Below, one piece after another: positions 1-64,000 of a stretch of 64,000 nt of DNA. Position numbers and translations under genes: made by a program. Location: NCBI GenBank assembly GCA_013200995.1, contig CP053688.1, forward strand, positions 1,116,001 through 1,180,000. The letters are read 5' to 3'. Origin of the DNA: Arthrobacter citreus (GTDB taxonomy: Bacteria > Bacillota > Bacilli > Bacillales > Bacillaceae_G). Each line of letters begins with the position of its first letter. Within the stretch, counting starts at the first letter, position 1. The notes under the pieces were generated by a model. That model was not told where the DNA came from. It worked only from the letters and a program-made list of their open reading frames with translations, and ran no database searches.

Positions 1-342
1 CAGCTTGATTAGTTTGTTGAAATTATTGAAAAAATTGATGATAGGGAAATATGGACAAGGCATTTAACTAAATAATTGTAATTTAAACTTTCCGATTCGC
101 TGTGTGCAACAGAGCTATGGATATATAAATCCACCATTCACTGTCGTTTGATGATGCGGTTGTTTAGTATAGTGTCGGGAGAGCATCTTCTACGTCATCA
201 TTTTATTTTGAGTGTAAAACGTATCTAACATGATCAATCGATTTCAACTCGGTTCCGGTGAATTAAGAAAGTACTAAGGGATTATTATCCACATAATTAT
301 GTTATAACGGGATACGAACGCATCGGAAAGGGAGTTGAAATC
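1..342 (+). other. left-edge non-coding stretch with a possible gene tail
   Basis: An open frame from 13 to the TAA at 73-75 encodes a short acidic/basic tail ending in WTRHLTK. It is preceded in frame by a TAG at 10-12, so it is either the end of a decayed gene or chance. From 76 to the hydrolase start nothing could be recognised beyond ordinary AT-rich DNA and the ribosome binding site of the next gene (AAAGGGAG, about 328-335). Confidence 0.25.
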
Positions 343-1200
343 ATGTTGCTATTTAAAAATATAACAATCGATGGGTTAAATATCTTTTTTCGGGAAGCAG
401 GATCTCCGAATCATCCAACCATTATTCTTCTTCACGGATTTCCTAGCTCTTCCTATATGTTCAGGGATTTGATTCCTCTTCTTTCAGACCGATTTCATGT
501 CATCGCTCCAGATTACCCCGGATTTGGAAATAGTAGCATGCCTACTACAGAACAATTCAATTATACCTTCGAGAATTTATCCATTGTGATTGAAAAGCTA
601 ATCGATAGGCTCCATATTTCTCACTATATATTGTATGTCCATGATTATGGAGGACCGATCGGATTTAGGTTGGCTATTCGCAATCCGACCCGTATTCTTG
701 GTTTTGTTATTCAGAATGCAGTGGCAGATGAGAAAGGACTTGGGAAACCATTTGATCTATTTAAAGAACTTTGGACGGACAGAAATCCTGCAACTGAAGC
801 GGAATTTGCCAAGCTTATAACTTTTGATTTTACAAAAAGTCAATATTTAATTGGAGCATGTCACCCTTACCTGATTAGCCCAGATGGATATTCGATGGAC
901 CAATTTTTTCTGGATCGTCCCGCAAATAGCCAAATCCAGTTGGAACTAGGTTACGATTATCGAAAAAACGTAGAAGAATACCCAGTCTGGCAACAATACT
1001 TGCGAACTTATCAGCCTGCTACACTAGTAGTCTGGGGTATAAACGATTTTATCTTTACATTGGAAGGTGCCCTTGCCTTTAGCAGAGATTTAAACAATAT
1101 CCAAACTTATTTTCTGTGCGGGGGGCATTTTGTACTTGAGGAACAAAGCCTACATGTTTCGGAGCTAATCAAGTGCTTCTTTGGGCAAATATTCTCTTAG
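343..1200 (+). CDS. alpha/beta hydrolase, haloalkane dehalogenase/epoxide hydrolase type
   Basis: A 285-residue alpha/beta hydrolase. The oxyanion-hole motif HGFPSS lies near residues 31-36. The nucleophile elbow reads VHDYGG (about 100-105), so the nucleophile is Asp, not Ser. A candidate acid is in WGINDF and the catalytic His is in GGHFV near the C-terminus. An Asp nucleophile after His is typical of haloalkane dehalogenases and epoxide hydrolases rather than esterases or lipases, and the length fits. No signal peptide is seen, so it should be cytoplasmic. The ATG follows AAAGGGAG at a good distance. It appears monocistronic, with a terminator at 1386-1417. The substrate cannot be read from the sequence; the family assignment is firm, the reaction inferred. 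Confidence 0.85.
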   Translation: MLLFKNITIDGLNIFFREAGSPNHPTIILLHGFPSSSYMFRDLIPLLSDRFHVIAPDYPGFGNSSMPTTEQFNYTFENLSIVIEKLIDRLHISHYILYVHDYGGPIGFRLAIRNPTRILGFVIQNAVADEKGLGKPFDLFKELWTDRNPATEAEFAKLITFDFTKSQYLIGACHPYLISPDGYSMDQFFLDRPANSQIQLELGYDYRKNVEEYPVWQQYLRTYQPATLVVWGINDFIFTLEGALAFSRDLNNIQTYFLCGGHFVLEEQSLHVSELIKCFFGQIFS

Positions 1201-1385
1201 TGATAAACGGTAATCAATAACAATTTGCCATGACGACAACCTTACCGTTATATCTCAATGCCGTTTTAATGAAGGAACTAGGTGATTGGTAGATTTAATT
1301 CTGAAAAAATTTTATGGTAAAGTGATATTTTCGTAATAGATGGTGAGAAATAAATACGCTTCATTTTGATCTTGATAATAAGCCT

Positions 1386-1417
1386 AACCGGACTGGTAGC
1401 TGTCCGGTTATTTTTTT
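1386..1417 (+). terminator. intrinsic terminator
   Basis: A perfect 8-bp stem AACCGGAC/GTCCGGTT is followed by ATTTTTTT. It ends the hydrolase transcript after a non-coding gap from 1201 in which nothing else was recognised. Confidence 0.85.
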
Positions 1418-1538
1418 GAATAAATCGAAACAGAACTTATTAATAATTAAACTAGTTTATCCTAGTGATGAACTACATACGATTGTTGAAGTTATCTACA
1501 AACAATGACAAAACGTTCAAAATGGAAGGGAGATTACT

Positions 1539-1871
1539 TTGTATTCACCTTTTAAAATGCCCAGAGCTACAAAATACGGAAATAACTATTGGGTACGCAA
1601 TAGTTACAAAATAAAACGACCAGTAGAGTTTTATAGTCATCTTGAAAATGACCATCATTTATTTGTTATGTGTGATCCAGATATTGTTGACTTTTGTGAA
1701 CAGCCATTAAAAATGGAATTTGAAGTGGATGGAGATATACGAACATCCATAATAGATATGTGGGTAAAATATCGAGATGGTCGTGAGGAATTTCGTGAAA
1801 TAAAATACGAAAGTTTATTTTCCACACAAAAAAGAAAAGAGAAAAAAACTCTTTCTGGGGGTTCTGAATAA
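1539..1871 (+). pseudogene. truncated TnsA-like transposon endonuclease
   Basis: A 110-residue frame with a TTG start behind GGAAGGGAG. It matches the N-terminal catalytic domain of TnsA, the restriction-like endonuclease that cuts the 5' ends of Tn7-like transposons. The candidate catalytic residues are all present in order: Glu in SHLEND (about 37), the CEQPL segment (about 54-58), Asp in IDMWV (about 72) and Lys in EIKY (about 89). Full TnsA proteins are usually 220-270 residues with a C-terminal TnsB/TnsC-contacting domain. Here the frame ends about 20 residues after the catalytic Lys with an unrelated-looking basic tail. No tnsB or tnsC follows; the next gene is an unrelated secreted protein. 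It is best read as the relic of a Tn7-like element, although a stand-alone minimal nuclease cannot be excluded. Confidence 0.7.
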
Positions 1872-1928
1872 TTATATACTAATCTAGTAGAATATCGATG
1901 TTGAATGATCTGGAAAGGTGTGTGAAAG

Positions 1929-4763
1929 ATGAAGACTGTGTTTAAACTCGTCCTTATCACTTTATTGTTTTTTTCAACTAGTAATGTAACGTCCTTCATC
2001 CCAACTGTTAAAGCAGCGGATGAACCGTCTAGATTACTTGGCAAACTAACTACTTTTGGTGATTTTGGTGATAGTGAGCGTGAGCGTGAGCATTTCAACT
2101 CCGTCACCGTAACGGGAAATGATCATGTGGCGGTAGGGTATTCGGACTCAAACGAAGGTGAATTATTGGCTCTTAATAAAGGGTACTATGATGCCATCAT
2201 CGTTAAATATGGTCCGAATGGGAACATCAAGTGGGCAAAAACGTTTGGTGGGAGTGATGGTGATGCATTTAATGGTGTCACAACAGCAGGAGATAGTACA
2301 GTAGCCGTTGGCTATGCTGCTTCAAATGATGGTGATATAACCCTAAAAGAGGGATTTGTCAATGCCGTCATCGTGAAATATGACACCGATGGGAAAGTCG
2401 TGTGGCAAAATGAACTAGGAAGTGTGAATAGTAACAATTCGTTTAACAGTGTCACTACAACAAGTGATGGTTTTATCGCAGCTGGCTATTCAAATAATGA
2501 TGCCATTCTCGTCAAATATGACACTTACGGGAAACAAATTTGGCTTAAAAAATTTGGTGGTAGCGAATCTGATTTATTTAAAGCTGTGATCGCAACAAAC
2601 GATGGCTTTCTCGCGGCAGGCGAAACGAATTCTGAAGATGGTGATGTGATAGGTCTGACCGAAGGATTTCCGACTGGATTCATCGTAAAATACGATGTAG
2701 ACGGAAATGTTGTTTGGAAGAATTCGTATGGTGGTCGACGTTTTTCTTCATACAATTCAATGATAACAACAGATGATGGGGTTATCGTTGCAGGAAAAGG
2801 TTCGGATGATGCCCTGGTCATGAAATATGATCACAACGGAAACGTTTTGTGGAAGAAAACGTTTGGTGGTAGCGGGGTAGATGGTTTTAACGCCGTCACA
2901 ACATCGAGTGATGGTTTTCTAGCAGTAGGTTCTTCATTCTCAGATGACCTTGATTTAGACCATCTGAATCATGACGGGGAAGATGCGCTAATGGTCCAAT
3001 TTGATCGTGAAGGGAATGTCGTGTGGAAAAAAACCATCGGTGGCACGAAATATGATGAGTTCTATGGTGTCACAGTGAATGAACAAAGAGTAATAGCGGT
3101 TGGTTCTTCTGCTTCAGATGAAAACGCCATCCTACTTGATCTTCGTCCAGTGAATCAAATCCAACATCTAACACTTGATTACAGTGCAAGTTTTCGATTT
3201 GTCACTATCAATCCAGCAGACGCAAGTGAAACCTTTAATTGGACCAGTTCAGATACCTCGATCATCCCACTTTATTATGGTGGGGAAGTCGGTGTAGCAG
3301 GTTACGGTTCAGCGGTATTAGAAGGAACATCTACGAAAAATAATGAAGAGAAACTGACAATTCCGATCGTCGTGAATGAGTATGTCAAAGTCACACTACC
3401 TCAGGACAAACTGTATTTGACAATTGGCACAACAGGAAAGCTAACCGCAGAAGTTTCTCCTGCTGATGCGCCCAATCAACTCATCCATTGGACTTCGAGT
3501 AATCCTTCGGTTGCTACGGTCGATTCGAATGGAAATGTAAATGCAGTTGGTCGAGGAAAGGTTGCGGTGACAGCAACTTCAGAAGTTGGAGAGTATAAAG
3601 CGAAAGTGCTCGTTGTCGTTTCACTCCCTTATCATAAAGTGAGCTTCGATAGCAATGGGGGAACAGAAGTTTCAGATAGGTATTATGAAGAAGGTAGTCT
3701 CTTTGACCGACTAGATATACCGATGCCGAAGAAGGCTGGATATGTATTTGGTGGATGGTTTAAAGATGCAAACCTTACAAATCGATGGGATGAATGGAAT
3801 GATCGGGTCGAATCAGATACGACACTCTATGCATGGTGGTACATTCGGTCGTACAGAGTGGATTTTTATCTATCCACCGGCAATCGAAGTAACACAATCT
3901 TTGTAGATGAAAACAACCTGATTCCGGAACCAACCACACCTAAACGAACAGGGTATACATTTGTTGGGTGGTTCAAAGAGGACGGCAAAACACAGTGGCA
4001 TTTTTCAACCGATAAAATCACTAAAGGTATGGACTTATTTGCAAAATGGACAGTGAGTTCGTATACAGTTAGTTTTAACAGTATGGGCGGAAGTGCCATT
4101 AATTCAGAAACAACAAACTACAACACTACCATAATGGCGCCAACAGTACCAAAACGAACTGGGTATACATTTGGTGGTTGGTTCAAAGATTCAAGCGGTA
4201 AAACACCTTGGTATTTTACAAGTGATAAAGTCACAGCGAACACAACATTGTATGCGAAATGGAACATTAATCGATACACAGTGAATTTTAATAGTAATGG
4301 TGGTAGTAAAGTAAGTTCGAAAACAACAAACTACAATTCCACCATAACGGCGCCAACTGCACCAAAACGAACTGGGTATACATTTGGTGGGTGGTACAAA
4401 GAGTCAAGTTTTAAAACACCGTGGCGTTTTTCAAGTGATAAAGTCACTACGAATACAACACTTTATGCGAAATGGACAGTCACGCCACCAGCTGCACCAA
4501 AAAGTATCACTGTGACAAAATCCAATTCAACCAGTCTCAAAATCGCTTGGAGTAAGGTTTCGGGTGCTTCTGGTTATGAACTTTATCGAGCGAACAAGAG
4601 TAATGGCACCTATACGCTAATCAAATCAACAACGGCTTACCAGGTGACGAACTCGAATTTAAAAAGAGGGTCTACATATTACTACAAGGCGAGGACTTAC
4701 AAAATAGTAGGAACGAAAAAAGTATATAGTGGGTGGTCCGTCATTCGCTCTGCGAAACTGTAA
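1929..4763 (+). CDS. secreted multidomain repeat protein (propeller-like, Ig-like, InlB B-repeats, FN3)
   Basis: A 944-residue exported protein. A signal peptide (residues 1-29, cleavage near VKAA-DEPS) is followed by about seven propeller-like repeats built on FGGS-DxFxxV and GNVVWKK motifs (about 35-385). Next come a degenerate and then a clear bacterial Ig-like (BIG2) domain (about 487-570, with TSSNPSVATVD), then four Listeria-Bacteroides/InlB B-type repeats (about 568-856, each with KRTGYTFGGWFK and TTLYAKW). A fibronectin type III domain ends the protein (about 857-944, SGYELYRA). There is no LPXTG or transmembrane anchor, so it is probably released or loosely wall-bound. The InlB repeats at 3950-4490 are very similar at DNA level, suggesting expansion by duplication. 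ATG follows GGAAAGGTG. A terminator follows at 4805. Function unknown; adhesion or carbohydrate binding is only a guess. Confidence 0.85.
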   Translation: MKTVFKLVLITLLFFSTSNVTSFIPTVKAADEPSRLLGKLTTFGDFGDSEREREHFNSVTVTGNDHVAVGYSDSNEGELLALNKGYYDAIIVKYGPNGNIKWAKTFGGSDGDAFNGVTTAGDSTVAVGYAASNDGDITLKEGFVNAVIVKYDTDGKVVWQNELGSVNSNNSFNSVTTTSDGFIAAGYSNNDAILVKYDTYGKQIWLKKFGGSESDLFKAVIATNDGFLAAGETNSEDGDVIGLTEGFPTGFIVKYDVDGNVVWKNSYGGRRFSSYNSMITTDDGVIVAGKGSDDALVMKYDHNGNVLWKKTFGGSGVDGFNAVTTSSDGFLAVGSSFSDDLDLDHLNHDGEDALMVQFDREGNVVWKKTIGGTKYDEFYGVTVNEQRVIAVGSSASDENAILLDLRPVNQIQHLTLDYSASFRFVTINPADASETFNWTSSDTSIIPLYYGGEVGVAGYGSAVLEGTSTKNNEEKLTIPIVVNEYVKVTLPQDKLYLTIGTTGKLTAEVSPADAPNQLIHWTSSNPSVATVDSNGNVNAVGRGKVAVTATSEVGEYKAKVLVVVSLPYHKVSFDSNGGTEVSDRYYEEGSLFDRLDIPMPKKAGYVFGGWFKDANLTNRWDEWNDRVESDTTLYAWWYIRSYRVDFYLSTGNRSNTIFVDENNLIPEPTTPKRTGYTFVGWFKEDGKTQWHFSTDKITKGMDLFAKWTVSSYTVSFNSMGGSAINSETTNYNTTIMAPTVPKRTGYTFGGWFKDSSGKTPWYFTSDKVTANTTLYAKWNINRYTVNFNSNGGSKVSSKTTNYNSTITAPTAPKRTGYTFGGWYKESSFKTPWRFSSDKVTTNTTLYAKWTVTPPAAPKSITVTKSNSTSLKIAWSKVSGASGYELYRANKSNGTYTLIKSTTAYQVTNSNLKRGSTYYYKARTYKIVGTKKVYSGWSVIRSAKL

Positions 4764-4804
4764 ACATCACCAAAAGATAGAAAAATTTGTCAAGTTTTGA
4801 ATAT

Positions 4805-4837
4805 AGTGCTCAACCTTCGTGTTGAGCGCTTTTTTTG
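4805..4837 (+). terminator. intrinsic terminator
   Basis: A 10-bp stem (AGTGCTCAAC/GTTGAGCGCT, one G-T pair) is followed by TTTTTTT. It terminates the secreted-protein gene. Confidence 0.85.
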
Positions 4838-4860
4838 TTGGCTCTGTGGTATAATTAGAG

Positions 4861-5274
4861 TTGTTTATTTTAAATCTTCGGAAAAAGAGGATACATCTAG
4901 CCATTGAAATGAAAGCTATTTCATCAGTGTTTGGGGTAGTAGATATACAGCACTTATTAATGTTCTACATGATGTATGTTTTTAATAATTCAATTTATTA
5001 CATTGAAGAAAAAGAGACAGTTGTAATATATAAACACGAAGGAAAAGAATTACATTTATTTGATATTTTAAGTAAAGACGAATTTGATCTAAATGAAATA
5101 TTAAATCTGATTCTTAATAGTGATACTGAGTCGATTCATTTTCACTTTACACCAGATCACATCAATAGCTTTAAAACTGAATATATAAAACAAAGCGATG
5201 ATACCTTATTTATGCGTCCTTTACTAAAGGAATTACCTAAACACTTTTACTTTCCAGTAACATCTCACGCATAA
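4861..5274 (+). pseudogene. C-terminal remnant of a GNAT-type acetyltransferase
   Basis: A 137-codon frame opening with TTG directly after the terminator, without a convincing ribosome binding site. From about residue 17 it resembles the C-terminal half of a Bacillus GNAT protein: a hydrophobic stretch (HLLMFYMMYVF), a core strand segment IYYIEEKETVVIYKHEGKELHLFDI, HFHFTP, and the closing FPVTSHA. The N-terminal half, including the acetyl-CoA loop, is missing. It lies at the start of a run of gene fragments (4861-6271), and I read it as a truncated gene. The family match is moderate. If a start exists it would be the TTG, or the ATG at codon 17. Confidence 0.5.
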
Positions 5275-5288
5275 ATAATTATTAATCT

Positions 5289-5322
5289 AAAAACAGGATT
5301 GACGAATCGTCGGTCTTGTTTT
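5289..5322 (+). terminator. intrinsic terminator
   Basis: A long G-T-containing stem (AAACAGGATTGACG pairing with CGTCGGTCTTGTTT) ends in a T run. It lies just after the GNAT remnant. Confidence 0.7.
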
Positions 5323-5412
5323 TTGGTGCATTGAATAAAGTTAAATATATATAATTGTTATTTTATTATCTTAAATAATGTTGTAGTTAAATAAGGTGAG
5401 AGTTTAGTTAGA

Positions 5413-5511
5413 ATGGATAGTAAACAATATATTTTAATAAATAACAATAAACTCGAAGTGTTTTACATAGGGGATAAAGGGCCAATAAAGTTTGTGTTTT
5501 ATTGGGGATAA
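5413..5511 (+). pseudogene. short hydrolase-like N-terminal fragment
   Basis: A 32-codon frame begins with ATG and ends at TAA. Its YIGDKGPIKFVFYWG segment recalls the start of an alpha/beta hydrolase just before the HG motif, but the HG itself is absent and the frame stops there. Probably a relic; the match is weak. Confidence 0.25.
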
Positions 5512-5548
5512 AGACCACTTTTATATTGAAGAGAGATTCAGTTAATTA

Positions 5549-5704
5549 ATGCAAAATCAAAACTTAATTTCAAACTTAATTCACAATGTAGATCACCGGT
5601 TTCAATATTCTAACGATGTTCTTCGTTCTATTGATGTATTAAAAGAAGTAATTGCAGAGATTGAACAATTTTCATTATCAGAAGAAAAGATTATAAACAA
5701 TTAG
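5549..5704 (+). CDS. hypothetical 51-residue protein
   Basis: A short frame with an ATG start, a weak GAGAG upstream, and a TAG end. The product is hydrophilic with a helical C-terminal half rich in Glu, Ile and Leu (VIAEIEQFSLSEEK). I recognise no family. It sits between gene fragments and ends 28 bases before the NUDIX pseudogene, so it may itself be part of a broken gene. Confidence 0.3.
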   Translation: MQNQNLISNLIHNVDHRFQYSNDVLRSIDVLKEVIAEIEQFSLSEEKIINN

Positions 5705-5732
5705 TATAAAAAGCATTCGGAGGAAATAAGTA

Positions 5733-6144
5733 ATTTGGAAAGGTTCAGCAGCGATTTGTATAAATGAAAAAAATGAAATTCTAATGGTGGCTCAAGAAAA
5801 ACCAAATGAACCAGTACTATGGTCTGTTTCTTCTTGTGGAGTGAAAGTAAACGAAACTTTTGAAGATTGTTGTGTTCGAGAGGTCTTTGAAGAAACAGGA
5901 TACATTGTTAAAGTCCTATCTAAGTTCAATGAAAGAAATACCACTACATATGGTGTAGATGTTCGCATAAAATATTTTGAAACCAAAATTATTGGGGGAG
6001 TGAAAACTTTGCAAGACCCAGATGGCTTAAATATTTGATATTTGTTGGAAGCCACTTTCACAAATCAATGATTTAAAGTTAATGTTTGAAGATGAACGAA
6101 AGATATTACTTAATTACATAAAAGCTAAGAACCATACATCTTAA
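5733..6144 (+). pseudogene. NUDIX hydrolase, frameshifted
   Basis: Homology to a NUDIX hydrolase begins upstream of the first ATG (5784): the frame is open from 5730 with WKGSAAICINEKNEIL, behind an AGGAGGAAAT-like site, but no normal start codon is present (GTA or ATT). The NUDIX box is recognisable (NETFEDCCVREVFEETGY), but the leading GG of the motif reads CG, losing a conserved Gly. After PDGLN the frame hits a stop at 6036-6038. The missing C-terminal part continues in another frame to the TAA at 6142-6144 (segment FDICWKPLSQINDLKLMFE). With no start, a damaged box and a frameshift, it is a decayed gene. Confidence 0.75.
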
Positions 6145-6193
6145 ACAACTTACTCTTGTATCAGTTGTACTTAATCTAAAAGGGGAATAAAGA

Positions 6194-6702
<509 letters not shown>

Positions 6703-6737
6703 AAAAAAACATCACTTATTGTTTAGTGATGTTTTTT
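6703..6737 (-). terminator. terminator of the DUF3889 gene
   Basis: AAAAAAACATCACT and AGTGATGTTTTTT form a stem flanked by A and T runs, so it can work in both directions. It lies immediately past the stop codon of the minus-strand gene at 6744. Confidence 0.8.
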
Positions 6738-6743
6738 CATTGT

Positions 6744-7085
6744 TTATCGATCTGTTTCAGTATAGCTGATGCCAATAAATTTCTCAGTCCTCGTTTCGAA
6801 TTCAACATTAACAAAAACGCCAAATTCTCTGCTTCCATTTTTTAATCGTAACCAAAGTTTGAACTTTTCGATTGAGTTGGTTGGTGATTTTTGTTCCCTA
6901 CCTATATGCAAATAGTCTATTACATCCGCTTGTGGGTATTTTTGTATTGTTTTTTCTACTGCGATTTTTCCCCATTTTGCATATGGAGGATCATAAACAT
7001 GTTGTTGTGCAGTAGCGATGTCTAGATTGCTGAAAATACAAAGTAAGAATGAGAAAATGAAAATGACTTTATATATTTTTTTCAT
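6744..7085 (-). CDS. DUF3889-type secreted protein (YqzG-like)
   Basis: A 113-residue protein with an N-terminal signal peptide (residues 1-27, ending IATAQ) and a small extracytoplasmic domain with the hallmarks YAKWGKIAVEKT, YPQADVIDYLHIGR and EFGVFVNVEF. These match the small Bacillus secreted family DUF3889 (YqzG and relatives) as I remember it. The molecular role of the family is unknown to me. The start ATG follows AAGGAGG. It is monocistronic with its own terminator and is transcribed divergently from sleB. Confidence 0.75.
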   Translation of the reverse strand: MKKIYKVIFIFSFLLCIFSNLDIATAQQHVYDPPYAKWGKIAVEKTIQKYPQADVIDYLHIGREQKSPTNSIEKFKLWLRLKNGSREFGVFVNVEFETRTEKFIGISYTETDR

Positions 7086-7246
7086 ATGCCCTCCTTTTTG
7101 CTTCTAACCTTACTATTTGACCACTCCACTCTATCTATCCGTGTAATGTTTGTGCAATTTATATCAGTTTTTACGCTTTTTGTTAATAAAAAGAAATTTT
7201 TTACAAATAGTAAACCTATATGTAAATGAAATAAGGAGGATTTATT

Positions 7247-8098
7247 TTGCAAAGAAAATTTTATTTAAAAACTGCACTGATAATTTTTTCTGTAATATGC
7301 ATTTCACTGATCATGGTAAATTCATATTTGCCAAAAAAACAAGTTGATGCATTTAGTAGTCAAGTTCTAAGTCGTGGATCCACAGGTCAGGACGTTAAGG
7401 AGCTTCAAGAACGACTTATCTTTATTGGATTTCTAGACGATAAAGCTGACGGAGTTTTTGGTTGGAATACTTACTGGGCTCTGCGTAATTTCCAAAAGGA
7501 ATTTGGTATGAAGGTTGATGGTATTGCGGGTACAAAATTAAAAGAAATGCTAACAAAAGCAACAAAAAATTATAAAGGTACTACTTCAAATAACACAGCA
7601 AATAATAACTCTAATTCAAACAATAACTCAAACAATAACTCAAATAATAACTCAAATAACAATAATAAACCAAATACAAGTAAACCAAATAATTCGGATT
7701 CAAAACCAAATGATAAACCGATTGCAAATGCGCCAAATGGTTATACAGATAACGATATAAAATTAATAGCAAATGCAGTATACGGAGAATCTCGTGGTGA
7801 GCCGTATATTGGTCAAGTTGCTGTGGCAGCAGTTATTTTAAACCGTTTAACGAACGCTTCTTTTCCTAACTCAATATCTGGTGTTATTTATCAACCAGGT
7901 GCGTTTACAGCAGTAGCAGACGGTCAAATCAATTTAACACCAAATGCTCAAGCTAAAAAAGCAGTAATTGATGCGATTAACGGTTGGGATCCGACAACAG
8001 GATGTATTTACTATTACAATCCTAAAACAGCAACAAATCAATGGATTCGTGGTCGCCCTATTATCATTACAATTGGCCAACATATATTCTGTAAATGA
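7247..8098 (+). CDS. sleB: spore cortex-lytic enzyme SleB
   Basis: A 283-residue lytic transglycosylase that degrades muramic-delta-lactam-containing spore cortex during germination. Order of parts: N-terminal hydrophobic export segment (about 1-38); peptidoglycan-binding domain (about 43-105, RGSTGQDVKELQERL); Asn/Ser-rich linker (about 118-160); catalytic Hydrolase_2 domain to the C-terminus. The catalytic Glu is expected in YGESRGEP (about 182). The start is TTG after a perfect AAGGAGG; the overlapping upstream frame at 7150-7347 is a shadow. The Asn linker is unusually long and homopolymeric. It is followed after 9 bases by ypeB, the standard arrangement. Expression in the forespore is expected from family knowledge, but I did not identify a sure sigma-G promoter. 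Confidence 0.95.
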   Translation: MQRKFYLKTALIIFSVICISLIMVNSYLPKKQVDAFSSQVLSRGSTGQDVKELQERLIFIGFLDDKADGVFGWNTYWALRNFQKEFGMKVDGIAGTKLKEMLTKATKNYKGTTSNNTANNNSNSNNNSNNNSNNNSNNNNKPNTSKPNNSDSKPNDKPIANAPNGYTDNDIKLIANAVYGESRGEPYIGQVAVAAVILNRLTNASFPNSISGVIYQPGAFTAVADGQINLTPNAQAKKAVIDAINGWDPTTGCIYYYNPKTATNQWIRGRPIIITIGQHIFCK

Positions 8099-8107
8099 GG
8101 TGTAATT

Positions 8108-9424
8108 ATGAAAGGTAGTTGGATCGTTGCTGGTGTATTAGGAGCCGCTTTAATCGGTTCAGGTTATTATGGATATACGCAACATCAGCAATTGAATGAA
8201 ATGAATTTAAAAGCAGAAAATAATTACCAAAGAGCTTTCAACGAATTAACATTCGACATGGATTTATTACATGATAAAATCGGTACGACATTAGCAATGA
8301 ATTCTAGGTCATCCCTCTCCCCTGCTTTAGCAGATGTGTGGAGAATTTCGATTCAATCAAAGTCAGATATCGCACAGCTTCCATTGAAATTTGTGCCTTT
8401 TGACAAAACGCAAGCCTTTTTAACTGGAGTTGGAAATTTTAGCTATAAAACAGCGGTTCGCGACTTAAATAAGGAACCTTTGACGGATAAGGAATTTACT
8501 TCACTAAAAAATATGTATTCAACTGCAGACAAAATTCAAGATGGATTACGTAATGTACAAACAAATATCATGAATAAAAACTTAAGTTGGATTGATGTTG
8601 GTCAAATGTCTGAAGAAAAAAAAGCACCTCGCGACAATAGTATCGTGGATGGATTTAAACATATTGAACAAGTAAAAGCAACAACTGATCAAGATTTTGG
8701 TCCTACTTTTACGAATGGTCAAGAAGCATCCAAAGGCTTAAGAAAACTTACTGGGAAAAAAATTGATCAAAATAAAGCAGAAAAAATCGCAAAAGATTTT
8801 GTTCCGCTTAAAAATGTCAGTAAAATTCAAGTCACGAGAAGTAATGGTAATAAATTTGAGCCTTTTTATGCGGTAACGATGAACCATTCTAACCCAACCG
8901 CTGATACTTATATGCAGATAACTCAAACTGCTGGTTTACCGATCTTTTTCATGACAAATCGACCAATTAGCAAACAGCAAATTAGTTTGGATGATGCAGT
9001 GAAAAAAGGGTTAAATTATTTGAATTCCAAAAACTATAAAAACATGGAATTATACGATAGTACCCAATATGATTCTGTAGGTGTACTACAATACGTAAAA
9101 TCTGTAGATAACGTGCGTATTTATCCAGAAGCATTACAATTAAAAGTTGCATTAGATAACGGGCAAATTATCGGATTTAATGCTAAAAACTATATAACAT
9201 CTAACCATGTACGTAAGATTCCAACGCCAAAGCTCACTTTAGAGCAAGCAAGAGCAAAACTTAATAAAAACGTAAAAGTTGAAGAAGAACGGTTAGCAAT
9301 CATACTAAGTGATTTTAATAAAGAGATTCTTACTTATGAATTTTTAGGTACGTATAATCACGATACTTATGATATTTATATTAATGCAATGAATGGGAAT
9401 GAAGAAAAAGTTAAAAAACTATAA
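8108..9424 (+). CDS. ypeB: germination protein YpeB
   Basis: A 438-residue membrane-anchored protein needed for correct localisation and stability of SleB in the spore. There is one N-terminal transmembrane segment (about 4-24, WIVAGVLGAALIGSGYYGY), then an alpha-helical region, then C-terminal PepSY-type repeats (about 215 onward; the segments KIDQNKAEKIAKDFV and LSLDDAV-like helices are typical). Length is normal for the family. It shares a transcript with sleB (9-base gap, ribosome binding site GAGGTG). A terminator follows at 9436. Confidence 0.95.
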   Translation: MKGSWIVAGVLGAALIGSGYYGYTQHQQLNEMNLKAENNYQRAFNELTFDMDLLHDKIGTTLAMNSRSSLSPALADVWRISIQSKSDIAQLPLKFVPFDKTQAFLTGVGNFSYKTAVRDLNKEPLTDKEFTSLKNMYSTADKIQDGLRNVQTNIMNKNLSWIDVGQMSEEKKAPRDNSIVDGFKHIEQVKATTDQDFGPTFTNGQEASKGLRKLTGKKIDQNKAEKIAKDFVPLKNVSKIQVTRSNGNKFEPFYAVTMNHSNPTADTYMQITQTAGLPIFFMTNRPISKQQISLDDAVKKGLNYLNSKNYKNMELYDSTQYDSVGVLQYVKSVDNVRIYPEALQLKVALDNGQIIGFNAKNYITSNHVRKIPTPKLTLEQARAKLNKNVKVEEERLAIILSDFNKEILTYEFLGTYNHDTYDIYINAMNGNEEKVKKL

Positions 9425-9435
9425 GATAAAAATAG

Positions 9436-9470
9436 AAAAGCACAGGTTACAGACTCCCTGTGCTTTTTCT
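9436..9470 (+). terminator. terminator of sleB-ypeB
   Basis: AAAAGCACAGG and CCTGTGCTTTTT form a strong stem with a T tail. The flanking A run allows bidirectional use, so it can also end the opposing DUF4132 transcript. Confidence 0.85.
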
Positions 9471-9483
9471 TATTAAATAAGAT

Positions 9484-12400
9484 TTAAGTTAATTGCATTA
9501 ATATATTTGGATCTTTAATTTTTTGATCTTGAGCTAATAACACGATTTTTGATAGGATTTCTGCTGTTTTAGGATCCTCATCAATAAACGGTAAAAAGAC
9601 CTTTCCTCTATGCTGTGAATGTACTGGGATAATGTATAATGATCCTTTTGCATCCTTAAATGCGTTTCCACTTCCAAGATGTACGTTATACTCTCCAAGT
9701 TTACCTTTAATTTTTGCATGATTTTGAGAGAATTCTACATTCGTGACATTCATCAATCTTAGAGACTCATGAATAATCGCCTTTCTCATTTCGATAGTAG
9801 ATAAACTAGCTTCAGGATCAACTCCTCCTACGTGAGCGATACTAACAACCAAATCAAGATCTCTCATTACTTCCGAGTAGATAATTTTAGGTATTTGTTC
9901 AATTGAAATATTTTCATCTGTTTTGCGATTAAAAAATTCAATTGTCTCTATAGTAGGTGCCTCAACATCTGAAGGTGAGAACCAATCCGCAACAGCAAAA
10001 AATCTTGCAATAATATTTTCTTTATAATAAACCTTTTGAAGCCCCTCTTCGTAGCTTGCCGTCCATAAACGACTCTTTAATAAAGAAACCGTTTTTCTTG
10101 GCTGAACTTGATGACCTGCATAACGTCTAGATACCTTTCCATTCGTTAATTCATCAATTGTAGGTAAATACAATTCTCTGAACACTTGTTTAAAAGGCTG
10201 AACAATCTTATGTTCAAAAATAAATCTCTGACATACACTCCACATTCCACTTTCATACAAATGAATAGGATGAGCAATTTTCAGAATATCAGAATCTGCC
10301 AGTTGGTATTCTTCCCCATTCGGACTAATCATTTTGTTATCTTCAAAAAATCCTAACTTATAATCATTCACAAATATAAGCTTGTTCAGTAATTGATTGA
10401 CAATCAAATTGTTAGTCAAATTGTTCATTTCTTTAACAGTAAAAGTTGTTTCTGAAACCATAGAGCGTTCTAATTCTGTCTTCGCTCTTCTTAATTGTTC
10501 TTTAATTTCTTTCTTTACTTCATTTATTTTCAGAATATACTCATGCTTTTTATATTTTGCTGGAACAGATTTTATCATCTTATCTTTGTTTTGGATTGAT
10601 AAGCTCACATTTTCCTTTTCATTAAATGTAAGCTTTACTATAAGATCATCAATCTGTTTCGGTTCAAAGTAGGTAATATATTCTTCAGCCTTTTTAGATT
10701 CTAAATCCCAAGTCATTCGAATCGTATCTGAAAACCCTGCGTTTCTAGCTAGATTTCCTAATGCAATTTCGACTATTTTTGCTTCAGAAGCTCTTCTTTG
10801 AGCTCCGAATTGCTTACTTTCCTTTAAGAATTGCTGGATTAATTCATAGCGACTTACTAAGTCTTTTGTATTTGAATCATCTAATGGAACTAAACTATAG
10901 CATAATAAATGTTCTTTATTTCTCTTATCTATAACTGATTTTTTCAGATTATCTAATTTTAACTTACCTAATACAGCATCTGCGAATAATTGTGATCTAC
11001 GGTGATTTGACCCACCAGAAATATATTTAGCACAATCATAAAGAATTACAAAACGCTCTGATCCTAATTCTTCATACGCCTCATTAAACCAATTAAGATC
11101 AAATGCACCATCATTAAATTGAATTGGATCGATTGGAGAATATTGTGCTACAATAGCTGCTTTTTGGTCATCAAAATCTTCATTAATATGTGCATGGAAA
11201 TACCAGGCAGCACTTTTTAAACCGCTCCAATTTAAATATTCAGAGACTAAATCAACCCATTGTGGTGCATACATTGCAGCTTCAAGTAAACGTTTATCTG
11301 AAATCTCTTTTCCTTTAAATAATTGAGTGAAAAGTTCGAGGTTATCATTTTTACTTGGATAACATCCTTTTAACAATGAACTGAACGATTCTTTTTTCGA
11401 AATTTCATTACCACCTGAGTAATAATAACCACGAACGAAACCTTCTTCTTCAAGTCTCTCAAGAATTTGAACAAAGTAATTTGCTCCTTCAAAATAATGA
11501 ATTCCATCTGCAAAATTCGTTACATTCGTTGCTAAATCCCCACGTTCTAACTCAATCTCCAGCACTCTATTTAATACTTTAGTTACTACTGGCGTTATTT
11601 CTGGGTACTTCTTCATTAAATCACTATTTTCATGATAGACTTCTCTGAAGAACTTATTATGTTTTTTATCACATAAAATTCCTTTAAGTAGTTCATTTTC
11701 ATCAATTACATTTAAAACAAAGGCACGTATTAAATCCTCTGGTGAGTGTTTAAATAAACGCTTATTACAGTAATGGTAAAGATAATTTTTATATTCAAAG
11801 TATTGTATAAATGATTGGTCGTCATAAATAGATTCTTCTAACCATTCAATTAACGATTCAGTCAAATAATCATAAATCTTTAGCCAATTAGTTCCATCAG
11901 GTATGAGTAAAGTAAATGACTTTAATTGATTTAGTAGATAATGAAACTTTTCTTCTTTTGGAATGTCTTCAAAATAAGCTTGAATAATACAGCTAATTTG
12001 TTCATGATACTGTTGTTCTTTAAACATTTTATTTACTTTCTTAAAGCTTGAAATAGGATAAAATGATGAAAGTAAGTCTTTCTGCCAGTCTTTTAATGGT
12101 GCCGTATTTTCTGCTTCAGTTAAATCATAGTTTCTATACCTATAATCCCAAGTGTTAAGTGTAGAAAAATAATATTTAATTAGATAGCTACTATTTAAAT
12201 AAAACCATACTTCTACTATTTGATACGTATTTAGATGACTAGCATCTAAATATTCTTTCCAAACATCTGTTAATGGTAATTGGTCAATCCATTTCAAATT
12301 ATCTTTTAAATTATAATGTCGGACCAATTCTAAATAACTACCTAATAAAACGGTATTTTTCTGTCCATCCCAATCTTCAATTTCAAATTCATAATCTCTA

Positions 12401-14406
12401 TTTTCATGAATTAATTCAGATAGACCATTTAAAAATGAACCTATTTTATTTTCACTAAGAGTAAACCATTCTTGTTGCTTAAAGGGTTCTTCAATTTTAA
12501 GCTTATGTAATGATCTAATTTTAGTAGGATCGTATAAACCAAATCCATTTTTATCGTTCCATTCTTGTTTCGTTAATTTTTCAATTTGTAACCGCTCATT
12601 ATCAGTTGGCTTCGTTATTAAAGTAAGTAATTCCTTATATTGTTCAAAGTTCGAGCTATGTAGCTTATTTTCTTTCGTTTGATTCACAATATCTAAAGCA
12701 CCAAGTCGTTGCGGAGCTTTCTTACTACTAAGTAATCGTTTTAACGAATCCGTTAGTTGCTCTTCTTTAAGCTTTAAAAGTAAATGAATCGCTTCTTTTC
12801 GAATTAATGGTGTTTTAAGAGCAAGTAGTGACTCAATTCGAGGTATATCAGAGTCGTTTAATTTTAATTTTTTAATTTTTTTGATTGCCTCTTCTCTTAT
12901 AATTACGCTTCTATCCGATAAAGCATTAAAAAGATATTCCTTTTGATCTTGATCATCATAATTCACAATAAAGTAATTTAAAAACTGTGATCTTGTATCA
13001 GTTGTCATATGTTTTTTGTAATCCATTAACTTAGTAATCCAATTATGATCTAGGTCATATGCCGTTAAATAAATTAAAATTTGTATGATTGTATCAGGTG
13101 AATAAGTTATTTCCATTTGTTTAAATGCGTTTGAACTTAATGCTTTATTTTCCTTTGGACCATTCTCCAACAGATTACAAAAATACATAAACTGTTTTTC
13201 TCGAACTTTTTTATCATTTAAAAGTGGTTCTTTGTAATATAAAAATTTATTTTCTTTCTCACTTAAATAGTTATATCGGGTCGAACAACTGTATGGATAA
13301 TTAGTTATTGTCCATGCTTGCAATTCAAAATCCGATTGTTCTATATGATGATGTAAGAGTGAATAAACAAGCGATTCATTTTCTAATTGAGCAATGAAAT
13401 AATGTGCAACGACTTTTTGATAATGCTCACCATTTGATAGGATATGTCTGATCTCATTGATCAAGTCAGTTTCCTCATATACGCCTTTTGCCCATAAAGA
13501 AATATACAATTTATCAACATTATTTTCTGAATGCCATTCATTACGGATTTCTTCATTCCTTAAAGCAATCGAAATATTGGTCATAAATTGATTGATAATT
13601 CTTTTGTTATTTGCTTCAAAATCAAGTCCCGTCCAAACGGCAATCGCTCTGACTATTGAACTGAAACGGGTTAAATTATTTTCAATGATAACCTGAAAAA
13701 GATAACTCATACCTTCAATAGTACCTTCGTCCATCGATTCAACAATGTTTTGTCTTAAGCCTTCTTGTAATCCCGCTGCTAATAGTAATTTCCCTAAAAT
13801 TTCATAGCTTTCTGGCTTATGAGATTTAAACATCCCTTCAATCATCCATCTACTTAGTAAAGCAGTGTTATTTTCACCAAATATGATTTCGTTTAATGCA
13901 TTTTTTATTTCTTCATTATCATGATCAAGTTCATAAGCAATGTAGTCACTTAATATTGAATGATAATAGTATTGATCTGTTAGTTCAGTTGTTGACGTTA
14001 GGATTGACGTTAAAGACACATCGTGCTGTTTCCATCGAATTAATGACATTGCTTTTCCGATGATTCTATTAGTATGTACTGCAAGATCTTTCGTTCGAAA
14101 CGGCCGTCTTTGATAGCTATTTGCATATGGATAGTCAACAACATGATCGATGATATAAGTAATTACTTTTAATTCATCTTCACCTAATATGGCTTTAATG
14201 ATTTCTCTAATTGGTTCAAAACGATCTTTAGTAGTTGAATCTTGACTATTTATTAATTCTTTTTTAATAGGATAAACATAATCATCATAGTAATAAGTAT
14301 CTTTTTTAGCGCCATTAATCAGTAATCTAGCAATTCTTAACTGTGTACCATTAAATACGTCTAATTTTTCTTCTAATCTTTGAAAATATTCTTTATTTTG
14401 TTCCAT
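9484..14406 (-). CDS. giant DUF4132 (MolR/YehI-like) protein
   Basis: A 1640-residue cytoplasmic protein without signal peptide or transmembrane segment. The N-terminal two thirds are alpha-helical, with HEAT-like repeats (clear around residues 480-580: SVIIREEAIKKIKKL, TPLIRKEAIHLLLKL). The last about 220 residues match DUF4132: RRYAGHQVQPRKTVSLLKSR, DLVVSIAHVGGVDPEAS, a GKLGEYNVHLGSG segment and KVFLPFIDEDPKTAEILSK. DUF4132 proteins such as E. coli YehI/MolR accompany MoxR-type ATPase/VWA clusters in enterobacteria, and their biochemical role is not established. Here the only partner is the 139-residue gene 13 bases upstream. ATG follows AAAGGAC. The reading frame is intact over 4.9 kb, which argues for selection. 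Function unknown. Confidence 0.85.
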   Translation of the reverse strand: MEQNKEYFQRLEEKLDVFNGTQLRIARLLINGAKKDTYYYDDYVYPIKKELINSQDSTTKDRFEPIREIIKAILGEDELKVITYIIDHVVDYPYANSYQRRPFRTKDLAVHTNRIIGKAMSLIRWKQHDVSLTSILTSTTELTDQYYYHSILSDYIAYELDHDNEEIKNALNEIIFGENNTALLSRWMIEGMFKSHKPESYEILGKLLLAAGLQEGLRQNIVESMDEGTIEGMSYLFQVIIENNLTRFSSIVRAIAVWTGLDFEANNKRIINQFMTNISIALRNEEIRNEWHSENNVDKLYISLWAKGVYEETDLINEIRHILSNGEHYQKVVAHYFIAQLENESLVYSLLHHHIEQSDFELQAWTITNYPYSCSTRYNYLSEKENKFLYYKEPLLNDKKVREKQFMYFCNLLENGPKENKALSSNAFKQMEITYSPDTIIQILIYLTAYDLDHNWITKLMDYKKHMTTDTRSQFLNYFIVNYDDQDQKEYLFNALSDRSVIIREEAIKKIKKLKLNDSDIPRIESLLALKTPLIRKEAIHLLLKLKEEQLTDSLKRLLSSKKAPQRLGALDIVNQTKENKLHSSNFEQYKELLTLITKPTDNERLQIEKLTKQEWNDKNGFGLYDPTKIRSLHKLKIEEPFKQQEWFTLSENKIGSFLNGLSELIHENRDYEFEIEDWDGQKNTVLLGSYLELVRHYNLKDNLKWIDQLPLTDVWKEYLDASHLNTYQIVEVWFYLNSSYLIKYYFSTLNTWDYRYRNYDLTEAENTAPLKDWQKDLLSSFYPISSFKKVNKMFKEQQYHEQISCIIQAYFEDIPKEEKFHYLLNQLKSFTLLIPDGTNWLKIYDYLTESLIEWLEESIYDDQSFIQYFEYKNYLYHYCNKRLFKHSPEDLIRAFVLNVIDENELLKGILCDKKHNKFFREVYHENSDLMKKYPEITPVVTKVLNRVLEIELERGDLATNVTNFADGIHYFEGANYFVQILERLEEEGFVRGYYYSGGNEISKKESFSSLLKGCYPSKNDNLELFTQLFKGKEISDKRLLEAAMYAPQWVDLVSEYLNWSGLKSAAWYFHAHINEDFDDQKAAIVAQYSPIDPIQFNDGAFDLNWFNEAYEELGSERFVILYDCAKYISGGSNHRRSQLFADAVLGKLKLDNLKKSVIDKRNKEHLLCYSLVPLDDSNTKDLVSRYELIQQFLKESKQFGAQRRASEAKIVEIALGNLARNAGFSDTIRMTWDLESKKAEEYITYFEPKQIDDLIVKLTFNEKENVSLSIQNKDKMIKSVPAKYKKHEYILKINEVKKEIKEQLRRAKTELERSMVSETTFTVKEMNNLTNNLIVNQLLNKLIFVNDYKLGFFEDNKMISPNGEEYQLADSDILKIAHPIHLYESGMWSVCQRFIFEHKIVQPFKQVFRELYLPTIDELTNGKVSRRYAGHQVQPRKTVSLLKSRLWTASYEEGLQKVYYKENIIARFFAVADWFSPSDVEAPTIETIEFFNRKTDENISIEQIPKIIYSEVMRDLDLVVSIAHVGGVDPEASLSTIEMRKAIIHESLRLMNVTNVEFSQNHAKIKGKLGEYNVHLGSGNAFKDAKGSLYIIPVHSQHRGKVFLPFIDEDPKTAEILSKIVLLAQDQKIKDPNILMQLT

Positions 14407-14419
14407 ATTAAAGTCCTTT

Positions 14420-14839
14420 CTACCACATACGGCCCGACAGCATTGTTAATTTTATAAATGCAATCTCATCATTTTCATTTAATTCTATGTTTTCTTGAAG
14501 ACTTTCTATTTCTTTATCGTTTAAAAATACTTTAAACAGACCATCTTGAAATGCTTGTAAAGCATTTGCAATTGCTTCATTTAGATCAACGATCGTGTCA
14601 TTATATTTTAAATCAAACCCAATCTTTCCAACTGTCGATTTCAAGTTTATTTCGTCTTCAGTTAAATATGGAAGAAACAGAAAATCAATTTCTTTTTGAT
14701 TATATGTATTTACATTTATTGAAATTAGTTCTTTTACTAATTCTTCAAGATTTAAAGGTATATTATCAATTTCAAAAGGTTTTTTTTCTAAAAAGCCTTT
14801 TCGTCTAGATAAACTTTTTAACGTAATCACAATCTGCAT
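14420..14839 (-). CDS. 139-residue partner of the DUF4132 protein, possibly beta-grasp-like
   Basis: First gene of the two-gene operon, with AGGAGA seven bases before the ATG. It has no signal peptide or membrane segment. Parts of the sequence resemble the beta-grasp pattern of ThiS, MoaD and ubiquitin: an opening strand (MQIVITLKS), a second strand running into a helix (FEIDNIPLNLEELVKELI), and at the C-terminus FKVFLNDKEI then ELNENDEIAFIKLTMLSG, where DEIAFI-SG recalls the GDEVAFIPPVSGG end of MoaD. A roughly 45-residue middle segment is extra. The last residues are SGRMW, not GG, so direct adenylation or conjugation would need trimming. The fold is an inference from pattern only. It is certainly a real gene given its ribosome binding site, spacing and codon use. 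Confidence 0.8.
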   Translation of the reverse strand: MQIVITLKSLSRRKGFLEKKPFEIDNIPLNLEELVKELISINVNTYNQKEIDFLFLPYLTEDEINLKSTVGKIGFDLKYNDTIVDLNEAIANALQAFQDGLFKVFLNDKEIESLQENIELNENDEIAFIKLTMLSGRMW

Positions 14840-15106
14840 CTGTATCTTCTCCTAAATGGTGATAACTTAATTTTAGACGATTATTCTAGAACTTGAAATC
14901 TATTAATTTTTAAAAGTAATGATGCAATCTTTTTAAAAACTATACGTGCTAATTATACAGAACTAAAAATTATATAAATATTCGGAATGAGATGGTGAAA
15001 TAAGTTATATTAAATACTTAGATGATGCTGATTTTAAAAAAGCAATGAGTAAGTAAAGTACCTACTATAAAGAAAAGATCGTTTTACAAAAATGTGTAGA
15101 AATTTC

Positions 15107-15130
15107 AGCACTACAATTGTGGTGCTTTTT
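15107..15130 (+). terminator. terminator-like hairpin
   Basis: AGCACTAC-AATT-GTGGTGCT followed by TTTTTATTTT. No intact plus-strand gene precedes it, so it may mark the end of a lost gene. Confidence 0.6.
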
Positions 15131-15182
15131 ATTTTGCATAAATTACTTATAAATTTGGTTTTTTGCAGTATTTTTTTACAAT

Positions 15183-15214
15183 CAAAAAAGAGCAGAATCA
15201 TCGGCTCTTTTTTG
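15183..15214 (-). terminator. terminator of uppP
   Basis: CAAAAAAGAGC and GCTCTTTTTTG form a stem with A and T runs on both sides. It lies just past the uppP stop codon. Confidence 0.8.
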
Positions 15215-15229
15215 GTTCGCTTTATAAAA

Positions 15230-16009
15230 TTAAAATATCTTTAAATACTGAAGTACGACGATACTAACACCTAAAAAAACTACATAATAACCAAATATAT
15301 TCAGCGATTGCTTTTTTAATAAGTTAATCATCCAACTGATAGCTAAATAACCGAATAATGCTGAAGCTAAAGTTCCGAGGAATAAAGGAAAAAACGCGAT
15401 TTGTTCGGCATTTCCACCTAATAAGTCTTTCCCCTGAAAGACAATTCCACCTAAAATTGCAGGAGTTGATAATAAGAAGGAAAAATAAGCAGCGCTTTTT
15501 CGTTCCATGCCTTTGAATAAGGCTGCAGCAATCGTTAATCCTGAACGAGAAACAGCTGGGAAAATAGCAAGTGCTTGAAATGAACCGATGAATAAAGCAT
15601 CGACCCATGTAAGCTCCTCCATTGTTTTCTTCCCTTTTCTCCTTTTATCTGCAATAAATAAAACTATTCCTGTAAAGATAAACTCCCAGCCAATTGTTTT
15701 CCCTGAAACGGAAATTTCATCGAAAAAATCTTTAAATAATAATCCAACAAAAACAGCGGGTAAAGTTCCTACAAATAATAATAATGTTAATTTTGAAAAT
15801 GGTTTTTTAATTAAACTTTTCCATTCTTTACTGTAAAATACAAAAACAGCTAATAAAGTCCCAATATGCATTAAAGTATCTAATAATAGACCTGCTTCAT
15901 CTAATCCAAATAAATGTCTACCAAGATACAAGTGGCCTGTACTACTAATCGGTAGAAATTCAGTTAGCCCTTGAATGATGCCTAAAATAATTGCTTCAAA
16001 ACCAGACAT
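15230..16009 (-). CDS. uppP: undecaprenyl-diphosphatase UppP (BacA)
   Basis: An integral membrane enzyme of 259 residues that dephosphorylates undecaprenyl diphosphate to recycle the lipid carrier of peptidoglycan and teichoic acid synthesis. It confers bacitracin tolerance in this family. Both signature motifs are present: EFLPISSTGH near the N-terminus and VSRSGLT in the middle, with about eight hydrophobic segments. The open frame extends to 16027, but AAAGGAGT lies inside that extension, seven bases before the ATG at 16009, so the shorter start (MSGFEAI) is chosen. Monocistronic with its own terminator. Confidence 0.95.
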   Translation of the reverse strand: MSGFEAIILGIIQGLTEFLPISSTGHLYLGRHLFGLDEAGLLLDTLMHIGTLLAVFVFYSKEWKSLIKKPFSKLTLLLFVGTLPAVFVGLLFKDFFDEISVSGKTIGWEFIFTGIVLFIADKRRKGKKTMEELTWVDALFIGSFQALAIFPAVSRSGLTIAAALFKGMERKSAAYFSFLLSTPAILGGIVFQGKDLLGGNAEQIAFFPLFLGTLASALFGYLAISWMINLLKKQSLNIFGYYVVFLGVSIVVLQYLKIF

Positions 16010-16083
16010 AATCAATACTCCTTTCATTCAAATTAGTAAATTATATGCAAAAATCATTCAATTCTTGTCCAAATTAAAAAATA

Positions 16084-16111
16084 AAAAAGCATCTAATTAT
16101 AGATGCTTTTT
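16084..16111 (-). terminator. terminator overlapping the end of the HMG-CoA-lyase-like gene
   Basis: AAAAAGCATCTA-ATTA-TAGATGCTTTTT is a 12-bp perfect stem. It overlaps the last codons (KKHL and stop) of the gene at 16097, and the symmetric A/T flanks allow both directions. Confidence 0.8.
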
Positions 16112-16963
16112 AGTTGGTAATAAATTACTTGATACTTCTTCTATTTGTTGAGCAGAAATATATTTTGTAGCAGCAAGTAGTTTTAATTCATTTACACCAG
16201 TACCGATCTCAAGCTTATGTAAAAATGAAATTAAGTCTTCAGATGGAATACATCCACCGAACCCTCCATTTGCTGTCACAAACCGCTGAACACCATAAGA
16301 GAGAGTCGTGAAAATATTCGAAATGGCACATCCAGAAGTATTATTAAATTGCATTGAACAACGCTCTTTCGGTATTTTCACTAGTAAATCTTCTAAAAAC
16401 AACTTAACTTTATACGGTGTTGCCATGCCACCTGAATCAACAAATGCTACTTCATCCACTCCATCATCTACTAATAGTGTTGCTAATTCTATTGCTTTTT
16501 GATGACTAACATTTTCATATGGAGAACTAAATGTCGTCGATAGATAAACACGGGTCTTTTTTTCATAATCTTTCGTTACTGACGTCATCTTTTTTATATC
16601 ATATAGTGATTGTTTTATAGAACATTTATTTACGTTTAAATTAACGGTTTCATTTGAAGCTATAAAAAAATTGATTTCATCTGCATCTACTACAAATGCT
16701 CTTGTTAGACTTCGCTTATTTGGAATTAAGACGCCGTATTTTAAGTTCTTATCTCTTTTTAACTTCAAAGCTAACTCAGTAGCTTCATTAAATTGTTGTT
16801 TATTTGCAGAATGCATTAAAGTAGTTACTTCAATGTGATTTAATCCACTATCAATTAGACGGCTAATCCATTGCAATTTTTGCTCAATCGATAATCGTGA
16901 TCCATATTGAAAATTAATACGAGGTCCAATTTCATGAATAAATACAGACTGAGGTATGTTCAA
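16097..16963 (-). CDS. HMG-CoA-lyase-like TIM-barrel protein lacking metal ligands
   Basis: A 288-residue homologue of hydroxymethylglutaryl-CoA lyase (HMGL-like DRE-TIM barrel). Landmarks align through the length: HEIGPR at the start, HIEVTTLMH, VLIPNKRSL, TRVYLSTTFSSPYE, VAFVDSGG and GGFGGC. Key residues are changed: the metal-binding Asp after GPR (GPRD in active enzymes) is Ile, and the HFHDT motif that supplies two His ligands reads MQFNNT. The glycine-rich loop after the catalytic GGC, normally continuing PYAPGSSGN, is shortened to GGCIPSED. The catalytic-type Cys and the EVTT Glu remain. Lyase activity with Mg or Mn is therefore unlikely; a new role or pseudoenzyme is inferred. It stands alone, not in a leucine or butanoate operon. 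ATG start. The family is certain, the function not. Confidence 0.85.
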   Translation of the reverse strand: MNIPQSVFIHEIGPRINFQYGSRLSIEQKLQWISRLIDSGLNHIEVTTLMHSANKQQFNEATELALKLKRDKNLKYGVLIPNKRSLTRAFVVDADEINFFIASNETVNLNVNKCSIKQSLYDIKKMTSVTKDYEKKTRVYLSTTFSSPYENVSHQKAIELATLLVDDGVDEVAFVDSGGMATPYKVKLFLEDLLVKIPKERCSMQFNNTSGCAISNIFTTLSYGVQRFVTANGGFGGCIPSEDLISFLHKLEIGTGVNELKLLAATKYISAQQIEEVSSNLLPTKKHL

Positions 16964-17355
16964 TATGATCGACTCCTATTCTACTTTAAATTTTTACAAA
17001 TCTAGCTCTCATAATTGCCCTTGTAACATTTTATTGAATCGAAATCTATTTATGATAGATAACATAGAAACTATAAATAAAAAAAATCGCCGAATGGCGA
17101 GCTTTTAGGTGAAGATAGAGGGATAGTTGCACTTATGCTTAATTCTTAAAATTGGAAACTACGTCGATTGTTTCTTCTCCGCTGCCAATGTGCACTTTCT
17201 TAATGTATAAAAAACTCTTGATAAAAATATCAAGAGTTTTTTATTAGAAAATAGTTTTTTTAAAAAAAAGTGAAATTACCAGTTTTTGCATAAAAATGCA
17301 ATTTTCATTTTATAAACCCTGGTATTTTTGGAAGAATATACATGAAAGTGGAAAG
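16964..17355. other. non-coding region with two hairpins
   Basis: About 390 bases. A small hairpin (CGCC-GAAT-GGCG, about 17090-17101) and a strong terminator at 17209-17242 are visible. Between them, on the minus strand, a short frame (about 17145-17205) encodes KKVHIGSGEETIDVVSNFKN then a stop, without a start codon. It may be a gene remnant. Confidence 0.4.
17209..17242. terminator. strong bidirectional terminator
   Basis: A perfect 15-bp stem (AAAAAACTCTTGATA/TATCAAGAGTTTTTT) with a 4-base loop. It probably ends the minus-strand gene at 17356. Confidence 0.85.
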
Positions 17356-17763
17356 TTATACCTCTAAGTCTTCCCCTTCTTCAATTACATGGAATAATAG
17401 ATGAACTAAATGATGAATTGAACTTGATGCATCTAATTCAACTTCTTCTTCTTCAGCTGTTTCATCAATAAATTCTAAATCATTTAAGTATAAAGCCATA
17501 AACTCATAGTAATCCTTCATTGCAAATGAATAGCAAGCAACTGGATCTTCATCTTCCTCATTATATTGCAGAACTAAATGCGATACATTCCCATCATTAT
17601 CTTCGGAATCTAAAAATACGAAAAATCCGATATTTGTATCGATTTCAAATAAATGTCTAGTTCCGCCTTCTGTAGATTTATGGTACTCTTCATCATTCAG
17701 CTTTTGGATTAACATATTATCTACATTATCTTCTTTGTGAAACGTAACATTAAATGATTTCAT
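17356..17763 (-). CDS. hypothetical acidic protein
   Basis: A 135-residue very acidic cytoplasmic protein with no signal peptide or membrane segment. Its middle contains strand-like segments (IGFFVFLDSED, SHLVLQYNEED), followed by a Glu-rich linker (about 101-108) and a helical His-containing tail (SIHHLVHLLFHVIEEG). I do not recognise a family with confidence. The ATG is preceded by AAAGGAGT. It lies divergent from the small spore protein gene and has its own terminator. It resembles small cytosolic proteins conserved in Bacillus, but that is only an impression. Confidence 0.65.
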   Translation of the reverse strand: MKSFNVTFHKEDNVDNMLIQKLNDEEYHKSTEGGTRHLFEIDTNIGFFVFLDSEDNDGNVSHLVLQYNEEDEDPVACYSFAMKDYYEFMALYLNDLEFIDETAEEEEVELDASSSIHHLVHLLFHVIEEGEDLEV

Positions 17764-17893
17764 TTTAAAACTCCTTTTATATGTATTAATAAACGCATGA
17801 CTTCATTATGTAACATTCCCTATTTTATAGCAATTATTTCCATAATTAAAAAAATGAATAAAAGGAAAATCTACAATAAAAGGAGTGAGTTTG

Positions 17894-18145
17894 ATGAGTA
17901 GAAATAATAAAATCTTAGTTCCTGAATCTAGAAAAGCAATGGACGCACTAAAAGCAAAAGTAATGAATACCTCTAACCCTGAAGATGCAAAGTTCGAAGC
18001 AGCTGAGGAAGTTGGTGTTCCTTTAACTAAAGGATATAATGGCAATCTATCGGCTCATCAAAATGGTAAAGTTGGCGGACGAATCGGTGGGAATATGGTG
18101 AAGGAATTAGTTAGGATGGCTCAGGAGAATTTGAATAAACAGTGA
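17894..18145 (+). CDS. alpha/beta-type small acid-soluble spore protein
   Basis: An 83-residue DNA-binding spore protein of the SASP alpha/beta family, which coats and protects spore DNA and is degraded by the GPR protease at germination. Recognisable parts: LVPESRKAMDALKAKV at the N-terminus, a GPR-site-like KFEAAEEVGVPL (the usual site is KFEIASEFGV, so this is a variant), and NGKVGGRIGGNMVKELVRMA in the second DNA-binding half. The frame is open from a GTG at 17885, but AAAGGAGTGAG precedes the ATG at 17894, which I take as the start. Forespore expression is expected from the family; no clear sigma-G boxes were found. Confidence 0.9.
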   Translation: MSRNNKILVPESRKAMDALKAKVMNTSNPEDAKFEAAEEVGVPLTKGYNGNLSAHQNGKVGGRIGGNMVKELVRMAQENLNKQ

Positions 18146-18333
18146 GCTGTATAGTGTAAATTGTTTAACGTGTTATGTTATCTAAATTGTAATCACTTGT
18201 GTTTTAAGAAAATAGATTAAATACTTATTAATCATCTACTTTCTCATTATGCAGGTGATTTTTTATTGTTAGGATTTTGACAGTTATTCATTCTACTAAC
18301 AGTTTTGATACCGATTTGTACAATAAAAAAGGA

Positions 18334-18396
18334 GCATCTACAAGCAATTTACGAAAAAGTTAAAAATAACTAATTAAGGTAAATTACAATAGATGC
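18334..18396. repeat. imperfect inverted repeat / long hairpin
   Basis: Arms 18334-18352 and 18379-18396 share GCATCTA and AATTTAC at both ends with a mismatched bulge between, enclosing about 26 bases. It could be an RNA hairpin or a miniature-element remnant. Confidence 0.5.
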
Positions 18397-18501
18397 CCAA
18401 AGAATTTAAGGGGTTTTAAGGTTTTCATGCCTTATTGATAAAATTGTGTTACAAATACATATTAGCATATAAGTTTGTGAAAGTATAAACAATATATCCA
18501 A

Positions 18502-18517
18502 AGTGTATACAAAAAAT
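18502..18517. repeat. left arm of 16-bp inverted repeat
   Basis: AGTGTATACAAAAAAT at 18502-18517 is repeated exactly, inverted, at 18952-18967. The pair brackets the gene at 18571-18888. The core GTATAC is itself a palindrome. Confidence 0.8.
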
Positions 18518-18570
18518 GTGGAAATTACAGACACATACACAAAGCCAAAGTGACTTTGATTTTATTTAAA

Positions 18571-18888
18571 TTAAAAGCTATTAAATGTCGAATAACCCTC
18601 TATATGATTTATTTTCCTCAACCTCTTCACTAGCCAGTTTGCCCATATAAGATCATTTACAAATCTTGTAGAGAGGTCTATTTGTATATATTCTTCTACA
18701 CCTAGAAGCAACTTGTCATAAACATCTTTAGTAAAAATAGATTTATCTAAGTACTTACTTAGCTTTCGGAGTTCCTCGTATTCTAAGTTATTCTCATCTT
18801 CTGGTACCTGAACTTTTGAAAATATATTTCCAAAATCTCTTTCTTTAAAACCGCTCTCTTTAAATAAATCATCAAACAAATTGGACAT
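18571..18888 (-). CDS. hypothetical 105-residue protein
   Basis: A cytoplasmic, charged, mostly helical protein starting MSNLFDDLFKESGF and ending IEGYSTFNSF. A GTG-initiated longer frame (to 18897) exists, but AAAGGGGTG overlaps that GTG and sits well placed for the ATG at 18888. I recognise no family. The gene is bracketed by the 16-bp inverted repeat at 18502-18517 and 18952-18967, the latter about 64 bases upstream of the start and so in the promoter region. It is isolated from neighbours by non-coding DNA on both sides, which suggests a self-contained cassette or a gene with operator sites. Confidence 0.6.
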   Translation of the reverse strand: MSNLFDDLFKESGFKERDFGNIFSKVQVPEDENNLEYEELRKLSKYLDKSIFTKDVYDKLLLGVEEYIQIDLSTRFVNDLIWANWLVKRLRKINHIEGYSTFNSF

Positions 18889-18951
18889 AGGTAACACCCC
18901 TTTATATTGTGTATCAACAGTTCAACTATGGAGTACATAGTAATATTGTAT

Positions 18952-18967
18952 ATTTTTTGTATACACT
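18952..18967. repeat. right arm of 16-bp inverted repeat
   Basis: ATTTTTTGTATACACT, the exact inverse of 18502-18517. It lies upstream of the 105-residue gene and could be an operator or an element end. Confidence 0.8.
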
Positions 18968-19117
18968 ATTAAAGTGATAATTGTTACAACTTTTTGTAAA
19001 CTTAATTATTGAAAATTAATCACTAAAATTGATCGAGCATTATGTAGTAACTAGATGATAAATTAGATTAGTAAACAATCATATCTTAATTAAGAATATT
19101 AAAGATAAATAGTTGAC

Positions 19118-19735
19118 TTAAATACTGGAATTCCTAATTACTAATTCAGCAAATAGTAAATTAAGTATAAAAGAACTCCAAACTGCGATTGGATATGATA
19201 AATCGTATTGAAGACCGACTCCATAATAAAAAATCGATAATACTAAATGAATTGTTAAATTAGCAAATGTTAAAAAGAAGCTTCTTAATATCCAATTTCG
19301 ATGTTGTGTAACTTGACCTTTTCGAATAAAACGGTAACTAGTTATTGTCGTCAATATCCAAATTGTATTTAAGAGTATGAATCCAGTAATACTCCACACA
19401 CTTCCATTAGCATAAAACGATACGAAATAGCCTGGAATGATGTTAAATAGAATCACTCCTACGTATATTCGGCCATTCCACCGATGTATTACTAGCTGCT
19501 TTTTTCTAATCCTTTTTGAAAGTCCTATTGGACCTGAAATTAAAGCAATAATTGATAAGATAATATGCAATCGAATCATAATAATCCATAAGTTTAGACT
19601 CGGGAACTTTACCTCCTTAAACTTAAGGATTGATGTGAAATTTGGATCGACTATAAAATTTTTAGTAACTGTATGCATCATCCACATCAAAGCAAGAACC
19701 GATAAACTAATGACGATCCATCTTCTATTTTTCAT
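19118..19735 (-). CDS. DUF2306-type membrane protein
   Basis: A 205-residue integral membrane protein with about six hydrophobic segments. It carries the DUF2306 pattern: HRWNGRIYVG after the second long segment and QHRNWILRSFFLTFANL near residue 150. The family is of unknown function; paired His-Arg motifs at membrane faces have suggested cofactor contacts, but nothing is established here. ATG with GAGAAG upstream. It begins 14 bases after the end of the histidine kinase gene, so it is very likely the last gene of that operon and may be a sensor partner or an output of the two-component system. Confidence 0.75.
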   Translation of the reverse strand: MKNRRWIVISLSVLALMWMMHTVTKNFIVDPNFTSILKFKEVKFPSLNLWIIMIRLHIILSIIALISGPIGLSKRIRKKQLVIHRWNGRIYVGVILFNIIPGYFVSFYANGSVWSITGFILLNTIWILTTITSYRFIRKGQVTQHRNWILRSFFLTFANLTIHLVLSIFYYGVGLQYDLSYPIAVWSSFILNLLFAELVIRNSSI

Positions 19736-19748
19736 TAGTTACTTCTCC

Positions 19749-20795
19749 TCAAATTGAAAGAGTGACCGTAAAAGTCGTTCCTTCACTTGGTATACTTGAG
19801 ACAACTATTATCCCGTTGTGTAATTCGACGATTTTTTGGACAATCGATAATCCTAATCCGCTCCCTTTTTTCTGGCTATTTCGTGAGCGGTCGCTTTTAT
19901 AAAATCGTTCAAAAATCCGTAGTTGTTCTTCTTCAGCTATACCGATTCCGTTGTCTGTTATTTTCACAACGATTTCTCTTTGTGTTTTTGTTAATTCAAG
20001 ATGAATTTGTCCAGTTTTTTGTGTGAATTTAATTGCATTGTCGAGTAAATTCATCCAAACTTGACCTAGCAATTCTTCATTCCCAATGTATTGAACTTCT
20101 TCGAGTTGAACTGATAATTCAATGTCTTTTTGACTCCATTGGTATTCCATCGTTAGGACAACTTCTCTAATTTGCTGATCTAAGCGGAAATTCTGCTTCT
20201 TTATATCTGTATTCATTTCTTCTAACCATGAGAGCTTTTGCATATTTTTGCTTAAATTAGAAAGGCGATTGCTTTCTTTTTCGATAATATCGATATAATG
20301 ATTCCGCTCTGCAGTTGTTAATTGAGGATTTTTTAGCATATGAGTAAATCCTTTTATGGCAGTGAGTGGAGACTGTATTTCATGCGAAACATTCGATATG
20401 AACTCTTGATTCAATTTTTCTCTTAATGTAAGCTCCTCTGCCATTTGATTAACATTTCTTGATAAAAATTGCATGGAATAACCTTTAATAGTCTTCTCAT
20501 TTAGATGTGCTTCGTCAAATTCACCATTGCCAATTCTTTTCATACTTTCAACGATTGGCTGTAAGTATTGATCTCTTTTTGGTCGAAGAAAAATAAATAG
20601 TAAACTCATTACGATACTAGCAATTAAAAAACCAAGGATTCCGTTTATTGTTGATACAACCACATCTGATAATTTAATTCCCCATATTTTAAATAAATAA
20701 GACGTCAATGTATAAGGCAAATAGCCGACTAAGATACCGACAAATAGAAATGAAACTAACCCTAAAATAATATGCTTCCATAATTTTTTTCTCAT
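19749..20795 (-). CDS. sensor histidine kinase
   Basis: A 348-residue membrane histidine kinase. Two transmembrane segments (about 8-32 and 46-70) enclose only a very short extracytoplasmic loop, so it belongs to the intramembrane-sensing-like layout. A HAMP-like region follows (about 75-120). The phospho-acceptor His is in FISNVSHEIQSPLTAIKGF (about 138). ATPase boxes: N box LLDNAIKFTQ, G1 DNGIGIAEEEQ, F box IFERFYKSD, G2 GSGLGLSIVQK. The start ATG overlaps the stop of the response regulator (ATGA), indicating translational coupling. The signal is unknown. Confidence 0.93.
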   Translation of the reverse strand: MRKKLWKHIILGLVSFLFVGILVGYLPYTLTSYLFKIWGIKLSDVVVSTINGILGFLIASIVMSLLFIFLRPKRDQYLQPIVESMKRIGNGEFDEAHLNEKTIKGYSMQFLSRNVNQMAEELTLREKLNQEFISNVSHEIQSPLTAIKGFTHMLKNPQLTTAERNHYIDIIEKESNRLSNLSKNMQKLSWLEEMNTDIKKQNFRLDQQIREVVLTMEYQWSQKDIELSVQLEEVQYIGNEELLGQVWMNLLDNAIKFTQKTGQIHLELTKTQREIVVKITDNGIGIAEEEQLRIFERFYKSDRSRNSQKKGSGLGLSIVQKIVELHNGIIVVSSIPSEGTTFTVTLSI

Positions 20796-21463
20796 TTTAA
20801 TATCTCTAATCGATACCCAAGGCCACGAATTGTTTTAATTTGAAAGCAGGTTTGTTCTTTAAAACGTTCTCGAAGTCGATTAATATGAACATCTAATGTG
20901 CGATCATTACCAGCAAAGTGAATACCCCAAATAGAATCAATTAATTGTTCTCTCGTAAACGTTCGACCTGGTGCTTCTGCTAATTTATAAAGTAAATTAA
21001 ATTCTTTTAGCGGCAAATCATAAGAATTCTTTCCAATTGTCAATTTAAAAGTGTTTTTATCCATCCAAAACTCACCTATTTGTACACTTTGAGATTGGTT
21101 AATTTGATATCTTCTAAGTAATGCTTTTAATCGGACTAATAGTTCAAGAGGTTCAAATGGCTTAACCATATAGTCATCTGCACCAAGATTAAATCCTTTT
21201 ATCTTTTGAAGCGTTTCTCCTTTTGCTGTTAGCATTAAAATAGGGAAATCATATAACTTCCGGAACTCCTTACAAAGCTTCCAGCCGTCAACTTTCGGGA
21301 GCATAATATCAATAATTGCCAGATCAATCTCATGTTCTTCAGCAATTTCCAATGCTTCTTGTCCATCGGAAGCTTCTTTTACTAAAAAGAATTCCTGCTG
21401 TAAAAAGACGGAAACAAATTCTCGAATTGAAGCATCATCATCTACTACTAATATTGTCGTCAT
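20792..21463 (-). CDS. OmpR-family response regulator
   Basis: A 223-residue regulator. The receiver domain (about 1-120) has the acidic pair in VVDDDAS, the phospho-acceptor Asp in IDIMLPKVDG (about 52), and Thr and Lys in MLTAKG and MVKPFEP. A winged-helix Trans_reg_C domain follows (about 130-222; EFNLLYKLAEAPGRTFTREQL, RTLDVHINRLR). ATG with GTGAGGTG upstream. It overlaps the kinase gene by 4 bases. It lies only 34 bases after the aminotransferase gene, so it may be cotranscribed with the rhodanese-desulfurase genes. Confidence 0.95.
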   Translation of the reverse strand: MTTILVVDDDASIREFVSVFLQQEFFLVKEASDGQEALEIAEEHEIDLAIIDIMLPKVDGWKLCKEFRKLYDFPILMLTAKGETLQKIKGFNLGADDYMVKPFEPLELLVRLKALLRRYQINQSQSVQIGEFWMDKNTFKLTIGKNSYDLPLKEFNLLYKLAEAPGRTFTREQLIDSIWGIHFAGNDRTLDVHINRLRERFKEQTCFQIKTIRGLGYRLEILK

Positions 21464-21497
21464 TATGTATTCACCTCACTTTATTAATGCTTTTAGT

Positions 21498-22886
21498 TCA
21501 TAGAATATATGACTGTATTCCACAAATACCTTTTGGTTCATTCTCGTATTTCTTCGTATAGAACTCCTTTTTACAAGTAATCTGTTGGATGGCTTCTACT
21601 AATTGATTAACCTCAGCAAAGGTATTGTAAAAACTCAAACTAATTCGAACTAAACCAGGAGAAGGAATACTTGCATCTTTTCTTACTTCATCAATCATTT
21701 CATCACTAATTTGTAAGAGTTTTTGTACATAGGAATAGGCACAGAAAAAACCACTTCTGACTGAAATACCAAATTCTCTAGCTAAGATGTGTGCAAAATC
21801 TTGGTGATGTAACCCATCAATTGTAAACGAAAATACACTCACTTGTGGAAGATTATTGTTTAAAGCACAGAATAATTTTAAACCGTCAATTGTTAACAGT
21901 TGATCGATGGCATAATTGATTAATTGCTTCTCATATTCAATTATCATTTCCATATTATTTTGTTGCAATGTTCGAATAGCTGCATTTAAAGCGACAATTC
22001 CCATTACATTTGGTGTACCACCTTCAAATCTTTCAGGTGCCTTTTTCCATTGAACAAATGATTTTAAAGCAACTTGAGCCGTACCTCCTCCTTTTTGTAG
22101 CGGCTTTGCATCATTAAATTCTTCAATTGTTCCGATTAATACAGCAGTTCCAAACGGAGCATATAGTTTATGTCCTGTAAATGAAAGAAAGTCAATATTC
22201 TCCATTTCGTTCAGTCGCTTCATTTCAATCGATTCATGTGGAATGAATTGAGCAGCATCGATATGTATTTTCGCACCAAATTGATGGGTTAGATCAGCCA
22301 CTTCATAAATCGGATTTATACAACCAGTGACATTTGATGCCCCTGTGATTGAGACTAGTGCAACTTGACCTTTTAATGCCTTAAGTTTTACTTTTAAATC
22401 TTCTAAACTGATTTGACCATCATGATTAACAGCAATGTATTCAACCTCAAAGTATTCCCGCCAAGGTAAGTCATTCGAAATATGTTCCATTTCTGATAGT
22501 AAAATATAACGTTTAGTAGTTGATTGATGCAATATATGAGAAAGTAGATTCATTGAATCCGTGCTATTTTTCGTGAAGATAACTGTATGTTGATCTGTTT
22601 TTCCACCGACAAAATTTAATACATTTAGACGCGTGCGTGCGATTATTTCCGTTGAACGAACTGATTTATACCCTTTTCCGCGTCCAACAGATGAATACCA
22701 TGGTGCAAATTCTTGAATTGCTTTTAAAACACTTTTAAATGGTGGTGTAGTAGCGGCGTTATCAAAATAAATTCCCTTAATAGATCGACCATTCTCTAAA
22801 GGAATCTTTTCATCAACTCCGATAATTAAGTTTCTCAGTTTTTTTTGCTGTTTTAATAAGGTTGGATTTGTTGCTAAGTTTCTCAT
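21498..22886 (-). CDS. class V aminotransferase, cysteine-desulfurase-like
   Basis: A PLP enzyme of 462 residues of the SufS/NifS-like class V group. The cofactor Lys is in SFTGHKLYAPFG, PLP-phosphate contacts in the IHIDAAQF region, and NAATTPP near the N-terminus is standard. RSGFFCAYSYV matches the RxGxHCA loop that carries the catalytic Cys of group II desulfurases, so it could mobilise sulfur from cysteine; RSGFF lacks the usual His. The frame is open to 22946, but that ATG has no ribosome binding site; AGAGGAG precedes the ATG at 22886. The upstream rhodanese gene (47 bases away) supports a sulfur-transfer role. It is longer than SufS (about 406), with an N-terminal extension. Confidence 0.8.
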   Translation of the reverse strand: MRNLATNPTLLKQQKKLRNLIIGVDEKIPLENGRSIKGIYFDNAATTPPFKSVLKAIQEFAPWYSSVGRGKGYKSVRSTEIIARTRLNVLNFVGGKTDQHTVIFTKNSTDSMNLLSHILHQSTTKRYILLSEMEHISNDLPWREYFEVEYIAVNHDGQISLEDLKVKLKALKGQVALVSITGASNVTGCINPIYEVADLTHQFGAKIHIDAAQFIPHESIEMKRLNEMENIDFLSFTGHKLYAPFGTAVLIGTIEEFNDAKPLQKGGGTAQVALKSFVQWKKAPERFEGGTPNVMGIVALNAAIRTLQQNNMEMIIEYEKQLINYAIDQLLTIDGLKLFCALNNNLPQVSVFSFTIDGLHHQDFAHILAREFGISVRSGFFCAYSYVQKLLQISDEMIDEVRKDASIPSPGLVRISLSFYNTFAEVNQLVEAIQQITCKKEFYTKKYENEPKGICGIQSYIL

Positions 22887-22932
22887 TATGCTCCTCTTTT
22901 CATCAAATTCTTTCGTTAGATTAAAGTGCGTA

Positions 22933-23433
22933 TTACTTAAAACCATAGGAGCGGATTAATCTCTTTATCAGATTAACATTCGTGATTCCAAAAATAATTA
23001 CTACTAATGCAATAAACGATACATAACCTATACCAAACGAAGGGTTTAGGAATGAAAATGGTAATGACAACAACAGTAAAAAGCCTAAAATTAAATGATA
23101 TATTCTCTCCGAATCCCACTTGCTGCCAAACTGCTCAGATTCAATTTCACCTTTCCACTGCGCCATTCCACCTTTAAAGTTATATACCTTTTCATGTGAT
23201 TGTGATAATCGCTCTGCAGATTTCCCCCCAGCTATACCCACATAACAAATAATCACTACTTCTTCTTCCGGCGAGACTTTTGGTAATGTCGACCACATTG
23301 GATAAGGGATATTAATTGATCCTTTTATGTGACCACGCTCAAAGCTTTTAGGTGATCGAATATCGATGATCTTTAAGTTTTCATTTTTATTTAGTTTTGC
23401 CTGTAACGCATGAAATGTTAAATTTGTATACAT
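22933..23433 (-). CDS. membrane-anchored rhodanese
   Basis: A 166-residue protein with an N-terminal single rhodanese domain (about 1-105): IIDIRSPKSFERGHIKGSINIP, then the active-site loop with Cys in IICYVGIAGGKSA, and YNFKGGMAQWKG. The C-terminal 55 residues contain two transmembrane segments (LILGFLLLLSLPF, VSFIALVVIIFG) like DUF2892-type tails, so the domain is tethered at the membrane, probably on the cytoplasmic side. It would carry sulfane sulfur as a persulfide. ATG after AAGGGGC. First gene of a probable operon with the desulfurase-like gene and perhaps the two-component system. Confidence 0.85.
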   Translation of the reverse strand: MYTNLTFHALQAKLNKNENLKIIDIRSPKSFERGHIKGSINIPYPMWSTLPKVSPEEEVVIICYVGIAGGKSAERLSQSHEKVYNFKGGMAQWKGEIESEQFGSKWDSERIYHLILGFLLLLSLPFSFLNPSFGIGYVSFIALVVIIFGITNVNLIKRLIRSYGFK

Positions 23434-23800
23434 TATTTAGCCCCTTTATAATCACTAAAGTAGATAAAACAGATCTATTAAAAAAATAAACACCATTCTT
23501 CGTATAGAAATTATAATAGTCGACTTTTTTAAACTCAGTTTAAACAAAATTAAGCTTTTTTAGGATTTGAGGTATAGAAAACATATTGTTAATTCTTACC
23601 ATCTCATTTAAATCCATCAACCTTGTAAAACAAGAAGTGGTTAGTTAGAATCGTGAATTGTTTATAATCATTATTTCGTAAGCATAATAGTAAATATAGA
23701 AATTTTTAGTCTATTCAATTTGTACATACATATATCTTTTGTAAAGATAATTATCATGTTCAACTTAATTTATGGTAGTTAAGTAAAGTTGGAGGTCAAT
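23434..23800. other. non-coding region between divergent transcripts
   Basis: About 365 bases between the rhodanese promoter side and the first microprotein gene. It should hold both promoters, but no box pair was clear. A Fur-like GATAATTATC is seen near 23745-23755 but is too short to call. GGAGGT precedes 23801. Confidence 0.4.
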
Positions 23801-23962
23801 ATGAGCGCAAAAAAAATCACTGATTTAATGTCATTAGAAGAAGCGAGAGAATATACAAAACATAGAAAAAAAATAAATACTGCTAGGAACAAAAAAGAAG
23901 CTGAAGTTCACTTTTTAAAAGCAAAATCGTTACTAGAAAAAATAAATGAAAAAAAACAGTAA
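23801..23962 (+). CDS. 53-residue microprotein, paralogue of the one at 24429
   Basis: ATG preceded by GGAGGT at 5 bases, a strong site; TAA at 23960. The product is basic and helical: SLEEAREYTKHRKKI, then TARNKKEAEVHFLKAKSLL. The pattern A-x2-Y-x-K-x-R-x5-AR-x3-EA-x3-F-x-K-x3-L recurs in the 51-residue protein at 24429-24584, so the two are paralogues. A terminator overlaps the stop codon, so it is made from its own transcript or by partial read-through into the membrane-protein gene at 24041. No family recognised. Confidence 0.7.
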   Translation: MSAKKITDLMSLEEAREYTKHRKKINTARNKKEAEVHFLKAKSLLEKINEKKQ

Positions 23963-23982
23963 TTTAAATATTTACTGTTTTT
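23950..23982 (+). terminator. terminator overlapping the microprotein stop
   Basis: AAAAAACAGTAA pairs with TTTACTGTTTTTT, followed by a T run. It lies between the two microprotein-encoding units. Confidence 0.75.
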
Positions 23983-24040
23983 TTTATTCCTAATTTTTCT
24001 AATTGCATGTTAAAATAAAAAAAATGAAAGGTAACAGTTT

Positions 24041-24457
24041 ATGGAAGAATTGGGAAAATACACTATTTGGATCGTCATTTCTATCATAATTGGAATGATA
24101 GGTGGATTTATCAACTCTCTTATGGGAGATGAAGGATTTTTACGACCTTATACATTTAAAGATAAGGATGAAAGAAGTAGGTATTCATTTGGTTCATGGC
24201 GAGAAATTATTTTAGGTGGAGCTGCAGGGATGATATCTGGACTCATTGCTAGTACAACAAATGTACCTTCAATTTGGACAACGATCTTGTATTCGTTTTT
24301 AGCTGGTATCAGCGGTAGTACCTACTTAGAAAAGATGGTAGAACGAAATTTGAATGCAGTAAAGCAAGACTACAATAAACAGTTAGATATAATAGAACAT
24401 ACTAAATTATCATTTGGAGGAGAAAACGATGCCGACGCCAACAATCAACAAAAATAA
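24041..24457 (+). CDS. small membrane protein between the microprotein genes
   Basis: A 138-residue protein with an N-terminal transmembrane segment (about 8-27, IWIVISIIIGMIGGFINSL), a charged loop (about 40-60), two further hydrophobic stretches (about 61-80 GGAAGMISGLIAS, and 88-104 TILYSFLAGISGS) and a hydrophilic C-terminal tail (about 108-138). The layout recalls the small phage- and Bacillus-associated DUF4257 membrane proteins, but I would not assign it. ATG at 24041. Its last 29 bases overlap the start of the second microprotein gene, whose ribosome binding site GGAGGAG lies inside this gene. Confidence 0.65.
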   Translation: MEELGKYTIWIVISIIIGMIGGFINSLMGDEGFLRPYTFKDKDERSRYSFGSWREIILGGAAGMISGLIASTTNVPSIWTTILYSFLAGISGSTYLEKMVERNLNAVKQDYNKQLDIIEHTKLSFGGENDADANNQQK

Positions 24458-24584
24458 AGTAATGTTAGGCAGAGATGATGCTTTAACTTATCGCAAGTTA
24501 CGACGAGATTTAGATAATGCTAGAACTCGTAGAGAAGCAGACGCTGTTTTCCAAAAGATTATGAAATTGATAAATAAAAACTAA
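24429..24584 (+). CDS. 51-residue microprotein overlapping the membrane-protein gene
   Basis: ATG at 24429 is preceded by GGAGGAG (24417-24423), one of the best ribosome binding sites in the window, all within the preceding gene; the frames differ. The product DDALTYRKLRRDLDNARTRR continues EADAVFQKIMKLI, basic and helical, and aligns with the 53-residue protein at 23801. The overlap implies translational coupling with the membrane protein. A terminator begins at its stop codon. Function unknown. Confidence 0.75.
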   Translation: MPTPTINKNKVMLGRDDALTYRKLRRDLDNARTRREADAVFQKIMKLINKN

Positions 24585-24610
24585 AGTTTCGGTTTATACC
24601 GAAACTTTTT
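24583..24610 (+). terminator. terminator of the membrane-protein/microprotein unit
   Basis: AAAGTTTCGGT-TTAT-ACCGAAACTTT followed by TT, a perfect 11-bp stem. Confidence 0.85.
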
Positions 24611-24794
24611 CATTTTAATATTTAAATTAATGACTCACTAACGGAGTATGTTCTACTAAGTAACAAGTAACTTCCTTTTCAGTGACTTGCAACTTGAGCG
24701 GTTAAAATAAGAATAATACTTGTTAGGATTAACGAACTGACGAAAATAGATTTTAGTTTTAGTATATTTTTGCAATTTACAATCTTTTTTTGTA

Positions 24795-25025
24795 TTAATC
24801 TTCATCCTTTACATCTGGATCCTCGGGAATCGGTTCGTTATAATAATCTGCAATCATTTTCTTCGCTTTTTCCATTTGTTCCAAGTGATTGTTAAATTGC
24901 TCTTTATAAATTAAATATTGTTCACCATCGTGGACTACTCTTATTTTTTGATCTTGAATTAATTGCTTAATATACGATTCATCAAGATTTAAGTATTCCG
25001 CTGTTTCTTTAATTGTTAAATACAT
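24795..25025 (-). CDS. small helix-turn-helix (excisionase/MerR-like) DNA-binding protein
   Basis: A 76-residue protein. The N-terminal half is a HTH_17 type winged helix (YLTIKETAEYLNLDESYIKQLIQDQKI with a wing RVVHDGEQYLI); the C-terminal half is a helical, then acidic tail (EPIPEDPDVKDED). The frame opens to 25061, but AAGGAG precedes the ATG at 25025 (MYLTIKE). Such small proteins act as excisionases or transcription factors. No recombinase lies next to it; the only one in the window is about 24 kb away, beside a double-HTH protein. Monocistronic. Confidence 0.75.
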   Translation of the reverse strand: MYLTIKETAEYLNLDESYIKQLIQDQKIRVVHDGEQYLIYKEQFNNHLEQMEKAKKMIADYYNEPIPEDPDVKDED

Positions 25026-25217
25026 TTTGTTCTCCTTAACTAATAATAGTGAATTTATCATACCATAAATTTTGATGTAGATAAGAACTTAATGGAAATT
25101 GCTAAAGCCTCTATAATTCTACAACTATCTGTCTGTTTACATACAAAAATCAGTATTATAAAAAAAGAATAAATGAATGAGGTGTATCCCCTGTTCATCT
25201 ATCCTTTTCATATATTC

Positions 25218-25574
25218 TTAAAAATCTGTTGGTGTACCTTGATGGAAATACATTTTCCACCTACCATCCTTAAATTTCCAAATGGAACTACGTAAGGAAT
25301 ATTGGTTTTTTAGTTCATTAAATATTCGGTAAGTAACTAGTGTAATATTGTCTGATAATAAATGAATTTCAAAATCGCTCATCTTCATTTTAACGATTCC
25401 AATGCCATCCACTAATTGATCATCCTTATATAAAACACTTCCCGAACTGCCGAATTCGAAAAATTCATCAGCTAGTAGTTTTTTTAGCTCAATTTGAGAT
25501 GTACGAATTTCAGGTTTAAGTAAATTTTCTTCCAAAATGCGTAGATGATCTTTTAAAGAATTTAAACTTTCCAT
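25218..25574 (-). CDS. DUF4440 / SnoaL-like protein
   Basis: A 118-residue single-domain protein of the NTF2-like fold (DUF4440). Features: a helical start (LRILEENLLKPEIRTS), LLADEFFEFGSSGSVLYK, and the closing strand pair SSIWKFKDGRWKMYFHQGTP, which is characteristic. These proteins are small-ligand or dimerisation domains; no enzymatic residues are evident. ATG after AAGGAGATG. It lies just downstream of proS on the same strand (36-base gap) and could be read through from it. Confidence 0.8.
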   Translation of the reverse strand: MESLNSLKDHLRILEENLLKPEIRTSQIELKKLLADEFFEFGSSGSVLYKDDQLVDGIGIVKMKMSDFEIHLLSDNITLVTYRIFNELKNQYSLRSSIWKFKDGRWKMYFHQGTPTDF

Positions 25575-25609
25575 CGTTCATTCATCTCCTTGTTTTATAG
25601 TAATTTAAA

Positions 25610-27043
25610 TTAGTATGCTTTACCCCAATAAACCATTACATCCGTTTTCTTTCCACAGCAGACACAAGTATCAGCAATTTGTTCTTGTTCAAATGGAATA
25701 CATCTTGATGTTAATCCAACTTCTTCTTTAATTTGTTCTTCACAAGTTAAATCTTGGCACCACATTGCTCTATAAAAACCTTGTTTTTCTTCACTGATTT
25801 GTTTTAGCTCTTCCATTGAAGTAGCTTCATATGTTTTTTCTGTACGATTGTTTAATGCTTTTTCATATAGAGCTGATTGGATCTCTTCAAGTAATTTTGT
25901 AATATTTTCTTCTAATTCTTCTAAAGAAACAATCGTTTTTTCTCTTGTATCACGTCTAACTAAAACGGCTTGATTCTTTTCGATATCCTTTGGACCGATT
26001 TCTACGCGAACTGGAATACCTTTCATTTCATATTCGTTAAACTTCCAACCAGGCATTTTATCGGAAGTATCGATTTTCACTCGAGCAACTTTTGAAATAC
26101 GATTTTTTAGTTCAGTAGCCTTTTCGATTACACCTTCTTTATGCTGAGCAATTGGAATAACCATTACTTGAGTTGGTGCTACTTTTGGAGGTAAAACTAA
26201 TCCGCTGTTATCACCATGTACCATAATTAATGCTCCGATTACTCTTGTTGTCATTCCCCAAGAAGTTTGGTGTACATATTGTCTTTTTGAGTTTTTATCT
26301 GTGTATTGAATATCAAATGCTTTTGCAAAACCGTCTCCAAAGTTATGTGATGTACCACTTTGTAATGCTTTACCATCATGCATTAAACTTTCGATTGTGT
26401 AAGTAGCTTTTGCACCTGCAAATTTTTCTTTTTCTGTTTTTTGACCTTTAATAACAGGGATTGCTAAGAAGATTTCTAAGAAATTAGCGTAAACATTTAG
26501 CATTTGAATTGTTTCTGCTTGTGCTTCTTCAGCAGTTGCATGTGCTGTGTGACCTTCTTGCCATAAGAATTCAGTTGTTCTTAAAAATGGTCTAGTTGTT
26601 TTTTCCCAACGAACTACTGAACACCATTGGTTATATAGTTTTGGTAAGTCATTGTAGCTTTCAACTATTTTTGAAAAATGCTCACAAAAGAGAGTTTCTG
26701 AAGTTGGACGAATTGCTAAAGGTTCTGCTAACTCATCATGACCACCATGTGTAACCCAAGCAACTTCAGGCGCAAATCCTTCTACATGATCAGCTTCTTT
26801 TTGCAATAATGACTTAGGGATAAACATTGGCATATATACATTTTCATGATCTGTTTGTTTAAATTGATAATCTAATTCTTTTTGGATATTCTCCCATAAT
26901 GCATAACCATAAGGTCTTAAAATCATGCATCCTTTAACACTTGAGTAATCTACTAGTTCTGCTTTTTTTACAATATCTGTATACCATTGTGCAAAATCAA
27001 CATCCATATCTGTAATCGCTTCAACAAATTTTTTTGTACTCAT
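25610..27043 (-). CDS. proS: prolyl-tRNA synthetase, archaeal/eukaryotic-like type
   Basis: A 477-residue class II aminoacyl-tRNA synthetase charging tRNA-Pro. Motif 2 is visible in the stretch [20 protein letters not shown], motif 3 in the [10 protein letters not shown] region, and the short C-terminal zinc-type domain ends VMVYWGKAY with CVCCGKK. It lacks the large editing insertion of the bacterial type ProS, and its length fits the ProS type 3 of archaea, eukaryotes and some Bacilli. Bacillus genomes often carry this as a second, T-box-regulated enzyme. ATG after AAGGGGT. The leader contains a T-box with two antiterminator/terminator units (27075-27410) and a strong sigma-A promoter (27416-27444). 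Confidence 0.95.
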
Positions 27044-27074
27044 TTTTTTCTACCCCTTAACTATTTTTTGAAAA

Positions 27075-27410
27075 CAAAAAAACGCACGAGAATAATCTAT
27101 AAGGGACCATTCTCGGCGTTACCACCCTAATTACTATATAGATCTATACGAAAATAAGCTGATGATAAACAAAAAACGCCATGAATGATCAAAAGGGACC
27201 ATTCATGGCGTTACCACCCTACTTATTATGTAATAACTCTACATAATCTCTTAACATCTTTAACGGGAAAACCGCTGTAGCCTACTATTAGTTCGGTACA
27301 GAGACTCCAAGGCTGGTTTCAGTTTACTCACTTAGGAATTTGCACCAACCATTCCCTCTCTAAAAAGCTTATAAACTTACTATTCCTTTTCTAAGTCATT
27401 TATTAATTTA
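27075..27410 (-). promoter_or_regulatory. T-box riboswitch of proS with tandem antiterminator/terminator units
   Basis: Read on the minus strand, a stem I region (about 27405-27270) is followed by the conserved T-box AGGGTGGTAACGC (27208-27220) and a terminator with loop and T run (27172-27211). After about 45 unrelated bases a second AGGGTGGTAACGC (27115-27127) and a second terminator with the same layout (27076-27118) follow. No second stem I is seen. The bulge TGGT pairs with an ACCA tRNA end, fitting tRNA-Pro with discriminator A. CCN triplets occur near the 3' side of stem I (GAAACCAGCCTTGG), but the exact specifier is not resolved. Confidence 0.9.
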
Positions 27411-27415
27411 AAGTT

Positions 27416-27444
27416 ATAATACGTGAACAAATTGTTTATGTCAA
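27416..27444 (-). promoter_or_regulatory. sigma-A promoter of proS
   Basis: TTGACA (minus strand, 27439-27444), a 17-base spacer, TATTAT (27416-27421). Transcription would start just upstream of the T-box leader. Confidence 0.85.
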
Positions 27445-27485
27445 TGTGTATTCTACCCATTTTTTAAAATTTCATACATTTCTTA

Positions 27486-28397
27486 CTATATTGCTTCATT
27501 TTTTACTTCTTTTGTTCGTCTTTTAGGTAAAGGCACTTCAGATAATAGCATACCACCTACAATAAAAGTCCCACCGATAAGTGTTTGAATTGATAATGTT
27601 TCATTTGCAAAAAGTACGGCTGTAAATGCTGCAAAAACAGGTTCAAATATAAAAATTAATGCTGCTTTCGTTGAAGAAATATGTTGTTGAGCAAACATTT
27701 GAACCCAAAATGCGATACTCGTACAGAATACTGCTGTAACAATTACAGCAAAAATGAATGTCGGATTGACCCAAAGCTCCTTTGAAAATGAAACAGAAGT
27801 TTTTTCAAAGATTAGAGAGAAAATTGTACTGCTAATACCGACAGTTCCTAATTGAATCGTTGTAAAAGTAAGTGGGTCCATTTGCTTAGTATATTTTCCT
27901 GATAAAATAATATGAAATGCAAATGCAAAAGCACCAATAAGCGTTAGTACATCTCCAATATTGATTGAAAATGAATCACCTAATGTTAAAAAGCTTAATC
28001 CTAGTAATGCAATTAAGCATCCGATCACTGTAGACCAGGTTGACCGTTCCTTATAAACTAAATATAAGAGAACTGGTACTAATACAACACAAAGCCCTGT
28101 AATAAAACCTGATTTTGATGTAGTTGTGTACTTCAATCCAAATGTTTGTAGTAAATAGCCTAAAAACAAAATGAATCCAATACCACTAGTTCTAACGATT
28201 TGTTTGATCGTTATTTTAGTTTTTTGTTTTCTTTTAACTAAAAATGGTAAAAGGACTAAAGTTGCGAGGATAAATCGAAATGCATTAAATGCAAACGGTT
28301 CTACGTATGCAATCGCATTTTGGACTACTACAAAAGTTGTGCCCCAAAGTAATGTTACGATAATTAACGAGATAGTAGCTATTCTATCTATTCTCAA
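27486..28397 (-). CDS. EamA-family (DMT) transporter
   Basis: A 303-residue integral membrane protein with ten hydrophobic segments in two EamA repeats; LLWGTTFVVVQNAIAYVEPF at the start and the IFEPVFAAFTAVLFANE segment in the second repeat are typical. Drug/metabolite transporters of this group export amino acids or other small metabolites; the substrate here is not predictable. The start is a TTG about 11 bases after GGAGGGG. A terminator-like hairpin 55-80 bases upstream (28452-28478) suggests control by attenuation. Confidence 0.88.
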   Translation of the reverse strand: MRIDRIATISLIIVTLLWGTTFVVVQNAIAYVEPFAFNAFRFILATLVLLPFLVKRKQKTKITIKQIVRTSGIGFILFLGYLLQTFGLKYTTTSKSGFITGLCVVLVPVLLYLVYKERSTWSTVIGCLIALLGLSFLTLGDSFSINIGDVLTLIGAFAFAFHIILSGKYTKQMDPLTFTTIQLGTVGISSTIFSLIFEKTSVSFSKELWVNPTFIFAVIVTAVFCTSIAFWVQMFAQQHISSTKAALIFIFEPVFAAFTAVLFANETLSIQTLIGGTFIVGGMLLSEVPLPKRRTKEVKNEAI

Positions 28398-28451
28398 GGT
28401 TCTCTCATCCCCCCTCCATAAGATTGACCGTCTAAAATTGTAAGTAAAACG

Positions 28452-28478
28452 AAAAAAAAGATGTGAAATTCACACATC
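28452..28478 (-). terminator. leader terminator (possible attenuator) upstream of the EamA gene
   Basis: On the minus strand GATGTGTGAATTTCACATC is followed by TTTTTTTT. It lies between the presumed promoter (a TATAAT near 28514-28519) and the transporter start, not after a gene. A micro-frame ATG TGG AGC CAA ATA AAA TAA precedes it, and its ATGTG could pair with CACAT of the hairpin. Confidence 0.6.
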
Positions 28479-28683
28479 CAAGAACTTATTATTTTATTTG
28501 GCTCCACATTTAATTATATCCTTATTTTATCATAGTGTGTAAGTAATTTGTCTTATCACTTGAAAATATTCTATCTTATAATAATTTCAAAATTTTTTTT
28601 ACAAAAACTTCCTTTCAATATCATTGACTCTAATTGGTCTCATCCATATACTTAAGTACAGAAAATAGAAAAAGGTGATTGGA

Positions 28684-29760
28684 TTGGATTTTGAAATTAC
28701 ATATTTATCGTTTTACGTTGTAACGGTTGAGGGTAAAGGTGAACAAACTGATAAACGATATAAGCATTTTCAAACAATAGACGAATCAACGTTTGAAGAG
28801 AGTGCATTGAAAGGCTTTTTAGAAGGTGAACTTGAGCGAATTGTTAATCGAAAAGTTGAAAAACATCCAAAATCTGATTCTGTACCTACAAAGCTAGGTC
28901 ACTTTATTGTTGAAGAAGGCTACGCTTTAGATTCAAATCCAAATTATAATTTATTCCAGCGTATACGTGGTGCTAAATCAATTGAAGAATTTAAAGCAGA
29001 AAATGAAACATTAGTGATTAATTACATTGAAACGAGTGCAGTTCGTGGTGGGGCATTTTTAGTCATTCAAGCGAAACTTAGAAAATATTTTGATGATCCG
29101 TTCTTATTTGTACTAAAATGTGATTTTGAACCAAAAGTTGCATCCATTTCAGATGAATCTACACTCATTAAAACAGTAGAAATGGCGATTACAACTAAAA
29201 ACATGAAATCAATTCAATATCCTTATATGGAAGAATTGGGGATGATTTCAGAGAGTGAATTGAAAATACATCAAGCTTCTCATGCAAGGTATTTTGAGGA
29301 CTTCTTAAAATTCGTTTCGTATTCTGAATCAATGCCAGAAATCGTGAAATCACAAGTTATGGAAATGGTTTACGATAAAATTGAAGATGTATTTGAAGAA
29401 GAAAGCGTAGAAAGACAACAATTCGAAGCGGCAATGGAAGTCTGGGCAGCAAGTCCTAAACGTGAAATTCAAGAGCATTTTACCCCAGATGAAGTAATCG
29501 AAGCAGCGGCACAAATTGTAGAACATACACCCGAAATTGAATTATCCTTTAAAGCAGATCACTTTTCTGTTAAAGGAATGCTAGCTGATTTTGGTGAAAA
29601 TCTTCATATCGCAAAAGTTAATGGTCGGTACGTCGTTATTTTAGAAGCAGATACGTTACAATTTGAGAAGGGATTTTCTCCGATTGAATTTTTGAAACCA
29701 GATGAGTTAGAAGATGTAATTGAACGAATTGGACAGAAAGTGAATATTACAGGTTATTAA
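28684..29760 (+). CDS. DUF3900-type hypothetical protein
   Basis: A 358-residue cytoplasmic protein matching the Bacillus family DUF3900 as I recall it: an N-terminal beta-rich part (DFEITYLSFYVVTVEGKG), a central IETSAVRGGAFLVIQAKLRKYF-like region, helices around EDVFEEESVERQQFEAAMEVW, and a C-terminal domain with FSVKGMLADFGENLHIAK. The longest frame begins at a GTG (28675) that is part of the ribosome binding site AAAGGTGA, so the TTG at 28684 is preferred. Monocistronic, terminator at 29791. Function unknown. The upstream gap (28479-28683) contains only the divergent leader. Confidence 0.75.
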   Translation: MDFEITYLSFYVVTVEGKGEQTDKRYKHFQTIDESTFEESALKGFLEGELERIVNRKVEKHPKSDSVPTKLGHFIVEEGYALDSNPNYNLFQRIRGAKSIEEFKAENETLVINYIETSAVRGGAFLVIQAKLRKYFDDPFLFVLKCDFEPKVASISDESTLIKTVEMAITTKNMKSIQYPYMEELGMISESELKIHQASHARYFEDFLKFVSYSESMPEIVKSQVMEMVYDKIEDVFEEESVERQQFEAAMEVWAASPKREIQEHFTPDEVIEAAAQIVEHTPEIELSFKADHFSVKGMLADFGENLHIAKVNGRYVVILEADTLQFEKGFSPIEFLKPDELEDVIERIGQKVNITGY

Positions 29761-29790
29761 ACAATAAGAACTCAAAAAATATTGAATGAA

Positions 29791-29825
29791 AAAGACAGCG
29801 GACTATTATTAGCCTGCTGTCTTTT
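29791..29825 (+). terminator. terminator of the DUF3900 gene
   Basis: AAAGACAGC and GCTGTCTTTT form the stem; symmetric flanks suggest it also serves the opposing S41 gene. Confidence 0.8.
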
Positions 29826-29925
29826 CGAATGCAACAATATTTCGGACATCCATATGCCAAACCAATATGCCGTCTTTGTTTAACTATTCTTGATTGCACT
29901 TATTAGATGAAACGTGATTACAGTT

Positions 29926-31200
29926 TTATACACTTAATGAAGCCAAAATTGACATCGCGTAATTTAAATCAATATCTTTTTCTAAATGATTAGGGTTCCA
30001 AGGAATATAAATATGTGGCTCAATCCCTTTTCCAGACATCCCTTGCCCTTTATCAATACGTGAAAGACGCGAGGTTGGATACATTAGCTCAAATTCATTA
30101 TTCCATTTCATAGTTGCTAAGTTTGTATAATCATTTAATCCTTTTGTAGGTCTCCCGATAACCGTTACCTTACTAGAATTCTTACAAATTTCTACGAAAG
30201 AGTCTCCTGAACTTCCACACATACAATCAGTTAAAACAACGATTTTATTAGGTTTTATTTTTCCATTGATAAACGTAGATGCAAATAACTCACCAAAATT
30301 AAATTCTACAAATCCCTTCCCGCTATTTCTTTCCCATTCATTTCTAAAGATGTTTAGAAATTTTAATGTTTGTTCATCTTGTGCACTTTCAATATCTTGA
30401 TCAAGTTCAGCAAGCTGAAGCTTTGTGTTTGCATGAGTACAATTGAAAAGCATCTTTTCCTCAGAATCCGCTAGATTAATACCTTCTACTGGCAATATGT
30501 ATGGAAGCAATGGGTAAAAACTTGCATCACTCCCACCATTATTTTTACGTACATCGATAATCCACTGTTCAGTCGATTCAAGTAATTGATGATTTTTGTT
30601 CATCATATTAATAATCGCTTGTGGATCCATAAAGTCTGTCATTGTCATTAGTAAAATATTCTCAGTTAGTGATTTAACTGAATAAACTGGGCTATAAGTT
30701 GAGTTTTCATAAAAGTTGAGTGAAAATAAGCTTTCATTCCCCTGTAAATCTACTACTTCTCCAAAATCATACATTGCAAGAATCGGAGTCCAGTTTTCAC
30801 GTTCAGCGACTGATTCAAATAACAATCTTTTATGCTGATTTGCTAATTCAGTGATTGTAAATCCTTCTAAAGATTTGAAATACATTCCTCGTGTTAATTT
30901 ATCTTCAGAACTAACCTCAGTTATATATAATTTATCTTCATATCGGCGTACTCGAAATCCTCGTTCTTTTAAAGCATTATTTTTTTTATTTAATTGTACA
31001 AAATAAATATGCTGATCTTTGAAATCCAATAAATAATCTTTCACAATTTCAGTAAATAATCCATTTTTAAGCTGTTTATGTATTTTTAAATCTCTTATTT
31101 TATGAAGAAAATAATCAGGTTGATCCCAACCCTCTTTGTCTTTAAAACCAGAATAATCATGATGCATAATTTGTACGATTTCTTTAAAAATTGATTCCAA
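29926..31200 (-). CDS. S41 peptidase-like protein
   Basis: About 424 residues of the S41 (C-terminal processing protease/tricorn-like) family without a signal peptide and without a clear PDZ domain. Family marks: WIIDVRKNNGGSDASF (about 215), CMCGSSGDSFVEICKNSS with the candidate nucleophile Ser, and the downstream GRPTKGLNDYTN and GKGIEPHIYIPW. The frame continues to a TTG at 31278, but GGTGA abuts it too closely; TGAGGTGA lies five bases before the TTG at 31200, so that start is favoured. Cytoplasmic location is unusual for S41 proteins, most of which are exported. Substrate unknown. Confidence 0.75.
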   Translation of the reverse strand: MESIFKEIVQIMHHDYSGFKDKEGWDQPDYFLHKIRDLKIHKQLKNGLFTEIVKDYLLDFKDQHIYFVQLNKKNNALKERGFRVRRYEDKLYITEVSSEDKLTRGMYFKSLEGFTITELANQHKRLLFESVAERENWTPILAMYDFGEVVDLQGNESLFSLNFYENSTYSPVYSVKSLTENILLMTMTDFMDPQAIINMMNKNHQLLESTEQWIIDVRKNNGGSDASFYPLLPYILPVEGINLADSEEKMLFNCTHANTKLQLAELDQDIESAQDEQTLKFLNIFRNEWERNSGKGFVEFNFGELFASTFINGKIKPNKIVVLTDCMCGSSGDSFVEICKNSSKVTVIGRPTKGLNDYTNLATMKWNNEFELMYPTSRLSRIDKGQGMSGKGIEPHIYIPWNPNHLEKDIDLNYAMSILASLSV

Positions 31201-31314
31201 CAAAATCACCTCAGTATTAGTTTTCTTTTGATTACGTTCAAAAAACTTTACTTGATGAAATTCTATTTTTAAATACAATCACCTTTTTTTAATAGAAAAA
31301 ACTTCCTATTAGCA

Positions 31315-31340
31315 CAAAAAAAGACTGCCGAAGCAGCCTC
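31315..31340 (-). terminator. terminator of the DinB gene
   Basis: On the minus strand AGGCTGC-TTCG-GCAGTCT followed by a long T run, a UUCG-capped stem. Confidence 0.85.
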
Positions 31341-31355
31341 TCTATTAATTGTCAT

Positions 31356-31847
31356 TTATAAATTTGGACGGTTAGATGGCCATGAGCCTTGGAGTTTACG
31401 AAGTTGGATTATTTGTCCTGTGTGATATGCATCGTGCAAAAGGATATTTAGATATTGTTGCCAAATTGGTAGAGAAGGGCTTAGTTGATCCAATTCTCCT
31501 TCTTGAATGGACGATAAGGAAGATTGTAAAGCATCATGAACTTGCAGTGTTCGCTTCACTGTTTGTTGCCAAGCGTCTTCATCATTTGGTCCACCTTGAA
31601 CAAAAGTATCATCATTATTTTGTAGCGCAACAAATGAGTTATCTTTATGTATGCGTGAAAGTAAGCGCTCTTTAAAGAATAGTAAATGATTTACATTTTC
31701 CCAAATCGTATTACTGGCCATTCCTTCTGGCTGCCAACATGCTTGTGCAGCGGTAAGGTTTTTTAAAGCATCTGATACTGGTGGGTACCATTCTTCATCA
31801 TAAAACACTTGTTTGACTCCGTTTTGCAAAAGTTCTTTTTTACTCAT
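31356..31847 (-). CDS. DinB-family metal-binding protein
   Basis: A 163-residue four-helix-bundle protein of the DinB/YfiT-like superfamily. The metal-binding His are in ENVNHLLFFKERL (about 54) and LLHDAYHTGQIIQLRK (two His, about 138 and 142). Several Bacillus members are DNA-damage-induced or act as thiol (bacillithiol) transferases; which applies here is not visible. ATG with AGGAGGCAAT upstream. Monocistronic with terminator. Confidence 0.88.
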   Translation of the reverse strand: MSKKELLQNGVKQVFYDEEWYPPVSDALKNLTAAQACWQPEGMASNTIWENVNHLLFFKERLLSRIHKDNSFVALQNNDDTFVQGGPNDEDAWQQTVKRTLQVHDALQSSLSSIQEGELDQLSPSLPIWQQYLNILLHDAYHTGQIIQLRKLQGSWPSNRPNL

Positions 31848-31965
31848 TGTATTGCCTCCTTTTTTTCATCTCCAAAAATTTCAAAAAGGTGAAAATTTAT
31901 ATGGTATTTAATATGGAGAACAATTTCATGACATGTGATAATTTCCTCTAAGAAGTATCGTTTGT

Positions 31966-32490
<525 letters not shown>

Positions 32491-32618
32491 TCATGTATCC
32501 GCCTATTCTATGTAATTTAACTATCCTAATTTTAACATGGTATCCAAATCTTTTAAAAATAGGAAATAGCCTTACGAAAATATTCTTTATTCTCGTAAGG
32601 CATATTATTTCATCGAGT

Positions 32619-34064
32619 CTATTTGATTGCTTTACTTACTTTTAATTTTTTCCCTTTGACAGTCGCATTCTCCATCGCTTGTAAAACAAGAGAACCCTTA
32701 CCATTCAGAATATCAACATACGACATATTATCCATGATTGTAATAATGCCAATATCTTCAACTGTGACTCCAGGGATTTTTGCGATTGTTCCAACAAAAT
32801 CAACAGCACGAATTTTCTTCTTTTTTCCTCCACTGAAGTGCAGTTTTAAAATATCTTGATTGATACGGGCTGTTTTATTATTTCTTACAACTCGTCGGCT
32901 ATTAAGCTTTTCTTCAAATTTAGCTTTTCCATTAAGTACTTCCTGTTGAGTCGGTGCTTCTATAGTAGGTATTTCAAAGCCGATATACTTTTCAATTCCT
33001 TTAACGAATTTCCCTTCAAAAGGTGTTGAAAAAGTGATTGCTTTACCTTTATTCCCTGCACGACCAGTTCTCCCAGTTCGGTGTACATAACTCTCTTTTT
33101 CCATAGGAACGTCATAGTTGATCACTAATGTCACATTATCAATATCAATACCTCTAGCAGCTACATTAGTTGCTATAAGATAACGGAAATTCCCCATTTT
33201 GAAACCTTCCATAATAGCAAAACGGTCTTCTTGTTCCAGTCCTCCATGCAGTCTTTCACATGAATAGTTAGCTTGTTCCAATTGGCTGTATACAGCATCT
33301 ACATTTTCTTTAGTTCTGCAAAAAATTAGACAACTTTCTGGATTTTCTACAACTGTAACATCTTTAAGTAGTGACATTTTTTCATCTTCTTTTACTTCGA
33401 TTAAAAAATGCTCAATTGCATCTGCCGTTACGCCAGTTGATTCAATCTCAATTTGAATCGGGTCTTTCATATATGTATGGCAGAGATTTTCAACATCTTT
33501 TGGTAGTGTAGCAGAAAAAACCATCGTTACACGATTTTGTGGTAGTTGGCTAATGATTGCTTCGACTTCATCGATAAAACCTCTATTAAGCATCTCATCT
33601 GCTTCATCAATGATTAGATACTTTATTTGATCTGTTACAAGTGTTTCTCGATCAAGATGATCCAGGACCCGTCCAGGTGTACCAACTACTACATGAGTTT
33701 TTTGTTCCAATTCAACTTTTTGTTTAGTAAAAGGCTCTTTGCCATAAACCGCTACTGCTTTAATTCGTTTAAATCTCCCAATATTCGTAATATCTTCACG
33801 TACTTGAGCCGCAAGCTCCCTAGTTGGAGTAAGAATTAAGGCCTGAGGTCTTTTTTCCTCCCACTCTAACATTTCACAAACAGGAATACTAAAAGCAGCT
33901 GTTTTTCCGCTACCTGTTTGAGATTTTACAATAAGGTCTTGTTTTTCTAATGCTAACGGAATAACCTTACTCTGAACTTCAGTTGGCGTTTTGTATTTTA
34001 AAACAGCTAGTGCTCTTTTAATTTCCTCGCTTACATGATAATCATCAAAACTTGTTTTATTCAT
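32619..34064 (-). CDS. dbpA: ATP-dependent RNA helicase DbpA/YxiN
   Basis: A 481-residue DEAD-box helicase acting in 50S ribosome assembly through 23S rRNA hairpin 92. Motifs in order: Q motif ([16 protein letters not shown]), Walker [26 protein letters not shown], a helicase C domain with ARGID and [10 protein letters not shown], and a C-terminal DbpA RNA-binding domain (about 405-481, [16 protein letters not shown]) that gives rRNA specificity. A palindromic GCCTTACGA/TCGTAAGGC hairpin lies after the stop at about 32570-32600. ATG with AGAGGTTAAG upstream. Confidence 0.95.
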
Positions 34065-34722
34065 TTCTTAACCTCTTTTTTTGTTATTTCGATCTATGTA
34101 TAGAATTCTCTGGAAAAAAAATCATATGCATTATCTAAATATAGTTCATTAAATGAAAAGTGCAATACAAATCGACTATTTTATTTTGAAATTATTTGTT
34201 TTTGTTAACTATGCATATATAAGTATGCCTCTTAAAAAGAGTGAATCATAATAAAAAGTTCAATGACATTATAAATAAAGAGGACTCTTATATATGTAAA
34301 AAAATAGATTCTTGGATATAAAATAAACCGCCTTCGTTATTTTTTAAATGTACTTTTTGTAATAAATGGAAGACCAAAACCAAATGGTATTGTCATCAAA
34401 ACATTAAGTAATGAAGTCTCAAAATACTCTTTTGTATGATTTATTTATGTAAAAATTATAATTGTGATACGTTGGTTTAATAATAACGGAAATTCTTACA
34501 ACAATAAAAAATGAGCCACAAAAGTAGCTCATGACAAAGTGTATTTTCATAGCTGAATTTATACCAAATAATAATATCTAATCTTTTGAACTCCGTTTAA
34601 TTTTTAACGAAACTACATCGCAGCCAAAGTCAGAACACCTTTACATACCTTATTCCACTTATCACTTAATAGCTTAATACATTGACTAGCTCTTTGGTTA
34701 TGCTGTTTCCTCACGTTAACTC
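34065..34722. other. 658-base non-coding region
   Basis: No intact gene. On the minus strand a frame of about 34 codons (roughly 34345-34455) encoding EYFETSLLNVLMTIPFGFG and ending STFKK looks like the tail of a lost membrane protein. A hairpin TGAGC/GCTCA lies near 34511-34532. The rest shows nothing recognisable. Confidence 0.4.
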
Positions 34723-35226
34723 TTAACTTTCCTTTATAAATCTCTTAACTTCTCTTGAAGATTTTAGTATAACTACATCTTTACCACCTGATACTTTTTG
34801 AAGTCTATTCAATATTAATGGTTTCTTTGTCTTCGGATAAAACCAGATCCATTTCAAAAATTGTAAATCAAATTTCTCTTCGCAACCTTCTCTCATATCC
34901 GGTCTTGTTTTGTTTTTATATTGAATGAATCTTTTCAATGCTCGATAAATGCAAACTAATCTTGGCATATCTAGAAAAATAATTGTATCAGCTGCACTTA
35001 TTCTTAAGTCCATCGTGCCTCCATAATTACCGTCTATGATCCATTCTTCTTTTTTAATTAGTTCATTTTGTATTTTAATCTGGTCCATTTTCGGTACTAC
35101 TTCCCAATTTGGTTTCCATAGTAAAGAGTCTAAATGAAAAACATTTATGCTTAACTTTTTTCCTAATTGTCTAGCAAAAGTAGATTTTCCCGCGCCGCCT
35201 GAACCAATGATGACGATTTTCCTCAT
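34723..35226 (-). CDS. P-loop NTPase, FlaR-like (DNA topology modulation) family
   Basis: A 167-residue small nucleotide kinase-like protein. Walker A is GSGGAGKST near residue 10; the HLDSLLWKPNWEVVP segment, EEWIIDGNYGGTMDLRI, and DTIIFLDMPRLVCIYRALKR match the adenylate-kinase-like family annotated as DNA topology modulation protein FlaR. The true substrate of the family is uncertain. The frame extends to 35247, but GGGAGG lies in front of the ATG at 35226 (MRKIVIIG), which I choose. Monocistronic, divergent from bioY. Confidence 0.85.
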   Translation of the reverse strand: MRKIVIIGSGGAGKSTFARQLGKKLSINVFHLDSLLWKPNWEVVPKMDQIKIQNELIKKEEWIIDGNYGGTMDLRISAADTIIFLDMPRLVCIYRALKRFIQYKNKTRPDMREGCEEKFDLQFLKWIWFYPKTKKPLILNRLQKVSGGKDVVILKSSREVKRFIKES

Positions 35227-35350
35227 GAATGTCCTCCCTGTTAACATTTAAAGTTGATTAATCTAATCTCGGTTTCTTTTGACATTAAAATTTTATCATT
35301 TCTATTATTGGCATGATATAGCTATGTACTAGTTTTCTATTTCAAGATAA

Positions 35351-35406
35351 TATATGTTAACTTAAAAATAAAATAGGTTGACATATATTTTAAGATTCAT
35401 TAATAT
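35351..35406 (+). promoter_or_regulatory. BirA operator overlapping the bioY promoter
   Basis: An inverted repeat, TATATGTTAAC (35351-35361) and GGTTGACATATA (35376-35387), has the spacing of the bacillary BirA biotin operator. The right arm contains TTGACA (35378-35383), followed by a 17-base spacer and TAATAT (35401-35406), a good sigma-A promoter. Biotin-loaded BirA should therefore block initiation. Confidence 0.85.
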
Positions 35407-35446
35407 GATAGTTGTTATCAGAAAATTAATAATAGGAGAACTAACA

Positions 35447-36025
35447 ATGAAGATTAAAGAAATTACATTTGTAGCAATGTTTGCAGCAGTTATGGGAGTC
35501 CTTGGACAAGTGCCTCCAATTATGTTATCCTTTACACCAGTTCCTATTACATTACAAACACTAGGCGTTATTCTTACTGGTGGAGTGTTAGGAGCAAGAT
35601 TAGGTGCACTTAGCCAAACAGTATTTTTATTACTTGTAGCCGTTGGTATGCCCCTTTTATCAGGTGGACGCGGTGGATTAAGTGTATTTGCAGGACCAAG
35701 TGTTGGCTATTTGATTTCTTGGCCAATTACAGCTTTTGTTCTTGGTTATTTATTATCTCGTTTTAAAACGTTAAAATTAAAACATGTTCTACTCATTAAT
35801 TTAACGGTTGGAATTCTATTAATCTATTTAATCGGTATTCCGATACAAGCTGTCATTATGGGTATTCCTGTAGCTACTGCTGTTAAACTAAGTTTAGTTT
35901 ACATACCTGGAGATGTTTTAAAAGCGATCCTTGCTTCAATTTTAGTATTCAAACTTAGACAACATCCAGTATTTTCACGTTCATTGACAACAAATTATTC
36001 AAACCAATCATCAAAAAATATGTAA
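35447..36025 (+). CDS. bioY: biotin transporter BioY
   Basis: A 192-residue S component of an ECF-type biotin uptake system with six hydrophobic segments. The family start (AMFAAVMGVLGQVPPI), the SFTPVPITLQTLGV signature and the RGGLSVFAGPSVGYL loop are diagnostic. The frame is open from 35378, which would place the start inside the operator; AGGAGAAC precedes the ATG at 35447. First gene of a three-gene unit with yhfT- and yhfS-like genes, the order seen in Bacillus subtilis (yhfU-yhfT-yhfS). BirA regulation is shown by the upstream operator. Confidence 0.95.
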   Translation: MKIKEITFVAMFAAVMGVLGQVPPIMLSFTPVPITLQTLGVILTGGVLGARLGALSQTVFLLLVAVGMPLLSGGRGGLSVFAGPSVGYLISWPITAFVLGYLLSRFKTLKLKHVLLINLTVGILLIYLIGIPIQAVIMGIPVATAVKLSLVYIPGDVLKAILASILVFKLRQHPVFSRSLTTNYSNQSSKNM

Positions 36026-36075
36026 ATTATTCGGGACACACTACTGTGTCTCTTTTTTATAGAGGTGAATTAATA

Positions 36076-37539
36076 ATGGCAAATATTACAGAAACCTATA
36101 AGAAATACGCTACATTATCGCCTGACAAAATTGCGATACATACTAGTAATCAACAAATCAGTTATAAAAAATGGAATTTATTAATCAACCAAACTGCTAA
36201 TTGGCTTCATGGTCAATTAAATACGAAAACGATTGGAATCCTTTTACCAAATGGGATTCCCTTCTTACAAATGTTTGCAGGTGCTTGTAAAGCAGGATGG
36301 ATTGCTGTTCCATTTGATATGAAATGGAATTTAGCAGATTTAGAAAAAAGAGTAAAGCTTTCTAAACCTTCAATCATTGTTACATCTAAAGAGATTTATG
36401 CTAAGTTTCATTCGATCATTCCTAATATGAAGGTATTGGATGAATGCTTACAAGAAATCGCAAATTTTAATACTTTTTCTTCTATTGAGCTAGAAGAGGA
36501 TTTACCTTTCTATGTGGGATTTACTTCTGGAACGACTGGGAGTCCAAAAGCGTTTATGCGCTCTCAAAATTCATGGGTTGCTAGTTTTGATTGTAATCGC
36601 TTTGACTTTGGACTTGATGAATCTGATGTAACGCTTATACCTGGGGCTTTAATTCATTCACACTTTCTTTATGGTGCTGTTAGTAGTTTATATTTGGGTG
36701 GAACAGTTTTTCTATTAGAAAAGTTTTCAGCAATTAATTTACTTTCAATGATGAATGATTTACCTATTTCTACTATATACGTTGTTCCGACAATGATTGA
36801 AGCGTTAGTTAGAGAAGGAATTCAAGTTAATAAAGCAATGAAAATTCTTTCATCAGGTGCAAAATGGACTGAAAAATCTAAAATAGAGTTCTGTCAATTG
36901 TTTCCGGGGATGTCGATATTTGAATTTTTTGGTGCTAGTGAATTAAGCTTCATAACTGTTTTATCTGATTTTGATGGAGTGTTGAAAGCAAAAACGGTTG
37001 GAAAACCTTGCTATGGTGTGGAAATAGAAATTCGTCGACAAAACCAAGAGCTCGCAAAAACAAATGAAACCGGAAAAATATATGTGAGAAGTAAATATTT
37101 AATCAATGGGTACTTTGAAGAAAATGAAAATATAGTTCAATCAATTCAGGACGAAGATGGCTGGGCTACTGTTCATGATATGGGCTTTATTGATGAAGAT
37201 GGTTTTTTAACAATTAACGGACGAGAAAAAAATATGATTTTATATGGTGGTATTAATATTTTTCCAGAAGAGATTGAAAAAGTCATTTCTCTTCATCCTG
37301 AGGTTGAAGAAATTGCTGTTATTGGACTTTCAGATCCATATTGGGGGCAAATTGTGGCTGCTGTCATTAAAGGGAAATGTAATTCTTTTGAGTTGAAGAA
37401 GTTTTGTAAGACTTATTTATCTTCTTATAAAATCCCACGAAAATGGTTTTTTAAAGATGAAATGCCTTATACAACTAGCGGAAAAATTGCACGTGCTGAA
37501 TTAATTAAACAAATAGAAATGCAGGTGACTAAAAATTAA
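36076..37539 (+). CDS. yhfT: acyl-CoA synthetase (AMP-binding), YhfT-like
   Basis: A 487-residue ANL-superfamily adenylating enzyme. Motifs: FTSGTTGSPKAF (P-loop, about 151-162), EFFGASE (about 297), GWATVHDMGFID with the ATP-ribose Asp, and a C-terminal GREKNMILYGGINIFPEE with the final catalytic Lys in TTSGKIAR. It should activate a fatty or dicarboxylic acid as CoA thioester. Its placement after bioY under the BirA operator suggests a role in biotin precursor supply or fatty-acid salvage, which is inference. The start is the ATG after AGAGGTGA; the longer frame from 36046 is not needed. Confidence 0.9.
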   Translation: MANITETYKKYATLSPDKIAIHTSNQQISYKKWNLLINQTANWLHGQLNTKTIGILLPNGIPFLQMFAGACKAGWIAVPFDMKWNLADLEKRVKLSKPSIIVTSKEIYAKFHSIIPNMKVLDECLQEIANFNTFSSIELEEDLPFYVGFTSGTTGSPKAFMRSQNSWVASFDCNRFDFGLDESDVTLIPGALIHSHFLYGAVSSLYLGGTVFLLEKFSAINLLSMMNDLPISTIYVVPTMIEALVREGIQVNKAMKILSSGAKWTEKSKIEFCQLFPGMSIFEFFGASELSFITVLSDFDGVLKAKTVGKPCYGVEIEIRRQNQELAKTNETGKIYVRSKYLINGYFEENENIVQSIQDEDGWATVHDMGFIDEDGFLTINGREKNMILYGGINIFPEEIEKVISLHPEVEEIAVIGLSDPYWGQIVAAVIKGKCNSFELKKFCKTYLSSYKIPRKWFFKDEMPYTTSGKIARAELIKQIEMQVTKN

Positions 37540-38635
37540 TAGAGCAGTAATTGTCAAAGCAAAACGAACACCTATTGGAAAAATTGGTGGGATATTACAA
37601 GAATATCAACCTCACGAGCTTGCCGCTCCATTACTTAAGCATCTGGCAAAAGGATTGGAAGAGAAGATTAATGACATTATTTTAGGAAATGTAGTCGGTC
37701 CGGGTGGAAATGTCGCTAGAGTTTCTGCATTAGAAGCTGCTCTCCCCCTTTCTGTTCCAGGTATGACTATTGATCGTCAATGTAGTGCCGGGTTAGAAGC
37801 AATTCGGATGGCTTGTTACTTAATTCAAGGTGGCGCTGGAAATTGCTATATTGCTGGAGGTGTTGAAAGCACTAGCAACTCTCCTTTCCCTTCTAGGGCA
37901 AGATTCGCTCCTGATAAAATTGGTGATCCCGATATGGGTTTAGCAGCGGAAAATGTGGCTGAAAAATTCTGTATTTCAAAGGAAACTCAAGATCAATATG
38001 CTCTATTAAGTTATACACGAAGTTGGGAATCTTACAAAAAAAAATTCTTTACTGATGAGATTCTTCCAGTTGGTGGACATACTCAAGATGAAGTATTTTT
38101 CAAAGAAAGAAAAATGAAAGACTTACTTCATAGAGCAAAGCCTGTGTTTAAAAAGAACGGTACCGTGACAGCTGCTAACAGTTGCGGAATACATGATGGT
38201 GCGGCCGCAGTTTTAATAATGGAAGAAAATGAAGCAATTAACTGTGGATTAAAGCCTATTTTACGCTTTAAAGATAGCGAAGTCTCTGGTATTCACCCTA
38301 ATTATCCCGGTGCTGCGCCTATTCCAGCAATTCAGGGTTTGTTAAATAGAAATAATTTAACAATTGCAGATATTGATTTAATTGAAATAAATGAAGCTTT
38401 TGCTTCAAAAATTATTGCCTGCTCTAATGAACTATCCATACCATTTGACAAGTTAAATATTTGTGGGGGTGCATTATCAATCGGACACCCTTACGGAGCT
38501 TCTGGAAGTATCATGATCACTAGACTTTTCTATGAAGTACAACGTAGAAAGAATTTAGAAACTAACTATGTATTGGCAGGCATTGGAAGTGGCGGAGGAA
38601 TCGGAATCGCTGTTTTATTCGAAGTAGTGAATTAA
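37535..38635 (+). CDS. yhfS: thiolase (acetyl-CoA acyltransferase), YhfS-like, with probable ATT start
   Basis: Thiolase homology begins well before the first ATG/GTG/TTG in frame (TTG at 37655): the upstream codons encode NRAVIVKAKRTPIGKIGG, the canonical thiolase N-terminus. In frame, the only plausible start after the stop at 37526 is ATT at 37535, placed 6 bases after CAGGTGA and overlapping the yhfT stop. The product would be 366 residues. The nucleophilic Cys is in DRQCSAG, the NEAF motif and GGALSIGHP His are present, but the second active-site Cys (usually LCIGGGxG) is replaced in AGIGSGGGIG. Substrate unknown; operon with bioY and yhfT. Confidence 0.85.
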   Translation: MNRAVIVKAKRTPIGKIGGILQEYQPHELAAPLLKHLAKGLEEKINDIILGNVVGPGGNVARVSALEAALPLSVPGMTIDRQCSAGLEAIRMACYLIQGGAGNCYIAGGVESTSNSPFPSRARFAPDKIGDPDMGLAAENVAEKFCISKETQDQYALLSYTRSWESYKKKFFTDEILPVGGHTQDEVFFKERKMKDLLHRAKPVFKKNGTVTAANSCGIHDGAAAVLIMEENEAINCGLKPILRFKDSEVSGIHPNYPGAAPIPAIQGLLNRNNLTIADIDLIEINEAFASKIIACSNELSIPFDKLNICGGALSIGHPYGASGSIMITRLFYEVQRRKNLETNYVLAGIGSGGGIGIAVLFEVVN

Positions 38636-38678
38636 AATGATCATACATACTAGATTTTAAAATTGAGAGGTAAACTAA

Positions 38679-38987
38679 ATGAAAGTAATTGGTTCAATTG
38701 ACACTCTTACACGATGCAAACATTACCACACTGAAAAAGATATTATTGCCATTAAATTCAAATGTTGTGACACATATTACGGATGTTATTTTTGTCATGA
38801 GGAAAATGTAAACCATCAACATATAGTCTGGCATAAAAACGAATGGGAAACAAAAGCAATCTTTTGTGGAGGTTGCCATGAGGAATTAACCATTCAAAAG
38901 TATCAAGATTGTAACTACAAATGTCCTAAATGTCATGCTGATTTTAATCCAGGATGTAAAAATCATTATCATTTGTATTTTGAATGA
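38679..38987 (+). CDS. CHY zinc-finger protein
   Basis: A 102-residue zinc protein. It opens with a CKHYH pair, KCCDTYYGCYFCHEE, and NHQH, then FCGGCHEELT, and CPKCHADFNPGCKNHYHLYF at the end, the full Cys/His set of the CHY-type zinc finger. The bacterial role is unknown, though Helper-of-Tim-like metal chaperone functions have been suggested for eukaryotic relatives. ATG after GAGAGG. It lies 43 bases after yhfS and may be read through from that operon. Confidence 0.88.
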   Translation: MKVIGSIDTLTRCKHYHTEKDIIAIKFKCCDTYYGCYFCHEENVNHQHIVWHKNEWETKAIFCGGCHEELTIQKYQDCNYKCPKCHADFNPGCKNHYHLYFE

Positions 38988-39051
38988 GATTTATAATAAA
39001 TCGTACTATTAAATTTGAGGAAGAGCTGTTTAATTCAGCTCCTTTTTTTAT

Positions 39052-39627
39052 TTATTTCCCGTGTGACACGGATGATTCGTTGTATTTAGTTAAAATTTTA
39101 TTGATAAAATTACTTTTACCTGCAGTATATTCTGAGCGGTCTTTTGTATTTTTTGCTAGCTCTTTCTTTAACTGTTCATACTCAATAATAGCCCCCGCAT
39201 TACATCTAAGGTAATTTCGAAATGAAATATGTTTTTTTAATTCCTCGCTGTCTTTATGACAAACATATAGATGATGTTCCATCCAATTCGTATTTTTCCC
39301 ATCCCAAGGTACAGAACAGTTCATTCTACCGAAGGCTTCTCTACCTTTATAGCTCCAATTTTCTTGGTGTATATAGCCTATTCCTTCAAGTTTTTTTATC
39401 ACTTTAGGGAAATTACTATAGTCTGCTATGACAACATCAATATCTAGGATTGGTTTTGCTGCAAGCCCCTTAACTGAAGTACTACCAACATGTTCTATAT
39501 CATTAATTAGTGACTCTAGGCAACTATTTAAAACTTGCTTTAAGGCTGAAAAATTTTTTGGCCATTGCTCATTATATTCTTGTATTTCAATTCTGGAGTG
39601 ATTTATTTTTGGAAGATCAAAATCCAT
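39052..39627 (-). CDS. GrpB family (UPF0157) protein
   Basis: A 191-residue nucleotidyltransferase-fold protein. The signature IEHVGSTSVKGLAAKPILDIDV (about 42-63) and the HHLYVCHKDSEELKKHISFRNYLR segment are diagnostic of GrpB/UPF0157. It is related to the minimal nucleotidyltransferases; its substrate is unknown. ATG with GAGGTGG upstream. Monocistronic and convergent with the CHY gene. Confidence 0.9.
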   Translation of the reverse strand: MDFDLPKINHSRIEIQEYNEQWPKNFSALKQVLNSCLESLINDIEHVGSTSVKGLAAKPILDIDVVIADYSNFPKVIKKLEGIGYIHQENWSYKGREAFGRMNCSVPWDGKNTNWMEHHLYVCHKDSEELKKHISFRNYLRCNAGAIIEYEQLKKELAKNTKDRSEYTAGKSNFINKILTKYNESSVSHGK

Positions 39628-39731
39628 GCTTCCACCTCATTCGAATAAAATTATATTTATTATCATAAAAAAAGGAAGCCAGCTCTGACCTCCTTTGTTA
39701 GCATTAAATAAAAATTTTGTTCTTGCTCATA

Positions 39732-40349
39732 TTATTCTTGAGTTTGAAGTGCTACTCTAACTCCTAATCCAATATAGACTAGACCAATCGTTTTTCCCAT
39801 CCATTTTGAGCTATTGCTATTTTTATTAAAAAATTTATTCCCAATTAAACTTGATAAAAGCACTAGTGAAGTTGTGTACAAGATACTTAGTATCACAAAT
39901 GTCATCCCAAGGGTTAATAGCTGAATAAATACTGAATGACCATTATGTTGTACAAATTGAGGTAATAGAGCTAAGAAAAACAATGCAGTTTTAGGATTTA
40001 AAACTTCAATTAACACAGCTTGTCGAAAAGATAGTTTAGTATTTATTTCTTTTTGAACTTTAGCTTTTTCACTTTTTTTAGTTTTTCTAATTAATGCCGT
40101 GATCCCCAAATAAAATAAATAAGCCGCTCCTAAATATTTAACTACCTCAAAAGCAAAGGCAGATGTCATTAATATTGCAGAAAGTCCAAAGACTGATGCA
40201 CAAGTATGTATTAAATCACCTACAGCAATACCTAAACCTGTTAAAATTCCGTTCCATTTGCCGCCTTTCATCGTTTGTGATAATGTCAACAAAACAGCTG
40301 GACCTGGTATTAAAAATAATGTTAAAACAACTAAAATGAATGAAATCAT
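39732..40349 (-). CDS. LysE/RhtB-family exporter
   Basis: A 205-residue six-TM amino-acid exporter. The start (FLIPGPAVLLTLSQTMKGGKWNGIL...GIAVGDLIH) and the central VLIEVLNPKTALFFLALLPQF are the family hallmarks. The substrate is probably an amino acid such as lysine, threonine or homoserine, but not predictable. ATG after AAGGGGA. Monocistronic. Confidence 0.92.
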   Translation of the reverse strand: MISFILVVLTLFLIPGPAVLLTLSQTMKGGKWNGILTGLGIAVGDLIHTCASVFGLSAILMTSAFAFEVVKYLGAAYLFYLGITALIRKTKKSEKAKVQKEINTKLSFRQAVLIEVLNPKTALFFLALLPQFVQHNGHSVFIQLLTLGMTFVILSILYTTSLVLLSSLIGNKFFNKNSNSSKWMGKTIGLVYIGLGVRVALQTQE

Positions 40350-40480
40350 AATGATAATCCCCTTTCGCTTATATTTTTAAACTTATTATATAACATTATT
40401 TTCTAGTAAAAACCGAAACTAGCATAAATTATTAAGTATTTATGTCCTTACTGTAATATCATTTTTCCAAATTCGCAAGT

Positions 40481-40678
40481 TTTCAGAAAGAATGTTATTA
40501 CATGGATGTACCGTATGAATTAAGTGTCGGACGAAATAGCAAGAGAAAGAGAGTAGTAGAAGATCGCATACTCGTTAAGATGAGGAAGCATTTAGATTTT
40601 CTTTTAAAAAACGAAGGATGGGATATGATTCACATCATACATGAATTATCTTCTTATGAAATCACTTTCATGGGATGA
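40481..40678 (+). pseudogene. C-terminal remnant of a polynucleotide-kinase-like P-loop protein
   Basis: An open stretch ending at a TGA (40676-40678) encodes YYMDVPYELSVGRNSKRKRV followed by VEDRILVKMRKHLDF and NEGWDMIHIIHE. This matches the C-terminal lid of small P-loop kinases of the T4 Pnk-like type (xxxDTPxExxxxRNxxRxRVV). The Walker A half is absent, so it is a relic. It overlaps the following RNA-ligase relic, the usual partner in RNA-repair operons. Confidence rests on pattern recognition. Confidence 0.55.
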
Positions 40679-40945
40679 TACTGTCACCTGGACCGAACTA
40701 TTAGGACTAAAGACTGCATCGTTCTTATATAAAGGTGAATTTAATGAAAAAGCGATAAAAGCTTGTTATACGAAGAAGTCTATTTTAGGTGGAGAACAAG
40801 AAGGATATGTTATACGAAAACTGATGGATTTGAGTATAAAGAGTTTAAACACTAAGTGGCTATATTTGTTCGAGAAAATCATGTGCAGACTGATGAACAT
40901 TAGATGATTAATCCAATTAAATCAAATCAACTAAAGCATGAATAA
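40641..40945 (+). pseudogene. C-terminal remnant of an RNA ligase family protein
   Basis: The frame from 40641 encodes WDDTVTWTELLGLKTASFLY and then ACYTKKSILGGEQEGYVIRK, the nucleotidyltransferase motif region (EGYVxR, motif IV) of DRB0094/Rnl-type RNA ligases. After that the family continues in a different frame: EYKEFKH-stop-VAIFVRENHVQTDEH-stop-M, where two stop codons replace Ser and Trp expected in HSVAKFVR and DEHWM. The homology runs to a TAA near 40945. The N-terminal half with the adenylated Lys is missing. Truncated, frameshifted and with two nonsense codons, it is a pseudogene. Confidence 0.7.
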
Positions 40946-41280
40946 AAGCGGTTAAATTTTTTAATTACTTGCTTTATAATTTAAAACGAAAGGAATGAGA
41001 ACAATGTAATTTATTCTGTGGATTTAAAGATAACTAGATATAATTTTAAGTCATTTATTGAAATGGCACATAGCTTAACCAATAAAATTCGTCTGCATCA
41101 TCAATATTTACCCACTCCGAACAAGACCTTATCGTCTATCTCACTAATTAACCATTCTTTCCCAAGACTTCTATAAAAACTCATGAATTATTTTGTTAAA
41201 ATACTATCAAACTATTTATTCCTTTAATGCAAAAAAAGACCGCCGAAGCAGTCATTTAATTTTAAAAAAAGCACAAATAC
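40946..41280. other. non-coding region with a terminator
   Basis: Nothing is recognised except a UUCG-type hairpin at about 41229-41255 (minus strand ATGACTGC-TTCG-GCGGTC then T run) that ends the gene at 41281. Its sequence resembles the terminator at 31315. Confidence 0.6.
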
Positions 41281-41874
41281 TTAAAAGATTACTTTGTTAT
41301 TGTTGTCTTGAATAGTAACCTTTTCCACTTCTTTCACTTTCTTTAAGAAATAAACTTTTTTATTTTCTTCAATATTTCTAACAATTTTTTTGCCTTTATT
41401 ATCTATAATAACTAATTTATATCCCTGCTTTAATAAAGATGGTTTATCAACAACTACTCCTGCAAAATTATGTTGTTCGTCCATTTCACTAAATGAAGTT
41501 ACAGTATTATCTGAATTTAAAGAGGTAATAGACGAGCCACCCTCGTGAATTTTCCCAAATATTTTTGATAATTCATAGTATCCATAATCTTTGTCATTTT
41601 CATAGAATATGACTGTTTTATTTTTAAAATGTTCAATTTCCGGTGAATGTAAATTATGTTTAACAGCGTACTCCTTAGCTTCTTTAGTTGATAAATCTGA
41701 AATACAAAATTCATTAAATAGATTAAAACCTATAGATGTTATCAATAAAACTGCTATATAAATAAATAGTCTTTGAGTGCGTTGCTTTTCTTTTAAAACA
41801 GACTTTAAGACAAACATTATTAAAATTATAATTGCTAATACAATAAACGTATTTATTAAATTAAAATTATTCAT
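41281..41874 (-). CDS. hypothetical membrane protein
   Basis: A 197-residue protein with two N-terminal transmembrane segments (about 7-25 and 36-53) and an extracytoplasmic or cytoplasmic domain of about 140 residues rich in Lys and Glu. Strand-like segments include KTVIFYENDKDYGYYEL, GYKLVIIDNKGKKIVRNI and VEKVTIQDNNN. I recognise no family. ATG after GGAGGAAAAA. It is followed at low coordinates by its own terminator. The lipoprotein gene upstream (41961) on the same strand suggests a two-gene unit. Confidence 0.65.
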   Translation of the reverse strand: MNNFNLINTFIVLAIIILIMFVLKSVLKEKQRTQRLFIYIAVLLITSIGFNLFNEFCISDLSTKEAKEYAVKHNLHSPEIEHFKNKTVIFYENDKDYGYYELSKIFGKIHEGGSSITSLNSDNTVTSFSEMDEQHNFAGVVVDKPSLLKQGYKLVIIDNKGKKIVRNIEENKKVYFLKKVKEVEKVTIQDNNNKVIF

Positions 41875-41960
41875 TTTTCCTCCAAAAGATTTACTTTAAA
41901 AAGATTTAGTTTCATCTTAATTAAACGTCCTTAATAAACATGTTTCTCGATAATTTTGTT

Positions 41961-42335
41961 TTAATTCATAAATAGCTCTTGTAATAGTTCAGTTGTCTTT
42001 GAATTGATTTTATAAACCTTTCCACCTTGTCTTAATACTAAATTTTGGTTGTAGTTTATAGCAAACTCTTCTTTTTTACCGCTTTCATTAATAAACCATA
42101 AATTTAAATCTGTTTTTGGTGTTTCGTTTTGTTCCTTTTGAGCTTTTTTTGAGGCGAAGCCTTTTACAATTTCTTGAATTTGATCACGATTTTTATCTGA
42201 GCTATAAATGATCGTATTGACATTAGAAACTGCGACTATTGCAACTGTTTTAGGATCCTTACTTTCTGTATTTGTGTTCAATGAACAACCAAATAATACA
42301 AATGTAAAACATAATATCATTAGAATTTTCTTCAT
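41961..42335 (-). CDS. putative lipoprotein
   Basis: A 124-residue exported lipoprotein: signal peptide with lipobox LFGC (Cys about 17), then a small domain with VAIVAVSNVNTIIYSSDKNR, NLWFINESGKKEEFAINYNQNLVLRQGGKVYKI. The C-terminal half looks like a small beta domain similar in style to YhfM/YgdR-like lipoproteins, but no family is assigned. ATG after GGAGGGAC. It lies 86 bases upstream of the membrane protein gene. Confidence 0.7.
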   Translation of the reverse strand: MKKILMILCFTFVLFGCSLNTNTESKDPKTVAIVAVSNVNTIIYSSDKNRDQIQEIVKGFASKKAQKEQNETPKTDLNLWFINESGKKEEFAINYNQNLVLRQGGKVYKINSKTTELLQELFMN

Positions 42336-42616
42336 AGTCCCTCCTTTTTTTAATTATTCTCTAACATAATTCCATCAAAGTTAAGCGACATCCTTCCATT
42401 CGAATAAAAATGAATCTTTTGGTAGATATTTTCCAGTTATGTAAAGAAAAGGAACTATTATAGTAAATTTTACAAATTTTATATGTTTTCACATAGTCGT
42501 CATCCAATTTTAGTTAAAAATAGCTCTGTTATATTTAATTATTGATATTTCGAACTAAAAAAAGGCTATCTAATTAGACAACCTTTAGAAATTGTTATGT
42601 AACTAAAAAACGGAAA

Positions 42617-43057
42617 TTAAAACTCTATATAAAATGGATGCATGTTTTCTTTCAAACAATATTCAATTCTTTGTTTGAAATTTTTCCAAGTTACCATCGC
42701 TAAAGCTTCCTCAATAGGAAAATATCCAACTTTCAAACTTTCTGGAGAAGTTGTTAACTTTCCCCCGATTGGTTTAGCTAAAAACAAAGTATTACAAATT
42801 GAACTACTAACATTTTGAAATACACCACAAAATTTCACAACTTCAATATCAATTCCGCTTTCTTCTTTTGTTTCCCTAATTGCCGCTTCTTTCAATGATT
42901 CGCCTTCTTCAACTTGCCCACCTGGCATTTCCCAACCTCTACGTGGGCCCTTAATTAATAATATTTCATTATGTTCGTTAATGACTATTGTCGCAGCTGA
43001 AATAATATGTTTTGGCGGCAAAGAAATATTTTCTGTATTTTTTTCCTTAGATATCAA
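42617..43057 (-). CDS. NUDIX hydrolase
   Basis: A 146-residue NUDIX enzyme with a complete box: GGQVEEGESLKEAAIRETKEESGI (about 46-69) with all catalytic Glu residues present. It hydrolyses a nucleoside-diphosphate-linked or related substrate, not predictable. The start is TTG behind AAGGGGAATTC. Monocistronic. In contrast to the broken NUDIX copy at 5733, this one is intact. Confidence 0.88.
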   Translation of the reverse strand: MISKEKNTENISLPPKHIISAATIVINEHNEILLIKGPRRGWEMPGGQVEEGESLKEAAIRETKEESGIDIEVVKFCGVFQNVSSSICNTLFLAKPIGGKLTTSPESLKVGYFPIEEALAMVTWKNFKQRIEYCLKENMHPFYIEF

Positions 43058-43287
43058 AAGAATTCCCCTTTCTACTTCTAACTCTTAAATATTACTTTTG
43101 ATCTATTCTATTTATACTTAAAAGGCTCCTTCTTATTAAACTCTTTTGCCATATTTTTGAATAAAAAAGGAGCTGACAGTGCAATTCTTGTTGTTTAGTA
43201 GGAAAATGTACAATTTCCTATATAAAAAAACTGCCGATTGATTCTCGACAGTCTAATAATTAAGTATAAAATTTCTATTAAATCTTG

Positions 43288-43911
43288 TTACGATGTAGGT
43301 TCAACTTTTGTTGCTATGTAACCTGTGCCGTTCCATTGCAGATACACACGATATTTTTGAGAGCCTTTTTCTTTTGAAGATACAGTACCAACAGAGCCAC
43401 CTTTATTGCTTTTGTCGCTACCTAAAAACCATACTGTCATATTACTTCGATCTAGTCCAGTAGCAGTAGCGATTGTTTGAAGCATGTTCTGCCAATCTTG
43501 TGAACTTGAATCATAACTTGTAACATGCTGTCCTCCTGTTTGCTCAGGAGTTTCCGGTGTAACACCTGTTTGTTCAGGCGTTTCTGGTGCGATTGTATCC
43601 GAGCTATCTTCAGTAGATGATGTATTATCACTAGACTCATCCGTTTGAGTTTGGTCTTGTGAAGAATTATCATCTGAACTCGTATCCTCTTCTTGTTTAT
43701 CGTTCTTTATGTTGTTATCCGATTGTTTTCCAGCTGAAGCATAATCGTCTATTAGAGGTGATGGCTTTTTATTTCCAGACGATAAAATCGAATTTGAAAC
43801 AAATGCAATTACAATAATAACAACTGCAATTGATCCACTTAAAATAAATAATTTGGTTTTTCTTTTTTTTGCTCTAAACGTTGCTCTAGAATTACCTTGT
43901 AATTTTTTCAA
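43288..43911 (-). CDS. YrrS-like (DUF1510) membrane protein
   Basis: About 207 residues: a short basic cytoplasmic tail (RAKKRKTK), one transmembrane segment (about 22-44), a low-complexity Ser/Asp/Glu/Thr-rich linker containing two copies of TPEQTG, and a compact C-terminal DUF1510 domain (about 130-207: WQNMLQTIATATG, VWFLGSDKSNKGGSVGTVSSKEK, YRVYLQWNGTGYIATKVE). The open frame extends to 43944, but GGAGAG is placed for the TTG at 43911 (KKLQGNSR). In B. subtilis yrrS sits beside pbpI; here it stands alone. Probable cell-envelope role. Confidence 0.8.
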   Translation of the reverse strand: MKKLQGNSRATFRAKKRKTKLFILSGSIAVVIIVIAFVSNSILSSGNKKPSPLIDDYASAGKQSDNNIKNDKQEEDTSSDDNSSQDQTQTDESSDNTSSTEDSSDTIAPETPEQTGVTPETPEQTGGQHVTSYDSSSQDWQNMLQTIATATGLDRSNMTVWFLGSDKSNKGGSVGTVSSKEKGSQKYRVYLQWNGTGYIATKVEPTS

Positions 43912-44077
43912 TCTACCACTCTCCAAATCTGAGAATGTTAACATTCTATCACGAGTGGGTTAAAACTTGAAGTATTTTCTTAAAAAATTAACCATTTCGT
44001 AATAAATTTGATAAGGATCATCTTAATTTGCAGTAACATTTTAATTAATGTAATTTGTAATGCACGAAGTTGTCAAT

Positions 44078-44641
44078 TTATTTTAAATGTTCAATCCAAC
44101 TATCAACAGTTTGAACTTCTGCTTGGCGTGGAAATATTTTTTCAATGAGCACTCTATGAACCTCAGGATCAGAATCAATACACGCGTCGGAAAGCACAGT
44201 AATTGAAAAGTCCTTATCTGCCGCTTCTCTTAAAGTCGATAGTACGACGCCACTTGTCGAAATACCACTAAGGACAATTGAATCAATTTGTTGTGAACGT
44301 AATATAACTTCTAGATTACTACCAGTGAACGCACTAACGCGATATTTTGTAATAACTGGTTCTCCTTGAATTGGTTCGACAGATTCGTGAATTTGTGTTG
44401 ATACATCAGTAAATGTCATTCCAGCATTTTTAGCAATTGCTGAGAAAATCTTATTATTTTGACTAACCTCAAGATATCCTTCACTAAAACCAACTCGTAC
44501 AAAAATAACTTGAATATTATTTTGGCGAGCGGCTTGGATTGCTTGTTGAAATGGTTTAAGAATTTCTTGATTGTCAGCGAAACGCGAAACAATACCATTT
44601 TGTAAATCCATTACTAACAGTGCTGTTTTTTTATTTTCCAT
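44078..44641 (-). CDS. isochorismatase-like hydrolase without the catalytic Cys
   Basis: A 187-residue protein of the isochorismatase/cysteine-hydrolase fold. The Asp is in LLVMDLQNGIV (about 14) and the Lys in ITKYRVSAF (about 101). Where the nucleophilic Cys stands in active nicotinamidases and isochorismatases, the sequence reads GISTSGVVLSTLREAAD, with Gly in its place, as in a subgroup of family members. Cysteine-dependent chemistry is therefore not expected. The ATG at 44641 follows AAAGGAGTG; the longer frame starts within that site. Monocistronic. Confidence 0.85.
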   Translation of the reverse strand: MENKKTALLVMDLQNGIVSRFADNQEILKPFQQAIQAARQNNIQVIFVRVGFSEGYLEVSQNNKIFSAIAKNAGMTFTDVSTQIHESVEPIQGEPVITKYRVSAFTGSNLEVILRSQQIDSIVLSGISTSGVVLSTLREAADKDFSITVLSDACIDSDPEVHRVLIEKIFPRQAEVQTVDSWIEHLK

Positions 44642-44729
44642 ATTTGTCACTCCTTTTTGAATTAATAAAGTATTTCTGAATGTAATTCTATCAAATGTTT
44701 AAATAATCTGCCAAAATAAATAAAAAAAT

Positions 44730-44925
44730 CTACTGAAACTGTTTTTTTCCTTTTAACAACTACTTTGTGCCATGTTTTATCAGAAACACTATAAGTTAAA
44801 GTATAGGCTTCCTTTTTTATTCGTATTAACTGTACCTGAAATCTTAATGGATTTAGTTAAATTACCGTCGATGTTATCTTCGTCCGAAACACCATACAGA
44901 GCATTGAAAGTTACACCGTATTCTT
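44730..44925 (-). pseudogene. fragment of an Ig-like (DUF5011/HYR-type) surface-protein domain
   Basis: On the minus strand the segment YGVTFNALYGVSDEDNIDGN followed by LTKSIKISGTVNTNKKG is a typical bacterial Ig-like DUF5011 repeat. One frame change after NTNKKG is needed to continue with YTLTYSVSDKTWHKVVVKRK. No start, signal peptide or downstream domain remains. It is a frameshifted remnant of a larger surface protein. Confidence 0.6.
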
Positions 44926-45062
44926 AAAAAAAATCTTCTAAAAATTAAATTGTTCACTCAAGGTTTTTTCAGATATTTTCAGCGAAAACTTTCATATATA
45001 AATTAATAGGATTGTGTAAGACAGGTTGGATTTAAAAAAAGGTTTTATTAGGGGGTTAATCT

Positions 45063-46103
45063 TTGAAAATAGTAAAAAAAGGAATTTTTATTGGTGTTTG
45101 TGTTATAGCGATCATTATTTTACTATTTGCCTCTTCTTTTGCATTTTTAAATTATATTAAAGTTAACGTTAATAAACCATCCTCACCACTATCGGCTGGT
45201 ATAAGGGGTGTAAACTGGGCAGATGAACGTGATAATTTTGTTGATGGTGTGATTTATGTAAGTGGTCTGACGAAGAATGATACGTATGACTCCGCTAAAG
45301 CTGTTGGAAGACAAGTTATTAGGCAAATGTTTGATCAAACTGGAGCTAACACTGTCAGACTGCCCATTAATGAAGCTACAGTCGAAAATTATTGGAGTAC
45401 ATACACTGGATCAATCGATGCTGCGTTAGAAAAAGGTAAAGTGATTTTCAGCTACTGGGCTCCAAAAAATGGGAAACCAGAAGACCTCGATCGTTTTTAT
45501 AAAATGTGGAGTACTGTTATTAACAAATATGGAAATAACCCAAACTGCTATTTTGAACCTATTAATGAGCCATATGGTTATAATACGAAAGATTTACGTG
45601 ATTTCTACAATAATTGGTTAGCTAAATATCATGTTTCAAGGAAAAATGTCATTCTTGATGGAATTGGTCTGGCAGCTTTATATATTAATCCACTAGGTAA
45701 TGATAAACGATTAAATGGCACAATGCTTGCCGTTCACTGCTATGCATTTTATGCAGGATATGTTCATATAAAATCTCTAACAGAAACTGGTTGGTCAAAT
45801 GTCTTATCAGTCGAGATCGGTAAGTATTCAGACCGTGCCATTGTTACAGAATGGGGAGCACCCATGAAAACTGGGCTAGATTATTCGGTAAAAAAGAGCA
45901 ATAATGACATACATTACGTCCGAGCAATGAGCGAAAAAATTAATCATCTCGGAATTGGAAGCGTTTACTGGCCTGGATTACGAGATGGGGATTCTTATAG
46001 TCTAATGGAAAAAAAGGTCACCAAGAATCAAATCACCCTCTCAGTTACAAATCAATCCGGACTTGAAAAATTACAAGAATCTTGGGGCAAGGATACTAAG
46101 TAG
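45063..46103 (+). CDS. membrane-anchored glycoside hydrolase family 5
   Basis: A 346-residue exported enzyme. One N-terminal transmembrane/signal segment (about 8-30) is followed by a GH5-like TIM barrel: GVNWADERDNF near the start, ANTVRLPINEATVENY, the acid/base Glu in FEPINEPYGY (about 168), a conserved HCYAFYAGY, and the nucleophile Glu in AIVTEWGAP (about 263). The substrate (cellulose, beta-mannan or other glucan) is not predictable. TTG start after AGGGGGT. Monocistronic, terminator at 46120. Confidence 0.85.
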   Translation: MKIVKKGIFIGVCVIAIIILLFASSFAFLNYIKVNVNKPSSPLSAGIRGVNWADERDNFVDGVIYVSGLTKNDTYDSAKAVGRQVIRQMFDQTGANTVRLPINEATVENYWSTYTGSIDAALEKGKVIFSYWAPKNGKPEDLDRFYKMWSTVINKYGNNPNCYFEPINEPYGYNTKDLRDFYNNWLAKYHVSRKNVILDGIGLAALYINPLGNDKRLNGTMLAVHCYAFYAGYVHIKSLTETGWSNVLSVEIGKYSDRAIVTEWGAPMKTGLDYSVKKSNNDIHYVRAMSEKINHLGIGSVYWPGLRDGDSYSLMEKKVTKNQITLSVTNQSGLEKLQESWGKDTK

Positions 46104-46119
46104 ATGTGAAATTATATAT

Positions 46120-46151
46120 AAAAATGCCCTCTCGATCAAGAGGGCATTTTT
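46120..46151 (+). terminator. terminator of the GH5 gene
   Basis: AAAAATGCCCTCT-CGATCA-AGAGGGCATTTTT, a perfect 13-bp stem. Confidence 0.9.
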
Positions 46152-46202
46152 ATATTATCAAACTTAAGATTAGTTAGACTCAGGTCATGATTTAGTATTT
46201 TT

Positions 46203-46571
46203 TCAGCGAGGTGAGGGATAAAACGAACGACCGAGTAAAAGTCCGGAAACAGCAAAAACAATCGATAGCCAGATCCCTAATTGGCTCGTCGCTAAATACG
46301 AAGGTATCGATACGTTGATCGCTACTTTTAAAACAACTAAAATAATGATTGTTCCAATCACCCACAGTGTTTTCTTTCCACGTCCAATTTTTCCAAGTTT
46401 ACTTCTTGCGATTGCCCACCCTTGAACAATTCCCGCTAAAATTCCCAATACTATTCCTGATAGTAATAACAGCCATTCAAGCCCTTTCACACCACTCATC
46501 ATAAAACCCCAAACAACTCCAATAATTAGTAATAACGCTCCGATCAGAAAACTTCTGTCTAACCTCTTCAT
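46203..46571 (-). CDS. hypothetical membrane protein
   Basis: A 122-residue protein with four hydrophobic segments (about 8-27, 31-53, 67-86, 95-115) and basic connecting loops (RSKLGKIGRGKK). No family recognised. ATG start after AAGGAGCGC. It is convergent with the GH5 gene and stands alone. Confidence 0.7.
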   Translation of the reverse strand: MKRLDRSFLIGALLLIIGVVWGFMMSGVKGLEWLLLLSGIVLGILAGIVQGWAIARSKLGKIGRGKKTLWVIGTIIILVVLKVAINVSIPSYLATSQLGIWLSIVFAVSGLLLGRSFYPSPR

Positions 46572-46809
46572 TCCACTGCGCTCCTTTTACTCCATAAATC
46601 ATATTTTTTCCTATGTAAAACAATTTTTCGTTAACTTTATTATACTGACATGTAAAACTTTTTTAATACGTCCTCAGACTGATTTGAATTGAAATATACG
46701 TTCTTTTGTATTTAAAATCTACAAAAAAAGGAATATCTTCTTTGTAGATTATTGTCGTAAAAATAATATGTGGTATGCTAAAGGAAATACCCAATTAGGA
46801 GTGTGAATC

Positions 46810-47004
46810 ATGAAAACAACATCAACTGTTCAACTTGAACAATCTATTGGAAAGCTACGAAAAGTAGTTGACGTACTTAACAAACGAATTAAAGAAACTA
46901 CTTCTGAACAATTAGCGAATGAAACAATCCGTCTTAAAGAAGAATTAAAAACAATCTCAAATACGCTTTTACAAATCCAGAAGCGTGAGAGCGAAGAAGT
47001 TTAA
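46810..47004 (+). CDS. 64-residue coiled-coil protein
   Basis: A small soluble protein, almost entirely predicted coiled coil (LEQSIGKLRKVVDVLNKRI, LKEELKTISNTLLQIQKR). ATG after AGGAGTG. Preceded by a hairpin AATCTACAAA/TTTGTAGATT (46716-46750) and followed by a terminator at 47070. Not recognised; it is probably real because of the ribosome binding site, the isolated transcript and the heptad pattern. Confidence 0.65.
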   Translation: MKTTSTVQLEQSIGKLRKVVDVLNKRIKETTSEQLANETIRLKEELKTISNTLLQIQKRESEEV

Positions 47005-47069
47005 TGGCGAAGTAAGCAGTATTTTTCAAAAACCTTTTTCAAATAAGGCTCAGTCTATAGAGAATATAA

Positions 47070-47093
47070 AAAGGATCTTCTTGGAAGATCCTC
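47070..47093. terminator. terminator between convergent genes
   Basis: AGGATCTTC-TT-GGAAGATCCT with A and T flanks; serves the coiled-coil gene and possibly the aldolase gene. Confidence 0.75.
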
Positions 47094-47110
47094 TTTGTAT
47101 AGAAAAAAAA

Positions 47111-48133
47111 TTACATCATTTTCATAACATCAATTATTTTATCAATATCATTTTTTGTAATCCAATAATGTGTAGCAAAGCGCATCATTCCATCTTCCTC
47201 AGGTGCAAATATAATGATTCCGTTCTCTTTAAAGATTTGTTCGATTTCCTCTGGGCTATGTTTCATATTTGTCATTTGGAAGAATACTAAATTAATATGA
47301 ATTTGAGATAAGTCTACTTTAATTGTAGGGATTTCACTTAATCGCTCAGCTAAATATAGTGCATTTTCGTGATCTTCTTGTAAACGTTTTGTCATTTTTT
47401 CTAATGCAATAATACCAGCGGCTGCTAAAAATCCGGATTGTCTCCAACCACCACCTAATAATTTACGCTTCTTTTTTGCCTTTTCAATAAATTCTTTACT
47501 TCCTGCTAGTATGGAACCTACTGGCGCACACAGTCCTTTTGATAAGCAGAACATGACAGAATCGCTATATTGAGATAATTCTTTGGCATCCGTTTTTAAA
47601 TAAGTAGCAGCATTAAAAATTCTTGCTCCATCTAAGTGAACAGGTATGTTTGCATTTTTTGCAATGCTAAAAACTTCTTTCATATAATCAAGATCAACTA
47701 CTGCTCCATTAGAATATGCATTTTCTAAGCAGATTAATGAAGTTTCAGGAAAATGTAAGTCATCAGGTCGAATAGATTGTTTAATTCGTTTAATATCCAT
47801 CTTACCGTTAGTCGTTTGTAATGTCCTTGTATGAACACCAGCAATTATTGAAGCAGCTCCGACTTCATGCTCAAAAATATGGCAATCTTCTCCAAGGATT
47901 ACTTCGGTCCCGCGGGCACAATGAGTAAATAAAGCAAGCTGGTTTCCAAAGGTTCCACTCGGAACGAATAAGGCAGCTTCTTTCCCAATCATTGATGAAG
48001 CTAATTTTTCAAGTTTCTGAACAGTAGGGTCATCTCCGTATACATCATCTCCCACTTCTGCTGAAAACATAGCTTGTCTCATTTCTTCTGTAGGAATGGT
48101 TACCGTATCACTTCTTAAATCAATAAATTTCAT
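47111..48133 (-). CDS. low-specificity L-threonine aldolase
   Basis: A 340-residue PLP enzyme (GLY1/LtaE-like) cleaving L-threonine or L-allo-threonine to glycine and acetaldehyde. Diagnostic parts: IDLRSDTVTIPTEEMR at the N-terminus, GDDVYGDDPTV, the LDGARIFNAA Asp, and the Schiff-base Lys in FCLSKGLCAPVGS (about 200). ATG preceded by AAAGAGG. Monocistronic. Confidence 0.92.
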   Translation of the reverse strand: MKFIDLRSDTVTIPTEEMRQAMFSAEVGDDVYGDDPTVQKLEKLASSMIGKEAALFVPSGTFGNQLALFTHCARGTEVILGEDCHIFEHEVGAASIIAGVHTRTLQTTNGKMDIKRIKQSIRPDDLHFPETSLICLENAYSNGAVVDLDYMKEVFSIAKNANIPVHLDGARIFNAATYLKTDAKELSQYSDSVMFCLSKGLCAPVGSILAGSKEFIEKAKKKRKLLGGGWRQSGFLAAAGIIALEKMTKRLQEDHENALYLAERLSEIPTIKVDLSQIHINLVFFQMTNMKHSPEEIEQIFKENGIIIFAPEEDGMMRFATHYWITKNDIDKIIDVMKMM

Positions 48134-48246
48134 TTTTATAAGCCTCTTTCCTTGTTTTCAGAATTATCAAAACTAGTTTAATAGACGCATCGAGAATTGA
48201 ATTCTAATACAATGATACAACTCAATGTCGGAAATTGCGCATGCAA

Positions 48247-49254
48247 TTATGCGTTAAATTTGTTGCTTTTTTCAAATTCTTTCAATCCCATTAATAAAAG
48301 CTTCTCAGTAATACCCTCAATTCCAGAGTGATGATCTACTGCAATTTGTTTGATCTTCTCTTTTACGATATCTTGTACAAAAATTGTTAGTTGTTCTTGT
48401 TTACTAGTAAACAAAATAAAACCTGGTCTTGTTGAAAGCTTACCATCAATTAAACAATTTTGTAAAATCTCTAAATCTTGTTCAATTTGTGCAGGATTAT
48501 AAGTTAGTTTAATTGGTTTTATTTCAACCTTAATAGAATTGCCTTCTAAATAAAGGTTCATATTTTGGTGACCAATATTTCTGTAAAAAGAATCAATAAT
48601 ACTAAAAATTGGCGCACTTATTGATTGTGGAAATGGAAATTGGAATTTGATACTGCCTCTTTTTGTACTATGTGTTGCTTGCTTAAACTCATATGACTTT
48701 TTAAAGTTACGATTTAGTAACTCTTCTTTATTTAACAATTCCCCCATATTTGTCTTTGCTACAATCTCACCATTCTCATTAAGTTCAATAATACGCGCCT
48801 TTTCATTCGAATTTTGAATTTCGTATAAACCAAACAAGTAGAAATCTAAGTCTTTTGTAAAAAACGACTTTCTCTTTGAGCCATTAATTTGAGTGGACTT
48901 TAGTTTTTCCACTTCTTCCTCGTTAATAAAAACAGTTTGTCTACCTTTAAAATTGATCTTACTTGCTGAAATTTTTCCAGTTTTAATATATTGGTGAATC
49001 GTTGCCTTTGACAATCCTAAGAGATTGGCTGTTTCAAGTACTGTAAGTCCAACTGGTTCAATTGTTTGCGACTTAAACTCATTTATTTCATCTAAATAAA
49101 ATCTCATCGTACCGTCTATTTGCCAATCTTCATACACAAGTTTCAGCTTCCCAGCTTTTACATAATTATAGATCGTTTGCTTAGATATTCCTAAAATATG
49201 TACAGCCTCATTTGTTGTAACAATCTCTTTGGCTTTTTGATCTTGTTCTAACAT
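48247..49254 (-). CDS. protein with tandem MerR/excisionase-like HTH domains
   Basis: A 335-residue DNA-binding protein with two consecutive HTH_17-type helix-turn-helix units: VTTNEAVHILGISKQTIYNY (about 12-31, wing to about 60) and LTVLETANLLGLSKATIHQY (about 70-89, wing to about 115). The remaining 200 residues form an unassigned domain with FKQATHSTKRGSIKFQFPFP and a C-terminal helix region. It is transcribed divergently from the tyrosine recombinase gene, sharing a 285-base intergenic region with a 20-bp palindrome. The tandem HTH plus effector-like domain suggests it regulates or assists the recombinase, by inference. Confidence 0.75.
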   Translation of the reverse strand: MLEQDQKAKEIVTTNEAVHILGISKQTIYNYVKAGKLKLVYEDWQIDGTMRFYLDEINEFKSQTIEPVGLTVLETANLLGLSKATIHQYIKTGKISASKINFKGRQTVFINEEEVEKLKSTQINGSKRKSFFTKDLDFYLFGLYEIQNSNEKARIIELNENGEIVAKTNMGELLNKEELLNRNFKKSYEFKQATHSTKRGSIKFQFPFPQSISAPIFSIIDSFYRNIGHQNMNLYLEGNSIKVEIKPIKLTYNPAQIEQDLEILQNCLIDGKLSTRPGFILFTSKQEQLTIFVQDIVKEKIKQIAVDHHSGIEGITEKLLLMGLKEFEKSNKFNA

Positions 49255-49349
49255 TTGAAATCGTCCCTTTTTATCATGTTTTTGTTTAATTATACCATAT
49301 TTATTTCTAACAAAACGTTAAATAATAGTTAATCCGATACAATTTAATA

Positions 49350-49369
49350 TAATTATTTATAAATAATTA
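49350..49369. repeat. 20-bp perfect palindrome in the divergent promoter region
   Basis: TAATTATTTATAAATAATTA, midway between the HTH gene and the recombinase gene. A nested inverted repeat (GTAGAA/TTCTAC and AATAGT/ACTATT) lies at 49391-49418. Candidate operator or recombination site. Confidence 0.6.
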
Positions 49370-49539
49370 AATATACAAAGTTTTCTTTAAGTAGAATAAT
49401 AGTGTATTTTTCTACTATTAACCTATCTAATATGTAATAATATATAACAAAGATATTTTATTTACTTAAGATGAAAAAATAACTGAATTTATACTATAAA
49501 TACATTAAATTTTGTATAATTGATAATGAGGTGATTTCT

Positions 49540-50694
49540 ATGTTAGTAAAATCAAATCTACTTATTTCAAACTCAACTGATTTATTAGATGTAAATCAGA
49601 ACGATTTTAGAGTAATAGAGTATTTAATAGATGAAACATACTTTCCTGCGCTATTACAAAGGAAGTTTGAAAATGAAAAAAATCATCGTATGATCTATGA
49701 CGCTTTCACTGATTTAGAAATGATTTACTATTTTGTTCATCAAATAAAAGATATTCAAAAATCAAAGCAGCGAAAAGAAAGTACAAAAATAGAGTACATA
49801 AGAGAATTATTACAGTTTTATCGTTACTTATTAAAAAGTGAAGAATTTTTACGTAAAGACGTTGATTCATATATAGAGGAATCATTACTGAAAAATTTAA
49901 AACAGAGACATATCGAATCATATCAGCAATGGTTATCGAATTATCAATATGGTTCAAAGATGCAACAGTATCGAGTCACTACTCTCTCAAGGAAACTTGT
50001 CATATTAAAAAGTTTCTTTAAATTTTTATTTGATTCCAATTATGTTCAGGTTCCTCTATTTACAAGAATTTTGAACGCAAAAATAACAAAAGATGACTTA
50101 CCAAATCGAGATTTAGAAGAAAGTGAAGTAAAATCATTACTGAATTTTTATAGAGGAAATATTTTAATCACTACTTTAATTAAATTACTGGCTACAACTG
50201 GTATGCGAATTCGTGAGTTAGCTGAGGCAAACTGGGGAAATGTTTCAAAGGATACAAATGGATACTGGCTCGAAATTGTCGGTAAAGGAAATAAAAAACG
50301 TGAAGTTAAACTACTAAATCATGTATTTATTGATTTATGTAAACTAAGGAGTCGACGTGGTTTTACAAATAGCATTTCAAAAACTGATATAAACCCATTT
50401 TTTCCAAACAAGCTAAATAAACATTATTCCTTCAAATATTTATCTAAGTATGTAATCGAAATTATAAAAGCCTCCGAATTGCAGTTTGTTTTAGATCATA
50501 ATCGAACGAATAATATTAGTCCCCACTTCTTTCGACATCACTATGCATGTCGATCAATTGAAAAAGGTGCGAGCATTTATCAAGTAAGTAGAAGCTTAGG
50601 TCATGAAAGTATTCAAACTACAGAAATTTATTTAGCAAAAATGATGAATCGATCTCAGCATGCTAGTAATGTTTGGGATGATGAAGAGTATTAA
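49540..50694 (+). CDS. tyrosine recombinase/integrase
   Basis: A 384-residue site-specific recombinase. The N-terminal SAM-like core-binding region spans about 55-175. The catalytic domain has all residues: Arg in TGMRIRELAEANW (about 222), Lys in GKGNKKREV (about 246), HFFRHHYACR (His and Arg, about 335-340), LGHES His (about 358) and the nucleophile Tyr in TTEIYLAK (about 367). The frame opens at a GTG (49531) that belongs to GAGGTGA; the ATG at 49540 is the likely start. It is not part of a visible prophage or ICE: the only neighbour of interest is the divergent double-HTH gene. A terminator follows. Confidence 0.9.
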   Translation: MLVKSNLLISNSTDLLDVNQNDFRVIEYLIDETYFPALLQRKFENEKNHRMIYDAFTDLEMIYYFVHQIKDIQKSKQRKESTKIEYIRELLQFYRYLLKSEEFLRKDVDSYIEESLLKNLKQRHIESYQQWLSNYQYGSKMQQYRVTTLSRKLVILKSFFKFLFDSNYVQVPLFTRILNAKITKDDLPNRDLEESEVKSLLNFYRGNILITTLIKLLATTGMRIRELAEANWGNVSKDTNGYWLEIVGKGNKKREVKLLNHVFIDLCKLRSRRGFTNSISKTDINPFFPNKLNKHYSFKYLSKYVIEIIKASELQFVLDHNRTNNISPHFFRHHYACRSIEKGASIYQVSRSLGHESIQTTEIYLAKMMNRSQHASNVWDDEEY

Positions 50695-50727
50695 ATATAA
50701 CCCCATTTTTTTAATGGGGTTATATTT
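50695..50727 (+). terminator. terminator of the recombinase gene
   Basis: ATATAACCCCATT and AATGGGGTTATAT form a stem with T-rich tail just past the stop. Confidence 0.85.
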
Positions 50728-50805
50728 AAACTTTTAGTTAACATAATAAAATTATATCAAACAATATTGAGGTAAATAGAAAAACAGACCCTTGGTCGAG
50801 TCTGT

Positions 50806-51669
50806 TCACTGGTCTAAATTTATTTGTGAGTCATCTATAATTAATACTCTCATTTCGATTATAAATTCTTCCTTTTGATGCGGAGAATAGTTATTATGTA
50901 TTAATGACTCATAAATATTACTGTTAACGGTTATTTTATGATGCTCAATATATGTAATTAGTTTTTGTAAATTAGTAAAATAATCATTTGGCGTTAAACT
51001 TTTATACGTAATGCATATATAATTGCCTTCTGGAATTTTTGCAACTTCGGTATCTGGTAATAGTAATGTAGTTTGTTTTTTCGTTAAAACAGGTGTGAAT
51101 AAATATTGATAAGATACTTCATTAACATGTTTATACGATTTATAAGGATAAATTGCACCATAACCATTATTTCTAAATCCTTCTGTCGATGCAGCAAATT
51201 TTTTTAATTTACTATAAGAAGCATTTAAGATATTTTTAGGATCGATTCCATCTGCTTTTGTTTGAATGATCTGTATTTCTTCTTCATACGAAAAAAATAC
51301 TTCTCCAAATTGAGGATACTGCTTCTGCCTCTGTATTCCTCTTTTAGCATTTGCTATGATTTTTTCAATTTCTGTTAAAGAATCAATTTTATCTTTTACG
51401 ATGTTTTCTTGCTCCGTTAAAAAAGCATAAAACTCATCTCTCTCTAATCCTTGCACTTTTTTCATATCTTCTAAAGGAGTGCCAATATATTTAAGTGATT
51501 TGATTAAGTCAAGTAGATGGATTTGTGAGTCTTTATAATATCGATAATTAGTATCTGGATCGACATAGGCTGGTTTAAACAAGTTTATTTTGTCATAATA
51601 TCGAAGTGCTTTTATTGAAATATTTACTAATTTTGAGACTTCACCTATTGTATAAAGTGTTTCTTTCAC
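50806..51669 (-). CDS. MerR-family multidrug regulator, BmrR-like
   Basis: About 287 residues. The N-terminal MerR domain (about 3-70: YTIGEVSKLVNISIKALRYYDKINLF, Arg-Tyr-Tyr-Asp signature) is followed by a coiled dimerisation helix (about 80-120) and a GyrI-like effector-binding domain (about 135-287) as in BmrR. AAGGAGTG precedes a GTG at 51669, so the start there is preferred to the longer frame (51726), which would overlap the transporter. It lies 43 bases downstream of the transporter gene, the same order as bmr-bmrR of Bacillus subtilis. Confidence 0.85.
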   Translation of the reverse strand: MKETLYTIGEVSKLVNISIKALRYYDKINLFKPAYVDPDTNYRYYKDSQIHLLDLIKSLKYIGTPLEDMKKVQGLERDEFYAFLTEQENIVKDKIDSLTEIEKIIANAKRGIQRQKQYPQFGEVFFSYEEEIQIIQTKADGIDPKNILNASYSKLKKFAASTEGFRNNGYGAIYPYKSYKHVNEVSYQYLFTPVLTKKQTTLLLPDTEVAKIPEGNYICITYKSLTPNDYFTNLQKLITYIEHHKITVNSNIYESLIHNNYSPHQKEEFIIEMRVLIIDDSQINLDQ

Positions 51670-51712
51670 TTGATCACTCCTTATATAGTATTTTTTTAAA
51701 GAAGCGTATTCT

Positions 51713-52909
51713 TTATTCGTTCTCAAAGAATACGCCTTTGCTTATTGAGGATGTTCGATAACCCGGCATTTTCCAAGCAATTGTTAACCCAACACCGCAC
51801 GCAAGTAATACTGTTGCAAAATAGAATGGATAGTTTAAGTCAATATCAAATAGAATTCCACCAATTATAGGCCCTATTACATTCCCTATACTAGTAAACA
51901 TTGAATTCATTCCGCCAACAAAACCTTGTTCATTTCCTGCAATTTTAGATAAATATGTTGTTACAGCAGGACGCATTAAATCAAAGCCTAAAAACACGGT
52001 AATTGTAACAAGTAAAATTGTAAAGTATGAATTCACAACTGTCATTAAAAACACTAGTATTGTAGAAAGAATTAAACTATATCGTATTAGGCCAATTTCA
52101 CCAATCCATTTTGTTAAACGATCAAATAATGCGATTTGTGCAATTGCACCGATAATGCCTCCGCCTGTAATCATGATTGCAATATCCTTAGGTGTAAATC
52201 CAAATTTATGGTTAGTAAATAAGGAAAATAATGATTCAAAAGCTGATAAGCCAAATTGAGAAATTAATAAAACCATAAACGATATAAAATACATCGGAGC
52301 AAAAATTCGTTTAAAACCAGGTTTTTGTCCTTTCACCTCGATATTTTCTTGGTTACGTTCTGGTTCTGGAAGTATAGTAATAGATAATACGCCTGCCAAT
52401 ATTGCTAATCCTGCCGCAAAGAAAAATGGTATGCGAGTACCAAACTCTGCTAAAAAACCTCCAATACCAGGACCAACAATAAAGCCCGTAGAAATGGCAG
52501 CCGACATATAGCCTAGTGCTTTTGCCCTTGTTTCAACTGTTGTAACATCAGCTATAAATGCAGTTACTGCTGGCATAATGAATGCGGCACTTATGCCTCC
52601 TAGCATACGTGAGATAAATAGAACTTCAACTGTTTTTCCCATACCAAATAAAAATTCTGAAAAACTAAAAATTATTAGTCCGATGATTATCATTCGTTTA
52701 CGTCCGAACTGGTCTACCCAGCGTCCTGCAATTGGTGAAAAAAGCAATTGTGTTACAGCAAACGCCGCTACCATATAACCAACAATTGTACCGGATATAT
52801 TTAACTCATTCATAATCGAAGGTGTGACTGGTACTACTAATCCTATCCCTAAGAAAATAATGAATAAATTCATTAAAACTAAAATCAACATTATGTTTTG
52901 TTTTTTCAT
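51713..52909 (-). CDS. MFS multidrug efflux transporter, Bmr/NorA-like
   Basis: A 398-residue twelve-TM major-facilitator transporter. Motif A is visible as GRWVDQFGRKRMII between TM2 and TM3, and motif C of drug:H+ antiporters as GFIVGPGIGGFLAEFG in TM5. It should expel cationic drugs. The ATG at 52909 (MKKQN) has GGGAG nine bases upstream; the earlier TTG (52918) abuts that site. The promoter upstream has the 19-bp spacer typical of MerR-activated genes (52945-52975). Confidence 0.9.
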   Translation of the reverse strand: MKKQNIMLILVLMNLFIIFLGIGLVVPVTPSIMNELNISGTIVGYMVAAFAVTQLLFSPIAGRWVDQFGRKRMIIIGLIIFSFSEFLFGMGKTVEVLFISRMLGGISAAFIMPAVTAFIADVTTVETRAKALGYMSAAISTGFIVGPGIGGFLAEFGTRIPFFFAAGLAILAGVLSITILPEPERNQENIEVKGQKPGFKRIFAPMYFISFMVLLISQFGLSAFESLFSLFTNHKFGFTPKDIAIMITGGGIIGAIAQIALFDRLTKWIGEIGLIRYSLILSTILVFLMTVVNSYFTILLVTITVFLGFDLMRPAVTTYLSKIAGNEQGFVGGMNSMFTSIGNVIGPIIGGILFDIDLNYPFYFATVLLACGVGLTIAWKMPGYRTSSISKGVFFENE

Positions 52910-52944
52910 TTTGTTCAACTCCCATTAAATACTCTACAAAACAT

Positions 52945-52975
52945 AATGTAAAGCCTCCTCTGAGGGGAGAGTCAA
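52945..52975 (-). promoter_or_regulatory. MerR-type promoter with 19-bp spacer for the efflux gene
   Basis: On the minus strand TTGACT (-35, 52970-52975), 19-base spacer containing the near-palindrome CTCCCCTCAGAGGAGG, then TACATT (-10, 52945-52950). The long spacer and the palindrome between the boxes are the architecture recognised and untwisted by BmrR/MerR activators. Confidence 0.9.
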
Positions 52976-53045
52976 ACAAATATTAATCGAATTTTATTGT
53001 TTTAATTATGAATCCGTTTTCTTTTAAAAACTTTTCATGAAATAT

Positions 53046-53070
53046 AAAAAGAGCTCCTTTTTGGGAAGCT
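53046..53070 (-). terminator. terminator of the small membrane-protein gene
   Basis: Minus strand GAGCTTCCC-AAAAA-GGAGCTC followed by TTTTT. Confidence 0.75.
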
Positions 53071-53110
53071 CACAATTGTATTTTACATTCAACTAGTTTT
53101 AATAAAATTT

Positions 53111-53407
53111 TCAAGCATTCCGAGTTTTTCGAAACGAATTTAAAATGCTCGAAGTAACAAAACCAAGCACAAGCGCAAGCGATAAGTGCTGGTAAAGTCC
53201 AACGTTATCAGCTGCTCCCATATGATGCCATATATCGTTTGGTAGTGATTTCCATATAAACCAAAGAACTGTTGTTACGACTAATATAATTGTTGAAATT
53301 GTCTTTCGTTTCCCAAACGATGAAATAAGAAACATCATTAATGTTAAACCCAGGATCGGTGTACTTCCGAAAAACCATTGAAGTATATGAAAATCAATAT
53401 GTTCCAT
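53111..53407 (-). CDS. hypothetical three-TM membrane protein
   Basis: A 98-residue protein with three hydrophobic segments (about 8-28, 36-52, 72-90). It begins MEHIDFHILQWFFGSTPILG and has a His-containing loop (IWHHMG). No family recognised. ATG after GAGGAGGGATAT, a strong ribosome binding site. It is monocistronic with a terminator. Confidence 0.7.
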   Translation of the reverse strand: MEHIDFHILQWFFGSTPILGLTLMMFLISSFGKRKTISTIILVVTTVLWFIWKSLPNDIWHHMGAADNVGLYQHLSLALVLGFVTSSILNSFRKTRNA

Positions 53408-53762
53408 TCATATCCCTCCTCATTTAAGTGTATGAGGAGATTTTGATAAAAAGAAATGAAGTTGAAAAAATAGAATGTTATTATTCTGATGAACATCTAC
53501 TATAAAAAAATAAATAGTAAGTCTTAATAGTTTGACAATTAATTTCCAAGAATATCAGCGTAGTTGTGGGTATCCACTTCAGCCTGAAATGAAATGAGTA
53601 TGTTATTAACAGCTACATGCTTATTTTTTCATATTTATGTTATTTTACTATCATGTGAACATTTCAAATTGATCTTAATTTAATTTTTCAATATTGAATA
53701 GGTATTATTTAAACACACTAAGGCAAGGGCCAAATGGCCTTGCCTTAGTTGTAGACAAAAAT
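53408..53762. other. 355-base non-coding region
   Basis: No gene. It holds the promoter side of the small membrane gene and, at the other end, the cupredoxin terminator (53721-53748). The middle shows nothing recognisable. Confidence 0.5.
53721..53748 (-). terminator. terminator of the cupredoxin gene
   Basis: AAGGCAAGG and CCTTGCCTT around GCCAAATGGC form a long perfect GC-containing stem just past the stop. Confidence 0.8.
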
Positions 53763-54155
53763 CTACTTAACAATTACTTTTCCTACCATTCCAACATTAG
53801 AATGGTACTTACATGTTAGGTCATATGTATTGGCTTGTTTTGGTAATACAGAAATAGTCGTTTCTTTTCCTGGTTGAACTTCTACATCAATATTAAGCAT
53901 TTTCACTGTAAACGTGTGAGGATTAACTCCTTTATTTTTTAATAATAAAGTAGATTTTGTTCCATTCGGAATTGTAATGTTTTTTGGATTAAAGTAATTA
54001 TCGTCCAACTCTACAACCATTACCGGTGCTCGATTATCACTTTGTGTAACCGCTGATTCTGCAAAAACTTTTATATTACTTGGTTTTGCCATCAATAAAA
54101 ATGGAACAAAAGAAATAAGTAATACAGTTAGCCATTTTTTTGTTTTCACAAACAA
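53763..54155 (-). CDS. secreted cupredoxin (type I copper) protein
   Basis: A 130-residue exported protein with a signal peptide (about 1-33, ending VFAES). The cupredoxin domain carries a full set of type I copper ligands: His in NPHTFTV (about 79), then Cys and His in LTCKYHSNVGM (about 114 and 117) and the axial Met. The domain length (about 90) fits single-domain plastocyanin-like proteins. No oxidase or transporter gene lies next to it, so an electron-transfer or copper-handling role is inferred. ATG after GGAGGGAT. Confidence 0.85.
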   Translation of the reverse strand: MFVKTKKWLTVLLISFVPFLLMAKPSNIKVFAESAVTQSDNRAPVMVVELDDNYFNPKNITIPNGTKSTLLLKNKGVNPHTFTVKMLNIDVEVQPGKETTISVLPKQANTYDLTCKYHSNVGMVGKVIVK

Positions 54156-54259
54156 TCCCTCCTTTCCTATGCACTATTATTTTCCAATTATTGTATTATT
54201 ATTAATTCAGATTAAATAAAAAAACTGCCTCCTTATTAGAAAACAGTTTGTTCCTTAAA

Positions 54260-55309
54260 TTATTGATTATCTTCCCACTTCGCTAGTTCTTCTCGAACGA
54301 TTGGTGCAACTTCATTTCCTAATAGCTCGATTGCTTTCATTACATCTGCATGTGGCATTGAACCAACCGGTACGTGTAGCATGAAACGTGTGATACCTAC
54401 GTTTTTTCGAAGGTAGATGATCTTTTGTGCTACAAATTCAGGATCTCCAACATATAGTGCACCTTCCAAACTTCTTGCGGCATCGAAGGCTGATCGATCA
54501 TAAAGCCCCCATCCTCTTTCCTTTCCAAGCTTATTCATTGCTTGCTGTGTTGATGGGAAAAATTTATCAGCTGCCGTGATTCTATCCTCAGCGATGAATC
54601 CATGCGAATGTGATGCAATCTGTAATTTATTTAAATCGTGACCAGCATGAGCTGCAGCCTTTTTGTATAATTCCACTAATGGAGCGAATTGAACAGGTCG
54701 TCCACCAATAATAGCAAGTACTAGAGGAAGTCCCAATAGTCCCGCACGAACGACCGATTCACTATTTCCACCACTTCCTATCCAAATAGGCAATGAATCT
54801 TGTACAGGACGGGGATATACACCGATATTATTTATCGATGGTCGATGTTTTCCATTCCAAGTTACGAATTCAGATTTTTGTAATGTTAATAATAGATCTA
54901 ACTTTTCTTCAAAAAGTTCATCATAATCATTTAAATTATAGCCAAATAAAGGGAAAGATTCGATGAATGAACCTCGTCCCGCCATTATTTCAGCTCTTCC
55001 ATTCGAAATGCCATCAAGTGTAGCAAAATCTTGAAATACTCGTACTGGATCTGCCGAAGAAAGTACAGTTACTGCACTTGTTAATCGAATGCGTTTTGTT
55101 TGTGATGCAGCTGCAGCTAAAACAATAGCAGGAGATGATGCAGCATAATCCTGACGATGATGTTCTCCAACACCAAATACATCTAATCCCACTTGATCTG
55201 CAAGTATGATTTCCTCAACGACTTCCCGTAATCGTTCTGCATGACTTATTGTTTCACCAGATTTAACGTCTGGTGTAGTTTCTACAAATGTACTGATTCC
55301 TATTTCCAT
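54260..55309 (-). CDS. luciferase-like monooxygenase (LLM class flavin oxidoreductase)
   Basis: A 349-residue flavin-dependent oxidoreductase of the bacterial luciferase superfamily. GVGEHHRQDYAASSPA (about 50-65), RIRLTSAVTVLSSADPVRVFQDFATLD, GRAEIMAGRGSFIESFPLFG and PIWIGSGGNSESVVRAG are all standard. The ATG at 55309 follows GGAGGAG; the longer frame to 55345 is not used. Substrate unknown. Divergent from the GST gene; a weak stem AAACTG/CAGTTT plus T run lies past the stop. Confidence 0.9.
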   Translation of the reverse strand: MEIGISTFVETTPDVKSGETISHAERLREVVEEIILADQVGLDVFGVGEHHRQDYAASSPAIVLAAAASQTKRIRLTSAVTVLSSADPVRVFQDFATLDGISNGRAEIMAGRGSFIESFPLFGYNLNDYDELFEEKLDLLLTLQKSEFVTWNGKHRPSINNIGVYPRPVQDSLPIWIGSGGNSESVVRAGLLGLPLVLAIIGGRPVQFAPLVELYKKAAAHAGHDLNKLQIASHSHGFIAEDRITAADKFFPSTQQAMNKLGKERGWGLYDRSAFDAARSLEGALYVGDPEFVAQKIIYLRKNVGITRFMLHVPVGSMPHADVMKAIELLGNEVAPIVREELAKWEDNQ

Positions 55310-55554
55310 TAATCTACTCCTCCAAAGCTTTAAAAATAGATGCAAATATTGACTTATATACTACCTTTTGCAACAAAAATTACTTTAGTTTTAATATACC
55401 TCAAATTCGAGATAAATTCTAATATTGGATTCCAATAGCTAAATTAAAGCAGAGTTGATAATCTATTGGGCCAAAACAATACATTTTCTGAATATTTCGA
55501 GTATAATAGAGTATTAGAATTTATCACGATTCCAACAGTGAGAAAGGAAGTTTA

Positions 55555-56541
55555 ATGATGAGTCAGACAAAACTAACTGAAATAACAGTAGATGGATCCT
55601 TTAACAGACAAATAAATCGTTTTTCAACACCTTTTGGGAATAAGCCTGAAGAACTTCCTATAGAAGCTAATCGATATCGACTCATTTGGTCGGCAGCTTG
55701 TCCATGGGCACATCGTTCTGTTATTGTTCGAAAAGTCTTAGGTTTAGAAACTACTATTAGTTTAGGAACTGTAAGCCCCATGCGTCCAAGACTAGATCGT
55801 GTAGATTGGGAATTTTCGTTAGATGAAAATAGAGTAGATCCTATCTTAAAGACTCGTTATATGAGTGAAATTTATATTAATTCTGATCCAAACTATTCCG
55901 GTCGACCAACTGTCCCAGCAATTATCGATAGTAAATCAGGTAAAGTAGTTAATAACGATTATTTTAAACTAACAAACTATTTTGAAACGGTTTGGAAACC
56001 ATTTCATAAGAAAAACGCACCAGACTTATATCCAGTTTCGATCCGTCAAGAAATCGACGCACTTAATGAAATTATTTTTACTGATGTAAACAACGGTGTA
56101 TACAAATGTGGATTTGCACAATCACAAAAATCATATGAAGAAGCTTATGAAAAGTTATTCAATAGATTAGATGAGCTAGAGCAACGATTATCCAAACAAC
56201 GATTCTTATTTGGTGATAAAATTACCGATTCGGATGTGAGACTCTATACAACACTTGTCAGATTTGATGCTGCCTACTTTTCTGCTTTTAATACAAATCG
56301 CAATTTAATTCGGGAATTTAAAAATTTATGGGGATATGTACGTGATTTGTATCAAACTTCAGGATTTGGTGACACGACTGATTTCGATGCGATTAAAAGA
56401 CATTATCACTTATCTATTACAATTTCAACAGATAAGGAAGAACCGAAAGTTTTACCAAAGGGTCCTGAGCTTTCTTTATGGAATTCTCCGCATAATCGAG
56501 AAAATTTAAGTGGACAAAAAGAGAAGTTCCTTATACATTAA
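55555..56541 (+). CDS. glutathionyl-hydroquinone reductase-like GST (ECM4/YqjG type)
   Basis: A 328-residue Xi-class glutathione transferase homologue. The active-site CPWAHR (Cys about 49) follows YRLIWSAA; the C-terminal all-helical GST domain includes FLFGDKITDSDVRLYTTLVRFD. Members reduce glutathionyl-hydroquinones with glutathione. Bacillaceae generally make bacillithiol instead of glutathione, so the physiological thiol here is an open question. Two tandem ATGs (55555, 55558) follow AAAGGAAG. A GNAT gene follows 23 bases downstream, probably in the same operon. Confidence 0.9.
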   Translation: MMSQTKLTEITVDGSFNRQINRFSTPFGNKPEELPIEANRYRLIWSAACPWAHRSVIVRKVLGLETTISLGTVSPMRPRLDRVDWEFSLDENRVDPILKTRYMSEIYINSDPNYSGRPTVPAIIDSKSGKVVNNDYFKLTNYFETVWKPFHKKNAPDLYPVSIRQEIDALNEIIFTDVNNGVYKCGFAQSQKSYEEAYEKLFNRLDELEQRLSKQRFLFGDKITDSDVRLYTTLVRFDAAYFSAFNTNRNLIREFKNLWGYVRDLYQTSGFGDTTDFDAIKRHYHLSITISTDKEEPKVLPKGPELSLWNSPHNRENLSGQKEKFLIH

Positions 56542-56564
56542 TTCAGAGGAGATGAGATGAAATA

Positions 56565-57086
56565 ATGGTAAATATAGTAATTCAAAATGCAAAAAAAGAG
56601 ATGTACCCATCCATTCGCCAACAAAGAATTGACGCTTATAATGAATATGCAAATGTTCTTCCTGTTGATCATTGGAACGCCTTAAAAAATTCAATTTCTT
56701 CAAAAGTTGATGAACAAGAAGGAGTCGAATTAATCGTTGCTACTATTCTAGGAAAAATTGCCGGAAGTGTTGCTTTATTTCCAGCAAAAACAAATGCCTA
56801 TGAAGGATATGTTGAAGAACTTGATTATCCTGAAATACGTATGCTTGCTGTAGGCTCAACTTGCCGTAGTCAAGGAGTTGCAAATGCGCTTATTTCAGAA
56901 TGTATAAATCGTACAAAAGAAAAAGGTTTCGATGCGATTGGCTTACATACTGGGGAATTTATGAAAAATGCAATTAGTTTATACGAAGGAATTGGTTTTA
57001 AAAGATTGCCAAAATTTGATTTCCAGCCAGCTGATGACGGTATTAACGTTAGAGCTTACCAATTGAAATTTAGATTAGAGGACTAA
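56565..57086 (+). CDS. GNAT family N-acetyltransferase
   Basis: A 173-residue acetyltransferase. Acetyl-CoA-binding motif A appears as MLAVGSTCRSQGVANALISE (the R-x-x-G-x-A pattern, about 95-114), followed by GLHTGEFMKNAISLYEGIGFKR, typical of the C-terminal GNAT half. The substrate is unknown. ATG after AGAGGAGATGAG, 23 bases after the GST-like gene; a terminator follows at 57177, so the two form an operon. Confidence 0.88.
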   Translation: MVNIVIQNAKKEMYPSIRQQRIDAYNEYANVLPVDHWNALKNSISSKVDEQEGVELIVATILGKIAGSVALFPAKTNAYEGYVEELDYPEIRMLAVGSTCRSQGVANALISECINRTKEKGFDAIGLHTGEFMKNAISLYEGIGFKRLPKFDFQPADDGINVRAYQLKFRLED

Positions 57087-57176
57087 ATTGTATATATAGG
57101 GCGATCTATCGTTTAGGCTTAAGATAAGATTCGCTTTCAATTTGTTTTCTTCATTTAATCATTTCAAATTAGTAAT

Positions 57177-57213
57177 AAAAAGTACTTCTATCTAATCAAA
57201 GAAGTACTTTTTT
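57177..57213 (+). terminator. terminator of the GST-GNAT operon
   Basis: AAAAAGTACTTCT and AGAAGTACTTTTTTT form a perfect stem with T tail. Confidence 0.88.
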
Positions 57214-57602
57214 TATTTTTAAATCATCTATACTTATCACCGTTGCAATGCTTAATCTGCAAAAAACACAGGCTAGAGTTATTTTCATAGGGTTTTTAAT
57301 TTATTATCAATATGATCACCTGACAACAATCCGTTCAAATTCTATAACTATAAATGTTATAATTACTATTTCATTTGTTTCTATAACTGATACTTCTACA
57401 TCTTTAATTTCAAATTTATTAAGGATACATTGAAATATTGCGTTCTATAGTAATTTTGTAATAATAAAACATAGTGTTATTTCAAGTAAGTTTTGCAGAA
57501 CTTACTTTTTATTTTTTATAAAAGATATAAAAAAGGAAATAGCTCAATGTAACTAACGAATAAAACATTTACAAATTTCCATTATAAAACTATTAGTTGG
57601 AT
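57214..57602. other. non-coding region with an orphan terminator
   Basis: About 390 bases without a convincing gene. A clean plus-strand terminator lies at 57484-57510 (AAGTAAGTT-TTGCAG-AACTTACTT, then TTT). As no gene precedes it, it may end a small RNA or mark a lost gene. Confidence 0.5.
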
Positions 57603-58061
57603 TTAATCATCCGAATCCCAATCACTCTCATATGGATTTGCAAATAATTCTATTTCAATTGATGCTTCGATTTTTGAACAAAAATTAATGACATCTTGGT
57701 CATACCAAATGGATGGACAACATCCATTTTCAATAATTGGAACTTGCATCAGAACAAATTCACATTCATATATTCTTTTAATCGCAATTAATTCATTTAT
57801 TTTGCTTAAAAGAGACCCAATTATTTCCTTAGCTTGTTTATTTGCATCTAGTGTCTCAATGTAATTTGTGCTCAATTTCCAACTTGTATATGTTCTATAC
57901 CGCCTTTTTATTGGGATTATTTTACGTTTTCTTGTTGTTATAATCTCTTCACCTTTACTATAAGAATTAGTTGGATTAATCTCTAACAATTTAGTTACAT
58001 ATTCTATTGGAAAGTTATCGCCTTTAATTTCAAAATATGTCATTACACTTGTATGATGCAT
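57603..58061 (-). CDS. DUF4279-type protein
   Basis: A 152-residue cytoplasmic protein. The pattern YFEIKGDNFPIEYVTKLLEI-NPTNSYSKGE, TSWKLSTNYIETLDAN and LLSKINELIAIKR matches DUF4279, small proteins of unknown function that are frequent in polymorphic-toxin-immunity neighbourhoods as I recall. An immunity role is only a possibility. The C-terminal tail is acidic (SDWDSDD). ATG after GGAGCGAAATATG. It lies beside the tnpB element. Confidence 0.75.
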   Translation of the reverse strand: MHHTSVMTYFEIKGDNFPIEYVTKLLEINPTNSYSKGEEIITTRKRKIIPIKRRYRTYTSWKLSTNYIETLDANKQAKEIIGSLLSKINELIAIKRIYECEFVLMQVPIIENGCCPSIWYDQDVINFCSKIEASIEIELFANPYESDWDSDD

Positions 58062-58104
58062 ATTTCGCTCCTCTATGTTATTTAACTCTAGTATACTTTT
58101 AAAT

Positions 58105-58259
58105 TGGCACTTGAACTACTCACCACTTAATACCCCTACAGGTTGTTTGAAGTGGGAGTTTCTTGGGAACAGAGCATACTTGCTAGTGTATTTTTTGCCA
58201 GCAGTGGTTTCTCTTATTTACCAAGCTACCCCCGTAGATTCCTACGGTTCTATGATTAT
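58105..58259 (-). ncRNA. probable omega-RNA/right-end region of the tnpB element
   Basis: Downstream of tnpB on its own strand lie two stem-forming parts: GAACCGTAGGAATCTACGG (about 58222-58250) and CCCACTT...AAGTGG near 58110-58160. TnpB nucleases use an RNA formed by the 3' end of tnpB and the right end of the element, with the guide starting just beyond the end. Position and hairpins fit; the exact RNA ends are unknown. Confidence 0.5.
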
Positions 58260-59284
58260 TTATGCCAGAGCTAATGTTCGTAAGCCTTCAGCTAGAATGT
58301 TTTTACTGGCATTTATGTCTTTATCGTGATGTTCATGACAAATAGGACAGGTCCAACTTCTGATTTCAAGAGGTTTCTTGCCACTTTGGTTCCCACAATC
58401 GGAACAAATTTGACTGGATGGAAACCATTTACTTACTTTTATGATTGTTTTACCGTACCATGTAGCTTTGTATTCTAATTTCGTTACAAAAGCAGACCAT
58501 GATACATAAGAAATTGACCTGGCTAATTTATGATTACGTAACATTCCTTTCGTATTCAGGTTTTCGATACAGATAATATCGTGGTTTTTGATAATTTCTG
58601 TATTCAACTTGTTAAGAAAATCGTCTCGTTGATTCATTACTCTTTCGTGTAATCTAGCAATTTTTCGTTTTTGTTTCTGATAGTTTTTTGCATCAAGAAG
58701 GTTAAACCCATTTTTTTTAGCTATTAACGCACGTCTTGAAAGTTTTCGCTGTTCGCGTTTTAGTTTCTTTCCCATTTTGGAAGTGAATTTATTGTTATCA
58801 ATTTTGCGACCGTCAGAAAAAATTGCAAAATCAGTGTTGCCTAAGTCTATACCAATAGATGATTCAGTTTTCTTCAGTGATTGTACTTCTACTTCTACAA
58901 GAATGGATACAAAGTATTTACCACTTGGGTTTCGTCTAACGGTAGCATTAAGAATCCGTCCATCCACTTCACGACTTTTGGCAAAGCGAACAAGACCAAG
59001 TTTGGGCAATTTTATCTTGTTACCTACAATGGCAATATTTTCATTTGTATGCTTAGTTGTATAGGATTGTACATTGTTCTTTTTGGACTTGAAACATGGA
59101 GCATGATTTTGCTTGTTGAAAAAACGACTAAACTCTTCAGCAAGATTTTTGAGGGAGGACTGCAAGGATATGCTGTCCACTTCGTTCAGCCAGACTAGTT
59201 CTTTTTTTAGTTGCGTCAGCTCGGCAGAGCAAGTATTGTAAGTTAATCCTTGACCAGTTTCCTTGTATGCATCGTTCCATTTAG
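58260..59284 (-). pseudogene. tnpB: tnpB, 3' part (RuvC and zinc-finger domains)
   Basis: C-terminal 340 codons of a TnpB RNA-guided nuclease, the presumed ancestor family of Cas12. The RuvC-like catalytic residues are present: Asp in GIDLGNTDFAIFSDG, Glu in ICIENLNTKGM, Asp in HDKDINASKN; the zinc ribbon is CSDCGNQS and CPICHEH. The open frame runs on to 59342, but TnpB homology starts at KWNDAYKETGQGL (59282), exactly where the IS110 element begins. The upstream 20 codons are encoded by the inserted element. The N-terminal part is at 60868-60985 beyond the insertion, so no full protein can be made. Confidence 0.9.
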
Positions 59285-59329
59285 CCACCCATGCAGCGCG
59301 AGCGCTGCACCACAGCGAATGAAAAAGAT

Positions 59330-59500
59330 TTAAAACCGTCAATACTGCTTCTATGGCTGGGTGAGGAAGGTCGATGAACTATGGTGCCTTTAGAGCCCAA
59401 CATTTAGTCTGACTCCAACGATCACGGTGCATCACAGACTGTCGCTCCCTTGCGGGAAGCACTCATGGTAGATTAATCCTATTCTGATTATTGCACCAGC
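59330..59500 (+). ncRNA. candidate bridge RNA in the IS110 leader
   Basis: IS110-group elements encode a structured bridge RNA in the non-coding DNA upstream of the transposase. Here the leader contains CATTTAGT (59401-59408), identical to the reconstructed target (CATTTAG at 59278-59284 plus T at 60868), and TCATGGTAG (59463-59471), identical to the right end of the element (60859-60867). They sit where a target-binding and a donor-binding loop would be, separated by a hairpin CTCCC-TTGC-GGGAAG (59444-59459). The right-hand guides were not found by eye. RNA ends are estimates. Confidence 0.65.
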
Positions 59501-59525
59501 CTCCATTTTTAAAGCCATAGGAAGG

Positions 59526-60752
59526 ATGAATTCAATGGAAGTTATCATTGAACGAGTTTGCGGAATGGATGTTCACAAGGACAACATTACTGCCTGTATT
59601 ATGACACCAGAAGGAAAGGAGATTCAAACGTTTTCAACGAAAACGATATTTTTAATAAAATTGATGGATTGGATAAAATTGCATGGATGTACTCATGTCG
59701 CAATGGAAAGTACAGGTGTGTATTGGAAACCCATTGTTAATTTAGTTGAAGCTGAAGATTTAGAGGTTTTTGTCGTGAATGCACAACATATGAAAGCTGT
59801 TCCTGGACGAAAAACTGACGTAAAAGATGCGGAATGGATCGCCCAACTTCTCCGTCACGGGTTACTAACAGCCAGCTTCATTCCCGATCGAGAACAACGA
59901 GAATTAAGAGAACTAGTTCGGTATCGTAGAAGTATAATTGAAGAACGATCTCGACAACTTAATAGAATTCAAAAAGTACTGGAAGGTGCAAATATTAAAC
60001 TAGGCTCTGTTGTTTCAGATATCATGGGTGTTTCAGCTAAAGAAATGCTTTACGCTATTGCAGATGGCGAAGAAGATCCTACGAAACTAGCAAGTATGGC
60101 TCGTCGCTCATTGAAACGCAAAAAAGATGAACTTGAACTCGCTCTACGAGGGTATGTTAATCCTCATCAACGTATGATGCTGAAAACAATATTAACTCAC
60201 ATTGATTTTCTAACTGAACAAATTGAAAAACTCGATTCAGAAGTAACACAGAGAGTAAGTTCTTATCAAGAAGACATAGAACGACTGGACTCAATCCCTG
60301 GTATCGCTACACGTATGGCTGAACAGATTCTAGCCGAAATTGGAACAAATCTAGAGAACCAATTTGGAAGTGCACCCCGATTATGTTCCTGGGCAGCATT
60401 AGTTCCTGGACATAATGAAAGCGCTGGTAAAAGGAAATCAACTAAATCAAAAAAAGGCAACAAGTATTTAAAAGCAGCCTTAACTGAAGCCGCACATTCA
60501 GTAGGTGCATCCAAAAACTACCTTGGAGCAATGTATCGGAGAACAGCAGCACGAAAAGGTAGGAAAAGAGCTGGAATAGTAGTAGCACATGCCATGTTAA
60601 GAATAGCCTATTATCTTCTGACTAGAAAAGAAATGTACAGAGACTTAGGAGAAGATTATTATGACAAACAAAAAGAAGTATCAATGGTCCGTTATTCAGT
60701 TCGAAGACTTGAAAAATTAGGGTATTCTGTATCGATCGAAGAAGTCTCTTAA
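59526..60752 (+). CDS. IS110-family transposase (DEDD recombinase)
   Basis: A 408-residue transposase. The N-terminal RuvC-like DEDD domain has Asp in CGMDVHKD (about 14), Glu in AMESTGVYWKP (about 60) and Asp residues in GRKTDVKDAEWIAQL (about 98-101). A coiled middle region (about 125-245) leads to the Transposase_20 domain (DSIPGIATRMAEQILAEIG, about 257-275), with the catalytic Ser expected in PGHNESAGKRKS (about 298). Full length, no frameshift. ATG with GGAAGGATG upstream. Its leader carries the candidate bridge RNA. Confidence 0.93.
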   Translation: MNSMEVIIERVCGMDVHKDNITACIMTPEGKEIQTFSTKTIFLIKLMDWIKLHGCTHVAMESTGVYWKPIVNLVEAEDLEVFVVNAQHMKAVPGRKTDVKDAEWIAQLLRHGLLTASFIPDREQRELRELVRYRRSIIEERSRQLNRIQKVLEGANIKLGSVVSDIMGVSAKEMLYAIADGEEDPTKLASMARRSLKRKKDELELALRGYVNPHQRMMLKTILTHIDFLTEQIEKLDSEVTQRVSSYQEDIERLDSIPGIATRMAEQILAEIGTNLENQFGSAPRLCSWAALVPGHNESAGKRKSTKSKKGNKYLKAALTEAAHSVGASKNYLGAMYRRTAARKGRKRAGIVVAHAMLRIAYYLLTRKEMYRDLGEDYYDKQKEVSMVRYSVRRLEKLGYSVSIEEVS

Positions 60753-60867
60753 TCCATCTACCACTAATATATTTTTTACTCTTGGACGCTTTTTAAAAAT
60801 TAAATAAAGCCGTCTTCTTTAGTTATGCACTTTTTTACCTGAATACCGTAAGGTTTTTTCATGGTAG

Positions 60868-60985
60868 TTAAAAAAAGGTTGAAAACAAATCGAGAACAGC
60901 CAATAGTCTTTGCAATTAAGGTTTCTTGTTCCTTATTAGGATAGATCCGAAACTTATAGGCTTTGTTTATCACCACTGTTCTCAC
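60868..60985 (-). pseudogene. tnpB: tnpB, 5' part
   Basis: N-terminal 39 codons of TnpB: VINKAYKFRIYPNKEQETLI then GCSRFVFNLFL, a classic TnpB start (OrfB_IS605 helix-turn-helix region). The frame then runs into IS110 right-end sequence (TTMKKPYG...) and stops at 60800. GAGGTGA lies before GTG codons at 60976 and 60973, so the true start is one of those and not the first GTG at 60985. Together with 58260-59284 it would give a TnpB of about 377-380 residues, normal for the family. Confidence 0.9.
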
Positions 60986-61303
60986 CTCGTTTTTTTCTTG
61001 TTATATTCTATATCTTACAAAATATTTAGGCTAAAGCCAACCGACATTTATCTCCACCTACCCACTGGGTTTTGCCCTTTACGTTCCTTGAGGAAAGGGT
61101 CTTCTGTCGGAAAAAGATAAAAAGATAATCATTAGTCTTTTTAGTGCAAAATAATAAAAGGACTGGTATGAATATAGCCAAATTTGATTAAGACACTATT
61201 TTGAAAAATCCACGTGGAAGCTGGCCCTCAAATAAGTAAAAAACCACAAAGGTTTGTCCAAAGATATTTCACTTTAAACAACCTATGTGATTTAATTATG
61301 TTT

Positions 61304-62422
61304 CTAATTCAAATACATTTCTTTTAATTTTTCACGATCTTTTGCAGTTAATCCAATGACTTTTTTGAAGTAATTATCGTATGAGCCATAATGTTCTTTA
61401 ATTTGATCTAATGAAGCTTGTAGCCATTCTTTTTTTACTCCCATAATTGCTGTTACTACTTGCCTTTGTTCATCCGTTTTTAATAGAGGAGCCATTGCAT
61501 CTAGTTGTTTTTGAATATAAACAGGGTTATTACTTAACAAATAGTCATCAAGTACTGTATTTTCTGGTACTCCAAGTGACAGTAATACAAGAGCAGAGCC
61601 AACTCCAGTGCGATCTTTGCCCGCTGTACAGTGTTGTAAAACAGCATCATTTTTTGATTTTAAAAGCAACTGAAATAATGTTCTGTACGCTTCTACATCT
61701 GGATCTTCAACCATTTCTCTTTGCATTTGTTTGAAAGTCTTGTCCAGTCCTTCCATGTCTAAATTAAAGATATCTAAAGTTGTGCTGCCAGATTTTATAA
61801 CTGGATCATTGATATTTGTTACACCCTTTATTACTGGATCTGGACTTTTTGCTATCTCATCTTCGCCTCGGTAATCGAGAATTGTTTTTAATCCAGAATT
61901 TTGTATATAAGATATATCATTTTTTGTTAAGCCTACTAAAGCGTCTGAACGATATAATTTTCCCCATTGAACAGTTCTTCTATCAACAGTTTCGTATCCA
62001 CCTAAATCTCGGAAGTTAAAAGTTCCTTGCAGAAAAACTTTACGCTCTGCAACAATTGTACTCGATCCATTTTCTCCAATTATATGAAAATATGGTCTAG
62101 CTTTTGGACTTGGATCGTCTACCGTAATTGACGTACCAGTATTAACTTTAACTAGTAATTTTCCAATTTTTTCTGGAGATGTTGACCAAAATATGCGTAC
62201 TTTGTCTTTTTTATTTGATCCGTCCCATGAAAATTTCAATTTACCTTCCTGAGTACGTTCCACTTTAGCAATTAGTTGATTTTGTTGATTAATTACTGAA
62301 GTCTGTACTTGTTGTGATTTTACTCCATTAGTATTCATTACCTGAGCATGAGCAGTATTAGATAAAATTGATGAAGATATGGCAAATGTTAAACTGTAAC
62401 TAGCTAATTTTGACTTTTTCAT
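61304..62422 (-). CDS. secreted protein tyrosine phosphatase
   Basis: A 372-residue exported protein: signal peptide (about 1-27, ending NTAHAQ), a beta domain of about 100 residues with TQEGKLKFSWDGSNKKDKVRI, then a tyrosine/phosphoinositide phosphatase domain (Y_phosphatase3). The start of the latter is GTFNFRDLGGYET; the P-loop is HCTAGKDRTGVG (Cys about 266), and an earlier general-acid-type region follows YRSDAL. It resembles Listeria LipA/IphP-type phosphatases that act on protein and lipid phosphates. ATG after GAGAG. Monocistronic. Confidence 0.9.
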   Translation of the reverse strand: MKKSKLASYSLTFAISSSILSNTAHAQVMNTNGVKSQQVQTSVINQQNQLIAKVERTQEGKLKFSWDGSNKKDKVRIFWSTSPEKIGKLLVKVNTGTSITVDDPSPKARPYFHIIGENGSSTIVAERKVFLQGTFNFRDLGGYETVDRRTVQWGKLYRSDALVGLTKNDISYIQNSGLKTILDYRGEDEIAKSPDPVIKGVTNINDPVIKSGSTTLDIFNLDMEGLDKTFKQMQREMVEDPDVEAYRTLFQLLLKSKNDAVLQHCTAGKDRTGVGSALVLLSLGVPENTVLDDYLLSNNPVYIQKQLDAMAPLLKTDEQRQVVTAIMGVKKEWLQASLDQIKEHYGSYDNYFKKVIGLTAKDREKLKEMYLN

Positions 62423-62878
62423 ATTCAGTTCTCTCCACTCTTTTATTCTATTAAATTTAAAGTTGTATTCACAAATCAGAAACTTTCACTTTTTTTTCAA
62501 CTTGTGTTTCTTTCTTATGAATAATCCTTTACAAAAAAAGTATATAAATATTTCTTTAATCTCCTATATAAGTGGTGTAAAGAATGTGTAAAGAATATTT
62601 TTTAAAGTCAAAATTACTAGAAAACATTTTTTCAGTATGAAATCCAATTAAATGAAGAACTTCCCCCGATTGCACGTATTGACTGAATGAACGGATTCAA
62701 AACTAAATTGAGCTTTTTTCCGTCAACATAACGATCATTTGCCATAAAAAATCCTTCAAAAAAGAACTAACTAATCTAATTTGTGTTAATTAATTAGAAA
62801 TAAAAAACAGCATTGGAATACTATCTTAATATGCATCTTTTAAATAAGAAATTTCTTAAAAAAGTTGGTGCGAATTAA
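62423..62878. other. 455-base region with only a possible microgene
   Basis: Apart from the small frame at 62632-62745, nothing could be recognised. It contains the promoter region of the phosphatase gene and the upstream part of the GNAT gene. Confidence 0.5.
62632..62745 (-). CDS. possible 37-residue microprotein
   Basis: ATG with GAAGGA seven bases upstream and a TGA end; product MANDRYVDGKKLNLVLNPFI continuing to SSSFNWISY. No homologue is recognised, and the frame could also be the beginning of a lost gene. The ribosome binding site is the main support. Confidence 0.35.
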   Translation of the reverse strand: MANDRYVDGKKLNLVLNPFIQSIRAIGGSSSFNWISY

Positions 62879-63403
62879 TTGTCAACTATAGACAAATCTA
62901 CTATTCTGATCGAACCATGGAACGATGCAGATCTTAGTTTACTTATCTCCTTAAACACGAATAGAATGACTCAATATCTTGGTGGACTTGAGAGTTATAA
63001 CCAAATTATGAGTCGTCACATGCATTATTTAGAAATGAGAAAAATGGGGACAGGTCAAATGTATGCGATAATATTACTTCCCCATCGAACAAAAATAGGA
63101 ACCGTTGGTTATTGGGATCGGAAATGGAATGACAAATGGGTTTATGAAATAGGGTGGAGTATTTTACCTCAATACCAAAGAAAAGGTATTGCATCAATTG
63201 CTGTAAAAAAAGCAATTATAAAAGCTCAAGATGAATTAAAACATAACTATATTCACGCATTTCCTTCTATTAAAAATGTTCCATCTAACAAAATATGTGA
63301 AAAACTAAAATTCAAATTAATAAAAAAATGTAATTTCGAATACCCGATTGGTCATTTTATGGTATGCAATGACTGGCGATTAAAATTAAAGAAGAAAAAG
63401 TAA
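62879..63403 (+). CDS. GNAT family acetyltransferase
   Basis: A 174-residue RimJ/RimL-like acetyltransferase: IEPWNDADLSLLISLNTNRM at the N-terminus, GTVGYWDRKW, the acetyl-CoA-binding WSILPQYQRKGIASIAVKKA (about 100-119) and HAFPSIKNVPSNKICEKLKF. The start is TTG with a weak upstream site (GTTGGTG); no better ATG exists in frame before the domain. Substrate unknown. Basic C-terminal tail (KLKKKK). Confidence 0.8.
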   Translation: MSTIDKSTILIEPWNDADLSLLISLNTNRMTQYLGGLESYNQIMSRHMHYLEMRKMGTGQMYAIILLPHRTKIGTVGYWDRKWNDKWVYEIGWSILPQYQRKGIASIAVKKAIIKAQDELKHNYIHAFPSIKNVPSNKICEKLKFKLIKKCNFEYPIGHFMVCNDWRLKLKKKK

Positions 63404-63702
63404 GTTAGTCTTATTAAGGCTTATTTCGGAATGTAGAAATATAAAATGTTCAAAAGTGAAAACATAAACAATTCTAGATATATGAAGTAAAGGTTATTTA
63501 CTAGATTAATTAATTGCTTCTCTAATCTTTTTCAGAATGTAAAAATATTAATTGTTTGGTGAACTAATTCTAATAATTAGTTTATATCGATGTCGATTTT
63601 TAAAGATTTGCAAAGATGATGCGTATTTTATTGATATTTTTGCAAAACGAAATGATATTAATAATAATGTTTGTTCTATGCTTTTTTGTAAACGAAATTG
63701 AT

Positions 63703-63825
63703 TGAAACGGAAGGTTCTCGACTCCTATGGGAAATGCGGGAAGGCTGAGACCCGACATGCTCGCCGAGGAGGATTAGGTCTCGCCCCATGGAAAGCGAGA
63801 ATCCTGTAGTGGAAATCAACATCAA
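63703..63825. repeat. structured dispersed repeat of Bacillaceae type
   Basis: A GC-richer block with nested inverted arms: TGATT/AATCA, TTCTCG/CGAGAA, ATGGG/CCCAT and GAGACC/GGTCTC around a central CTCGCCGAGGAGG. The phrases GACTCCTATGGGAAA, GCCGAGGAGG and GGAAAGCGAGAATCC with TGGAAATCAACA match the family of imperfect hairpin repeats I know to be scattered in Bacillus-type genomes. Function unknown. Confidence 0.65.
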
Positions 63826-63888
63826 ATAGTTTCTTTTACATTGAAATATTGTTGACTAATTGAAAAATTCTTTATTCAACTGCGTGGT

Positions 63889-63917
63889 AAGTTAAGTCAT
63901 ACATTGGCTTAACTTTT
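63889..63917 (+). terminator. terminator-like hairpin
   Basis: AAGTTAAG and CTTAACTTTTT form the stem. No gene directly precedes it; it may end a transcript from the repeat region. Confidence 0.55.
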
Positions 63918-64000
63918 TGTTTTAAAAATTCTAGTATTCTTAATAATTATTCATTATAATTAAAAAGTTACATAAAAAAGCCGAGCTCAATTTAACATTG

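Follow-up and report, generated by a model that had tools for sequence, protein, structure and literature searches.

The window, i.e. the whole stretch of 64,000 nucleotides that was analysed, carries an IS110-family element inserted between two parts of another gene. The element, its ends and its immediate flanks, all given on the plus strand, are as follows:

59277-59284, plus strand: left target flank and core, CCATTTAG, common to a second copy elsewhere; core TAG at 59282-59284
59285-60867, plus strand: IS110-family element, with left end CCACCCATG... and right end ...TTTTTTCATGGTAG, the ends being as in its relatives
59289-59293, plus strand: CCATG, left arm of a subterminal inverted repeat that is short in this element (5 bp)
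59526-60752, plus strand: transposase of 408 aa, with DEDD_Tnp_IS110 and Transposase_20 domains
60859-60867, plus strand: left donor sequence TCATGGTAG, with core TAG at 60865-60867
60868-60873, plus strand: right target flank TTAAAA

The transposase matches PF01548 (DEDD RuvC-like, 1.9e-40) and PF02371 (Transposase_20, 6.7e-18), and reaches 279.7 bits against NF033542, for a cut-off of 140. Its start codon may be ATG 59535, which is better spaced from the ribosome site than ATG 59526. The trinucleotide TAG is present on both sides of the element, the left junction reading CCATTTAG followed by CCACCCATG, and the right one TTTTTTCATGGTAG followed by TTAAAAAAAGG.

The gene disrupted in the window (58260-59284 and right of 60868) is an IS200/IS605-type tnpB, coding for an RNA-guided nuclease, the left part of which matches NF038281 only from profile position 33; one RNA-guided system would thus be nested within another. 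No second tnpB copy was found in the same genome. As for the element itself, a second copy (G000:C1:3732681-3734263, minus strand) is identical to window positions 59277-60869 and interrupts a PTS EIIC/EIIB gene, the two parts of which match PF02378 positions 1-220 and 219-319; a glycosyl hydrolase family 4 gene (L005:408-1745, minus strand) adjoins it. Both copies have CCATTTAG on their left and TT on their right. Among nine tnpB-flank loci of the same genus, eight are uninterrupted, with a spacing that fits one core copy belonging to the target (the ninth, L094, aligned too poorly), while the single homologue of the second target (L151, 87%) runs uninterrupted through a single TAG. Since uninterrupted homologues exist for both targets, one core copy belongs to the target, and both insertions are precise, without target duplication, at the shared core.

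The 240-base leader upstream of the transposase gene (59286-59525) was compared among relatives. The best 80 of the 534 relatives confirmed by a scan of genome contigs, together with the two copies of the genome itself, gave 82 loci; the upstream sequence sufficed in 77 of these, and in 71 both ends of the element could be read. These 71, own copies included, constitute group A; left out were L053, L057, L013, L018 and L074 (no right end) and L069 (no core). Group B originates from 151 genomes drawn from the class, 19 of which matched at 1e-60, the own genome among them: 19 loci were read and six dropped as too distant or incomplete (L129, L130, L131, L132, L133 and L137). The 13 remaining loci, 53-61% identical in protein, have AC or AT as their first two bases behind the core; their RNA follows the same plan but bears different guides. 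As the tree does not unite them in one well-supported clade, the neutral word "group" is used. With L103, a 69% relative from a plasmid, the total is 85 loci. L154, L155 and L156 coincide with L007, L008 and L009 and were counted once. The distant relatives L098, L099, L131 and L133 (42-44% identity), in some of which a left guide and a left donor guide are seemingly visible by eye, stand outside all counts. Concerning the randomisations, row shuffles leave relatedness in, and group shuffles over distinct guides lessen it without abolishing it.

Within the leader, the following features were delimited:

59319-59346, plus strand: possible promoter, weak; ATGAAA (59319-59324), 16 bases, AATACT (59341-59346)
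59351-59520, plus strand: predicted bridge RNA, with putative exact ends; closing stem P1, 59351-59357 with 59514-59520
59369-59423, plus strand: predicted target-binding arm; stem 59369-59373 with 59419-59423, apical stem 59382-59384 and 59386-59387 with 59395-59399
59375-59380, plus strand: right target guide (RTG) TGAACT, complementary to core AG and the right target; 59381 pairs with the first core base
59401-59407, plus strand: left target guide (LTG) CATTTAG
59408-59409, plus strand: handshake-like extension of the LTG, TC, fitting the first two bases of the element
59426-59497, plus strand: predicted donor-binding arm, a multi-loop; P3, 59426-59431 with 59492-59497, and hairpins P4 (59444-59460) and P5 (59475-59489)
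59463-59471, plus strand: left donor guide (LDG) TCATGGTAG, identical to the last nine bases of the element

A first-pass annotation had reported that the leader matches both target and donor, with a low probability of chance identity. Both matches are present, each once in the 240 bases: the 8-mer CATTTAGT (59401-59408) arises in 64 of 20000 letter shuffles of the leader and the 9-mer TCATGGTAG (59463-59471) in 13 of 20000, so that the low chance holds as well. Stronger evidence than such single-match figures comes from covariation among the relatives.

At the target side, CATTTAG equals the left target plus the core. When the left flanks of the 71 elements were compared with the whole leader, the best identity lay at 59400-59407 (z 14.2), the next reaching 4.4, and flank positions -6 to -2 equal leader positions 59401-59405 in 97-100% of group A. 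The LTG could be parsed in 80 of the 85 loci, 74 of which were usable, the exceptions being L060, where a deletion shortens the guide, and the incompletely parsed L123, L127, L142, L147 and L128 (by eye, 7, 6, 5, 6 and 7 of 7 letters fit, respectively); the five loci that were not parsed (L058, L055, L054, L052 and L029) fit by eye. All seven letters are equal in 65 of the 74 loci (62 of 66 in group A with L103, 3 of 8 in group B), and the lesser fits have six letters in seven loci, five in one and four in one (L124). The 17 distinct LTGs agree with their own flanks at 6.56 of 7 letters, vs. 4.04 when dealt anew (0/5000); without the core letters, the figures are 4.56 of 5 vs. 2.03 (0/5000). 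Guides and targets thus covary among relatives, which supports the earlier proposal of a candidate bridge RNA with a natural target-donor pair.

Comparing close copies with their own flanks had been suggested as a check. Five copies have the CATTTAG guide, two identical ones in the own genome (the window and the second copy) and three in relatives (L007, L008 and L157); they occupy unrelated loci, but each lies in CCATTTAG. The first-pass annotation would have been contradicted by copies keeping this loop at unrelated targets, a pattern that these five do not show. L167 has the same flank, its contig ending before the guide, and L009, with CAGTTAG in its leader, is inserted in CCAGTTAG. In all five CATTTAG copies, the same bases precede the element, much as they would if they were part of it. 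This would suit an explanation in which the matches are leftovers of shared ancestry or gene conversion between ends and leader, with the transposase recognising the DNA itself. Such an explanation is very improbable, given that one core copy belongs to the target, as the uninterrupted homologues indicate, and that 17 guide versions change with their flanks, in loops of a conserved RNA fold. In L060, the LTG lacks four bases (CATC and AGT on either side of the gap), yet the insertion lies in the usual CCCGTTAG target; this guide was perhaps lost after insertion.

The match had originally been claimed as an 8-mer. Its first seven letters do covary with the target, whereas the T at 59408 belongs to a two-base extension that fits the element. 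Group A has TC directly behind the LTG and elements whose first bases are CC or TC; in group B, these two bases are AC or AT, and so, in the same loci, are the first two of the element. Over 77 loci (8 of the 85 were not parsed), extension position +2 equals the element in 77 cases and the right target in four, while position +1, the T at 59408 in the window, equals the element exactly in 21, or in all 77 when U.G wobble is counted, and the next base of the right target in 62. The extension is invariant within group A, so few independent events lie behind this match.

The right guides had been missed by eye. An RTG is now located at 59375-59380; a right donor guide was not found (see below). 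The best complement of the right flank over leader positions 59286-59525 is 59373-59378 (z 7.3; z 7.9 at the same offset in another scan), the runner-up being 59472-59477, with z 4.0 and 53% observed vs. 52% shuffled. Over 79 loci with 27 distinct guides, RTG pairing (wobble counted as half, best of three offsets) averages 4.84 of 7 vs. 3.70 when dealt anew (0/2000); shuffled within groups, the observed value was reached in 0/5000 for group A with L103 (66 loci, 17 guides) and in 21/5000 for group B (13 loci, 10 guides). The adjoining position 59381 can pair with the first base of the core in 57 of the 58 loci that were parsed, as A opposite T in 54 of them and as G opposite C in three. By eye, the leaders of L076 and L080 carry AGACTCCT, the exact complement of core AG plus the right target GAGTCT. 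The window RTG pairs with its own right flank at core AG, TT and +4, with a mismatch at +3, and fits both own targets only partly (core, TT and +4, with a mismatch or wobble at +3). Poor fits were found in L009, L062, L123 and L124. The right flank of L062 holds, by eye, the apparent end of another IS110 transposase, so this copy may be recombinant.

The RTG therefore lies 5' of the LTG (59375-59380 vs. 59401-59407), which is the order of the IS1111 group and not the order with the LTG 5' of the RTG. A bridge RNA laid out as in IS621, with the true RTG 3' of the LTG and the 5' match incidental, would agree with the LTG-first order given for IS621 and ISEc21 in the available text of PMC11208158 and PMC11187229, and with the partial fit of the window RTG. 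We consider it very unlikely, since the 5' complement exceeds its runner-up in z score, was not equalled in the shuffles between distinct guides, and is exact in L076 and L080.

At the donor side, the right end of the 71 elements equals leader positions 59464-59471 (z 11.2). The LDG is readable in 83 of 85 loci, in eleven versions, and covaries with the right end: CATGGTAG, CATGGGAG, CATAGTAG, CAAGATAG, CGGGATAG and CGGGGTAG are always found with an identical right end, while one-base departures concern TATGGTAG (3), AATAGTAG (2), TAGGATAG (3), CAGGGTAG (one case of three, L122) and CAGGATAG (one of five, namely L126, in which two right-end-like sequences adjoin and the script picked the second). 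As for a right donor guide, no convincing complement of the left end was found across the whole leader, and left ends vary little. The best candidate (59507-59512, z 4.6) was rejected, with 30% matched vs. 25% shuffled. So was GGAAGGTC (59365-59372), which by eye resembles a left-end complement in group B: its GGTCG pairs in the target-arm stem, and its letters fail to track the left end from element to element.

The leaders share a conserved fold. RNAalifold, applied to 36 aligned leaders of both groups, returned six helices, to whose energy covariation contributes little (-1.74 of -30.56 kcal/mol); apart from edge pairs, they are those drawn by hand beforehand from the alignment, although the drawing was made after seeing a narrower fold of 64 leaders. 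In these helices, 97.0% of 1188 cells are paired, vs. 27.8-52.0% after displacing the partners by one to three columns, and two-sided changes occur in 36 cells vs. 6.4 shuffled, mostly in P1. The first-pass annotation had named, as a result that would speak against it, a fold in which the guide segments are fully paired. None of the folds, whether from 36 leaders, 64 leaders or single sequences, shows this. The 36-leader consensus leaves RTG, LTG and LDG unpaired; in that of the 64 less diverse leaders, 59373-59375 and 59378-59379 pair with the left-guide side and part of the LDG pairs with downstream bases, and single-sequence folds differ again. Rfam has no match within the leader. The loose promoter pattern recurs in 60 of 72 leaders, a count without control, and a promoter scan listed no site in the leader.

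Through its 3' arm (59514-59520), stem P1 overlaps AGGAAGG (59519-59525), the likely ribosome site of the transposase gene, and the predicted folding of the RNA could limit transposase translation. The same overlap would suit a leader that is merely a structured 5' untranslated region regulating the transposase, with the guide matches as by-products. Regulation alone, though, fails to predict loop letters that track the insertion site on both sides as well as the right end, and we regard this explanation as scarcely credible; regulatory and bridge-RNA roles could exist together.

Taken from sequence comparison, the reading of the leader as a bridge RNA is strongly supported, and we assign a probability of roughly 0.92 to a bridge RNA that guides the DEDD transposase, with recombination at the (T)AG core. 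The leader would encode an RNA of about 170 nt; bound to it, the transposase would recombine the donor circle and the target at the shared core, giving a precise insertion without target duplication. For transcription, transposase binding, the circular intermediate and strand exchange, we infer these steps from the published work on IS621 and seekRNAs. Counting against the bridge-RNA reading are the missing right donor guide, the partial fit of the window RTG, the ill-fitting relatives, the pairing of parts of the guides in the narrower and single-sequence folds, the relatedness left in the shuffles and the negative Rfam result.

The first-pass annotation had likened the leader to IS621-type bridge RNAs. 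As in IS621, to the extent that PMC11208160 and PMC11208158 describe it in their available parts, the RNA lies at the left end, upstream of the recombinase, with the target arm before the donor arm; LTG and LDG match the top strand letter for letter, the core forms part of the guides, and insertion takes place at the shared core. The identity of the left guides thus stands, but the layout differs: the target loop of IS621 runs stem, LTG, stem loop, RTG (PMC11208158, available text), whereas here it runs RTG, stem loop, LTG. Also unlike IS621, as described there, are the multi-loop donor arm, the core (TAG vs. CT) and the lack of a right donor guide among the features found here. The LTG extension resembles the handshake pairing outlined for IS621 (same text of PMC11208158), but is on the left guide here. 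The 408 aa transposase is about 26% identical to the IS621 chain in aligned stretches. Donor-binding bases within a multi-loop are mentioned for many IS1111 orthologues in the part of PMC11208160 available.

Concerning the IS1111 side, the accessible portion of PMC11187229 provides the comparison. According to it, the tested IS1111-type seekRNAs carry the match to the top strand ahead (5') of that to the bottom strand, and ISEc21 has the two the other way round. As in ISEc11, ISPa11 and ISKpn4, the top-strand complement (RTG) is here 5' of the bottom-strand match (LTG), and a subterminal inverted repeat is present with 3 bp outside on the right. Unlike in these three, where the RNAs lie downstream of the transposase gene, the RNA here lies upstream. 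According to the same portion, IS1111 transposases have 330-350 aa, a length that the 408 aa here exceed, and inverted repeats of usually 11-13 bp (group range 7-17 bp), vs. 5 bp in the window. By eye, the repeat has 7 bp in relatives such as L024 (CCATGAA/TTCATGG); the extensions outside it are 3 bp on the right and, if the left core copy is counted, 7 bp on the left. With the IS110-type ISEc21 seekRNA, as presented in PMC11187229, the element shares an upstream non-coding region, guides that address the two target strands, insertion that is precise and leaves no duplication, and natural redirection by guide changes (ISMch6). Guide order sets them apart, the bottom-strand match standing on the 5' side in ISEc21 and on the 3' side here.

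As a whole, the domains are those of the IS110 family and the RNA position is the upstream one of the IS110 group, not the downstream one of IS1111; a tree with IS4321 and IS621 gave no IS110/IS1111 placement, its branches being long. Judging from its putative guides, the element combines the IS110 position with the IS1111 guide order. On balance, we favour the view that guide order and RNA position are separable, in a mosaic lineage having transposases of 404-411 aa, an upstream RNA with IS1111 order, a multi-loop donor arm and an LTG that reads past the core into the left end. If this is true, recombinases with this fold would be able to handle both topologies of the target loop. In the available text of PMC11187229, guide order is tied to group, IS1111 one way and the tested IS110-type element the other; a lineage with IS110 position and IS1111 order would break this rule, bear on the divergence of IS110 and IS1111, and change how guides are searched for across the rest of the family. 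Among openly accessible titles and abstract openings, no further description of IS110 guide order was found; an earlier account may exist in figures, preprints or subscription papers. Together with the matching targets, the 17 versions of the left guide and 27 of the right one form a natural set, useful for programmability tests in a new recombinase lineage with a TAG core.

Many group A relatives (L007-L086) occupy similar sites, approximately AACTAANGCNCCCGTTAG followed by TTNAA, several of which continue with TTTAAGTNNAA...TTCACAAA. Their flanks often hold short open frames only, no shared target gene was found from them, and the sites perhaps represent a dispersed extragenic repeat. Many of these sites, like AACTAANGCNCCCGTTAGTT, are partly palindromic; a palindromic target was rejected, as pairing between the two flanks of a site does not exceed that of shuffled flanks (17 of 63 sites score at least 8, vs. 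24% of shuffles).

Apart from full copies, a relic of the element was found in the own genome at C1:156044-156280, and same-genus genomes hold short matches to its first 41 bases (e.g. G001:C41:134692-134732 and G009:C14:16022-16062), which may be either relics or small derivatives. Elsewhere in the window, a T-box leader (27191-27402, minus strand) is the only Rfam match at gathering score.
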